A DNA stretch of 64,000 bases from Paraphysoderma sedebokerense (lineage: Eukaryota; Blastocladiomycota; Physodermatomycetes; Physodermatales; Physodermataceae). The notes under the pieces are model-generated. The model worked only from the letters and a program-made list of their open reading frames with translations, searched no databases and had not been told where the DNA came from. Numbering within the stretch: position 1 is the first letter of the stretch; each line of letters begins with the position of its first letter. Below are positions 1-64,000 of the stretch, one piece after another. Both the position numbers and the translations under genes were made by a program. The stretch covers positions 1 to 64,000 of the forward strand of contig JAHLJZ010000026.1 of NCBI GenBank assembly GCA_025602915.1. The letters run 5' to 3'.

Positions 1-282
1 GATCTTGCCAGAAAAGTCGACAAGCAACGTAAAGCCGATATTCTTGCGCAACGTATGGGAGAAGTTATCAATGTAGAAAACTATTTTGCAAAGTGGGCAA
101 TGATGGTTTTAGTGTCTAACGATGAAGAGAAAGTTACCAGATTTAGAGCTGATAAGGAAGATAAATTACTCAATAGATTGCGTCAAAACTATTGGGAATT
201 CGATTCATGCACTAGAATGCCTTCCATGTACCATCGCTTGGGAGTTGTTAAGAGGGATGTCGTCGATTGGAGCAAAATCTAA
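1..282 (+). CDS. CRAL-TRIO/Sec14-like lipid-transfer protein, copy A (3' end only)
   Basis: This is the last part of a Sec14-like (CRAL-TRIO) gene whose 5' part lies outside the window. Reading starts in frame at base 1 (Asp-Leu-Ala-Arg) and stops at 280-282. It matches the C-terminus of the complete copy at 1294-2694. The first 107 bases are identical to 2401-2507, after which the copies diverge at many, largely silent sites. Copy A stops four codons earlier than copy B: an ATG AAA in B corresponds to ATC TAA here, although DNA similarity continues past the stop into the 3' UTR (shared 'cagcctggagctg' stretch). The family binds phospholipids or other hydrophobic ligands and transfers them between membranes. 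Possible poly(A) signals (aataaa) lie near 366. The ligand cannot be told from the sequence. Confidence 0.8.
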   Translation, partial: DLARKVDKQRKADILAQRMGEVINVENYFAKWAMMVLVSNDEEKVTRFRADKEDKLLNRLRQNYWEFDSCTRMPSMYHRLGVVKRDVVDWSKI

Positions 283-1293
283 GGTGGCTTCTAGTTGAGT
301 TTGGGTGTAGGCGAACGCCGGACAAGGCAGCCTGGAGCTGGCTTGTGCGTGGAACTCTTTTCAATCAATAAATAATTTTAAAACTCACAAACAAGAAAGT
401 TGTGCAAAATTCAGAGAAATGCAAAGACCGACATTGTGTGCTCTCGGTTTATGGTGCCAGTTTAGCCACACGAACATACTTGAATTGTCACTATTCGATG
501 CCAAACAATAATTTATAGACATATCAATTCAATACTTATGCTAACGCAAGTCTATAGAGTCAGCAAGTAGATATTTTGTTGCGAAACGTAAAATACTTTG
601 GCTTTGGCCGTTTAAGTTATTTAGTTCAGTCCAACACTAATGTGATTTCGACCCATGGGCTGCAACAAAATTTTGTTTGTTGATCTTTGTTTCAAAGCTT
701 TGCTGCAAAAATCGTATATTCATCTACATAGAATTCATTTTCCTGCACTGATCAACCGTATGCAACTTTTAACTTGACGCCACACGGCTTATCCGTTATG
801 ATGTATGGAACTTCTACTTGACTTTCTAGATACAAAACTCCATACGATTTTTTTTTGAACTATAGTAGCCACCACATAACACTGCCGCTTCCGTACCTTA
901 AAATCGGTTTAGCGGGGCGGCTTGGATTTAGCTGGACATTCCTGATTATCCGACTAGGCTGAGGACGCCACCTTAGTCTCTTGCAAGGTTCAGCGGCTAT
1001 CCTTCCACTCAGTTACAAGCCAGATGAGCTTCATTGGGATAATGGTCAGCACATGTTCGGAATTTCAACTTTTTCCTCCTCTGCCCCTTATTAGGCTTCA
1101 AAGAGGAGCCTGCTTGCAACTGAAAGCCGCGCCTTGGGCGAAGCCTAGGGAAGAGGATGCCCCGAAGTGACACGAAAGGGCTTCACATAATCACAGCATA
1201 TTTAAGTGGACGCAAGGGCCCCAAATTCAAAGTATTGGCATCAATCCTATCTTATATAATTCCATATCTTCGCCTTTTCATATTGTACGCATA
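283..1293. other. Intergenic region between Sec14 copies A and B
   Basis: About 1 kb without a convincing gene. The first 100 bases are 3' UTR related to the sequence after copy B. A TATA-like stretch (tatataat, about 1253-1260) lies some 40 bases upstream of the ATG of copy B and may be its promoter. The middle (about 890-1180) is richer in G+C than its flanks, but I recognise no RNA or coding signal in it. Confidence 0.5.
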
Positions 1294-2694
1294 ATGAGTA
1301 AATTACCAACCGAAGGACGCCTTGGTCATCTCACCGTTGGTCAGAGTAAAGCGCTCGCTCAGCTCTGGGCCTCCTTGCTCGAGTTCCTCTGGACTGATCC
1401 GAATGGCAGCTTTGACATTTCTAAAGCCGAAGAATATTACGATGAATTGAAAGTATCAAGAGGAAAGCTCAAGCTACCCGAGATTTCAATTGAAAGTGCC
1501 CCTCCAATCGTTCCAACCAAGGCATCGCCAGATCACATTACCCGAGCTGTTATCCGACAAGTAATTATCTCGTTAGCATAACTCTAGTAAATGCAATGGT
1601 TGATTCTAACGTATTATTACAGAGCTTATGGACTAGTGGCTTTGATTTCCATCCGTCGGATTTATTATTAAAATTCCTTCGATACAGGTGGTGGAATGTG
1701 AAAGACGCTTTTGTCTGCTTGCTCAGAAGTATCTACTGGCGTCTCGATAACGACATACAAGGGTTGATGGAAAAAGGCGAGTCCGTTATTAGCAGGAAAG
1801 AATTCGGAGAAAAAGGCTTTATATACAAATTTGACAGATGCGGACGGCCAGTTATGTATGTACAATGGGATACCGACTGTTCCCTAACTTTATCGCTAAC
1901 TTATCCTTTCCCAGATACGTCAATATCGCTCTCCATCTTATGGACTCTAACCTTCAAACTGAATTTCAACGCCACATAAAATACATGATCGAAATTGGCG
2001 CAAATATGCTAAAAGCTCCCGCCGATCAAACAACAGTGGTTGTTAATATGCAGGGTTTCAACGAAAAGAACATGGATCTCGCGTTGGGAGGATTCTTGTT
2101 TGATCTTCAGAATTACTACCCTGATGTAGTGGCGAACATGTTAATCGTGAATGCACCTTTCTTCATTCCTGGTAAGTCAGCTTGATCTTAGATCGACTTG
2201 CATACGGTTGTCACTAAATCAAGAATTACCAAACAGCTGCATATAAAATTGTAAAACCTTTCATCGAGCCCCTCATTCGTTTCAATCTTCAATTTGTCTC
2301 AAAGTCGGATCTCTCCAAATTCATTGATCCTGACGATATACCCAAGTCATTTGGAGGAAACGATCCGTATGAATTCAAATATTTCGCTCCTTCAGAAAAG
2401 GATCTTGCCAGAAAAGTCGACAAGCAACGTAAAGCCGATATTCTTGCGCAACGTATGGGAGAAGTTATCAATGTAGAAAACTATTTTGCAAAGTGGGCAA
2501 TGATGGTATTAGTTTCAAATGATGAAGAAAAGGTGACCAGATTTAGAGCAGATAAGGAAGACAAATTGCTCCACAGATTGCGTCAAAATTACTGGGAATT
2601 TGACTCCTGTACAAGGGCACCTTCCATGTTTCATCGTCTCGGCGTCATAAAAAGGGATGTCATCGATTGGAACAAAATGAAAGGTGCCTTCTAG
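1294..2694 (+). CDS. CRAL-TRIO/Sec14-like lipid-transfer protein, copy B
   Basis: Complete gene, join(1294..1560,1623..1855,1915..2171,2237..2694), 404 aa. Introns are 59-65 nt with gt..ag ends, and the phases close without error. The protein has a CRAL-TRIO-N-like segment with a 'LKFLRYR' motif around residue 100, then the lipid-binding core with 'GRPVIYVN' and 'VVNMQGFNEKNMD', followed by 'LIVNAPFFI' and an IDPDDIPKSFGG-type closing helix. This arrangement is typical of the fungal CSR1/PDR16 group of Sec14 homologues, which move phosphatidylinositol or sterols between membranes; the actual ligand is unknown. It is the middle member of a tandem triplet, much closer in sequence to copy A than to copy C. 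The start ATG was chosen because it begins the first conserved helix and follows a TATA-like stretch. Confidence 0.88.
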
Positions 2695-3688
2695 TTGAGT
2701 TTAGGTGTAATCTTAGGTGAACTCTCAAGTACCCAGCCTGGAGCTGATTTGTGCGAATATTTCTTGCTGACTTAATAAATGATCGCAAAATCTAAAATAA
2801 TGTGTTATCCACTTGCCATATAATGTGTTAAACGGACTGAATGTCGGCGGCCGACTTTGAGGTATCGAGAGTCCATGGCCCAATAATATCTTGGTTAAGA
2901 AGATATTTAAAGGATAACTATTTATTGAGATTTGAACATGTCCAACGATGACGATGCTCTATCTTACATTTTAAATATCCATTCTTCAGACAGTAAATTA
3001 CAAGCAAATCGAGGACAAGAATTTAGCAAGTTCATATCGAATCAGATTAAACCAATGTTATCAAACATATATTAATTCAGTGCTTGACTCTAGACATTTG
3101 TGGTTGATTCATCATGACGATATGACTGTAAAAAAAAGTAGCAAGAAGAAGTCATCAGTCCCAAAAAATTAGGATGGCCCGCTCGTAGTGATTCAAGGTT
3201 GGTTTTAACAAATTTTTGTTTGGGTCAGACGAACCGTAACCGCGGAAACATGTATGGTCAATCTCTGAATCTGTGAATCTGGTTGCTATGGGGGAGGACT
3301 CAATTGTAGACACTCACATCCTTGCATGAAGAGTTAATCTTAAGAAGGTGCTACAATTTAATAAAATATGGCTTTAAGGGCAGTCCTCCTTGAACATTCA
3401 AGGCACCTCCTCCGAAAACGCAATCTTTGATCATTTCATCGATCAATTCACTACTTTCAGATGTAGGGAATCTGTTTAACATTCATCTCTCGAACTGAAG
3501 TATGTACCAGCACATAAATACTTTCCCGCCAACACGCTTCGACTTGTACCCTTAGCCAACTTGTTCGACACACCAGCCTGAATATCGTTGGAATAAGCCA
3601 GGTAACACCGCGCCTTAAATGGATATTCGGTACCAGTCGAATTTCCACATATGCTTCATCAACTGTAATTCATTTAACTCTCATAAAG
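2695..3688. other. Intergenic region between Sec14 copies B and C
   Basis: About 1 kb. It begins with the 3' UTR of copy B (aataaa near 2774). A small candidate gene is listed separately at 2938-3172. From 3173 to 3688 I see no supported gene; the minus-strand open frame at 3457-3648 has no family resemblance and no splice partners. Confidence 0.45.
2938..3172 (+). CDS. Possible small two-exon gene, unknown
   Basis: Weak candidate. An ATG at 2938 opens an acidic N-terminus (Met-Ser-Asn-Asp-Asp-Asp). Joining 2938..2992 to 3081..3172 over a gtaaat...attcag intron gives 48 aa ending in a Lys/Ser-rich basic tail. Without splicing the first frame ends after 45 codons at 3075. I do not recognise either product. 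It could be a gene fragment or chance. The splice ends and phase are consistent, and that is the only support. Confidence 0.2.
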
Positions 3689-5083
3689 ATGTTCAGACGC
3701 TACCAAACATCGAAATCAGATTCAACTCTGCTGGGAAGATTGACGAGTTCAGAGAAGAGGTCACTCGCTGAATTGTGGTGTCTTTTGATTGAATTCTTCA
3801 ACACAAACGCAAATGATGTCTTTTCCCTTCGTAATGTCCATGACAAATATCAGAATGTAAATTTCGACGAAACAGCGATAAGCCGAATAGCGAATTCTAT
3901 TGAGTCTGTGAACCCGGAATCTTGCCCATTTATGTCGAGTAGACCAGATGTGATTACTCCGGCTCACATTCGACAGATGTTTTGGTCTTACATCGTATAT
4001 GATCATCACCCCTTTGAAGTTCTTGTTCGCTTCTTAAAGTTGAAGAAGTTCCATGCTTTTGAATCATTTAAGTTAGTATTGAGAGCATGTGCGTGGAAAC
4101 TTGATCAGGACGTCTATGGTGTTATTCGAAATGGAGAAAGCACGATTTCCTCGGAGCAGTTCGAGAGCTCAAAAGCTTTCATATACAAGCATGACAAGTT
4201 TGGCCGCCCTGTAGTGTAGGTAATTTCAAATAATTAATTCCCGCCGGGAAGCTCAATTAACACTTCACCAGATATATCAATGTCGTGAAGCATGACAGGG
4301 AAGCAGATACGCAAGAACAATATCGACGACATGTGATATACATGGTGGAAACGATTGCCTTATTTCTACAGAAAAATGCAGAGTCTATTGTTGCTGTGAT
4401 TAATTTGGAAGGATTTTCAGATAAACAACTGGTAAGCTAAACTTGCTGCTGTCATTGCCAAACTAAAACTGGCTGATAAATACAGGATGTTTCTCTCGGA
4501 GGTTTTTTATTCGATCTGCAATTTGTCTATCCGAAGGGAGTAGAGTACGCTTTAATTATCAACGCCCCATTCTTCATTAGTGGTAAGTGCTAGAGCATTA
4601 GAGCTACTCGACAACTTAGCGGTATTCAATTATTTTTATTTTTTATTAGCTGGATATAAGCTTGTCCGTCCTATTTTGGATATGGTCATGACGTTACCGA
4701 TAGAATTCACCAGCAAAGCTGGACTTTCAAAGTATATTGATCCGTCGAACGTACCGATCTCATTTGGTGGTACAGATCCGTTTGAATGGAAATATGAGCA
4801 CCCCACGTTGAAGGATAAGAAGCGTTTTCTTGACCAGGAGGTAATAGAAATACTATTTGAACAAAGGATGGAGGAGGTAAGGAATGTGGAGAAATATTTC
4901 CTTCATTGGTGCAAGCAGGCTGTGAGTGGGGTCGATGAAGTGATTGACGAAGATCGAGATACGGATTATTTGCAACATCTTTGTGAAAGCTTTTGTGCCA
5001 TTGATGAATTCCTTAGGTTTCCGTCATTCTATCACCGAAAAGAGGTGTTATCAGGGAAAACAATAAATTGGGCTAATCTTTGA
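3689..5083 (+). CDS. CRAL-TRIO/Sec14-like lipid-transfer protein, copy C
   Basis: Complete gene, join(3689..4215,4272..4431,4486..4582,4650..5083), 405 aa. It has the same core motifs as copy B ('GRPVVYIN', 'VINLEGFSDKQLD', 'LIINAPFFI', 'YIDPSNVPISFGG'). Two of its introns sit at the same codons as in copy B (after GRPV and after NAPFFI). Copy C lacks copy B's first intron and has one instead before DVSLGG, so intron gain or loss followed duplication. Sequence divergence from B is large, so this is the oldest split of the triplet. It was probably made by tandem duplication, and its ligand is unknown. A short spacer (270 bases) separates it from the next gene. Confidence 0.87.
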
Positions 5084-5355
5084 AATCTCTGTCAAAATAC
5101 TGGTCTATGGTAGAGTGACTTTAAGCTTTGCATTCACTGAAGGAGTTTGATGGTTTGCGTGCAATTCCACGGCGCGTCAGGGTCCGACCAATCAGCCGGA
5201 CGCACGATGAGGAAGCATCGCGATGTTCACTCCAGCGGAAATTCCCCACATCAGTAGCCAAGATGCACATCTCTATGTTCAACACACCGAAATATTTGCT
5301 CACTAGCTAGTTCACGATAAAATATTGGCGTCTTCGACAAAAAAGAGGCCTACCC

Positions 5356-5988
5356 ATGTCACAAGGCCTTGACCACCGAAGTAGCAACCAAGCACCGGTG
5401 CGAGATCAAAGCAGCAGTCGGCATTCGACATTTCCTTCGGTATTCGATACGCCAAGTCCAATCCTTCATGAAAACGACGCTGTGAATCTCCTGTTTCCAC
5501 AACAATCTTATGATAGTACTCAAATAAAGCATAATCGTGACGTCACTATTCCAGCGTCCACGGAGTCCATCGAGAACTCTTCCACCCCGGACGAAAGATC
5601 CTTTTCATATCACTTCGCAGATTCTGAAAATAGCTGCATCCACGAAAACGACAGTGTTAATATATTGCAAAATGACAGTGGTTCATATCCCTCTCTTGAG
5701 CTCTTTAAAAGCCCCGACATGATGTATTTGCAGTTTATTGACAAATATTCAGCGCCGGAACCGAGAAATTCAACGTCATTAGAGGTGAGCGCAATGTTCT
5801 CCCGTCCCTTGCAGCGCCGTGGTACAAACCTTGATCTGCAAGCACCCAGGAAAACAAGCCATATCGTTGTAAAGAAAGTTACAGTACCCCGTAAAGGCAG
5901 AATAAAGAGAAGGTGGGGATGGAATATCGGTTTGCTCTCAGTTGGTTTTGGCGTTTGGGTTTGCTTAAAAGCACTAAAGGCACGATAA
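5356..5988 (+). CDS. Tail-anchored protein of unknown function
   Basis: Single-exon gene of 210 aa. The first ~170 residues are polar, Ser/Asn/Asp-rich and look disordered. They hold an internal repeat: an Ile-Leu-His-Glu-Asn-Asp-Ala-Val-Asn-Leu-Leu motif near residue 37 and a Cys-Ile-His-Glu-Asn-Asp-Ser-Val-Asn-Ile-Leu copy about 60 residues later. A basic stretch (Lys-Gly-Arg-Ile-Lys-Arg-Arg) precedes a single hydrophobic segment (residues ~188-205) and a short basic end, as in tail-anchored membrane proteins inserted post-translationally into ER or mitochondrial outer membrane. I recognise no family. The doubled motif could be a short linear interaction site. Confidence 0.6.
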   Translation: MSQGLDHRSSNQAPVRDQSSSRHSTFPSVFDTPSPILHENDAVNLLFPQQSYDSTQIKHNRDVTIPASTESIENSSTPDERSFSYHFADSENSCIHENDSVNILQNDSGSYPSLELFKSPDMMYLQFIDKYSAPEPRNSTSLEVSAMFSRPLQRRGTNLDLQAPRKTSHIVVKKVTVPRKGRIKRRWGWNIGLLSVGFGVWVCLKALKAR

Positions 5989-6134
5989 TTATAAAGTATT
6001 TCTTTCCTCGCTTGAGGTAAAACAATCTTTCATATCATCTGTATAATAAGTTCAACTGTTTAAACTCTATTTACTATCCGAAATAAAGCCCTTTCTTTGT
6101 ACAAATGTAAAGAGTATTTTGGACAGCATTCACC

Positions 6135-6884
6135 TTAATCCTGTTGATTTTGCTCCGTCGTTTCCGCTTTGGCAATGCTTTTGTTAAGGGCCCCCGGATT
6201 CCTCCTGATAATATCGAAAGCTACCGGTAACTTCATCCCTGCCTGCCGCAATGTTTCCTGTGCCAACTCCCATCTCAAATCTCCGCCGCCAATTTCGAAG
6301 ACTACACGGCCCATCGGCACCCTACATGCATAATGATCCAATGTTCCCTTTCCTTTGCCCATTCTTGTTTCGTTTCCTTTACTACTGACAGGAATATCGG
6401 GGAACACTCTCAACCACATCTCTGATCCTTTTGCTGCACGAAGTTTACGACGAATCACTCTTCTAGCAGCTTCTAACTGCTGTGCACTTAATCTTGATCC
6501 TTCACGAGTCCTAATGCCGTATTCTCCGTATTCCAATTTTGTTCCAGCTTTTGAACCGCCGATTGGGATTGGAATTCGGCCTTTAAAATGCTTTCGCCAT
6601 TTCAGTTTTCGCGGGGCAACGATTTCACCGGCAAATCTCACAGGGTTATAAATCGGTAGAAATTGAGTAGCATTTATATTATTGTTTTTAGTGAGAGAAT
6701 ATGGGGTTTTTCGAAGGACCGATGTCAATGAGATTCGTGAGGATGAAGCAATAGAAAGTGAGGCCTAGTTAGAATGTGCGAATTGTGAGCTCATTAGATC
6801 TTTTCAGCAAACATTCGGGCATAGCAGGGAAGGCATACATACCGTGCTAGATATCAGAGAATTCAATGACGATGTGAATGTCAT
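6135..6884 (-). CDS. MRPL16: Mitochondrial large-subunit ribosomal protein uL16m
   Basis: complement(join(6135..6764,6843..6884)), 223 aa. The body matches bacterial L16/uL16: KRGKHRK-like basic N-domain, 'YGEYGIRTREGSRLSAQQLEAARR' type helix (seen around residues 80-110), 'LRVFPDIPVSSKG' and 'RMGKGKG...' region near the peptidyl-transferase side, then 'VPMGRVVFEIGG'. The long open frame lacks an ATG. A 78-nt intron (gtatgt..ctaactag) joins it in phase to a 14-codon first exon with an ATG at 6884. The resulting N-terminus (MTFTSSLNSLISST...) is rich in Ser, Thr and Arg and free of acids, as expected of a mitochondrial presequence. The protein helps bind the A-site tRNA in the mitoribosome. 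It is divergent from MED21. Confidence 0.92.
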
Positions 6885-7222
6885 ATTATTTACCACTTTC
6901 AAGTATTGCAGAATTCGATTTGAGAATAAGCGTATTTGGTACGTCCGATCCATACACACATATACGTTTCCATGGCAACGGCTCCTCGCCAGACGTCAGA
7001 CTTGCTCGTCTTCCTTTTCGAGAATAGGGAACATTTATGGTGTGTTGGAATCCGAATGGACCCGACGCAAATGTGATTCTACTCCCAAAATAACACATGT
7101 ATCGTCCAAGTCATTCCTCACTCTCCAGGAACAACAGTGCAGACACGACAAAGATCACCTCTCTATTATCCCTGCAGGAATCACAACAGCAAGATACGCA
7201 GGTGGATGAATCAATATCTAAT
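6885..7222. other. Divergent promoter region, uL16m / MED21
   Basis: 338 bases between two divergent start codons. An ATG at 7097 is in frame with MED21 and could add 42 polar residues; the family start at 7223 is preferred. No clear regulatory motif was found. Confidence 0.5.
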
Positions 7223-8004
7223 ATGGATAGAATAACCCAATTACAGGACGCTGTCGATCAGGTATTCGCTGATTATATGTCTTCATTTCATGATGGTGAT
7301 TTTTTGTGTCGTAGCACGATGCATTCCAACTTTTCATCACGTTCTCATCGAAATTATACCTATCAATTAGCTCGCTGTTATTTTTACTACGTCCGTGGAA
7401 TACTTGCAGCGAAGGGCACCCATGGCAGTTGTCAATACAGACTTTCCCATAACCAAACTGAATGGTAAGATACCTTTTGGTGCCTTTCTATGCCACGCGG
7501 AAATATAGAAATCATTGACCCTATTTTGCGAAACAGAATTGGCCGACGAACCAACAACATTTTCCCGCAATACGCAAGAGCTGGCCTCTGATCTCATTAA
7601 GAAAGTTAAAAGCATAGATTTGTTGATCAACGAATTGCCGCAAATGATGGATCAGAATGAAAAACAACTTGTGAGTCATAAGATTTGGCATACTTTCATT
7701 GACCTTACTAATTCAATTGACTGAACACAGGACGAAGTGTTTATAACGTTGAAAACAAAGAACAAGGAAGCAGCAAATGATTTAGAGATGGCCGTTCAGA
7801 AAGCTGGTGCGAATATAATTGATTCTCCCGACATTACTTACAGAATTCAAATGTTGATTTCCTTTCAAATGTTTAGAGGAATTACTTTTGAGAGTCAAAA
7901 GTACATTACGCCATATTACCGAAGCTGAAGCTAAACGACTGCAAAGCTCTGCTTTAGAACGAGTGCATCCCACTCGAGGTGATTCCCTGTCGAATGTATT
8001 ATGA
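7223..8004 (+). CDS. MED21: Mediator complex subunit 21
   Basis: join(7223..7261,7371..7464,7537..7670,7731..7806,7877..8004), 156 aa. The protein starts with the hallmark 'MDRITQLQDAVDQ' of MED21/Srb7, continues with a 'LAVIFTTSVEYLQ' helix, then 'TQELASDLIKKVKSIDLLINELP' (second helix), a further helix around 'AANDLEMAVQKAEELLLRVK' and a helical tail. MED21 pairs with MED7 in the middle module of Mediator and connects RNA polymerase II to activators. Intron phases were fixed from the family: the third exon must begin at AATTGG to keep the Leu-Ala-Asp-Glu frame, and the last exon begins at 7877. An upstream in-frame ATG (7097) would give a longer N-terminus not seen in the family. Confidence 0.9.
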
Positions 8005-8491
8005 GTCATTACCGATCCGCCTCATATTTTGAAATATATAACCATACTTTTAGACAATTTATGTCAAGATTTATTCCTTGTAATTTCGATGTACAAAGCA
8101 GACAATGTATCTATAAATCCGACATGGTATGCCTTTCTCAAGTGAAACGCGGAATCCTCAGACCATAACATCAGAACATCGAATCCATTCGAGCATTTAA
8201 GAGAAAACATGTCCAACAATGGATAAGCGGCTGGGTTTGAGAGGGTCTTGAATTAGCCCTGCTTGTGGCCCGTGTTCGTCAGGGTCACTTGGAGCAGTCG
8301 CAAGTCACAACACCCGTCCAGAACAATGCCAACACGATACTTCGATTTCATTGAACCTGCACAGATTCAAAACAGAAGATTCATCTCACTTCCAACCTGA
8401 AGTATTACTCACAGACATTTTACTCTACATTGAAGTTTTTTGTTCTCATACCCTCATACGTTCCTCTAAACTCACTATTGTAGTATTTGCA
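8005..8491. other. Intergenic region upstream of the four-TM protein gene
   Basis: About 490 bases. The frame of the next gene is open back to 8351 without a good ATG before 8492. No other signal recognised. Confidence 0.45.
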
Positions 8492-9574
8492 ATGTCGAAC
8501 CCTCCCATTATTGATCCGACCTTAAATGTCGAAACGCAAACGTCTGACATAATCATTGCCTCTAGCAATGAGTCAACTCCAAAATCAATCGCTACTTTGG
8601 TTTCAACTGACTCGGAGGACCATACTACAGTTCAAACGAAATCCTCGGCCCATCTTCCATCCTATGAAGCAATTATAAGTGAACATCTTCCACCTTATAC
8701 GGCGGGGACAGATAAAAAGTATCGACTGGATAATTCTAAAACCACTACTACTTCTTTCGGTGGAAATTATAGCGTCAGCCGTCAATTCTCATTCTCTGGC
8801 GGTTCGCTTTCCACATTGGATAAAAAATTGTGTATTTTATCACTTTTGCAATTATCACTTTACATTTTCCTTTCAGGCACGATGTATCTTCTATGCTCTT
8901 CAACAATGTCATGCCAAAAAGCTTGCGATTATTCCCAACTCTATGTGTCTAGATATATCCAGACTCATTTTCCGGAGCAAGCGAAAATACTATCAGTCAT
9001 CGTTGTATTTATTCCAGTAATTCTCTATACTCTCGTCGATTTTGCTGCCGCCAAGAGATTACTGTCGGATAAAACAGCAAAAATGACAGGATTTATGGTT
9101 ATGCTTATGGCTCTTCTGTACTACTTTATCGAGTTGGTGAAGAACTCGAGCGTGCTCTTGGAGGTCGCTCGCAGGACCGAATGGTTTCACAATTTTGCAG
9201 AAACTATAGTTGTCGGTCCGAGAATTTTATACGCTTCAGTTGGGACTGTTGCAGTTTTGTCGTTGACTTGGTATCTTGTTACCATCATCAATGTACTACT
9301 TCAAATTCACTTGCAGAAATTGATTATTGAAGAAGACATGATCACTTTCAAGTTTCCATTTGGCGTTACAGTTACCGTAGATGTAGAAGAAATCGAATCC
9401 GTTGACGAAGTCGAAGGAAGTGAGATGTTATGCGGCATGAACTTTGTTGGGGTTGGAATGAAAGGAGTGAAGGTGGCCACAACTGACGGAGATGAATTGG
9501 TTATTTGTGGAGGAGAGGAAGCGCAAGATATGTATTACGAATTGAAGTACCTCTTGAAGAGAGAATCGATTTAG
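8492..9574 (+). CDS. Four-transmembrane protein with N-terminal PY motifs, unknown function
   Basis: Single-exon gene of 360 aa. I chose the ATG at 8492 (Met-Ser-Asn-Pro-Pro) because the upstream frame has no good start. Residues 1-105 are cytosol-like, Ser/Thr-rich, and carry two related motifs, Leu-Pro-Ser-Tyr (55-58) and Leu-Pro-Pro-Tyr (66-69), the second fitting the PY motif that recruits WW-domain Nedd4/Rsp5 ubiquitin ligases. Four hydrophobic segments follow (roughly residues 113-135, 165-188, 198-220 and 240-267). The C-terminal ~95 residues are soluble, acidic and beta-rich (an ITFKFPFGVTVTVDVEEIES-like start). No family is recognised. Inference: a membrane protein whose turnover or sorting may be ubiquitin-controlled. 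Confidence 0.65.
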   Translation: MSNPPIIDPTLNVETQTSDIIIASSNESTPKSIATLVSTDSEDHTTVQTKSSAHLPSYEAIISEHLPPYTAGTDKKYRLDNSKTTTTSFGGNYSVSRQFSFSGGSLSTLDKKLCILSLLQLSLYIFLSGTMYLLCSSTMSCQKACDYSQLYVSRYIQTHFPEQAKILSVIVVFIPVILYTLVDFAAAKRLLSDKTAKMTGFMVMLMALLYYFIELVKNSSVLLEVARRTEWFHNFAETIVVGPRILYASVGTVAVLSLTWYLVTIINVLLQIHLQKLIIEEDMITFKFPFGVTVTVDVEEIESVDEVEGSEMLCGMNFVGVGMKGVKVATTDGDELVICGGEEAQDMYYELKYLLKRESI

Positions 9575-10385
9575 ATCAATGGCCGCTATGTGATTGGGAT
9601 CGGACTAGATGCAGCTGTACTTGATCAGCGATAGCATATTATATTTATTTGTGTTATTGTATTTCTATATTTCGTTGTTCTCCATGATGTAGCAATATAG
9701 CATTCAAATACCCTGAGCCATTCCCTCTTTTATTATGCATTGTGCCGGAAGAATTTACAGTTGGCTTGAATGCTGAAAGTCACGTGTCTCCTCCGGATTT
9801 AATGAACCCCACCCGCGGACATCTCTCTTTTCCCAGACTCACAACTTCTGCAGCAATCTCTCTTGTGCAAAATCCTCGTTATCTTGTCTAATCGTTTGAA
9901 TCCCCTGCGTACTGCTCTCTAGGTAAATATTGTTTATTTTGTTGTCTGCCTTTGAATCTTTCAGAGCGATGCAGGTTTCCATGTTGTTCGATGAGTGTGC
10001 TAGTCATTATGATTACCGAAGTTTATTCGATGATCTATTCCTTCTTGTTACTTCTTAGTCGTTCTGCTATCGTCCTCTGGATGGTACATTTGAAACAGAG
10101 AAAGTATTCCATATGATGTGCACCCTCCCAAAGCAACTGTAACGCGTTCATCTGCGTATCATCAGTCTTGGTGATCATCATGAAGTTTTTGCATTCGTAG
10201 TAACATGGATCGAAAGCAAAGATACCATAGAATATAGAGAACTCTGCTGAGATGATTTGTGTCATTGACGGAATAAGCTGAATTATGGGAACCTCTGATC
10301 CTTGGAACAAATTAACTGACTTGTCTCATGTTTATTCTCAATTTTCAAACTCTGCTCGGCTTTAGATCAATCTAGATTCATCAAA
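9575..10385. other. Intergenic region / possible 5' UTR of LC8
   Basis: About 810 bases. A pyrimidine-rich stretch at 9820-9920 ends in 'ctctctag|gtaaat' near 9923, and a 'ctttag' lies just before the LC8 ATG (about 10364), so a 5' UTR intron of about 440 nt is possible. A minus-strand open frame at 10035-10310 has no recognisable features and was not accepted. Confidence 0.35.
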
Positions 10386-10935
<550 letters not shown>

Positions 10936-11329
10936 ATTCATGCAAAAACAGATCATGAGTAGATGACTGTTAACGTTTGTGTATATAATCGGATGCCGTT
11001 TTATACATCTATGCTGTTACTTGTGGAAATTTAATTGTTTGCGTTTTGAGATGATAGTCTGGAGTTTTTCGGTGTGACCGTGATGGTAACTTTGGCTAGG
11101 AATGGAGTTCGCTCATACAATTGGAAGAATTAAGGGTTTAGCATTGGCAAATTTGAGTTAAATAAATTGAAATTTTATTTGTTTCTTTGGAGCTTTCTAT
11201 CTTGAAGTATGCATTTGCTGTATACCACTGCGATGTTTCAGCTGAAGACAGATTACGGACGCCATATGAATATTTACGATTTTTTGAGAGATTTAAGAAT
11301 GAACTATTTACAGTGTCTACTCATACACG
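10936..11329. other. Convergent intergenic region, LC8 / SIW14
   Basis: About 390 bases between two 3' ends. It holds the 3' UTRs of both genes (for example 'ttaaataaattg' around 11158). No gene seen. Confidence 0.5.
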
Positions 11330-12279
<950 letters not shown>

Positions 12280-12790
12280 GTTGTGAGGCCTGCCAAGCCG
12301 AATAGGAAAACCGACGTCGGAAGATCCGGATGAAGTAGAGCGGTAAAGTTAGCTCTTCAGACTTCGCGACAGCCGGTGCCGGAGAATCCGTTAAATTAAA
12401 TACTAAGGTCAACAGACCAAATCATGGTCTTATATATGTACTGAGGCAGAAAGAAAAATACAGAATCACTTTGCACTTAATTTTATTACATTGTACGATA
12501 CAGAAAGAGACAGTTCTCCAACTGAATGTATTATGGTTCAGAAACTACCAATTTATCACAATAGATCGAGATCGCTTCCGAAGCCAAATTTTACAGAACA
12601 GAAGTATCAGAAACTATCATTTTGTCCTGCAGTTGTTAAATGGGAAAATAAAAAGAATACAATGTTCGGAAGGAGTGTCAACGCCTGGTAGCAAAGGCCG
12701 TTGCCATGATAAACAAAAATCACCGACCAAATTTTAGGTCAAGTCATCTTTGACCGTGATCTTGCACATTTCTTATTAATCAATACTATC
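12280..12790. other. Divergent intergenic region, SIW14 / PHB1
   Basis: About 510 bases with overlapping short open frames but no family resemblance. It presumably carries both promoters. No motif can be assigned. Confidence 0.45.
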
Positions 12791-13890
12791 ATGGCTGCTG
12801 CTTCAAAAGCACTCGAACGTTTTGCAAAGTTTGCCGTTGGTCTTGGTGCTGTTGCTTCGGCTGCACAGTACTCCATGTACGATGGTATTTGTCAACATTC
12901 CCTATATCTAAATTATGGCGTCAGCTGAATTACTAACGCAACGAATCAGTTCAGGGAGGATATAGAGCAATCATTTTCGACCGATGGTCAGGTGTTAAGA
13001 ATGATGCAATTGGTGAAGGAACACACTTTTTGGTCCCATGGCTTCAGAGAGCTATTCAAATGGATGTTCGTACAAAACCTCGAAATATCAGCACCACTAC
13101 GGGATCAAAGGATATGCAAATGGTTTCTCTTACCTTAAGAGTTTTGCATCGACCAGACATACTTAATTTGGCTACTATTTACAAATCGCTGGGCTTGGAT
13201 TATGATGAAAGAGTTTTGCCATCTATTGGAAACGAAGTATTAAAGGCTATCGTTGCACAGTTTGATGCGGGCGAGCTCATTACGCAGAGAGAAGTGGTAA
13301 GTTGGTGAATCTTTTACTGCTATGTGATTTGAAAGCAGCTAATTTATAATGTTTGACTGTGATACAAAGGTGTCAGAACGTATCAGAGAAGACTTGATGG
13401 TCAGAGCCAGAGAGTTCAACATCATACTTGAAGATGTTTCAATCGTACGTTTTTTTTTAGCAGTGCCTATTTCAATGATTGAGTAATTAGCTTACATAAT
13501 TCAATAGACGCATCTGACTTTCGGCAAAGATTTCACAACGGCCGTCGAACAGAAGCAGATTGCCCAGCAGGAAGCAGAGCGAGCCAAGTACATCGTTGAA
13601 AGAGTAATATTTCAACTGAACTACTTTCTATTGAAAATATATTAATTTGATTTTGCTTGTTTTAGGCTGAACAAGAAAAACTCGCCGCTATCATCCGTGC
13701 TGAGGGTGATGCTCAAGCCGCCGACCTCATCTCTCAGAGTCTCGCCAAAGCTGGACCCGGTTTAGTCGAGTTCCGTAGAATTGATGCTAGTAAAGATATT
13801 GCCCAAACCCTGGCAAACGCCAGAAACGTCACATATTTGCCAGCTTCGAAGGATGGTGGTAGCAACATGTTGTTGAATCTAGGAGTGTAA
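12791..13890 (+). CDS. PHB1: Prohibitin 1
   Basis: join(12791..12884,12950..13296,13370..13444,13508..13603,13666..13890), 278 aa. The N-terminal hydrophobic segment (about residues 13-28) anchors it in the mitochondrial inner membrane. The SPFH/PHB domain follows with '[13 protein letters not shown]', '[14 protein letters not shown]', '[19 protein letters not shown]', 'LRVLHRPDI' and '[18 protein letters not shown]', then the coiled coil '[23 protein letters not shown]' and the C-terminal '[17 protein letters not shown]'. PHB1 and PHB2 alternate in a large ring that scaffolds the inner membrane and restrains the m-AAA protease. Length matches the family (270-290 aa). Four short introns, all in phase. 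Confidence 0.96.
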
Positions 13891-14212
13891 TGGTCATAAG
13901 GAATGTTCTAGCTGTAGTGCACTGATTTCACACGGAATTATGACTTTCTTTTGTATTGTAATAATGCCTTAGCTTTAGTCGGCATAAAGTAGTCGTAATT
14001 ACATCGGTTATTGAGTAATTAGTAAATCCTTTTGATCTTTTGTTCATTGTAAATGGACTTTGGTTATCACACTCTATTATCACTAACGTGCTGCAGATCG
14101 CTGGAACGATCAACTCGCGCCGAGGCTCCCAGGACAACTGTTGGGTACATTCCTTGTTTTAAGGGCTTTACATTCAATACACCCCCCTATTAAGCGAGAA
14201 AGTGAAAATACT
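13891..14212. other. Intergenic region, PHB1 / FBF1-like
   Basis: 322 bases with the PHB1 3' UTR and the presumed promoter of the next gene. The frame of the next gene is open upstream to about 14141; nothing else recognised. Confidence 0.45.
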
Positions 14213-17200
14213 ATGGGAGAGTCAGATCACTCATGGGACGATGATATTAATGATATTCTTAACAGTGACACCGAGAATGATCGGCCAACACCAAGGAAAA
14301 CTGCAACCACATCCGATGAAAATATTAAGAAATCAGCTTATAGCGGCGGCACTAATGTGAACACACAAAGTAACGAAATCAAAAATAATCAGGAATCACT
14401 AACATCACCTGGTACATAACTGCTGTTTCATATATAAGCGTTTCGCAATTGATGCTGATGTTTGCGTGTTCAATCCTGTAGCCACCCCGACTTCAAAATT
14501 GCAGGCATCAGCGCTGAACAGTCAACCCATAAGCAACACAGCCGTTGTACACAAATCACAGATTGATAGGAATAGCAACGATAGTTCCTTTGTAAAGCCG
14601 AAGCATAATATAAATACTCGTAGAACTTCCAAGCCAGACAAAGACGCAGAGTTTGATATTCTTGCATTACTTGAAGGGAACTCGAATAAATCAGTTGAAA
14701 CAAAGACTACAGAGAATCAAAATGTGAAGTTTCCGTGGGAAGAGAAAGGTATATTGCTTATACCTGACATGTTCTCATAATATTAACTTTCTATGTGCGT
14801 TCGAGAAGTTCGCGAATCCAATACACCCCAAAATCATATCGAAAGCAGTGATTTATTATCGCGAATGGATATGCAGCGAATTGAGAAAAACCATGACCCC
14901 AACAATGCTGATCAAGCTGATTCAGACAGTGATGACGTTAGTTTTCATGTATCGCTCGTCTTTATTGATCGTTTTCATTCTAACTATGAAATTTCACTTG
15001 CATAGACATCCTCCATCCTCGACATATCTGACAAATCCGACAATATCAGGGATCTTACTACACCTACTGCGAACCAAAGATCAACGCCAGCCCCTATTCC
15101 TCCGAAGTCAATGCAAAATATGGGATCAGCAATCATCCCCAGGAAGGAATCAAAGGAATCAGAACCGAATGATTTATTGTCGTTCTTACTATCTGGTAAT
15201 ACGACTCAAAGACGAAGACGGGGGCCGCCGCCAGAAGGTACTGTATGAATGTATGGATTGTTTGCGCAGTGATAATTAACCCACTATACACATTCAGAAA
15301 CTGCGAAACTGCGCCCTTCCCAACTTCCAAATAGCAGCAGCATTGTAGCACCAAGGGTCGATAATCTATCGGTAATGACGTCGAGCACGAGAGATGCGAA
15401 AAGTTCCATAGTTTTACCGTTCCTTGGAGAATCAAGCGCGAGGAACCAGCATTCAATTAAAACCGACTACGAGGAATCGCGACAGTCGATTAATTCTACT
15501 CTTACTAAATTGCCTCATAAATCGCCTGAAGTTTTAGGTTCTGCATCTTCAATAATTGCGTCGACGAAAGAACCGCCAACCAATAACACAACTCTTCAGT
15601 TGGAGGACGAAGTATGTTTATGTCTATTTGGACAATGCGCTGCGTATATTTGACGTTGTACTACATAGATCCGATCTTTGCGAGCTCAGATCGATGTTAG
15701 TCAGCAGAGAAAGCAAACAGATGGTTCGAGACCTCAAATTGAACACTCTCAGGCGCTAACAAATTTGACTGGAGCTCCTTTAAACCAAGTTGAAGGAGCC
15801 ACATTGAAGGAGATTGTACATAAATTTGAGGAAAAGTTAAAAACAATTGATGAGCTTCGAGCAAACTTTGAATACTCTGCTATTTCTGAAAGGCAGAAGC
15901 TGTCGGAGGAGACAGAGGGCAACATTCGAAAGGTTAGTGATTATCATCCCGACTTTTGGCGATGAAGTGCGACTAAAAGATCAGTTAGATGCAGGAAAAG
16001 CTTGATCTACAGTTGGCGATGATTGAAGAAGAGAAATTGCGGGTACGACTATGACGGTTTTATGAGAATAAAGTCATGTTTCCTTCGATTGATCGCATTT
16101 CTTGGGCAGCTTCAATCCATGACTCAAGCACTGGAGGAAGACCGAAAGAAATTAAAAGCAAAGGAAGATACTTTTAATAATAAAATTGAAGATGAGAAGG
16201 AAAGATTAAGAATTGAATGGGTATGTCTCTGCTAGTATGGATTCTATGTTCACTATGATTTTAATCAATACTCGCAGGAGAAGTTACGTCTCCAACAAGA
16301 GGAGCTATCAAAATCTCTAGCTAACGAAAGGGCAGAACTAGTAAAGGTGAAAGAGCGACAAGATCTTGAGTTTTCCGAGAAAATGAAATCCATCCTTGAG
16401 CACACAGAAAATCTCACACTTCAGCATTCGCAGTTGAATCAGCTTAAACTTGAACAATCAAATCGCGAGAATGAAATAACCATACAACTTTCAAATCTTG
16501 AAATGGCGAGAAAAACCTTCAAGCTAGACGCGGAGAATGAGAAATCCGAAATTCAGAGATTAAAGAGTGAAAGTTTAAAGGTTAAGGGTGATGTTGATTT
16601 AGAAAAAGGAAAGATTGAAATGGAGTGGGTCAAAATCAGGGCAGAGAAAGAAGCTTTAGAGAAAAAGGCCAAGAATGTCGAGGATATGTGGAGCGAAGTG
16701 CGAAAGTTGTCAGAATTAGCGGGTAAGTTCAGCTATTTTCAATTTACAAGTCATTGTAACTATGAGGGTGATTGGAGCTATCATTATCGTAATTGGACCG
16801 TCCATCATCTTCAAAATTGTCCGGTAACAATCTGCGTATAGTGCAAGAGCGTATGGCCGCAGAATCTCAACGATCAAAGAAACCGAAGAAAGAAGATATA
16901 AACCATCAGGTGCAACAACAGTCGCGAAAATTACGAGATCAGCAGCAACAGTTACTGGTTCAACAAAAGAAATTAGAGACAGAACGATTAGAGTTCTTAA
17001 AAGAGCGGCAAACTTGGCTAGATGAAAAACGACTCTCGATTGCAGATTGTAACAAAGTAATATGAACTGCTATTTCTTCTTTCAAAAATCTGTAGAACCA
17101 GTTACTCAATCTTCAACCTGCCATATCTTGATTGATCTCTTCGCGATAGGATAACATTCAACTCCTCCTCCACAACCTTTCTTCAATCGCACCAAAGTTG

Positions 17201-17428
17201 AATTTAGACTCGGATATAGAAAATAACCCGCTAATGTCTATCCCTTGCGACTCCAATCTTCCATCCGCGCCCCCAGTTATAAACCACCATGCAAATTATC
17301 CTGGGATGTATTACGAGCGATATATCCCACAATACAAAACGCGGCCGTCATTGCGACTTGGGAAATCGGGTTTGACAGGGAAAAAGAGTCAATATCGAAA
17401 GGAAGTAAGAATTCAAAGTAACAAGTAA
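14213..17428 (+). CDS. Coiled-coil protein resembling transition-fibre protein FBF1
   Basis: Eleven exons, join(14213..14411,14482..14748,14806..14936,15006..15237,15298..15611,15690..15932,15995..16042,16110..16220,16278..16722,16842..17056,17150..17428), 827 aa, all phases consistent. The N-terminal ~400 residues are disordered with short acidic modules ('SDHSWDDDINDIL', 'DAEFDILALLEGN', 'NDLLSFLLSGN', 'GPPPEE'). The C-terminal half is a long coiled coil ending in a Gln-rich segment ('QSRKLRDQQQQLLVQQKKLE') and a Pro/Tyr-rich tail. The order (disordered acidic repeats, then coiled coil with 'ERLRIEW', 'EMEWVKIRAEKEAL', 'QQQQ' blocks) resembles FBF1, which sits on the distal appendages of basal bodies and gates ciliary entry. 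Coiled coils look alike, so the assignment is tentative; it fits a flagellated organism. Confidence 0.55.
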
Positions 17429-17754
17429 ATTTATTTCAAGATAAAAAGTTCTAGGCATAGGCATGTCGATCTGGTGTGGGGAATGGAAAAGGTTGCGAAA
17501 GGTTAATTTGCATGTAGCGGATAATACCAGGTGCGTTATTGTAGCGAGCATTGATATCGGACAGAAGCGATGATTAAGTTGTTAGAGTTTAATAATAATT
17601 AAATTGAGTACATTTATCTGAAATACAGTTATTTTTGGATACTTTCTCCCAAAATTAATGAGTATATACAATCATACACTACTGAATATACGTTATATTC
17701 AAAAATAATAAAAAAAATAAATTGATTCGTATTCTTATCCATTGGTTAACCAAT
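17429..17754. other. Convergent intergenic region
   Basis: 326 A+T-rich bases between the 3' ends of the FBF1-like gene and the annealing helicase, with several aataaa-like and aataat stretches (17580-17730) suitable for polyadenylation on both strands. Confidence 0.5.
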
Positions 17755-20700
17755 CTACATCTCATCGTCTGAAGACAATCCAGTCATATCAATCACAATT
17801 TTTTGACGGTTCTTATTCCCGAGGTCAGGATCGTTTAATCGTTGTCTTTTGGGTGGTTGTGTAGATGAGGTTTGAGGGTTACAAGAATTTGATGGACCTG
17901 ATGTATGACTACATTTTTTTGGTTCAACGGTACGGCTTTGATTGTCATTACTACCGTCGTCGTCATTATCGTTGTCACTGAAATCTAGTATTATTACTTT
18001 ACGTTTTACAGGTTGTGGGTGATGAGTTTGGTTGGGTTGTGTATGAGTTTGAATGGAAGATGATAGTGAGCGAGCCTGAGTACTATTGGTACGCGGTGAA
18101 CTTGATGTTGAGGAATTATATGAAGTTGAAGTCGAAGTCGAAAGTTGTGAATGGGTTTTTGCGGCGGAAGGGATGGAAGATACTGTTGTTGTAGAAATAT
18201 GATCTAAAATTGAATTTGAAGATTCCGGCTGTGATGTGCGGGGGTGAACGTCGTAGTTGACAATGATGTTGTCGTCATCTGAAGAGTCATCTATTAGGAT
18301 CGGTTCGAGATAACTCGATTGTGAACCTTCACTTTGCTTCGATTGGGATTGTAGCAGCGACAGGTTGCTCTGTGATGAGCTCGCAAAAACTGAAGTCAAT
18401 GTGAAATCGTCGTCTGAATCATCAATCATAATAGGCTCTGAACTGGTTTGGCTTGGTTGATTAGGTGGCAAATTTATGTTACGAATCTGTGACGAAGCGG
18501 AAGGTTGTCGGGAAGGACGAGCGGCTTGCGAATTGAATTGTCGAGCTAATGTTGTATCGGATATCGGGGTGGCGCGGCTAGAAGTACTTGCCACCGCAAG
18601 CGTACTTGATTGCCCATGACTATGATCAGCGCTTAAATCAGACTGGTGAAAGGAATCATCACCAGGGGAGAAACTTCGAATAGCTCTTGATAGTACATCT
18701 TCAATGGTATCATTGTTCGGTCTATTTGAGTGGTTTCGAGGAGCGGCAATCGATGTAGAGGTAGGAATAGAGTTCCGAGAAGCAGCAGAAGAAGGTTTTG
18801 TCTGAGCCGATTTCATTGCGTTCTTTAACATTGCATTCTCTTTAAGAATCTTCTTCACATCTTTTTCCACATTTGTGTTCAAAGTCTCGTAAATCACAAT
18901 TGATGAATAGGTTGTATTTTTTGACTTTGAGACAGAATTGGGGACAACAGTAGGATTAAAGGTTGAAGTAGAACTGGCCGTAGATTCATTAGACGACATC
19001 AGTGAAGAACCGAACCCGTCGAGTGATTTGCCAACCACCTTGAGCTTTCGCGTTAATAGAGGCCACTGGATGTCGTCTAGGTCGACGCAATTAAAATAGG
19101 AAAAGTAGGCGGTTATTATCGGTTGAGTACACCACAAGATATAGGAGGGAATAATGATTACCAAGAGTTCCTTCGGCCAGTAAATATTTTATGTCTACAG
19201 AGCCGACGCGACCAATACGGTGGGCTCGGTCTTCGCCCTACACATCGTAATTGTCAGTCCGATTTCAATTTCCATGACTTTCAAAGCGTCGTGCAAATAA
19301 CAATAACCGATTTAGAATAAAAGAAGGAGAGAAAGAGATTAGAAGCAAACCTGCAATAATTGCGCCGGATTCCAAAACAACTCTGCAAAAACGACCACAT
19401 CAGCTTTGTTCAAAGTTAATCCCACTCCAGCCGCAGTGATTCCCAATAATGCGACTCTCACTTTCTCTACAGTCTGAAATGAATCACACAAATCTTGTCT
19501 TTTTTTCTGAGAGGTTTCACCATCGATTCGAATATTTCCGATACTAGAGTTTTCTAAATATAACGCAATCCCGTCGAGAACTTCTCGATGGTGGGCAAAC
19601 ACTATGATTTTGCGCGAAGTACTCTCGAGGAGAGTGGTCAAGTATTCAATGACCCCTGGGAGCTGATATATATGAATATATAGAAGGTAAAGCGCGGTAT
19701 GATTATTTGGGTCAGAAGTGAGAGAAACAAGAAACGCCGAGGGAAATAGAAAGGCAGTGATCAAGACCAACCTTAGCGCGACCTGTTTCTCGATACTACG
19801 GAAGAAAAAAATTCCTCAGTTAGATAAAAGCCTGAAAGCCAGAAGTTGAAATGGAATGCAACGGTGTCATAATTCAACACACCATTTCAGACATCTGTCC
19901 TTTCCCTTCGTTTCCAGCGATATTCCCCAGGTCTCTTAATTCAGCCGAACTTTCTAACATGGTTGATAGACTTTTCTTGTCTTTTTCAGAGATTCCAATA
20001 TAAACACTATGTAGGAACATTAATGTCGAAAGAGGTATCACAGCTCGAGAAATATCAGCCGAAAATTACCATTGTCGTATTTTCGGGGGCAAATCTAATA
20101 AGAAAAATGAATACTTCGACCCAAACATGTAATACTGACGATTATAAAAATGACGGTACCCTTCAATACGTCTTTTTTCAATCTTCTTATCATAACGGTA
20201 TTCTGCATTATCCAATTCAACTCTGGCAGGTTTGAACTCCTGTTAAATTCCAATCCACACATCCCTTGCTGTCTTCCCCCACAATATCGAACTCCGAAGT
20301 TATAATAATCGGGGAAAAATCTTTTACTCAATGCATTCAATTGCGTAAATAATTCGATCGGTCTGCTCACGCTGGGTGTTCCACTTAGCAAAATGGCCCG
20401 TTTGAATCGCTTGATCAGCGGCGTGATTGTTTTTGTTCGCTTGGCCTTTTTGTTTTTTAGATAATGTGATTCGTCGCATATAATTATGTCAAAAGAGTTC
20501 TTTAGGCGATCGACGAATTTAGCCGACATGTCGTATGAGATGATACAAAAGTCTGCGGTAGGGTTGATTTCTTCTTTCGATTCAAAGATTGTTTGAATGT
20601 TAGGTGAGAGAACAGACAGCCAACGTTTAATTTCTGCTTTCCATGTGAGTCGAAGCGAAGAGGGACCTAGGAATAAAGCGGAAGTCGTGTTATGAATATC

Positions 20701-21833
20701 GATCAGGTTAGGTGATAACTGGTAAAATTACTCACAAATGACAAGGACTGGCCATTCTGCTCGATAAAATGCCGAGATTGTTATGGCTTGAATGGTTTTA
20801 CCCAAACCCATCTCATCTCCTATTAAAACTCGTCCGTCACGACGAATTGCCTATTCAATCACAGAGAAAGAAAGTTATTCCACGTTTCGTTCACAGCAAC
20901 TCATACAAGTAAAATTTCCTCATACCTCTTTCACACCTTGTACCTGAAATGGCATCAACGTTTCGAATAATTGTTGAGGTATGCGGCCTCTCATTTCGTT
21001 CAGAATGATCTCGTCAGGTATGATTGGTTTTTCCTTCAGTGCCATCACTTCCAGAATCACTGGTGGAAGGGTTTTCAGTTTCACAGAATAATTAGCTTTT
21101 AAACTTTCAAGTTTGTCTACAACTTTTTGATAATCCGTATAAGGAAACAACCATGCTCTGTATTGTGTTTCGTACTTCGCTGCCGGGATTTGTTCCATCA
21201 GAGAAATGATAGTTGGATTGTAAGTTCCTCGGCAGCCGAAGAGATCAGAGGAGTGAACGAATAACTGAAATCGAAATTAGCTGTCTAAATATTGACGATT
21301 AGAAGTTGCAAATGAAGAGAAATCATACAGTTTGTTCGATTCCTCCTTTCCCGTTATTAGGACTACTTGGTGAACTTTTGGCTGGAGTAGTTGGGGTCTG
21401 CCCATATGCAAGATGTACCAGCTTAGAAATGAACTTATGTGAAGCGCAAAATATGAACAAAATACCGATTCATCATGTCTATTGTCGTTCTGTTTCTGAG
21501 CCGGCTTCCCATCATCCCACTTGAAGAACTTGCAGTCTCTGCACTGAAACCACATCAAAGGACAGCGATGTCAAACTCCGACTCTGGCATGACCTGTCGA
21601 ATTCAGAACATGGACTCACCGTATAGAACCAACGGCCTTTATTATGATTTTCTTTCTTGACTTGCAATCGAGGTGCTGAATATCCAAACCACGATCAGGG
21701 CGAAACAGAAAAAATAATGATACAGTACAGTAGAGACCGTACCTGGTTTGTTGCAGTTGCAGAACACACCGTCCAAATCGTTGGTATGCGATGAAGCCGT
21801 CCTAACGGAGGATGTTAATGCCCTTGTGCTCAT
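17755..21833 (-). CDS. SMARCAL1/ZRANB3-type annealing helicase with GRF zinc finger and SIM-rich tail
   Basis: Thirteen exons, complement(join(17755..19076,19162..19237,19351..19662,19772..19795,19883..20006,20070..20094,20160..20666,20736..20850,20926..21264,21329..21421,21466..21543,21620..21675,21743..21833)), 1053 aa. Order of parts: GRF-type zinc finger (Cys25, Cys27, '[17 protein letters not shown]' with Cys50 and Cys53); HARP-like segment (about 107-200); SNF2 ATPase with 'GDEMGLGKT' (230-238), DESH (322-325), 'LLSGTPS', '[11 protein letters not shown]', '[10 protein letters not shown]', '[10 protein letters not shown]'-type motif VI; then '[16 protein letters not shown]'. The 430-residue tail is Ser-rich and holds four hydrophobic-acidic SIM-like motifs. 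Enzymes of this type rewind RPA-coated DNA at stalled forks. Two exons are only 24 and 25 nt long. Divergent from RIB7, 148 bases apart. Confidence 0.92.
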
Positions 21834-21981
21834 ATCATATGTGCGTATGTATCTGATATGATGTATTCATCCGTTGAAAAATTAGGGCCATGTCATTCTT
21901 GTTTCAACTGAGCTCAATGCGTTTTTGATCCCGCGCAGATTCACTTTTTCAGTTTGCATCTCAAGTCTCAATATTCCTCTT

Positions 21982-23072
21982 ATGGACGACTCCATAGATC
22001 ATTCAATTCGATTCCTCGATCCGCTATTCCGCCGAATCCGACAGCACTCTCTGGCAAGGCCATGGGTCACTCTCACGTATGCGCAGTCTATAGATGGGTT
22101 TATAGCCGGTGAAGGCGGGCAGCAGGTCAGAATCAGTGGAAATGAGAGTATGGCGATGACTCATTTGTGCGTTCAACTGATTGCATCAGACATAGCCTTT
22201 GGCTCAATCTTCCTTCGTTAATATCTCATATATGTGTAGGCTTCGAAATAATCACGACGCCATCCTTGTAGGTATAGGCACTTTACTGAACGATAATCCT
22301 AGGTTGACAGGTAGGGCCTTTTTAGTTAGAGAACTTCCAATAATTTGATTGTATATGAATTTGTGTGATCGGTTGCAGTTAGATTTCCGACCGACACAAA
22401 AGTTGCAATGCCCGAAATCCGGCATCCACAGCCGATCGTACTGGATTCCAAGCTGAGGATACCATTGGACTGTAACCTTGTCTTGCAGCCTTCGCAAAAT
22501 AATGCTTTCAAATCTCCTTGGGTCATCACATCTCATCAGCGATATGAACTATGGAATTCATCTAAATTGGAGGGGTTGAGTTTAAAGGGAGTGAAGGTGT
22601 TGCAATGTAATTTGGACGCAAATGGTAAGAGGGTCGTGATTCGAGTGTCAGCTTTTAGATTTTGTGTTAACGTTTCTGCATATGATCGATAGGAAATTTG
22701 GATCTACCTGATGTGTTATCTGTTCTCTACAAGGAGGGGGTGAGGTCGGTGATGGTTGAAGGAGGATCGCAAGTGATTGATTCGTTCCTTCGCGCGGCCT
22801 CGGCCGATGGTAGTGGCTTTCTGCGGGGGAGTAGCGATGCAATAGTGACGACAGTGTCACCGAATCAACTGTGTAGAGGGTTGTCAATCGGGAATAACGG
22901 GAGTGTGAAGGGAGGGATGACGGGTCTCTGGCGGGACGAGGAGAGGAGCGGGGACGAGGGTGTGGTTGAGGTTGAGAGCGGGATCGCGGGAAGCAGGACG
23001 ACTGCGATGAGACTGGGGAATGACACTGTTCTGCTGTGTATATCTAATAGCGTAAAGTGTGCATCAGACTGA
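21982..23072 (+). CDS. RIB7: 2,5-diamino-6-ribosylamino-4(3H)-pyrimidinone 5'-phosphate reductase (riboflavin synthesis)
   Basis: join(21982..22166,22240..22310,22379..22624,22693..23072), 293 aa. RibD C-terminal (DHFR-like) reductase: 'RPWVTLTYAQSIDGFIA' (first strand and substrate loop), 'MTHLLRNNHDAILVGIGT' with 'LLNDNPRLT' (NADPH site), 'PIVLDSKLRIP', and 'VRSVMVEGGSQVIDSFL' near the C-terminus. The enzyme reduces the ribosylamino side chain in the second step of fungal riboflavin synthesis. The Gly-rich insert near residues 215-260 is longer than in yeast. Short introns, all in phase. It lies between two SNF2-family genes and shares a short divergent promoter with the annealing helicase. 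Confidence 0.93.
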
Positions 23073-23242
23073 AATGATATCAATTAGAGAAATCAGAATG
23101 GTTTCCAACCCAATTGTCCCAATTGTCCAAATCGCGTCGCCGTGAATTCCACTTTTGTTGTTTCCTCTTTTCATTCCACCTGCGAATACACACATTCCAC
23201 ATTCCATCGCATCTCTGTATAGAGTGTATACCAGTCCTATTG

Positions 23243-26200
23243 ATGCCGCTCGACACCGACTCGGACTACTGCGAAGACCAAGACTCATCCTCTCCTCGCC
23301 CCATCGTCCATTTCGCCCCGCCCGCCCCTTCCCTCCTTCCCTCCTCCTCCTCCCGCTCAACCGCCATCCCCCGTGTCCCCACTACGCCAGTCTACAGGAA
23401 CAAGTACAGCCATCCAGCAAAGGACGCTATCCTAGCTGAAGACAGCGACAACGATCCTCTACCCTCAAAATCCACCGATCTTTCCCATCATCGTCATCGC
23501 CATCCCTCCGACAACGTCATCCCTTCTTCAACTAAACCCAACAAAACCGTAATCATGGCTTCCACCGACTCTGTTATGCGCAGTAAATACTTCAACAATA
23601 ATGGTCTATCAAAGAAAACCCCTGCGATCTCATCTCTTCATCCCTCCCCGTCGCGGACGGCATTCATTCCTCCTTTGAAACGTAAACTCGAATCAGATCA
23701 CTTTCCTCAGAAGAACTCAAAAATGAGGGCAATAGAAGTGGTATCTTCAGACGAAGACGCAGATGGCGAATTTGTGGACGATCCGGACGCCTATGAACCT
23801 ATCATTCTCGATAGCCTTCCCTCTTCTCACCACCTAAAATCACCTTCAATTCACCTTCCCACCGATGACGACGAGTCGCCTCAAAAAGTGCGGAAAGCCA
23901 ACAACACTCATAAGAAAAGAATTTTAGACGCTGACGATGATGATGCCGATTACGTTGAAGAGATAACCAGTGAACCAAGCTCACCGACTAATGATGAAAA
24001 GTTGGTCCAACTAATGTCCATGTTCCCAAACTATTCCGCGGCGTTGCTCGAAAAAATTTTGTCATCACGAAATTATAATCTTGACAGTGCGATCGAAAAA
24101 TTGATGAAATCCCAAGAAGAGAAAACCATGTCAAATCCTAAGCCGGCGAAATTGGAAAAAAAGAAGGCCAAGGGGGCAGACTCGGACTCGGAGGAAGAAT
24201 ATGATCCTGGCAGTGCATCGGATAACGAATATAACAACACATCCCGAGATCACGGAGAAGACAGCGACGAGGAGTTTTCAATTGAAGCGCTTGCTAGAAT
24301 GGAGGAAACTTTAAAATTCTTCAATACTGCTTCGGTCGATGATCTTCAGGATTACACTTCATGCTCAGCGGATCAGGCATCCATTATTATTGATTCGCGT
24401 CCATTCAATAGCATCGATGATATCGAAAACAAATTGACAAAACAGAAGGGTGTTTCAGCTAAAATACTGGCCAGTTATGATCTCATGACAGATGCCCTTC
24501 ATTCCGTGGATCGATTGATTGAACAAGTGGATAGTATCGGTAAAGATCTAGTGAACATTATACGGAAATGGAGTCACGACTCCAATGAATTTGGTGATAT
24601 GTTGATTGATGGGGATACAAAGGACACAGATGTTAAAGATGAAGGGGTCCAGGATTCTGACGAAGTCTCGTATCAGTTACGTCAACAACCAGAACTCATC
24701 AGTAAAAATTTTAAATTAAAAAAGTATCAGCTCATTGGTGTTAGTTGGCTGTATTTATTGTGGAAGAAGAGTTTAAGTGGTATTTTAGCCGACGATGTTA
24801 GTATTGATTGAAAATCGTTTGCTTTCTGTGTTGGATTTTAATCTTTTTTGCTTATTTGAATGTTGTCAAAGATGGGCCTCGGTAAAACTTCTCAAGTCAT
24901 CTCCCTTATCGCTCATCTCCTGGAAAATGGCGAAACCGGGCCACACCTCATCATCGTGCCTTCCTCCACTCTAGATAACTGGCTCAGGGAATTTAAAAGA
25001 TGGTGGGTCTCTCGAATCACTGAAATTATTTCTAGTCTGAACTCACTCTTCGTGAATAGGGTTCCTTCCGATCTGTACGTGAAGCCATACCATGGTTCGC
25101 AGTCTGAAAGGTTTCATCTTCGTGAAGAGATACTGGCCAGTAGATCCTACCATGTCATACTTACTACATACAATATCGCGACCGGCAGCAAAGAAGATCG
25201 ATCGTTTTTGAGGAAAATGAAGTTTAAAAGCATGATATTAGACGAGGGTCATATGATCAAGAATGTTCGTTGCCGACGTTTCTTTGATACTGTTGCGATG
25301 TTTTAACTTTTTATTTAACGTGAATTTGGACAATGACAGGTGACCTCTCAGCGGTACAAATATCTAATGAATATCGGCGCTCAATTTCGATTACTATTGA
25401 CCGGGACGCCGTTGCAAAATAATCTTCAGGTATACTATCATCTGCTTGAATGTCTCAGTCGTTTGAATCGACTAACAAGGTGAAAAATGCTAACTACTCG
25501 TTCAGGAACTTATGGCGCTTCTTACCTTTATCTTGCCAGACATCTTTCTGGAAGACCGATCATGGGAACACATATTTAACAACAAACCTAGCAGCCGCCC
25601 CGATTCTTTTTCCACCACACGGATCAGTAAAGTGCAGAAGATCATAGCGCCGTTCGTTCTCCGCCGTAAGAAAATTCAAGTCCTCTCCGATCTGCCACAA
25701 AAAATCGAAAAAGTAGAATATTGTACACTCCCACCCGAACAGCGATCCTTGTACAATTCTGTACTATCTGAAGGCCGCAAGTCTTTGAACAGTTCGAAAA
25801 AAATTCAAAACACCCTCATGGACCTCCGAAAAGCTGCCTGCCATCCTTTACTTTTTCGAAGACACTATACTGACTCCACAATACGTAAAATGTCGGTTGA
25901 CATAATGAAGGAAGAACCCTATTGGGATGCCGATTCTACTTATATATTCGAAGACATGCAGGTTTGCTCCGATTTTGAATTGCATTCTTTGTGTAAAAAG
26001 TTCCCGAGAAGTCTGGCGAAGTACAAGCTTGAATCCAAATTGTGGATGGAAAGCGCTAAAGTACAGAAGTTACAGGAAGTGTTGGAGCAATGCAAAGTGA
26101 AAGGTGATCGATGCTTGGTGTTTAGTCAGTTCACTATGATATTGGACATTCTGGAGGAAGTATTGAATACCTTAGGAATGGTAGGTCGAGTAGTCACATC

Positions 26201-26853
26201 ATTTTCAGTTATTTCGTCATGATAACAGACGGCTCACTTCTTGTGTGACTTTTATTTTCTCTTTTGTCGGTTTAGAAATATATCAGGTTAGATGGACAAA
26301 CGAATGTAGCCGATAGACAAGTCTTGATTGATCTGTACACCGAAGATGAATCGATTTTTGTATTTTTGTTAAGTACAAAGGCCGGTGGTCTAGGGTATGT
26401 TATCTCTCTTGTGTCATGTTTTCTCTCATGTCTAATAATTCGTTTATAGGTTGAACCTGACGGCTGCGAATGTAGTTATATTACATGATATGGATTTCAA
26501 CCCTCATAATGATAACCAAGCCGAAGATAGAGCTTGGAGATTAGGTCAAACACGGTACATTGATTTATTTTCTCTCCTGTAGTTTTATCTGTGCATTTTT
26601 ATTTAGCATATCTAAATTTGTTTACTGACGCGAGTCATTTGATAGGGATGTACAAGTAGTCAAACTTCTTTGTAAAGAAACGATCGAAGAAACCATTTAT
26701 AATAGGGCAAAGTTAAAATTACAGTTAGACAAGCAAGTTATGAACTCTAATGGCAGTGCTAATAACTCTGAGACTGGAATGGATATCATGAAGTTGTTAA
26801 TGGAGGATTTGACGAAAGGCGGCGAAAGCCCAAGCGAGGAGGGAAAAGCTTAA
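23243..26853 (+). CDS. FUN30: SNF2-family chromatin remodeller FUN30/SMARCAD1
   Basis: join(23243..24796,24872..25002,25060..25264,25340..25429,25506..26180,26276..26394,26450..26554,26646..26853), 1028 aa. The first 500 residues are acidic and disordered apart from a CUE domain (about residues 252-290, '[17 protein letters not shown]' with the MFP and Leu-Leu ubiquitin-contact residues). The ATPase follows: '[15 protein letters not shown]', '[19 protein letters not shown]', '[16 protein letters not shown]', DEGH, '[15 protein letters not shown]', '[14 protein letters not shown]', '[11 protein letters not shown]', '[14 protein letters not shown]' and '[14 protein letters not shown]'. FUN30/SMARCAD1 slides and edits nucleosomes, aids DNA end resection and maintains silent chromatin. 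The N-terminal part also has SIM-like '[12 protein letters not shown]'. The start ATG opens MPLDTDSD. Confidence 0.95.
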
Positions 26854-27424
26854 AGAAGACGGCAGTTGATAATGATTGTAGGAATATTGTAATTGTAATT
26901 ATCACAGGCATCCTTAGAAATCAGGATGACGATGGATTGTGCAATAGTTGTATAAAAGGAGTGCGAGCTGGAGTTTAAAGATCACTTGTAAAATGACCGA
27001 AACAATCAAATAAACTTATCGTACCAATCTGAACATTACCGACCATCCAGATGAAATGATATGGAATCTCACCCTCTATCTCGCCAGGATAAGGTAGAGC
27101 AAGGAATCAAATCTGTATGTGACATCCGTTTTTCTTCCACTTTCTCTTCGCAGCTTTCTCCTTGGCCGTACTTTCTGACTTCAACCTCTCCAGCTACGGC
27201 GATTTCAACGAAGCAAAAGTGTATCTGAAAAAGTACCAAAGCCTATCTCAGTTGAAGACAATCGTAGTATATCCGAGGTATATACACATCATAACTTCCA
27301 TTCATTTTATTCATCATCTCATTCTCGTTCAACGAATTTAATATATCCCTTTCCTTCCCTTTTACGTACTTCTCCGCCGCTCCACTTGGCCCGAATTTAG
27401 GTCGATTTATCACCCATTAAAACC
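26854..27424. other. Intergenic region / possible 5' UTR exons
   Basis: 571 bases. After the FUN30 3' UTR, an ATG at 27061 starts a short frame followed by a plausible small intron (gtatgtgac..cttcgcag) and a 120-base open stretch (about 27160-27277) ending at a 'gtatat' donor. This could be a small unrecognised gene or 5' UTR exons of the coiled-coil gene at 27425. Splice phases from the ATG are not convincing. Confidence 0.3.
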
Positions 27425-29896
27425 ATGTTGTCCGGAATCCCAAACACTGTGAATGATAGTCATTCAATAGCATACAATCCGTATACACCTATCCAAAAGA
27501 CCATAAGCGCATTACAAAAGCAAATTACGTTACAAAATCTTGAGCTCGAGTATCTACGACAACTACAATTACATTCTACTTCTGATTCTAATGCTATCCC
27601 TTTTTCGTCCGATTCAATTTCCCTCTCTTCTTCTACGTCATCGATTCCGTCTTTGTTGATACATCACAATGAAAACGACGAAACAGGGTTATCTGGACTT
27701 GGCCGTTCTGGTTCGTCTGTGTCGATACAACAGGTTCAGTTGGAACGGATTAAACAGTTAGAACAAGAGAACAAGTCTCTTAAAAAGTCGATTGGAATTT
27801 ATCATGAATATGGAGTGTACTTGAGACGAAAATCAAGTGGAAAGAATGAGGTGAATGAAAATGGAGGGACAGACCGGTACCGAAATGAGAAGTTTGATGG
27901 GGCTTTTATCTTACCTGAAGTGGATTATGGCTTAAAGAAAAATCAAGTTAAGGGAGAAGATAATTTAAAAATCAAATTGGATGAGGCAAGCAAGATGTGT
28001 GCGATCTTGCGAAAGGAAAATGACATCGTGAAGTCGCAGAAGAAAGTATTGGAAGATAAATTGAACTCCAATGAATCGATATCTCAGAATTTCAAACGAC
28101 AAATTACGGAATTAGAAAATCAAGTTAGCGGATTGACTACAGAGAATCAGCGGTTGGCGGGGAACTTGAAAAATTTGAAGCAATCAGAAGAGATGATAGT
28201 ACTTTTGCAGAACCATGTTCATCGTTTGGAAGAGTACCGAAGTCAAACCTCTTTAGAAGTCGATTCGTTAAAGGGAAAGGTTAAAAGCTTGGAGACAGAA
28301 TTGCTGAAAGAGAAATATTGTACAGTCGAGTTGTCAAAGGAGATTGCCAGATTGAGAACGAGTAATCAAACCTTACAAGAACGGATAAACGAGAATGAAG
28401 TCAACAGAACAACGAATGGTCAGTTTGTTGATCGAAATTCGTTCATGGAAACCGAATTCGACCCAAAAATGAGTTCCCTCAATGCCGAACTTCAACAGCG
28501 CGATATTATCATCCACGATCAACAAAATCAAATAGCTAAATTAAACGAATTAATTCTATCGCTTGGACGGAACCACAATTCAAGTATCGACAAACCGTCA
28601 GATTCCGACTCGGAAACACATTCACGATTGTTAAAACAAGTAGCAAGTATCTCGGAGGAACGTGACAGGTTACTCGCTTTCATTGGGAGTAAAGAAAACG
28701 AATCCACATTCATCAAAACTGAAAGGGATCGATATCAGACCTTGGTGACTGAATTAGAGGGGAAATTGTGTGAAACTGAAGCCCGACACAAGGAAGTTTT
28801 AGAAAAAGTGGATTCTTTAGAGAGTATGCTTTCAAATTGGAAGAACTTGTCAGAATCATTCCACCAGTCGTCCGAAAATCATAATGACGAGAATGGCAAT
28901 AATCAGTTTATCGAGTTTCTTAAGCTCGAAAATTTGGCATTATTAGATAGTATTTGGAAATTAAAATCTAAATTAAATGCATCAAATGAAGACCACCCTC
29001 AATCTAATTCGGAGTCTGAATTGAAACTGGAAAACGAAAACCTATTGAGACTTTTAAAAACTCATTTATCTTTTGGGGATCGTGATAATTGTCTGAAAAC
29101 TGAAGAATCGAGTGAATCAAAAGTCGATACATCAAACTTACTCGGTAAACGCTGTCGTCGACCTTCTCTTACTTCTCTCGCTACTTCGACTTCAACTTCT
29201 CCTTTACCTTCTCCGTCTATTATATCTCTACTGACCGGGGAGAACGAAACTTTACGTGCATCGTTGGTTGACTTGGAATGTAAGTTGTCATATTCTGTTT
29301 TTTCCGGTCATTGGCTCAAGAATTCAAAAATTAAATCGAATGCAATTCCTCCTATTTTAGCCCAACTAAACGCCCTATCAAGAAACCACCAAGATGTGAG
29401 GTACCAAATGGATTACCTTACCAACACCAACAATCGATTAAAACAGTTACTAATAGAAAGTGTCAAAACTGATTCCGAGAAAAATTTAATCGGGGAGGTA
29501 CAATACTGGATGATGGAATGTGAAGTATTAAAAAGGTTGGTGGAAAGGTTAAATGTCATGGAAAAGGAATGGAGTAAAGTTATGATTGAGCGGGAGGGAT
29601 TCGAAAGTTCTACTAGAATGTTGGAGAGAGTAGTATTGGAATTGAACGAAGAATTGAAGAGTATTAAATCTGGTCATCCTCAGACGCAGGGATCTGGGTT
29701 GTTTGTGAATTTGGAAGGAAAAGGTCATGAAGTTGTCGGGGAAGAGACGAAGCATGAGGATGTAGCGGGAGATTTGGTACCGAGGAAGCAAACTGAAACA
29801 GCAGATACGATATCACCTCAATTAGCTCACTTAGATACCCTGGATTTTTCTGTCGGGTGTCCTCATTGCCGAGACAATCCGATTATAGAATTGTAA
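27425..29896 (+). CDS. Long coiled-coil protein, unknown function
   Basis: Single exon of 823 aa, unlike most of its multi-exon neighbours. Residues 1-110 contain a short helix ('QKTISALQKQITLQNLELEYLRQLQ') and a Ser-rich linker. From about 110 to 760 the sequence is heptad-rich, broken by polar linkers near residues 330-400 and a Ser/Thr/Pro-rich break around 575-605 ('SLATSTSTSPLPSPS'). The C-terminus ends in Cys-Pro-His-Cys followed by an acidic hydrophobic end (RDNPIIEL). Such proteins often act as centrosome, septum or Golgi tethers, but no family can be named. The Cys-x2-Cys pair may bind metal only if supplied by a partner. Confidence 0.7.
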   Translation: MLSGIPNTVNDSHSIAYNPYTPIQKTISALQKQITLQNLELEYLRQLQLHSTSDSNAIPFSSDSISLSSSTSSIPSLLIHHNENDETGLSGLGRSGSSVSIQQVQLERIKQLEQENKSLKKSIGIYHEYGVYLRRKSSGKNEVNENGGTDRYRNEKFDGAFILPEVDYGLKKNQVKGEDNLKIKLDEASKMCAILRKENDIVKSQKKVLEDKLNSNESISQNFKRQITELENQVSGLTTENQRLAGNLKNLKQSEEMIVLLQNHVHRLEEYRSQTSLEVDSLKGKVKSLETELLKEKYCTVELSKEIARLRTSNQTLQERINENEVNRTTNGQFVDRNSFMETEFDPKMSSLNAELQQRDIIIHDQQNQIAKLNELILSLGRNHNSSIDKPSDSDSETHSRLLKQVASISEERDRLLAFIGSKENESTFIKTERDRYQTLVTELEGKLCETEARHKEVLEKVDSLESMLSNWKNLSESFHQSSENHNDENGNNQFIEFLKLENLALLDSIWKLKSKLNASNEDHPQSNSESELKLENENLLRLLKTHLSFGDRDNCLKTEESSESKVDTSNLLGKRCRRPSLTSLATSTSTSPLPSPSIISLLTGENETLRASLVDLECKLSYSVFSGHWLKNSKIKSNAIPPILAQLNALSRNHQDVRYQMDYLTNTNNRLKQLLIESVKTDSEKNLIGEVQYWMMECEVLKRLVERLNVMEKEWSKVMIEREGFESSTRMLERVVLELNEELKSIKSGHPQTQGSGLFVNLEGKGHEVVGEETKHEDVAGDLVPRKQTETADTISPQLAHLDTLDFSVGCPHCRDNPIIEL

Positions 29897-30156
29897 TATG
29901 TATATATTTATATAATTTATTGCCCAGAACAGTACATCCTGACGGACTTTTTCTAACTGTAGCTAAAAGTTCTTCACCATAAGGTGATGGTACTCTCGGT
30001 GTAGCCATTGGAAGAACTAATAAATCACACACCGGCATTAAATTAGCAATGACTATGATTCAAGTGTTCATATTATATTGTGTCTATTTAATTCATCAGT
30101 AACATACTTGAGATAAATCAAGACAAAATCTACAATACAAAGTATTCATATTATTC

Positions 30157-31207
30157 CTAAATCTGCTTATTTTGATGCATCTCTGACAATACTTGAAATA
30201 GTTTGAAAGAGGGTAATCCGACAACATTGTAATAACAACCATCGATCTTTGAAATTAAAAATGCACCGAGAGACTGGTATCCATAGGAACCTGCTTTATC
30301 CCTGCGAATTCGATTGTAGGAGTGTTTAAGGTTTGTCAGTATCTAGAAAAGAGAGACACTACGGTAGGGCGTAGAGGATGGAGAATACTTACAATCCATC
30401 TCCAGTGTCAACATATGAAGCGATCACTTCGTCCGGTAATTTACCAAAGGTAACTTTAGTTTCTTCTACGAATGTTTTACAGCGATACTCTTCGTTTTCG
30501 TCCTGAGATTTAGATCGATAAAATAAACAGACGCCAGTATATACCGAGTGAACTCTGGAGTCTCGAAGTGATTTCAGCATAGAGACAGCGTGTGCTGGGT
30601 CTTCTGCTTTTTCGAGAATCGTAAAAGAGGGGGTCTGATTTGGATGATGATGAACAACTATCGTGTCAGCTATAATTGAAGAGGCCAGGTTAGCTTTGGA
30701 AAGAGAAAATCTGCGAGAAATTAACATAATTGACTAAATTACCGACCTCCGATCACTATATCTGGAAATTTAGATGATTTCTAAATTTAATAAAAGGATA
30801 AAATAGTTATTTGGAGAGTTAGCAATCGCAGCCTTGAATTGAATGGATCGAATATACTTGTTACATATTCGTGGTTGTCTGCTCATCATAAAATGATTTC
30901 GAACCTTCAGCCTTTCTAAAACTTCTTTGGCTTTCTCCATAGCATTGGTAGTTACATAATCTTCGGGGCGTTTGAATTGAGATTTATCAAGTGTTTCTGG
31001 AAAGTCAGATCCAAGAACTTCAAACTTCAATCCCTGTCAATCGATCGTGGAGTATTAGCGGATGAGCTGTCGCGACTAACATTGTTCAAGATGATGGTTA
31101 GGATGATAGTTACGAACCAGATTTTGTAGGATTTCAATCCTCCGGGGAGATTTACTCGCCAGGACGATGTTCTTGTCTGAGAGATACGGAATTAAATGTA
31201 TAGGCAT
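30157..31207 (-). CDS. Maf-family nucleoside triphosphate pyrophosphatase
   Basis: complement(join(30157..30301,30393..30669,30747..30780,30905..31033,31118..31207)), 224 aa. The Maf signature 'VLASKSPRR' is at residues 15-23, the catalytic Asp lies in 'VIGADTIVV' (Asp86), followed by 'ILEKAEDPAHAVSMLKSL', 'HSVYTGVCLF', 'ETKVTFGKLPDEVIASYVDTG' and the closing 'DKAGSYGYQSLGAFLISKIDG'. Maf enzymes hydrolyse dTTP, UTP and modified nucleotides to monophosphates, cleaning the pool; human ASMTL carries the same domain. One exon is just 34 nt (encoding KSSKFPDIVIG) and was placed from the family pattern. The gene is divergent from the p24 gene, 135 bases apart. Confidence 0.92.
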
Positions 31208-31342
31208 GACTGCGAGTTGTCTGAATTGTTTGTGAATTGTGTTTGTTGATTTCGGAAGAGGAACGGCGGAAGGGAATTCCGTTCAAACCAACACTCGCAT
31301 CGCTCCTGCTTCTCTCCATCTTATTATCAAGATAACACAAAT

Positions 31343-32496
31343 ATGTCAAAGTTGATCCACATCTCCGCCGTCCTGTTGCTCCTGTGCTCCCTCGCTGCGG
31401 CCGTCCGCTTCGACCTCTCCGCCCTTGCCACTGGTGTGGAAGGAATGAACAAACGCTGTCTGCGTGCCTACGTGCCAAGAGATGTTGTGGTCAAGGGCAC
31501 TTATCATGTATCCGAGGGACCTAATCAGCGAGTCTCCATTCAGGTTGGTGAATTAATATTATTACGATGAGAGTTGGATCGGATGGTTTTATAATATATT
31601 GGGATGGTCTAATACATCACATTTCTGGGTTTCCTTGAAGTGATTTTTGGATTGTGCCACCATTAGAACTTGGAATCTTTAACGCTGTATTGCCATTGGA
31701 AAGCAACGTTTTAATAGTTTAGTTCTCACTCATTACATTTTGATATTTATATTTTGAAATTATCTTCTGTTGTCAACCTTGTACACGAAACAAACACTAA
31801 CGGTCTGACTCGTTAATTTGCGTTCTGTCGTTTTTTCATACATAACGATTGTAGGTTGTCGACAATTCGCCACACAAGAATCAATACTATAGTAAATCCG
31901 ACCTTAATGGTGACGGAAAATTTGTTTTCACCACCCATGATTATGGTGATATTATCGTTTGTTTCCTCAATACGCTGGATGCTGGTATGTGTTACCCTCT
32001 GTACTTGTTGATTTCTTTATCTAGTAGAAATCGAAAATCTGGCTATCCTTCTGTTTTTATGCTACGGTTTCTAACAAGTTTTGGATGATCAGGATTGCAA
32101 CCTTCCCCGACTTTCACAAAATCCATTCATTTGACGCTTGATACTGGAGCTGAAGCAAAAGATGATTCTGCGTTCGACAAAGATAAGCATTTAAAACCTG
32201 TTGAAATTGAGTTGTCCAGATTAGAAAGTATGTCTGAAGAAATCGTCGATGAAATGGAATACCTGAAAACTAGACTTGGCAAAATGAGAAATACCAATGG
32301 TAACGAGAATTTCTTTGAAGTCATTCTGTAAAAAGAAATTGGTCACTATGGATATTAACTTTTCATTGACGAACCAGAATCGACAAATGATCGAGTCAAG
32401 TGGTTCGCTATCCTCACTATTTCATTGACTATTGGTGTTGGAGTGTGGCAAGTTTTCTATTTGAAGCAGTTCTTCAAGTCTAAGAAGTTGATATAA
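31343..32496 (+). CDS. p24 cargo receptor (EMP24/GP25L/TMED family)
   Basis: join(31343..31543,31855..31984,32093..32299,32378..32496), 218 aa. It has a signal peptide (MSKLIHISAVLLLLCSLAAA), a GOLD domain ('CLRAYVPRDVVVKGTYHV', 'HKNQYYSKSD', 'GKFVFTTHDYGDIIVCF'), a luminal coiled coil ('ELSRLESMSEEIVDEMEYLKTR'), one TM segment (about 184-206) and a cytosolic tail with Phe-Phe (211-212) and the dilysine end Lys-Lys-Leu-Ile, that is COPII export and COPI retrieval signals. The 'FDxxAL..EG.NKRCLRAYV' pattern resembles the delta (TMED10/Erv25) class. These proteins cycle between ER and Golgi and sort GPI-anchored cargo. Its first intron (311 nt) is the longest confidently placed in the window. 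Confidence 0.93.
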
Positions 32497-32705
32497 GTGC
32501 GAAGGTGGTTGTCCAAGTTTTCAATGTTTGAAAAATAAAGTAGCATTTTTTTATTACTACTGGACGATTTGAAAGGCTTTTTAATGAATGAAATGTCCTG
32601 ATCCAAGAGAAAAGTAGACAAGGATTTATTCCCGCAAATCCTCAATACATTTAAGCACCATACGGATTCTTTTCTATACAAATATATTTGGCGATTTCTA
32701 ACTGT

Positions 32706-33864
32706 TCATTGAACTTGTACGCCTTCTACACACATTCCCTCAACATCAATGCCTTCCTTCCCATCTGGTCTGCCATTCCAAACTCCAGCTTCTTTCAACA
32801 CTTTTGCCACCATATTAATCTCAGTTTGTCGTACGGCACCGACATTATCATAAAATTCGACATTATTCAACCAGTCTGATACATCCTTTTCATCATAATT
32901 AGGTAATAGTTTACAGATATTTTGAACCTTGCGTTCAAATGGCAGCAAATTCCATTGAGCAATGGAAGAGTTGAAGCTTTCAATTAATAACTTAGATATG
33001 GGTACTGAACTATTCTTTGTACCATTTGATATACGAGATTCAAACGACGTCGACATGACGATTGAAAAAGCGGACCATGGCGGGGTAATGTTCGAAAGTC
33101 GTTTCAGCTGGTTATTATCGAACTGAGGTTTTGTGGTATAATATTCCCATAAAAAGAAGTCAGTCTCCCCCGCATGAATGCTTTTGATCATATTAGTGAT
33201 ATTGTTCAATGTCGAAAATTTGAAAGGCGGTTCTGCAGCTTGAGGGTCTAAGTCATTCGAAGGAGTTGATTTGATAAAATTCTGGTTGAGGGCGAGTAGA
33301 TAAGAGATGATGTGAGAGCCTGAATTGAAACGACTGATACCACAATTGCGGCTTTCAAGACCAGCAACATTACTGATAGGGGAATTAGGGTGAATAGCGA
33401 TGGACCAAATGAGGGGAGAGCGAGTATAGGTACCGAGAATTCGGAATGACTGATCACCGTGCAGAAGAGCTATTTGGATATTTTAGTGAGCAAAGATATA
33501 CATTAAAGGCAAAAGACAAAATATGACTGCTGTAAAACGAGTATTTACTATTGACAGCGCCTTCGGTCAAAGTCATTGCTACATCGAGTTCTTGAAGTTT
33601 CAACTTCCTCAACATTTCGCCGGTGCCACCGGGGCACCATACCAAGTCGACATTCAACCCATGGTTGACGAAGACGGAGTTTTGGATAGCGAGGTAGAGA
33701 GGAACAGAGAAGTGCTCGGGTACGCAGCCAATTCTGACGGTTGTCAGCTCTGAGAGAGGAGTGTTGCGGTCGAGGGGACAGGGAGGGGGAGGGAGGTGAA
33801 GGGCGGGCTTGAGCGGTGAGGCAGGGTTGGCGGGAGGGAGGGACTGGACGACTTTACCAACCAT
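32706..33864 (-). CDS. Periplasmic-binding-protein-fold protein (Ca3427/THI5-NMT1-like)
   Basis: complement(join(32706..33469,33549..33864)), 359 aa. After a Pro-rich start the sequence reads 'VRIGCVPEHFSVPLYLAIQ', 'HGLNVDLVWCPGGTGEMLRKL', 'ELDVAMTLTEGAV', then 'ILGTYTRSPLIWSIAI' and 'CGISRFNSGSHIISYLLAL', matching the type-2 binding-protein domain of the Candida Ca3427-like group, a cytosolic relative of the NMT1/THI5 and SsuA folds. No signal peptide is visible. Family members are uncharacterised; a role in binding or making a small thiamine-like ligand is a guess. The C-terminal helical segment ('FYDNVGAVRQTEINMVAKVL') is also typical. One 79-nt intron. Confidence 0.82.
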
Positions 33865-34456
33865 GTTTCTATATTGGAATGTTGATGTAGTGTATGGGAT
33901 GAGGTGTGAAAAAAGTGGAGGAAAAAAGAGCGAAAAAATTCAGCTGATGGATTGATGGATTACTCACCTGATCTGATAAGGCCCAATTGGCTGTCCATTG
34001 TTCGGAAATCCCATTGTTCCATTGTTCCATTCCTTCCACTATTGTTCCATGACTGTTCTATGACTGTTCCATGACTGTTCTATCGAGTCACGAGTCACGT
34101 GTTTGCGAGTTACCGAGAACGCGTACTCTTCACCGCTTGCAGTTCCTCCTCGATTGACTCCACTCACTAATGCCCACCAAACCCTCTCCAACACTCCTCA
34201 ATCTCTGACACAATTCCACTCACTCACAACACTCATACAGTCCCGCCAATCAAATCATCATGGGGTGCTCTCGGAGCGCCTAGCCGGTAGCTAAAAGGCT
34301 TCGGATGTGACGTATCCGGCCAATCCATCCACAAGCCCCCACTATCCACCAACCCTTACCTCCACGTCCGTCGCTCTTTTATGCGCCTGATTCCCTTCTT
34401 TTGAACTTTCAATGCAATGTTTTGCATGAAAAATTCACCTTAATACTTTATATAGA
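33865..34456. other. Divergent intergenic region with a short tandem repeat
   Basis: 592 bases between the Ca3427-like gene and the lipase. It holds the tandem repeat listed at 34011-34085, a CACGTG box near 34098, and a TATA-like 'tttatataga' about 34446, close to the lipase ATG. Confidence 0.5.
34011..34085. repeat. Short tandem repeat (attgttcc and ~11-base gttc.atgact units)
   Basis: Three 'ccattgtt'-type units are followed by three 11-base units of the form catgactgttc/tatgactgttc. The stretch lies in the promoter-side spacer of two divergent genes and is not coding. Confidence 0.7.
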
Positions 34457-35580
34457 ATGTTATCCATTTTTAAAGTTTCAATCACTTATCTATGTTTCAT
34501 CATCACTCTCCATACCTCAGTTCAGGGTGTCCCGACACCACAGTTGCTAGATTTCTTGTTTGGTCCAGCAGCTCCGCCAAATCCTTTAATTCCGCTTTCG
34601 GAGGACAGCGCACTCGCAAATAGTATCAGACAATTCTCGCAATACGCAGAGACGTCTTATTGGTTAGTACTTTTATCAAGAGCCTGAACTGTAACTGGCC
34701 CATAACGCTTATGCCTGCTTTCCTTCTCTTATATTTTTTCAGCCAAACTCCTGCAGTAGAGCAGTTTATATGTAATTCATGCTTCCCAAGAATACAAGAA
34801 GGTGAATTTATACGGGTGTTTGACAACTCAAGCATGAGCGCATTCTCGTTCGTTCGATATGATCAGGAAGTCAACACAATCGTGGTCGGCTTTCGCGGAA
34901 CCTCGAATCTGCAAAACTGGCAAAGTAATTTACGGATGTTGCCCACTTCTTATAAACCAATGTACGAAAATATAACCGCAATTCCGGATGATGCCCAAAT
35001 TCATCGTGGCTTTTGGGCAGTTTTCGAATCGTTGAGGCAAAATCTTACCGAAACGATTCAGGCTACATGGAATCAGCAAATCGGAGTACCACATGCCAAT
35101 CCGCTAACAATCGTGACCACAGGACACTCCCTGGGAGGGGCATTAGCAGGAATAGCAGCATTGCATATTCAAAATGTGATGGATTTGCCTCCGGGATCAG
35201 TTTTGAGCTATAGTTTTAATCAGCCCAAGGTAGGTAATACTGCTTTCACAAGATATTACGATCAGCGCGTAACAACGTATAGAGTTACCAACGGAAATGA
35301 CCCATTCGTTCATGCCGTAAGTTGCTTGTCTCAAATGGTCATTCATTTTCAAAAATCCTCATATGGGGGTGCTAATGTTGAATTTTGGATCTAGCCGATC
35401 GGGTTCCTCGGTTTTGTTCATTACGGCACGGAAGTGTTTGTCGATTTAGACGGAAAGACATGGATTTGCCCAGAACAAGAAGACAGAAGATGCTCGCGAC
35501 AATTTGTCATTAATTTTGACCAACGAAGACACAGCAATATTTCAGCTTTCAATTTCTCAACAAATTGCACAACAGGTTGA
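34457..35580 (+). CDS. Secreted class 3 lipase
   Basis: join(34457..34662,34743..35316,35395..35580), 321 aa. A signal peptide covers about residues 1-24. The alpha/beta-hydrolase core shows 'VVGFRGTSNLQNW' (oxyanion region), the nucleophile elbow Gly-His-Ser198-Leu-Gly-Gly, the acid Asp255 in 'NGNDPFVH', and His306 in 'RRHSNIS' as the likely catalytic histidine. Cys pairs (Cys69, 79, 82; Cys285, 293, 318) and Asn-x-Ser/Thr sites fit an extracellular enzyme. It resembles Rhizomucor-type triacylglycerol lipases and ferulic-acid-esterase-like relatives; substrate cannot be told. Extracellular lipases serve nutrition in saprotrophic or parasitic fungi. Introns of 80 and 78 nt. Confidence 0.93.
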
Positions 35581-36199
35581 CCGTAGATGTTCCGTATGTG
35601 TGTCTGAGAAAATTATATGAAGAATGCAGCAAAACTAATAGTATGCTTGTGCCAATATGTCGAGTCTATGTAAATCTGAGAAAATAAAAGTTAAATTATA
35701 TAATTTTTAGTTGTATCTCCTGTGGTAGTGCATTCGACTGAAATCTACACTAATTCAGATGGCGTCAGTAAAGACAAAATAGCGGCACTGTTGAGGAGGC
35801 TATACTCTGTTCTAACTGTGGGCCAATAAAGATTATTGAAATACTAATTTGTGGAAATTTATATTGCCGGGGCCAAACTAGTCCGACGTCAGTATTATCG
35901 ACATGACTGATCGATGAAAAGTCTGCTGTTCTCTAACCGTATTCAACCAACATATCCTCTGTCCATACGTTGAGCATCCAATATGTTTGAATTATCTCCA
36001 TAATTAACTCCTGAGTCTTACACAGATAAATGCAAGTGCTACAATGTTATTACAGTTTAATCCGCAATTTAAACCCAAGGATGTCGGTTGTAAGCACAAT
36101 ATGGATTGTTCAGTGGACTGAGGCGGGACTCCGTCAATTTCGTTCGTGAAATAAACATGACGCTCAAGTAATATCATCTACCAAATTGAACTGTCACAG
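35581..36199. other. Intergenic region, lipase / SKI2
   Basis: 619 bases. It carries the lipase 3' UTR (aataaa near 35684) and another aataaa (about 35827). No gene recognised. Confidence 0.5.
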
Positions 36200-39100
36200 A
36201 TGACGGTCATAGATGAAATTACTGCCTTGGAGTCAATAATTACGAAACCCGGTATTTACTTCTTACAAATATTTGTATTGGATGTTTCAAATGGCTGAAC
36301 CTATATCTCGTTGACTTGGTCCGATATAGTATCGGCAGAAAATGATCCGCTTCATTTTAAAATTCTTCAAATTGGTCAATCAGGTCAATTTGACATAGAA
36401 ATAACCCCCAATGACACTGAAACTTCTCAGTTCCAGGACCACTCAAATGTTCGTTCGTTTTACACTAGTTTAGCATGTTCTTTTAAAATTGTTTCTGATT
36501 TTCGATACAGCTTCCGTTGGGTCTTGGTCCATCATTTTCTTCCCCCGAAGACATCAAATCAATCCTTGAAGAAAAATATCTCAAGCCCAAACCAATATTG
36601 AAAGACAGTTACCTGAATAATGCCCAAGAGTAAGTCGGGCCAAGTTCAGTTCGGATTCGAATGGTTCCATTAACGCTACATTTTTGCGAATAGAAATTGG
36701 GATGTGATGCCAGATTATCATGATCTGCTGTATATTGAACCTTCCAAACCCAGAACAACGCTCCAACTTCAACGCCATGGCCTCGACAGCCAAGTTACTG
36801 GATTCACTGAGGTGCTTTAGTTTTGACTTTTCTTTGGGCCTCAGTGTCATACTAATTATACACGAACAAAGATTCCCTTGCAGTCGACGGTATTGACAGC
36901 GAAAACGTCGACTTCCTTATTACGAGAACCCGGCGAGAGATCAGGTTTTGTTCGAGGGAAGTCAAGTTATGTTCCTTTCGCGCCGGGAGGTTTGGATCAA
37001 GAAAGTGGTATCACCTCACTTAAGGAATTGACAAAGGAAATCGGTGATTTTCGGTTGGATACTGGTGAGATAAAAGGAACATACACCAGCATAGATTCCT
37101 AGATGCTGACATTTTCATTTTCTTAGAGGACTTGGCATCCATTCCTCCTGGATTCGACCGCGGATTAATCATTCAGGACGTAACTTCTAATCAGAATAAG
37201 TCAAATCTCAAAGAAAAAGAAGATTTTTCAGGAATGCTGCATGTGAATGATACAGAGCTCGATTTTCTGGAGAAACTTGTCAAGCAGGAGGAGGAGATGA
37301 AGCTGGATGTTGATGTTGAGGTAACTTTCAGATCTTAACATCCCCTGACAACAAAAAATGGAACCCTCACATTTTAATGCGTAGGGCGATCAAGAGTCGG
37401 TTCTTTGCACAAAACCGGGAACAGAATTGACGCAAGTACTTGATAGTGTGCTTCCGGCTACAAGTGATATCCCAGAAACGACGTACAAAGCTGGCAAACC
37501 GATCCTGAAGAAACATGAATGGGCGCACGTTGTGGATGTCAACCAAGAAATGACTAACTTTCATGATCTCGTACCTGAGCTGGCCTTTCCTTACCCATTC
37601 GAGTTGGACACGTTTCAAAAACAAGCCGTTTATCATTTGGAGAGAGGTGATTCTGTGTTCGTCGCAGCCCATACTTCTGCAGGAAAAACTGCTGTCGCTG
37701 AATATGCGATCGCATTAGCGCAGAAACATATGACAAGGTAAGCGAATACGTTTTATGTTCTTTTGTTGGAGCGACTCTTTATTAACATTCTTTTGCCTGC
37801 AGAGCAATATATACATCCCCGATTAAGGCACTATCGAATCAAAAATTCCGCGACTTTAAAAATACATTCGAAGATGTAGGTATATTGACCGGAGACGTTC
37901 AAATCAAGCCCGAAGCCTCGTGTCTTATTATGACGACGGAAATTCTTCGAAGTATGTTGTACAAAGGGGCAGATTTGATCCGTGATGTGGAATTTGTCAT
38001 ATTCGACGAAGTGCATTATGTGAATGATATCGATCGTGGTGTTGTGTGGGAAGAAGTCATCATTATGCTTCCCGCTCATGTGAATCTGATTTTGCTTAGT
38101 GCTACCGTACCTAATACGAAGGAGTTCGCGGATTGGGTTGGGTGGGTTCATGGTTTCAGTTTTCGACAATGACGTGTATTCAAGCTCACCATTACATCTG
38201 TAGTCGGACGAAGAAGAAAGACATCTACGTCATTTCGACACCCAAACGTCCGGTACCCTTAGAGCACCACCTATACGTTCCCAACCACAATGATTTATTG
38301 AAAATTGTCGACGCGAAGAAGAATTTCCTTGAAGTTGGATACAAGAAAGCCGCCGATGCGGCTACTCCGTCATCTAAAAAAGATAAAGATGTTAAGACTA
38401 CAACTGCCCGCGGTGGACGAGGTGGCCGATCTACGCAGGGCAATTTCGGTCCAAAATATAGTACCATGCGTTCCGAAAAAGCTGACAAAAACATGTGGAT
38501 CCATATGGTTGGATTATTAAAGAAGAAAGGGTTGCTTCCTGTCGTCAACTTTACGTTCTCGAAAAAGAAATGCGAAGAGTATTCCAGTGGATTGAGTGGA
38601 CTAGATTTATTGACGGCCAGTGAAAAGAGCGAAGTCCACATTGTGGTTGAGAAGAGTTTGATGAGGTTGAATGGAGATGATAGGGAGTTGCCTCAAATTC
38701 TCAGAATGCGGGAACTAATGAGTCGCGGTATCGCGGTCCATCATGGTGGATTGTTGCCAATAATGAAAGAGGTGCAGTATTCTGCTATCCGTTTTATTAT
38801 CTATTTGTACTCCTGACTTATTATTGTATCAGATGGTTGAAATACTTTTTGCCCGGGGCCTTGTTAAAGTGTTGTTCGCGACCGAAACGTTTGCAATGGG
38901 GGTGAATATGCCCGCCCGTACAGTTGTATTTTCTAGCATCCGCAAACATGACGGTCGCTCCTTTAGAGATTTGCTTCCGGGTGAATACACACAGATGTCT
39001 GGTCGTGCTGGACGAAGAGGTTTAGATGATACAGGAGTAGTGGTGATAGCTTGCCCCGGTGATATCTACGAGGTTTGATAATATTCTTAACTGCAGATTA

Positions 39101-41257
39101 TATTTTCAAGAAGTAACAATGCGCTCGTCAGAAATCTCGACTTTCTGAGATGATTTTAGGAAAACCTACAAAACTGGAGTCGCAATTTCGCCTAACGTAC
39201 AACATGATTCTGAATTTATTGAGAGTTGAAGCACTTAAAGTTGAAGAGATGATTAAACGTTCCTTCTCAGAGAATACGTCTCAAAGGGCGTTACCAGACC
39301 AGGAGAAATTGTTCCAAGAGGTTGTATTAATACAGTTCGCCTTTCTGCCCCCCTCAGCCGTTGTATTAACCAGGAGAGTGTTTTCTTAGAGCGAAAAAAG
39401 TCTCCAGAATCTAAAAGAATTGACTTGTCCGATCTGTACGGTAGATATAGATCAGTATTACGACACTTGTGCAAGAATACTTGAGGTTGGATATCGATTG
39501 AACGAGAAGATTGTTACAAGTTCTGTTGGCATCAAGTCCCTAAATACAGGACGAATAGTCATTGTCAACAATAGCGTTAGTGTCACTTTGATTGTAGATG
39601 TTTGAACCTACATCAACCTGACATACTCTTTCTTAGTTCCATCGAAATTGCGTAGGTGTTATCCTTAAACCTAGCTCGGTAAAAAGCCGAATCCCAGCGT
39701 TCTCGACTCTTGTACTTACCGACGATGCCGAAGATGGTGCTATAAATGGTAAAGACTCAGTCTCTTGAACAGCTCAAACACATCGCTCTAAATTTCCGAC
39801 CGTTATTGATAGACCTCACCAACTCCACCGCCCCATTGCCTGTTACGAAGATTAACATACCTGACCCGACAAGGGTATCATTTGCCGTCGTTGAATTGCC
39901 GCACACGGATTTCGCCATTATAACGAAGACGAGTATAAAGGTTAAGATTGTTTGTTCAGTCAATTTTTTGTCGTGCTGTTTGCGCTAACTTTACCTCTTA
40001 GGTTGATGTTGAAAGCGTCTTGGACGGACGTGAATCAAAACACGCAACTGAGATCACACAAAAGTTGCTTCAGTTCGCGCAGAACACTGTAATTGGTTTG
40101 TCAATTACATCCATTATTCAAGTTGTTCGCTCAAAGCTTTTTCGCTGACATCCTTTCTCTTCTTCCTCCTTAAAATGACTATTTTTATAGATCGGACAGT
40201 TGAAAACGATTGGAGTAAGATTCGTGAACTGGAATTTCAAGAACTTTCGCGGGACAAAAACCGCCTAATGTCGCAATTAGATGCATTCCAATGTACCAGT
40301 TGCCCGGACTTGCAGCAACATGTAAGAATCCTGGTCCCTTCATTCATTTTAAATTGACACTAATCTAAGTCCTATCACAGTATGCTCAACTTCATAACGA
40401 ACGAATACTCAAAATGAAGTTAGAAGAGCTCCAGTTAGCCATATCAGGACAGAATTTGGAACTTCTCCCACATTATCATCAACGCGTGGAAGTACTAAAA
40501 ACGCTAGGATACATCGATCCTGATAAGGGGACGGTGTTACTGAAGGGCCGTGTGGCATGCGAGGTAAGGCAATCTGACTTTGATCTTTGCTTTTACTCGC
40601 GCTAAATTATCTATGCTTCTATTTATCAGATCAATTCAGCAGACGAGTTAGTGTTAACGGAGTTAATATTAAACAATGTCTTTGCTGATTTGGAACCAGC
40701 CGAAGTTGTCGCTCTGCTGAGTTGTTTTGTTTTCCAAGAAAAGAATGCCGGTGCTCCGAGCCTAACACCGCGCTTAGAAGAGGTATTTGTCTGCTATCCC
40801 TTGTTCAATTTAGTGATCGAGAACTCATCACAGTCGACTCGCCAGAATATCAATATCGTCAAAGCAACCGCTATAAGGATTGCCGACATACAAGAGTCCT
40901 GTGGACTGCCCATTAAAGCCGCCGACTACATTCAAGACAATCTTAAATTCGGTCTTGTCGAGGTGGTATACGAATGGGCTCGCGGAATGAGTTTCAAACA
41001 AATAACGGAGTTGACTGACGTCTTAGAAGGGAGCATAGTGCGCTGCATCACTCGGTTGGACGAGACCTGCCGAGAAGTGAAAGATGCAGCACGAATGGTC
41101 GGGGATGCTAGGTTATTTCAAAAGATGGAAGCTGCCAGTATGTCGCAATTTATACAATTATCATTTCATTGATCAAAATTGTTTTCTCACCTTTAATTTT
41201 TCCTTAGGTGAAGCCATAAAACGAGACATAGTATTTGCGGCCAGTTTATATTTTTAA
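36200..41257 (+). CDS. SKI2: SKI2 RNA helicase of the Ski complex
   Basis: Twenty exons: 36200..36251, 36330..36448, 36511..36629, 36694..36811, 36884..37064, 37127..37320, 37385..37737, 37803..38141, 38204..38771, 38833..39072, 39132..39320, 39390..39575, 39637..39748, 39813..39940, 40002..40095, 40191..40321, 40381..40563, 40630..40782, 40834..41137, 41208..41257; 1270 aa, like yeast (1287). Key parts: '[13 protein letters not shown]', Walker A 'HTSAGKT' (357-363), DEVH (447-450), '[15 protein letters not shown]', '[13 protein letters not shown]', '[13 protein letters not shown]', '[12 protein letters not shown]', arch/insertion region, and the DSHCT end '[14 protein letters not shown]'. 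SKI2 threads RNA into the cytoplasmic exosome for 3'-5' decay. The 51-nt intron 40783-40833 is in frame and open, so it was chosen on similarity alone. Confidence 0.95.
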
Positions 41258-41485
41258 ATTGCTCTAGACTAGAAAGTTTTAGTAGGGGCTAAAGAAATAA
41301 ATATTCATTCGCGGTACAGAAAACAAATTGTGTGAGTGATGAAAAGCATTCATTAATTGAGCATCCGCCATGGCACCCCTCTAAAGTGACCTTTAAATTT
41401 CGAGAAATCTCCGCTGACGCATGCGAAAACTAAGATCATCATAGAGCAGACTGGAGCATTTGACGTGAAGCATTAAAGACGTATC

Positions 41486-43091
41486 TTATTTATTGTCATT
41501 TTTTGGGGGTAATGTGAAATTGTCAACCATTTCGCCGTATCCTTGCCAATCTCTAAAATTACTATTAGCGTAGAACGCTTCTTTCGCTTTACGGTATGGC
41601 TCATCGGATTCCTTATGATTGCGATACGTATCCGAAAGAGGGGGTAACCTTGAAGGAAATGTGTGAATTCTTAGGAAGCACGAACGCCGTAATCTTAAAT
41701 CAAACCTTTGTACGAGGCCGTGATATTTCTCATTGCATAGAGATTCCAACAATGACGCATATATTTCAAATATCGACATTTTTGATATTGAACTTCTGGA
41801 TTTGACACTAAACGTCCCATTTTTGTCCGGCGCTGCCCCTTGCTTTCTACCGTTCACAAGGACGTCGTGCCGCGAGCAACCTTTGTACCATACAATTGCT
41901 ACAAAGGAGAGAATGTGAGCTTTGAAAATAGCAAAAACAATGAATAGCTATACTCACAGCAATCTGCAGGAATTAAATCTTTTTCCTTGTACACTTTACA
42001 CAATTTTTCTTTGCCAAAGTCGAATAATGAGGTCGTAGAAAAAATAGGCAACTCATTTGGTACGAAGAGTGGCGGAAGGCCTTCAACGCAAGTTTGAGTG
42101 AATATTGTCTTAAATGAGTTTGAATAATTATTTCTTTGTAACCTTGAATTGTTGCGATCCTATCCTTTAAGGCTCTGTCTAATGATTCGCAGTGAAAGTG
42201 ATCTCCCACTACAATGGACTTGAGGTATACAGGCTCGATAATTGGGGCGAGAATTCCCATCTGAATACCCAGGACATTCCATCTTGCAATCTTATCAGAG
42301 CAGCTCATCGAATGCGTCGCTTCTGAATCCAATCGACCTGGTTTGGTTCGTAAAACTCCATAGATATCATATCCAATTCGTCCTCGTTTAATATTTAGGT
42401 TTGTCTGTTCAAATAACAAATTTTGTTCGCTTTGTACTGCAAGCTGATCTCTCCCCTGCAAAAATCGATTTCGGCAGTCCTCCGTTTGAGAGTTGGCCAA
42501 AGATACGGTACTAGCATCTCCACAGGGAGCATGACTAATGTACAGATGAAAGGAAACTGTGTGCCTTAATTTTAATTTTCCTGTTTCATTATTCATTTCG
42601 AAAATGGATCGATTATTTTCATGATCGTCAGAGCATGCTAGTAAGTTTAGTCGAATTTGTTGGAGTAAATACAGATTGAAACTTCGTCTGCAAATAACTT
42701 CGGCGTGACTATCATGGACGATATCACCAATAGAGGAGACTTTGGAGAAGCCGAGGCATTTGAGCCCGGTCCTTTTAGATAGTAATAGAACAGTTTTGAG
42801 TTATTAAATGTGGATATCGTCGTAATCTGTGAATATCAGCTCAGATTTACCCCAAGGACACACATTCGTATAAAGATCCGGACTCTACGATAATGTTACC
42901 ATTTATTCTTAAATAATGAGAAATAATATGGATATGACCTAACCTGATACAACGACTTTCACTATGCCTGCCAGTACCGTCCATTCATGCCTTGATCCCC
43001 TAATTGCAGGTTTTCCTCGCCGCGGAAGTTCAGCAAATTTCTGTAAACAGACCGTAGTTATCCGTTCTGTATCAAATGATGGAAGCTGCAT
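41486..43091 (-). CDS. TAD1: tRNA-specific adenosine deaminase 1 (A37 of tRNA-Ala)
   Basis: complement(join(41486..41898,41958..42080,42143..42771,42851..42884,42944..43091)), 448 aa. ADAT1 family: 'LPRRGKPAIRGSRHEWTVLA' at the N-terminus, 'HDSHAEVICRRSF' with His83 and catalytic Glu85, 'HAPCGDAS' with Cys144, 'KPGRLDSEATHSMSCSDK' with Cys218 completing the zinc site, 'ARWNVLG', and the C-terminal 'NGRKQGAAPDKNG...KSRSSISK' block. It deaminates A37 to inosine (later 1-methylinosine) in tRNA-Ala. Five exons were fixed from the family; a stretch near 41690 that could be a 36-nt intron was kept as coding because it would be shorter than any other intron here. Convergent with SKI2. Confidence 0.93.
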
Positions 43092-43361
43092 TTACAGAAG
43101 CTTTTCGCTATAATCTGTTAACTGCCGCATTAAGTAACATCAGAATCCGATTGGAACGACCGAAGTCGAGAGACGAAGTTTTGAAATGAAGGGCGGGCTG
43201 ATCCTGCGCCCGTTTCATGGTAGAGATTGAAGTTGAACATTCATCCCATATCAAACTATAGTGTATTTACAATGAATAATTGATTATCGACCAAAAGTAA
43301 ACGAACAAGGCAAGGATCTGTCAGACATCTACTAAATACATACTAGAACTCTAAAGCGAAT

Positions 43362-44430
<1,069 letters not shown>

Positions 44431-45184
44431 TATAATGCCGTAAATTTTGAGCTAAATGTACTGTTAAAGAAGATAGCCCTTTCTTGAAAACTTATCAATA
44501 AAATTAAAAGAACTTTGATTTAGGTACGAATAAACTCTCTGGGCTCCAGACTGTTGCGTCCGCAAATTCGATAGCTGCACTAAGGGTCCCTAAATTCAAG
44601 ATTTGCTTTACAACAGATTCAATTCGACCACTCAGAAAGGTCCACTCACAATATCCGATGTAATGAGGTTTTGACGACGGTTTGTCAGGGATGGCGGCGA
44701 TGTTGTAGAGAATCAGGATATGTGAGGAAGGGAAGAATGTGACTTAAATGGTAGTGGTCATGCAGGGCGTGCAGTCAGCTGATTTTAATGAGGCGAAGTG
44801 CAAGGTATCGGGTACTTATGACGGTTTCGGATAAATTTAAGATTTCTGGCCAAAGCCAATGATGAATATCGTAAGAATGCGAAGCCTTTTAACTTTACGG
44901 AAATAGACGAATGCTGTCTAATGTACCCACATCGGAATGACCAGATATAGTCGTAAATTGTGCAGAGGCATAGGGGGTGCTTTTGTCGTAACATCGAAAA
45001 CCGAAGTCAGAGGCATCTATACAAAGATATTATTTGGCGAGAACTAGAATGAGGTTATTCATAAAATCGTTCAGAAAATATGAAATCATGCGAAGTGGCC
45101 GAAGTGGACAAAACCGATTTCCCAAAGGATTCGCGCTCGCATTCCCTCTCCGCACCTAATCCCCAAACCTAGTGTCCTCAATAC
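44431..45184. other. Divergent intergenic region, AMMECR1 / B9D2
   Basis: 754 bases. A 9-base unit (gaagtggcc/gaagtggac) is repeated near 45093-45112. Open frames on the minus strand (44785-44994) have no family likeness. Promoters for both genes are expected here. Confidence 0.45.
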
Positions 45185-46134
45185 ATGGCGGAACTACATA
45201 TCATCGGCACTATACAGGGCGCTGAGGGATTCCCTTCTGCAGATCTCTCGTGTAAGTGGCAATTCGAAGCTGGCTCCAATTGGAAAATCATCCAGGGCAT
45301 CGAGAAAGGTCAAACTCAGGTCGATTTACCATTGGTACAATCTCCTTTCTCGAAAATTGCTGGTTGATTTAATTTGAGCTCATGAAAACCTATGTTATCT
45401 CGCACTATACTTAGGACGGAATATATACAGTATGGAGCCACCCAATAGGTATGTCGCAGAACTTGACGTTTGGGCATTGCTCCTGTGCTCTCTATTCTAC
45501 CCTTCCTCGTTCCCATATCATATTCAATGCAAACAATTGTGAATTACCATCCTAAATGCCAATTGCTTATTTTTAAGATATTCATTATACAACGAAGTCA
45601 ATACATGGTTGGCCAAAAATCAATTTTGTTGTTTACCATCAAGACAGATTCGGGCGTCATGAACTATGTAATGTATCGATTTCTGCGCAGTTTCATTCTT
45701 TGTTATCAATCGTCGTTCAAGTATGTTTTCTCAGAAAGCTGATTGCAGTCTTACTTGCTATTTTTTTGAAGATGGATACGGTTTCGTGCATATTCCGACT
45801 TCGCCAGGGACATATCAGCTTGAATGCGTGACTTGGCGACCCACAGGAACTTTAACAGATCAGATATCTGGTTGGTAGTCGTTCTTTCACTTCATACTGC
45901 CAATTTGATTGCTTGATGAAAAATTGTTACTTATCGTGGGTGCCGCCCTTTTCGGGCATTTTTAAACGTTCCCACCTAGCATTTTTTCTGGGTACTACAC
46001 CCTCTCTCCGTAGCCAGTCTCTGGTGACATCATCCGCAGATCGATTCAAACTGACTACACAAGCAATGGGAAGAATATATGTTGAAGTGTCTGTCATTTC
46101 AAAAGGGTTTGAGCAGTATGGTGTGGTCATCTAG
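45185..46134 (+). CDS. B9D2: B9 domain-containing protein 2 (ciliary transition zone)
   Basis: join(45185..45334,45415..45448,45578..45667,45772..45870,45980..46134), 175 aa, the same length as human B9D2. Matching blocks: '[15 protein letters not shown]', '[14 protein letters not shown]', 'GQTQVDLP', '[20 protein letters not shown]', '[19 protein letters not shown]', '[14 protein letters not shown]' and the C-terminal '[15 protein letters not shown]'. The B9 (C2-like) domain spans almost the whole protein. B9D2 acts with B9D1 and MKS1 in the Meckel-syndrome module of the ciliary transition zone, which gates membrane proteins into the cilium. Exon 2 is only 34 nt. The gene is one of several ciliary genes here and implies a true flagellum with a transition zone. 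Confidence 0.95.
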
Positions 46135-46447
46135 TAGAGGAAGGGCTGGGATTGTGAGGCATATGGCTATACTGATCGAGTCCTTACCGCTATGTACAAT
46201 CTTAATCATTTTGGAGAACCAAGTTGATGCACGAGATAATAGTCAATTGTAGATAACCCAATAATTATAATGTAGCTGTAATACTACATATCCCAATTAA
46301 CGACATAAATTTCGATAACATAACAAAACACGAAATCCCGCCTCCTTGTATGCCCAAGGTTCCAATCTTCAAGATGCGTATCAACCGGCTTATGATTACT
46401 TTATTCCTCTCTAACTAACCTATAAATCACTATAAGTCTACCCACAT
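46135..46447. other. Convergent intergenic region, B9D2 / b5 reductase
   Basis: 313 A+T-rich bases between two 3' ends; no gene seen. Confidence 0.5.
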
Positions 46448-47966
<1,519 letters not shown>

Positions 47967-48236
47967 GTTGTGGCAATGATAGTAGGAGTGCGGATTCGAG
48001 TCACAAAGTAAGCCGAAAGAGAAGCAGAAAGCGGATAGAGGTATCTATTCTGTCGGCCTTGAAGCACGAGTTTTTGTCGGACGCCCTGACGACCCGCCAG
48101 ACCGGAATTGACAAAAGTTGACGCGACGCTAACAACGAGCATTTCACAGGCCATGGGAGCACGAAATACTGGATATTTATTATAAGCACTGATTCACTAG
48201 GGATTAACAATCTATGAACATCTACTATGCATCCTC

Positions 48237-50551
<2,315 letters not shown>

Positions 50552-50848
50552 GGCCGGTGGTAATTAGGGGGACTGTATGTACGAAATCGAAAAGAATACC
50601 AATTGCAATTGGTACTTATACAAAAGAGGAATGGAATGAGCTGAAAAATAAAGACCAAGGTGACCAAAATACCGGAATGCCTCGGAGCAACTCATTTCGC
50701 ACTTTCCGCGACTGACACGTGACTCTGTTCTTAATACACGTGATGCACGTGATGTCTTCTCGGCCGAACCTGATCCAAACGCCGCTGTGAGGGAAGCAAG
50801 TCTGTCCTGCGTCCAATCTCAACCCTCGAAATCAAACCAGTACCGAAA

Positions 50849-51795
50849 ATGATGTCCCTCAATTCCCTAGACGAACCTCGGCAATTAGTGCAACAAACAA
50901 TTGCTACATTAAGCCCTGCCGCTGATATCGAAGTCATTCACAACATCGGCGATATAGCAGCCGGAACGGAAGAAATTAGGGCAAAGCAGAGAGAAGAATT
51001 GCGTGATATCTTAAGATGTTTGTTGATACTGTTAACTACCTTTCATTCTGTTTTCACCTCTTAAATTAAATTAAATTATTCTCCTTTTTGCTCTTATTTG
51101 ATTGAAATCGACCGAATGGATTGAAGCGCTCTCGCGTAAACTCGAGGTCGCAAAGACAAATGCTTCTCGTCCGGAAAAACAGCCTAATGAGACACTACAT
51201 GCCGAAAAAATGGTCGAACTAGACAAGGAAAAGTTTCTGTTGAAACGAGATATCGCTGATTTGGAGGAGACTAAAGAATATCCTTTTTTTAAATCTCATG
51301 TTTACCGGTCCGCGAGTTTTATGCGTGTAGCATTCGAAAAATAAACATCGAAGCTAATTAATTAATTTCAATTCCTTAACTCAATTTTACATCTTTAGAA
51401 AAACAGTTGGAGGTTCTTAAAATGGAATTGTCCTCGGTAGACGAACAATTGAAACAAGAATTGCCAGTAGATAGTAACGTGTACGTTTGATGAATAACGG
51501 TGTATGAAGTTGCGTGATATACTTACTCTTTCTATCTAATTCTACAGAGTTCTTCTTAGGCTTTATCGGGCTCTAGGTGTCACTTTGTATCCAGATCAGC
51601 AAGGTCAATCCCAAAAGGCCGTCATTCGTACGTCATTGATTGCGTTGCTAAAACCTTCAAAAGTTTGTGCTTGACAAACCTTTTAAATTAACTGTAGGTT
51701 CACAAAACAACAACGACGCTGCCGTTATTCAATTGAATGACAACAAATACAGTCCGTTCTACACGACTAATTTCATATGGGAAATGTCAATGTAG
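50849..51795 (+). CDS. SPC24: Kinetochore protein Spc24 (Ndc80 complex)
   Basis: join(50849..51017,51127..51277,51391..51480,51548..51627,51698..51795), 195 aa, close to human SPC24 (197). The N-terminal ~115 residues are helical coiled coil; the C-terminal globular domain shows 'VLLRLYRALGVTLYPDQ' and the family end 'NKYSPFYTTNFIWEM'. Spc24 pairs with Spc25 at the inner end of the Ndc80 complex and docks on CENP-T and Mis12. The second intron (51278-51390) has AT-AC ends with U12-type signals, and splicing it gives an unbroken 'EETKESLEKQLEVLKMEL' coil. No GT-AG alternative in that place keeps the frame without inserting odd residues. Divergent from ALDH7A1, convergent with TRAPPC8 (88 bases). 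Confidence 0.88.
51278..51390 (+). other. Predicted U12-type AT-AC intron in SPC24
   Basis: The 113-nt intron starts 'atatccttttt', identical to the U12 5' splice-site consensus (ATATCCTTT), and ends '...ttttac'. The minor-spliceosome branch-site consensus TTCCTTAAC is present exactly at 51372-51380, with the branch A 11 bases from the AC end, a normal distance for U12 introns. Exon phases on both sides match. Confidence 0.85.
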
Positions 51796-51883
51796 AACAG
51801 GACGTCATCGCGAATGACTTGTACATAGATTATGTTGAGACAAAATTTAGAACGTCCTTGAATTCAGCTAAGCAATAAACATT

Positions 51884-54800
51884 TTATTGAGTGGATTCTT
51901 CCACAGTGACATAAAACGGTACTTTTGGTAACTGTATAAAAGTTAGACCATGTTCCTCCTTTTCTATATCTCCCTTGTTGCCCGTCAAATTAACCACGAT
52001 CGACCAAGCATTTACGTCAAAAACGCCTGGTTGTAAAAAGCAGACTTCAACCGGTATCTTTAAAATTTGATCTGGTTTCAGACGCCCTTCTTGCCTTGTA
52101 TTTCCGAGATAATAAAACATAGCTGGTTGATTTGAATAACTCGTTTTGTGGCTCTCGTCGGTGTGTGTTTTCTGACCTTTTTGTCCAAGTACCATCTCAA
52201 ACTTTATATCCGACTGCCAAGCACAATTCATAAGCAACACTTCACCCTTCAGCAGGCACAATCTACTTTCTCCCAGCCACTGTATCCTTTGTTTAAATAT
52301 CATCGACACTTTTAATGGGCTTTCGTCCTTTATATGCTTATTCCTAGTCAGGCTATTCAACAGAGCTAATTTCTCACGGTTCGTCGCTTCGAATAATGAT
52401 TTACTTTGCATTTTGTTGATATACTGCGAAGGTAATGGATTTTGTTGGGGTGATAGATTGATACCAATTACGTAGTGATGTCCGCGGTGGGATTGATTGT
52501 TTCGGTTTGCTTCCCAAAATAAGACGAGATCGACTTCATGAGTCTGGAAAAGTGGAAAGCAAACCTGGGTTTGCCGAGGTGTAACTGTTGGAAAGCGACT
52601 GCTGATTTGGTTGATTTTCCATGATTGGTGCGAACGTAGAGTGAAAGTTAGAAGGGGATCAGCCTGGGTGCTGATAGGAGGTGCAATCTATAATTATTCT
52701 ATCAGTTAAGTACGGCCTCCTCCAATCATCAAAAGAAAGTCATATTACCGCTATTGTCGAGGAAGTGAGAGAAATGTCAGTCGGTCGATTGATAATTTCT
52801 TCACCAGACACCAAACGGCTCAAAGCGTCCGCCGATATTTTCTCTGGTTGATATTCAGCAACAAAATTAGGGTTCCGCCTTAGTCGGTAATACTTGAATA
52901 AAGTTTGTCGGGCTGCAACGTGAAGTGAAGATTGTTCTCGAATTCTGGCTTGATTGTTAGCAAACCGGCATAAACCACGGAGACAGTTAATTTATCTCAC
53001 TCACCGATTTTCTTCTGAAATTGGAAATTCGGCCAAAGGGACCAGTAACCAAGCTGGGCTCAAGCTTGACAACTGAAGTATTTGATAATCGACATCAGAC
53101 TGTAGATTTTCGATCTATATCGTAGTGTAGATCAACTTATGAACAAATTCGTAAAATATAAAATACTATGATTTACCTCAACTCCCAGATCAACTTCGTT
53201 TAAACTTTTCAAACTATTTCTAGTGAAGCAATTAACCTTCAAACTCGGTTGCACAGTCATATTAAGAGCATATCGAAGCACCCTGCAATTTCTTATACTG
53301 TCCTGCCCTCCTTGAGCTTGATACGCGAACAAAAACTTGAGTGCATGTTTGCCCACTTTGTCTCCACGAATCCACATGGAAATGTTTGTGGTTTCACCCG
53401 AAGGAAGAAAGCGTGATGCAGAACTGTTCATCGGTTCGCCCGAAGGTTGATTGGACGGGAGAGGAATATCGGCAACTGATGAATCGCGCATTCTATTCAG
53501 AGCAGTGAAGCTTTCGCTCGTCAACATGGAGGTCGAGGCGAGGGAAGAGGCTAAGAAATTTCGTAAGCTCTAAAAGTGGGAAATGAACTCCATGGCAAGA
53601 CCACAACGTACAGTATGAAGATTTATCGACTTGCTCAGGCGTCCCAAAAATAATGAAAGAAGGGTGGCTCAATTTTACTTTCAGATTTTTCAACCCCTTC
53701 TCGCCTTTGTTATTAATCTCTAAAATACATCGGACAACTTCACCTGAAACAAGGGAATTAGGCAATGAATGAAATGATATATCTAATAGCGGCATTGGGG
53801 CGGTCACAATCAATGTCAATGTATGATCCGGGGCATACTTTGCAGAAAGGCGCTGATCTTTGGTTTCATTCAAGCGCCGACCGCGTTTATTGAGGTTTTT
53901 CACGGTAAAAACGGTTTGGTTCAGGACGTACGAGATACTTTTGACAGATATGGCGCCTTCTCGTTTGGGTATTAGTTTAATTTGAACCTAGAACGGAATG
54001 AGAATGAAAAACATTTTGCTACAGCAGAACAGCCACGTACGGTTCGGCGTTCTCTTTCCTGTAGCATCAACTCTTGTATGGTTTCAATCTCCACGAAGTT
54101 CTCTGACGCTGAAGCCGACTTTGCTGATGTTGACTCCTTATATTCGCAGACTGGTTTGATTGAATTTAACTGCAAAGAGACATTCATGGGGTTAAATAGT
54201 TCGAACTCAAAAAAAGCGGGTTCTGGAAAAATGAATCAATTTGATGGATTGTATAGAATCGATTTAATATCAGCGGTATCTTACCCCCAACAGCGCCTAC
54301 CACTCGTTCTCCTAATTCATGTATTCCTTTCAATGTTCCATATTTTGCTGTATTTCCTTTTTTATCGGCTGCAGCGGAAAACATTGCTTCTTCCATGTCT
54401 CTTTCCAGCTGCGACCAGGACTCTTCGTCGGACGTTAAAAGACTTGGCTGCAATTCAAGTACGCTTTTGGGATCATGAGATGCACTATTAGAGAGTAAAA
54501 GCCTAGTCTTTGAATCCGGAATATCGGGTATAGTGAGTTGTATCGGAAACCCCACCCCCGCAAACAGTGAATCAGCGGCATTCTGAAGCATGTAATTGTT
54601 AGGGTGGCTCATGCAATTAAACAATGAAATATTATATACCTTGTAGATGTAAAGGAATTCTCGAAGGTACGCTGCTTGTTGTGTCGGTGATTGGTGACTT
54701 TCACGCAGAAGTTTTTGAAAATATTGAACGGCTTTTTCCAGTTCCAATAAATGAAACGACTGCCTGCCAAGGGTGAAATTAATGTGATCATCAATCAAGG

Positions 54801-56987
54801 ACCAATTTTTCCCTTGATATATTTGAGATGCAAAAAGATAGCACCGATTTGCATGATGCCTCTGGAACAAAGGTTATTGCTGCAAATTCTATCTCACCGT
54901 CAAATATAATGACATACCTGGCCGCATTTTGCATAACGATGTCCAGCAAGGATAAGGTGGAAAGCGCATTTTCGATACATGGTGACGACACCACGCCCTT
55001 TGGCGAAGCAGATAGCAGCTTGCTCCAGTAACAAAGCGCTTCTTAAATCATCGTCTTCTCCAGTCATCCTTATCAAAATTGAGGAAGCCTCTCGAAACAT
55101 ATTTCTGCGCTTCAACAGTTCGTAATATAGTAAAGCCGATCTGATTGCGTACAGCGAGAGCCCGCTGCGATTATAATTGGATATCGATTGTTCAAATGCC
55201 GTTTCGACGGCGGAAAATCCTGGTGACTGTTCAAGAAGAAGTTGACATAACCCAATCATTTCCTATAAACGACGATGAGATGTGACTTATACTTGTGTAT
55301 ATCGTGGATATTGAGCTCACCTGCGCCCCTGCAAGATATTTCCAAGCTTTATCATTGCTGAAATCCTTTCTGACAGTATCATATATTCCACTGGCAAATT
55401 TGTAGTCCCGCAACATAAAGGCATAATCTGCCAGCTTTCGTAACGTCGCCTCTGGAGAATTATGCGGATATCCAGTCTTACCGGTGGAAGAAGAATCAAA
55501 TGAGTATGAAGCAGAAGTTCCGCCAGATCGAGTAGATCCACCTCCGAAATACTTTTTACTGGCTTGAAAAAGTTTCCCTGTGATGCCTCTCCTAGATGAA
55601 GCAATTTGTTCGTTCCAGTGATGGATATTTCGTTCCATATATGGAACAATTCCATGAACGACAAGCTCGCGAACGAAATTTTCAATATTCTGAATATCGT
55701 TTGGTGATAAGGTGAATATCGCCGGACAAATAGAGGATGATGTCTCCATTGTCCTTGTAGGACCTGTGGAGGTGATTTCGGTTGTCATTCTCTCCTTCGG
55801 CAAGACGTCATCGTTCACTGAAGTCTGAGATGTTTGTGCTACCGAGGATGTTGTAGCGTTCGGGAGAGACTGAATATACGCCGTCTCGCTTTTTACTGAT
55901 GCCCAATAGTCTGGAATGAGAGGAGCTCGCGATCCAACAGGCTGTTCACTTGATTGGAGAGTTCCAGTAGTATTGATACGTAGTAGATGGCTATTCAGTC
56001 CGAATGTACGCTTCATCTTTGTTAGGAGAATTTCAATTCTAAGGAAATATCATTAGTGTCGAGCAACCAGCATAAAGAGCCTGATTGACCTACTCAGAAT
56101 CATTTCCGTGTTGGCAATCATGGAGCAGTATGTAATATTTGAGAACATTTGGATCTAGCCATCCTTTTTCAAATGCTGGTGCGGGTGATGCTTGATTGTT
56201 CATAGCGTATAATGCGTTTACCGGATCAGGATTCCTGGATGTCACCACATACACAACTATGGAACATCATCAGTCGCTGTAAATCATGGAGAGAGAAAAA
56301 AAAATTGGGTAACGTACCGCATACCGGATGGTCAAATGTCTCATGCTCAGAGGCCGAGAAAAATTTGAGATGCCATCTTCGAAACTCGCTAAACCATGGG
56401 GTGAGCTGCTCAAGGTTGGCTAAGAATGATGAAAGGCATCAGTATTGGTTGTGAAAAATGGGCTGTTCGTATTTATACTAACATTGGCGGAGATTATCTA
56501 ATAAGTCGGTATTGTTTTCGAGCTTAACCTGAGGGTTGACGTTCCTCTTAGCAATGTCAGCAAACACCGCTTGGGAAGCTTTAACGTTGGAGTCCTCAAG
56601 CTTTCTTATATCACAAAATCGGACTTTATATGTTTCAAAAACCGTGGTTAAACCCTGCGAATCCCTTGTCTGAACTGTCAAATATGAATGATAGAAATGT
56701 TAATTAATATAGTGTATTAATTTGCCTTTGGTATGAAATGCAACCATGCCTTTTGGCACTCCACCAAATGGGTGCACTAAGTCCTCAAAACTGTCAAGGC
56801 CAAGCTGTTGACAACACTCATCCGCATCTGCAGTAGCAAATATAGCTACTTTGGGTAAAAATTGTTCCTGTACAAATGATAGAGGATCTTTGTAAGAGGA
56901 TGGGGATGGTTGAAGTAAATGAGGTGGTCGGATGCTGGAAGTGGTCGTAGGACGAATCGGCACTTCTGTTGGTGCCACGCTGGACAT
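51884..56987 (-). CDS. TRAPPC8: TRAPP complex subunit TRAPPC8 (Trs85)
   Basis: Fourteen exons (minus): 56726..56987, 56483..56674, 56318..56419, 56094..56256, 55321..56038, 54918..55262, 54640..54861, 54285..54582, 54041..54222, 53612..53987, 53177..53550, 53005..53114, 52749..52944, 51884..52687; 1447 aa (human 1435). Diagnostic blocks: 'IENFVRELVVHGIVPYMERNIHHWNEQIASSRRG', 'LRKLADYAFMLRDYKFA', 'MTGEDDDLRSALLLEQAA', 'KCAFHLILAGHRYAKCGQ', 'LIDDHINFTLGRQSFHLLELEKA', 'AAYLREFLYIYK', then Ig-like beta-domains ('SLPNSLVSGEVVRCILEI', 'TTNISMWIRGDK') and 'IPVEVCFLQPGVFDVNAW'. (Blocks are read in pieces.) Trs85/TRAPPC8 is specific to TRAPPIII, the Rab1 exchange factor for Golgi traffic and autophagy. 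The first intron has a GC donor (AAAG|gcaaat); the acceptor at 53550 was chosen on phase. Confidence 0.94.
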
Positions 56988-57183
56988 GGACTCTCTTGAT
57001 AACCTGGCAAAGAAATTGTCGTCTTAAAGACACACAGCGAGGTAGAGCCGAGTGCGCGGATAGAAAAAGAGCATCAAATATATGAGAATAACAAGACGTA
57101 ACTGATAGAACACGTCGCTTTACGGTAGGCAAACAAACAATCTCCAACGGCAGAATTATAATTTATTGATTTTGCTTTGCCTC

Positions 57184-59135
57184 TCAGAACATGGTTTTCA
57201 ATATATTAACAGCTACCTTGGTCAGCCAATGAACTTTTCTACTTTCTAATTGAAATGTATCATCGCCTACAGTATTTGAGTATTGATACAGTTCACTCAA
57301 TTCCTGAGTAATAATTGGTAAGTGGGTTGCAGAGAATCTCCCCGGAAAAAAAAATCGATTGCAGTGAAATGAAAGAAGCAAAACTTACGGAATTTAACTG
57401 GCACTGAAGACTTTCATTCTCTGTGCTCAGCATGACTTGGCCTTCGAGGTCTCTACGCAGTGATCGATATCCATAATTGGACGACCCGATCGTGCTAATT
57501 TTAGGAAATGGTGCGTCTTCACAAAGCCATAAACCTACCGAAGAAGATATTAGATCTGCGCTTTGAAAATCAGAGCCGAAGAACAAACCTTTTGCGTGAA
57601 ATGTCCAGCAGCGCCTATTATACTCATTTATTGTTATCTCGTTTAAACGACTGTATGATTTTACCAATTGATAAAATTGCGATTCCAGGTAAGTGTAGGC
57701 TGACGGTATATATTTCGACACTCCTTTCGACAGGTAAAATCCGTTCGCCTAGGAAAACCAGTCAGCCCTCAAAAGTGTAGATGTCTAACCCAGAATATCA
57801 AAATACCTCTGGCGCCGCTGTCAAAATACGGAATTTGGCACCAGATTTTACTATAGCTTCAGCAAACTCTTTAGCTAAATTGAAATAACCTGAAGCCAGA
57901 TGGATGGTCCAAGTTGGCATGGTGCTAGTGAATCGCAATAAATTTAAAGTAGCGCCCTCTTCCTGTCGTACACCAAATGGGCCCATCTGCAAAAGGGGCA
58001 TAACCATCGTGTCTTTGCCAGGATTCCTCTCCCCTTCCTTACAACGAGCATTCCATTTTTTAAAAAATTGCTCCATTTGACTTTGACACTCGGCTATAAA
58101 TAATTTGCTCTCTTCAACGGGATCCAAACCAATTGCAGGTGAGTTCAAGCGATACATTTCTGCAGTTGGTGTGACGAAATACGAAAATCTTGATACTGTG
58201 GCCACAAGGTCGGAAAAATATTGACTTATCTCCGGGGATTTGCGAAAGTGAAAATACCGATCCTGTCGATTTGTAAAGTAATCTCGATTCAAATTAGCAC
58301 TAAAAGAATTTTTTGTCAACGTCACTGCCCTCTTGGCTGTCTTTAAGACACAGAGCACGCACCCACTGAGAATGAGGTCATCGTCGAAACTAAAGATCTT
58401 GAAATGAAGAACGCCGACACCCTCGTTGAATCGCTCCGGCGCAATAGCTTTTTTTATTCCGGAAAGGTGAGGGCTATGGTATAATGATAGACTTATCTGA
58501 TCGGGAAATTCCCGGAGGAGAGGTAGCAAAGCTCCGACGCTGCTATTCGGATGGCTTCTTGTACCTCGGAGGCAGTCTAAAAGTATATACACCGATAGAT
58601 TCTGGTTATAGGACATAGCGGCACGAAGCAGCGATATCTATTTGAATAAAAAGGAGTTGCCCCACCCGAAAGTCGTAACAAGAATTAAAAAGCATCCCAC
58701 AGAGAGTAAACGATGTAGAGTTACCAATTCTCCTTCGTTATAACCTAAATACAGCGCAGCAAGAGTGATTGATTTCTTAGCGGTCGATATGCCTGACTAA
58801 CAAATAAGTCAATTAAAAACCACGTTTGGCGGGGGTGACATGGAAACTACCTTCAGTCGGTTATAAAAATCTGATGGCGCCGTGATGACGTCCACATTGT
58901 CGCCACATATATTAAACATTGGGATAAACTGATTTACATTTTTGGAGTTGTAGTCATTGCGTATTTTCTGCAATAGATCATGGGCATTTGGTGCTTGCTT
59001 TGAAAGGCTCGGCAGACCTGAACAGAATTTGCGAACTGAATGAAGAGCGACCAAAGGAAAGCTCGACCGAACAAATGGCTTCACACACTTTACATGGCGA
59101 AAGGATATCTGCTTTGGAATGTGAAGAGACCACAT
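57184..59135 (-). CDS. PGS1: CDP-diacylglycerol-glycerol-3-phosphate phosphatidyltransferase
   Basis: complement(join(57184..57303,57389..57534,57589..57748,57807..58299,58363..58637,58725..58796,58851..59135)), 516 aa. N-terminal Arg/Ser/Phe-rich stretch (about residues 1-40) fits mitochondrial import. Two HKD phospholipase-D-type motifs are visible: His197-x-Lys199-x4-Asp204 in the first half with 'ANLNRDYF' after it, and His426-x-Lys428 in 'CWTFHAKGLW' followed by 'IGSSNYGYRSLRRDLE'. PGS1 makes phosphatidylglycerol phosphate, the committed step to cardiolipin, on the inner membrane. Introns at 58300-58362 (63 nt) and 57535-57588 (54 nt) lie in open frame and were placed from family similarity. 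The upstream gene's promoter (TRAPPC8) lies 196 bases away. Confidence 0.94.
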
Positions 59136-59295
59136 GAAATCTCAATCGAACAAATCAAAGGAAGGGTTTACAAAAAGAGAAACCCCGCGTAACATTTATT
59201 GATCTTCAAACAAACAAGGAAAATTTTGCGATCAACCAAATTTATCAGTGCAAATAACATTCTTTATTATTTATGCTTGTCACTACTTCATCTTA

Positions 59296-62200
59296 TTAGT
59301 CATCTAACTGCAATAAAGCGGCACAACCTCTGAGAACCCAGTGTTTTTCCGGCTTGTTAGACGGCAATTTGATTGCGAGGACGAAGTTTGTCGAATGCCC
59401 TGTGGTAGACAAAACTCCTCGTCTTGCACTAGTTTTGTAAAGAGGACATGTGTATGTAATCTCCTCCGTTATATCAGACGCTCTCTTCGGTTTGAACCAT
59501 ATCAAGGGTAGCAGATCAAAAAGCATTTTTGAATGCGACTCGGCTATTACCTGCGATTGCTCATCCCACCTTGCCCCTTCTAAGTATATGCCCCGAACAT
59601 AGGCTCCGTCGGTAGGTGCTACCAGCTCCTTATCTGAAGACGGGAGAACTTCAAATGTGAGAGCCAACTCATCAATAGGTATGGTATATCGGCGGGCAAA
59701 ATTCTGCAGAGTAGCCGTGATGAAAGATTGTGTGAAAAAGAAGCCGGAAATCCAAAATTCCTGCGGAGTACCATTTTCATACCAATGTTGGAACATTTTT
59801 AAACGTAGAGCTAAGTCCGATATATACCCACCCAAAGATTTTAAACTAGGGTATGATTTGGCAGCCCACTTTACGGGGACCTTCCCTATTAACATACTTT
59901 TGGCAAGTTCTTCTAATTCCGCCGACATAAGCACTAAACCCTTGATCGCTTTCTGAACGTTAACCAGGCTTGTCAGGATGACCTCCAGAAGCCGATTGTA
60001 ACGAGTCATTTCTTGAATGAGGACAGTGTTGAAAGAGTCATTGTAGCTGACTGGATACTTCACCAACGCCTTGTCGACTTGGAATAATGGAGGGATGCGA
60101 TTAACAATATCTTTAGCAGTATCGGTTACAGCTTCGTCACTGGATTTCCCACGAGGACCTAGTGCTTTCTCTTGAGTCTTGAGTATAGACTCAAACAGTT
60201 GTTTCGTTTCAGCAATTTGTCTTGTTATGTCGCCGTTTTGATGAATTCCAAAAATTTCCGGACTTTGATTGAAGGGTAAGTCTCTTATAAACTGGATATA
60301 ATCTTCGTAGGATCCTTTGGGTGGGGGAAAATACGACTTATCGGTCTCGGTAAATTTGTAATTAAGATTATCAATTATTTGAGGTGAGTAGTAACTACTC
60401 AAGATATTCATTAATGTTCGCCTGTCCCATTCTGAAAGCACAATGCATTAGATATTGTTGCGTTTTCCAAATATCAATATTCATACCGTCGGTTACTCGG
60501 CCACCATAATTACATTCCCCTGTCAAATAATTTAAAGCTTTGAACGGAATTTCACTATACTCGTTGAGGAACATTTGAAGTTGCCTAATGCTGATTCCTA
60601 GCAGAGGTGTGATCTGTTAAACCGAATAAAAATTGCGCTGTTAAATTAATCAAAGGTATCATACTTAAGTCAGAGCTGTTGAATTCATAAGGAATATTCC
60701 ATCCTAAAGGTCCGAACGTTCGTCTTTCTTGAACAACAGAATGAAAAAAGCACAACGAAAATAGCAATTTTTCCCATTCTAGGGCCCTCTTGCATCCGTT
60801 GAAAAACTTGTCGTCTGAAATCGGGTCGCTGAGATAAGACAGCAATAGATTCTGCCGCAGTCCTTTGGGTGGCTCGTTTGTCATCTTAATCCCATTCTGT
60901 AAAATGGATGCCGGAAATTTTTCTGTCGGATAACTCGTAAGCCAGAGACGGAAATCTTTGTGAATTTTTGTGGATAATAACATGTCGTCGCAAATCTTCT
61001 CAAGATCCTTCATCCAACTAACAGCTAGATGGCAATTCTGCAGAACGACCCATCCTCCTTCATCTTGAGCTTCCTTTATCATTTTGGCGGCAATGGGTCC
61101 TTGGCCTTGCCCAAGAGATATCGAATTTAACTTGGCAGCAGGAATATTCTTGTGTTCGCCAAACCGTAGCAACCTAATTTCACCTTGTTAGCACAGCATA
61201 GCAAATCAGTTTGCAATATCATTTCAAAAAAGCCTTACGAAGACATTATATCGACCCCCGGCGACAATATAAAAATTAGAGGTGTTTTGTAGGTAGAGTC
61301 TTCGAAGCTTGACGCAAGATCTGGAACGGGAATGAGCATAACGAAATGGTGGATGAAAAGGATGTTCCTTACCGAAAGGAGGCGGCTCAATAAACTTAGG
61401 GCCCAGTTTGATTTTTACAAATTCTTGGATAGCTGAAACCACCTTTTCTGGGCGAAATACCCTAACAATGAGCATCCGTTGCATTTCGTTTAGATTGTTC
61501 CACCGAGGCGATAGGTGACATTCAAATGGATTAGGGTGGTCCATCAGACTCTCCCATTCGTTCGCCTATGATAGCAGAGATTAATTTGTGTGTCAGCTTC
61601 TAAATAGCTATATGTTTCGTAAAGACACGTCCAGTACCTGAAAATCATCCATAATACCCTTGAATGGAGTGAGTGAATTTAGTCGACAAATTTCGTTCCA
61701 AATTTTATCCGATAACCAGTGTAAATCAGGTTTAACTTTCGAGGTTTCCAATCCAACACCACCAGTGAGAAAGAATTGAAGCTCCGCTTCATCCATTTCC
61801 CTTTGATTAATCAAAATACGGCTACATAATAGGAACGAAAACAGCAACTTATCCTTCTCAAATAACGACCTGCATATGCTGTTATATAGAGAAAGGGTGA
61901 AATACGACTCCAAAGACTTCAATCGTTTCTTAACAACACTGGACTTTGCACTATGAACCATGGCATTGACGAAGAGATCCACAAACCAAGGCAAAGAGTA
62001 TTGATACATCGGTTCAATATTTACCAAATCAGCGATGCAGAAGAACAATATGCTGGAATGAGTGGCGATTGATTTATAGCTGGCCCGGGTATCATCAATC
62101 TTCGACTCTGTCTCCTCCGCAATTTTCTGCTTCGTCATGATTTCGTTGGATAAAATTTTGGAAGAAGATAGAATTTCGATTGCTTGCGAATTATCCAATA

Positions 62201-64000
62201 TGTTTCCTTCTGCATTAGAGAGGACTTCTAAGATTTGATCCTCCAGTTCTTGCAACTTTCTTTTATTGTCAGCTGACTGCATGATCAGTTGATTTTTTTC
62301 ATCCTCCAACTCGGGGCGCTCACGGCTAACGACTATGCCCAATAGCTGATCTTCTAAACCTTCTTGTGTAATCATGAAGTTCAAAAGCGACACTTTAGTT
62401 TGTAATTCCGGTAGGTAATGAGGGTTACGTAATTTCGTAGTAATGTAAAGTCTAAAATTTGGCGAAAATTCGACGATACTTTCTCCTAACTTGATACAAA
62501 GAGAACCACCGGACTTAAAAGTCTGTTTTTGGAGCAAATTATCAAGAATTGGATCTAATTCCTCGTTAACATTTTCAATCAACACTGGACTTCCAAACTG
62601 TATCGAATTCTCCAATGTTCGAAGATAATCAGGGTCCGTAAGCTTCACAACCTGGAGATTATTTCGTTTTTCCATATTTCGAATCCAGATATTAGCCTGG
62701 CCCTGCGGATCGATCATCAAGGGATAACGTCGTGCGTGTGAAACGATAATACCATTATCAATTGAGAACGCGTCCGACGGCAAACCATCCATGCACCACT
62801 GTCGAATATTTATCGGACTGCCGAGAACGCGAGATATTGATATTGCATCGGAGCAAGGAACACGTAAGTTATCGGCCAACGCAACCCAATCGCTTATACA
62901 CTCAATTCTGTATAATTTAGTAAATGGCCCTAAATATGCTATAGTGCCCGCCGAAAGTAATATATCGCCAACGAGATTATGGTACGTGTGCTCCAGCTGT
63001 TGAACGACTACAGTCCACCTCGATTTTTCACCCCCCAGCCCCTCCAATAACCTTTTTGCTCTATCCAATTGTTTCTCGCAGCTATTAACCTGCTGAGTCA
63101 ATTGCGTTTTCTTGTCTTGGAGGGCTTTTAAGTTGTTATTTAATGTATCCAACCGATCGACTACTTCCTTCAGCTGAGCCCGTTTCTGATTAAGCCGCTC
63201 TATTTCGACAGCAAGTTCAGCCTCCGCTTGCTTCAGTGCCTCCTGCTTTGGAGCGACGACTTTTATAACCCTATCGTAAGCTTCAATCGCTATGACCCAG
63301 GAACATAATCCTTCAGCAGCTGAGCTGGCGGCCTTCACCACCTCTGGCTTGAAATCTGGATTTGGAATGTATGTCGCCCTAATTTTTTTCATAATGGAGA
63401 TTGGAATGGCATCTTTATCGTATGTCTTTAGTGACTCTAAAAATTTCGGGTCACCGATCATTTTTAAAGAAGTCTTCCAGTAATCTAATATCATTTTGCC
63501 GGATCCAGAAGGATCTGGAATTCTTTCGGGTTTGAGATCTTTCATAACACAGACAGCCTGCAAGCAAGTCAATCGTTTCATCTAAGTTCAAAAAGAGATA
63601 GATAGACCCTACATACCTCGCATATAAGTTTGACGGCTTCGGGGGGATTCTTCATCGACTTTACCAAATCAATATCACTCTTTTTCAAGGTATCCAAAGC
63701 GGCGAGAGCGGCATTAAGTAGAGGCAGCGCTTCAGACAAATCTTTTTCGCATTCTTCTTTCATTGCCGTTGATTCATTGGCCTTTTTGGCTGCCATGGCT
63801 TCATCTGCAGCAACCTTTACTTTAGTTTTTTCTACCTCCCCGGACTCAACCTGGATCTTAGCAAGCATTCTTGTCGTTTCTTCCGAAGTTATTAGCAACT
63901 GAGGTTGAAGCTCACCGAGCTCTTTCTGCATTTTCTCCACAGATTCGGCGGCAAACTGAAGTTTCTGCAAACCAGAAGCGTATCGATTTTTGATGGCTAA
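59296..64000 (-). CDS. DNAH: Axonemal (inner-arm) dynein heavy chain, C-terminal third, 5' truncated by window
   Basis: complement(join(59296..60431,60487..60597,60665..61173,61239..61320,61373..61565,61638..63557,63617..>64000)), 1444 aa in the window. It enters in the stalk ('[20 protein letters not shown]'), crosses the microtubule-binding tip ('[19 protein letters not shown]'), the returning coil, AAA5 ('[16 protein letters not shown]', '[14 protein letters not shown]', '[16 protein letters not shown]', '[14 protein letters not shown]', '[18 protein letters not shown]'), AAA6 ('[14 protein letters not shown]', '[15 protein letters not shown]') and the C-terminal domain ending 'CAALLQLDD'. 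Block wording and the ending point to the monomeric inner-arm group (DNAH3/7/12-like); exact type is unsure. It drives flagellar bending and so requires a motile zoospore. The rest of the gene lies beyond 64000. Confidence 0.95.

Follow-up and report, generated by a model that had tools for sequence, protein, structure and literature searches.

A putative U12-type AT-AC intron in SPC24 of the blastocladiomycete fungus Paraphysoderma sedebokerense and candidate components of its minor spliceosome

The SPC24 gene and its second intron

The window analysed here, a stretch of 64,000 nucleotides from the genome of the algae-infecting fungus Paraphysoderma sedebokerense, carries on its plus strand a gene of five exons at 50849-51795. 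Exon 1 (50849..51017), with its start codon at 50849, encodes an N-terminus identical to that of the NCBI protein P0001, and removal of the GT-AG intron 1 (51018..51126) results in a protein that is likewise identical to P0001 in this part. According to the conceptual translation, the gene continues with exon 2 (51127..51277), exon 3 (51391..51480), exon 4 (51548..51627) and exon 5 (51698..51795), which ends in the stop codon TAG at 51793-51795, and the third and fourth introns (51481..51547 and 51628..51697, respectively) are of the GT-AG type. The first-pass annotation had named the gene SPC24, a chromosome-segregation (kinetochore) gene, and this assignment is borne out by residues 87-192 of the spliced product, which match the Pfam family PF08286 with 80.1 bits, as well as by matches of the product to solved Spc24 chains (E 1e-5 to 4e-4). 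Amongst 245 candidates, the only database relative at E <= 0.001 is P. sedebokerense P0001 itself, which is identical to our spliced Spc24 save at the junction of intron 2.

Intron 2 (51278..51390, plus strand; 113 nt, phase 2) follows an exon that ends in ACTAAAGA, the last base being 51277, and it runs from ATATCCTTTT to TTCCTTAACTCAATTTTAC. Its sequence features point to a U12-type intron with AT-AC ends. The first ten bases, ATATCCTTTT at 51278..51287, conform to the U12-type 5' splice site (A/G)TATCCTTT. Near the 3' end lies the branch-site motif TTCCTTAACTC, and the branch site TTCCTTAAC (51372..51380), which is followed by TC, agrees with TTCCTTRAY. The intron closes with TTTTAC, placing the AC 3' splice site at 51389..51390, and AT...AC is one of the two terminal pairs (AT-AC or GT-AG) of U12-type introns. 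The second A of the branch site (51379) lies 11 nt from the last base of the intron (51390), a distance within the U12-type optimum of 11-13 nt given in a review (PMC3584512). Furthermore, AUUCCUUA of the branch site and UAAGGAAU in the U12 encoded by the same genome form a duplex of 8 bp.

Removal of the AT-AC intron joins KRDIADLEETKE to SLEKQLEVLKMELSS in frame, in phase 2 after codon 106, and conceptual translation through the retained intron meets a stop codon. On the Spc24 profile this join scores 80.1 bits, compared to 68.8 bits for the rival junction discussed below. Coordinates, donor, branch site and AC end are thus exactly those proposed in the first-pass annotation, and its claim that splicing restores the Spc24 coil in frame holds as well. 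Based on these features of the sequence, we consider it very probable that 51278-51390 is a U12-type AT-AC intron in P. sedebokerense SPC24 and that it is removed by a retained minor spliceosome; we infer that splicing in the cell takes place at these sites.

The deposited protein model describes this region differently. At the intron-2 junction P0001 has KEYPFFKSHLEVLKM, where the AT-AC join yields KESLEKQLEVLKM, and amongst the in-frame alternatives that were enumerated it is a GT-AG intron at 51300..51406, with donor GTTTACCGGT and acceptor AAAAACAG, that reproduces it. If the deposited model were right, the major spliceosome would remove 51300-51406, giving the exact junction of P0001 in frame, and the U12-like elements would be there by chance. 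However, this junction replaces SLEKQ with YPFFKSH in the Spc24 coiled coil, which lowers the Spc24 score by 11 bits, its donor appears poor as judged by eye, and it leaves the exact ATATCCTTTT, the exact TTCCTTAACTC and the AC at 11 nt unexplained. Chance is further contradicted by the genome-wide frequency of a looser form of the motif pair, which is enriched about 7-fold over a reversed control (see the next section). We therefore regard the deposited GT-AG junction as very unlikely. Judged from the sequence, the deposited Spc24 model appears to be wrong at intron 2, and the minor intron is probably what caused the error. The case illustrates that a minor intron can be masked by automated gene prediction, here at the price of an apparently wrong stretch in a coiled coil.

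Candidate minor introns across the genome

The looser motif pair consists of RTATCCTT and TTCCTTRA separated by 31-91 nt and occurs once in the 64-kb window. Across the genome assembly (27.3 Mb in 195 contigs) it is found at 52 places, compared to 7 for the reversed pattern, and since these 52 include 5 exact duplicates, 47 distinct places remain. Sequence simulated from the composition of the window, 40 Mb of one strand each, contained 5 matches with a model of order 1 and 9 with a model of order 2, which translates into an expectation of about 7 and 12 per genome, or 0.016-0.029 per 64-kb window; a smaller first simulation had given 4 matches in 60 windows (0.067 per window). Of the 47 distinct places, subtraction leaves some 35-40 that may be real minor introns, and a motif pattern as strict as this one must miss others.

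The composition of the 47 distinct places provides further detail. The first base is G in 29 and A in 18 of them. The position +9, which is unconstrained by the pattern, is occupied by T in 39/47 and +10 by T in 34/47, and at the likewise unconstrained position after the branch As a C is found in 33/47. As acceptor of each candidate we took whichever AC or AG produced the longest open join, and the openness of the joins is for this reason partly selected. No open join was obtained in 4 of the 52 rows (L029, L050, L053 and L054), and several candidates that join short frames only are probably background. Ten of the 47 joins were submitted to Pfam, and in eight of these conceptual joins a domain is rebuilt across the junction (ThiF, Ssu72, Nic96, Cpn60_TCP1, DER1, STX6_10_61_N, KAP and BRCT), a rate that is biased because the ten had been chosen by eye for their resemblance to known proteins; the other two joins scanned (L063 and L058) had no Pfam match.

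The assembly contains duplicated segments of about 3 kb that lie on the same contig. In all seven pairs checked the two copies share 100% identity and the same orientation and are separated by 12 to 41 kb (C4:443189/474728 and 445004/476543; C18:65682/93113; C23:67460/90965; C29:177379/189924; C47:34402/46642; C71:39387/79949), and they represent either recent segmental duplication or an assembly artefact.

Minor spliceosomal RNAs and proteins

The first-pass annotation had taken the intron as a sign of a fungus that retains the minor spliceosome. In agreement with this, the genome yields matches to U12, U6atac and U4atac as well as to the 65K, 48K, PDCD7/59K and CENATAC proteins. Amongst the components it had named for a search, U12, U4atac, U6atac, 65K and 48K were matched, and the total lack of components that would have spoken against its reading is not seen, but U11 was not found.

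In searches with covariance models, U12 is matched over its full length (1-151) with 42.4 bits (E 5.3e-6), which is below the Rfam cut-off of 53, and the same model has no match in 14 control genomes; the RNA carries GUAAGGAAUA. U6atac reaches 39.8 bits (E 2.7e-7), above its Rfam cut-off of 33, retains GAGAGA and GGUUAGCA and has a T run at its 3' end. U4atac scores 32.9 bits (E 0.0076), below its cut-off of 53. At E <= 10 the U6atac and U4atac models have matches in 11 of the 14 control genomes, none of them above the cut-off, and weak scores with these two models therefore mean little by themselves. We accept the U4atac candidate because of its 14 consecutive pairs with U6atac from the same genome: in stem II, UCAGACAGAGACGG of U6atac pairs without a break with CUGUUUCUGUCUGG of U4atac, a run that is matched in 6 of 5000 shuffles. 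The energy of the U4atac/U6atac pair is -32.7 kcal/mol, compared to a shuffle mean of -16.8, and 1 in 5000 shuffles is as low. Both RNAs deviate from the Rfam consensus, and either of them pairs less stably with the consensus form of its partner (-21.4 and -17.5). Helix I, in which AUCU of U12 pairs with AGAU of U6atac, is unspecific, as consensus U6atac with the genome's U12 gives -8.3 compared to -7.5 for the true pair.

The Rfam model of U11 has no match in the genome at E <= 10. The pattern AAAAGGGC...AATTTTTK occurs at 4 places, compared to 5 in the control, and an Rfam scan of three of these four loci (L068-L070; L071 is a copy of L070) detected no snRNA; L069 is rejected as U11, being antisense within a coding frame that we take to be SMC2. 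The pattern AAAAGG...AATTTTTGG occurs at 18 places, compared to 5 in the control, and Rfam detected no U11 in 17 of these 18 loci (L079 was omitted as a copy of L078). The best-looking candidate, L072:1501-1601:+ (C6:114017-114117:+), contains AAAAGGATAT, which complements the donor ATATCCTTTT exactly, about 80 nt ahead of AATTTTTGG; it overlaps a seemingly coding frame on the opposite strand and is probably a chance occurrence. As U11 has diverged in many lineages and parts of the genome may be missing from the assembly, the failure to find it is a gap and no evidence that it is absent. An unrecognised U11 presumably exists in the genome.

With regard to the proteins, a 65K RRM is located in L065, whose joined frame has RNA-binding protein 40 as its best PDB match (3egn/5obn, 47.8 bits), followed by nucleolin with 33.4 bits. 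In the 65K search of the genome L065 ties at 27.2 bits with L066, which is poly(A)-binding-protein-like, and it is the reciprocal search only that separates the two. Judged by eye, the frame of L066 reads as poly(A)-binding-protein-like and that of L067 as U1A/U2B''-like, and both were dropped as 65K candidates, L066 despite its score. The CHHC finger of U11-48K is found in L041 with 32.2 bits (cut-off 21.1), a family that is matched in 2 of the 14 control genomes, in 1 of them above the cut-off. TRM13 shares the CHHC finger with 48K; Pfam finds no TRM13 domain in four frames of L041, a locus that spans about 3 kb only. U11-59K/PDCD7 is matched with 28.7 bits (cut-off 27) in one frame and 19.6 bits in another, or 31.1 bits with the neighbours included, and CENATAC (CCDC84) has five matches on contig C9, the best with 40.8 bits (cut-off 25.3). 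Neither PDCD7 nor CENATAC is matched in any of the 14 controls.

The U6atac gene, L002:1501-1604:- (C121:41260-41363:-), shows a change from A13G14 to U13C14 in the box that recognises the 5' splice site by base pairing; this box reads AAUCGAGAGA compared to the consensus AAAGGAGAGA (A13G14G15A16 to U13C14G15A16). Counted in the known register of U6atac-donor pairing, 2 of the 6 pairs are lost, both as internal mismatches against ATATCCTTT. RNAduplex gives -4.0 for the pairing here compared to -7.9 for the consensus; we prefer the pair count because these energies come from registers other than the known one. Despite the changed box, the introns retain CCTT, that is, CC at +5/+6. A donor compensating for the change would read RTATCGATT. 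The combination of RTATC with TTCCTTRAC occurs at 125 places, compared to 78 in the control, and amongst 100 of these 125 places that were listed 27 start with RTATCCTT, three start with RTATCGAT, two of them identical in sequence, and none has the RTATCGATT donor, so that no compensation is seen there. That P. sedebokerense U6atac has a rewired donor-reading box, yet is a better match to its own U4atac than to that of the consensus, is a tentative reading that we hold to be rather unlikely; the change is present in one copy of one assembly and may be an assembly error, or a second copy may have escaped assembly. Should the rewired box be true and characteristic of the phylum, it would fall to U11 and 48K to select the donor, and U6atac would be able to take over from U11 in spite of an interrupted helix.

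Rare U2-type AT-AC introns exist, and the SPC24 intron might accordingly be removed by the major spliceosome, with the minor machinery persisting as a relic, a reading that would accommodate both the U11 not found with Rfam and two motif patterns and the altered donor-pairing box of U6atac, but to which we give hardly any credence, as the branch-site motif matches the genome's own U12, U4atac and U6atac are mutually paired, matches to 65K, 48K, PDCD7 and CENATAC are present and more GT and AT introns of the U12 type lie in conserved genes.

For removal of the intron by the minor spliceosome, which is the reading we favour, the established pathway suggests the following course. U11 together with the 48K protein would read ATATCCTTT at the donor, and U12 would pair with TTCCTTAAC, bulging the branch A, while 65K and 59K would bridge the U11 and U12 particles. 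The U4atac/U6atac/U5 particle would then join, and U6atac would displace U11 at the donor and build the active core by pairing with U12. With the exons joined as GA|ATC, the reading frame of the Spc24 coiled coil would be preserved.

Minor introns in other fungi and in mammalian SPC24

The statement of the first-pass annotation that most fungi have lost the minor spliceosome stands for Ascomycota and Basidiomycota, but not for several early-diverging fungi for which minor introns are described (PMC10639083). In that paper, Rhizophagus irregularis and Basidiobolus meristosporus, in its wording a Glomeromycete and a member of the Zoopagomycota, have 205 and 249 minor introns, respectively, and minor introns are published for Spizellomyces and Neocallimastigomycetes too. 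Rhizophagus resembles P. sedebokerense in being a fungus with minor introns, with donor and branch motifs like those of animals and plants and with minor snRNAs; all four snRNAs are reported there, whereas U11 was not found in P. sedebokerense, and the lineages of Rhizophagus and Basidiobolus differ from the Blastocladiomycota, to which P. sedebokerense belongs (PMC10639083). Rhizopus oryzae and Phycomyces blakesleeanus, early-diverging like P. sedebokerense and 'Zygomycota' in the wording of the source, possess U12 spliceosomal RNAs and from a few to about 20 U12 introns, numbers that derive from ESTs, whereas ours derives from a motif scan of the genome (PMC2846911). The early fungus Lichtheimia corymbifera shares with P. 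sedebokerense a partial set of minor snRNAs and a divergent U6atac; in Lichtheimia, however, U4atac rather than U11 is the RNA that was not found, and it is the second half of U6atac that diverges rather than the donor-pairing box (PMC4133162).

The main text of PMC10639083 does not name Blastoclad-, Allomyces, Catenaria or Paraphysoderma, and amongst the papers listed, as far as their main text goes, no report of minor introns in Blastocladiomycota was found. A paper on Lipomyces names the phylum in its methods only, and where Allomyces is mentioned in the listed papers, the context is a different one. The phylum may well be tabulated in the supplements of the minor-intron survey, which spans over 3000 genomes, or in introns.info. 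With P. sedebokerense, the Blastocladiomycota, a deep fungal branch, would be added to the lineages whose minor spliceosome looks functional, which is relevant to the number of its losses in fungi.

SPC24 is also a minor-intron gene in human (PMC6865273) and, as Spc24, in mouse (PMC8034651), a likeness to P. sedebokerense that is drawn at the level of the gene only. SPC24 is placed amongst the younger minor-intron genes (PMC6865273), and with a minor intron in a fungus as well as in mammals, an age beyond this 'younger' class becomes testable. A second likeness to human concerns the STX6_10_61_N candidate of the genome scan, which belongs to the same syntaxin family as human STX10, described as a U12-intron gene in a preprint (PMC12637451).
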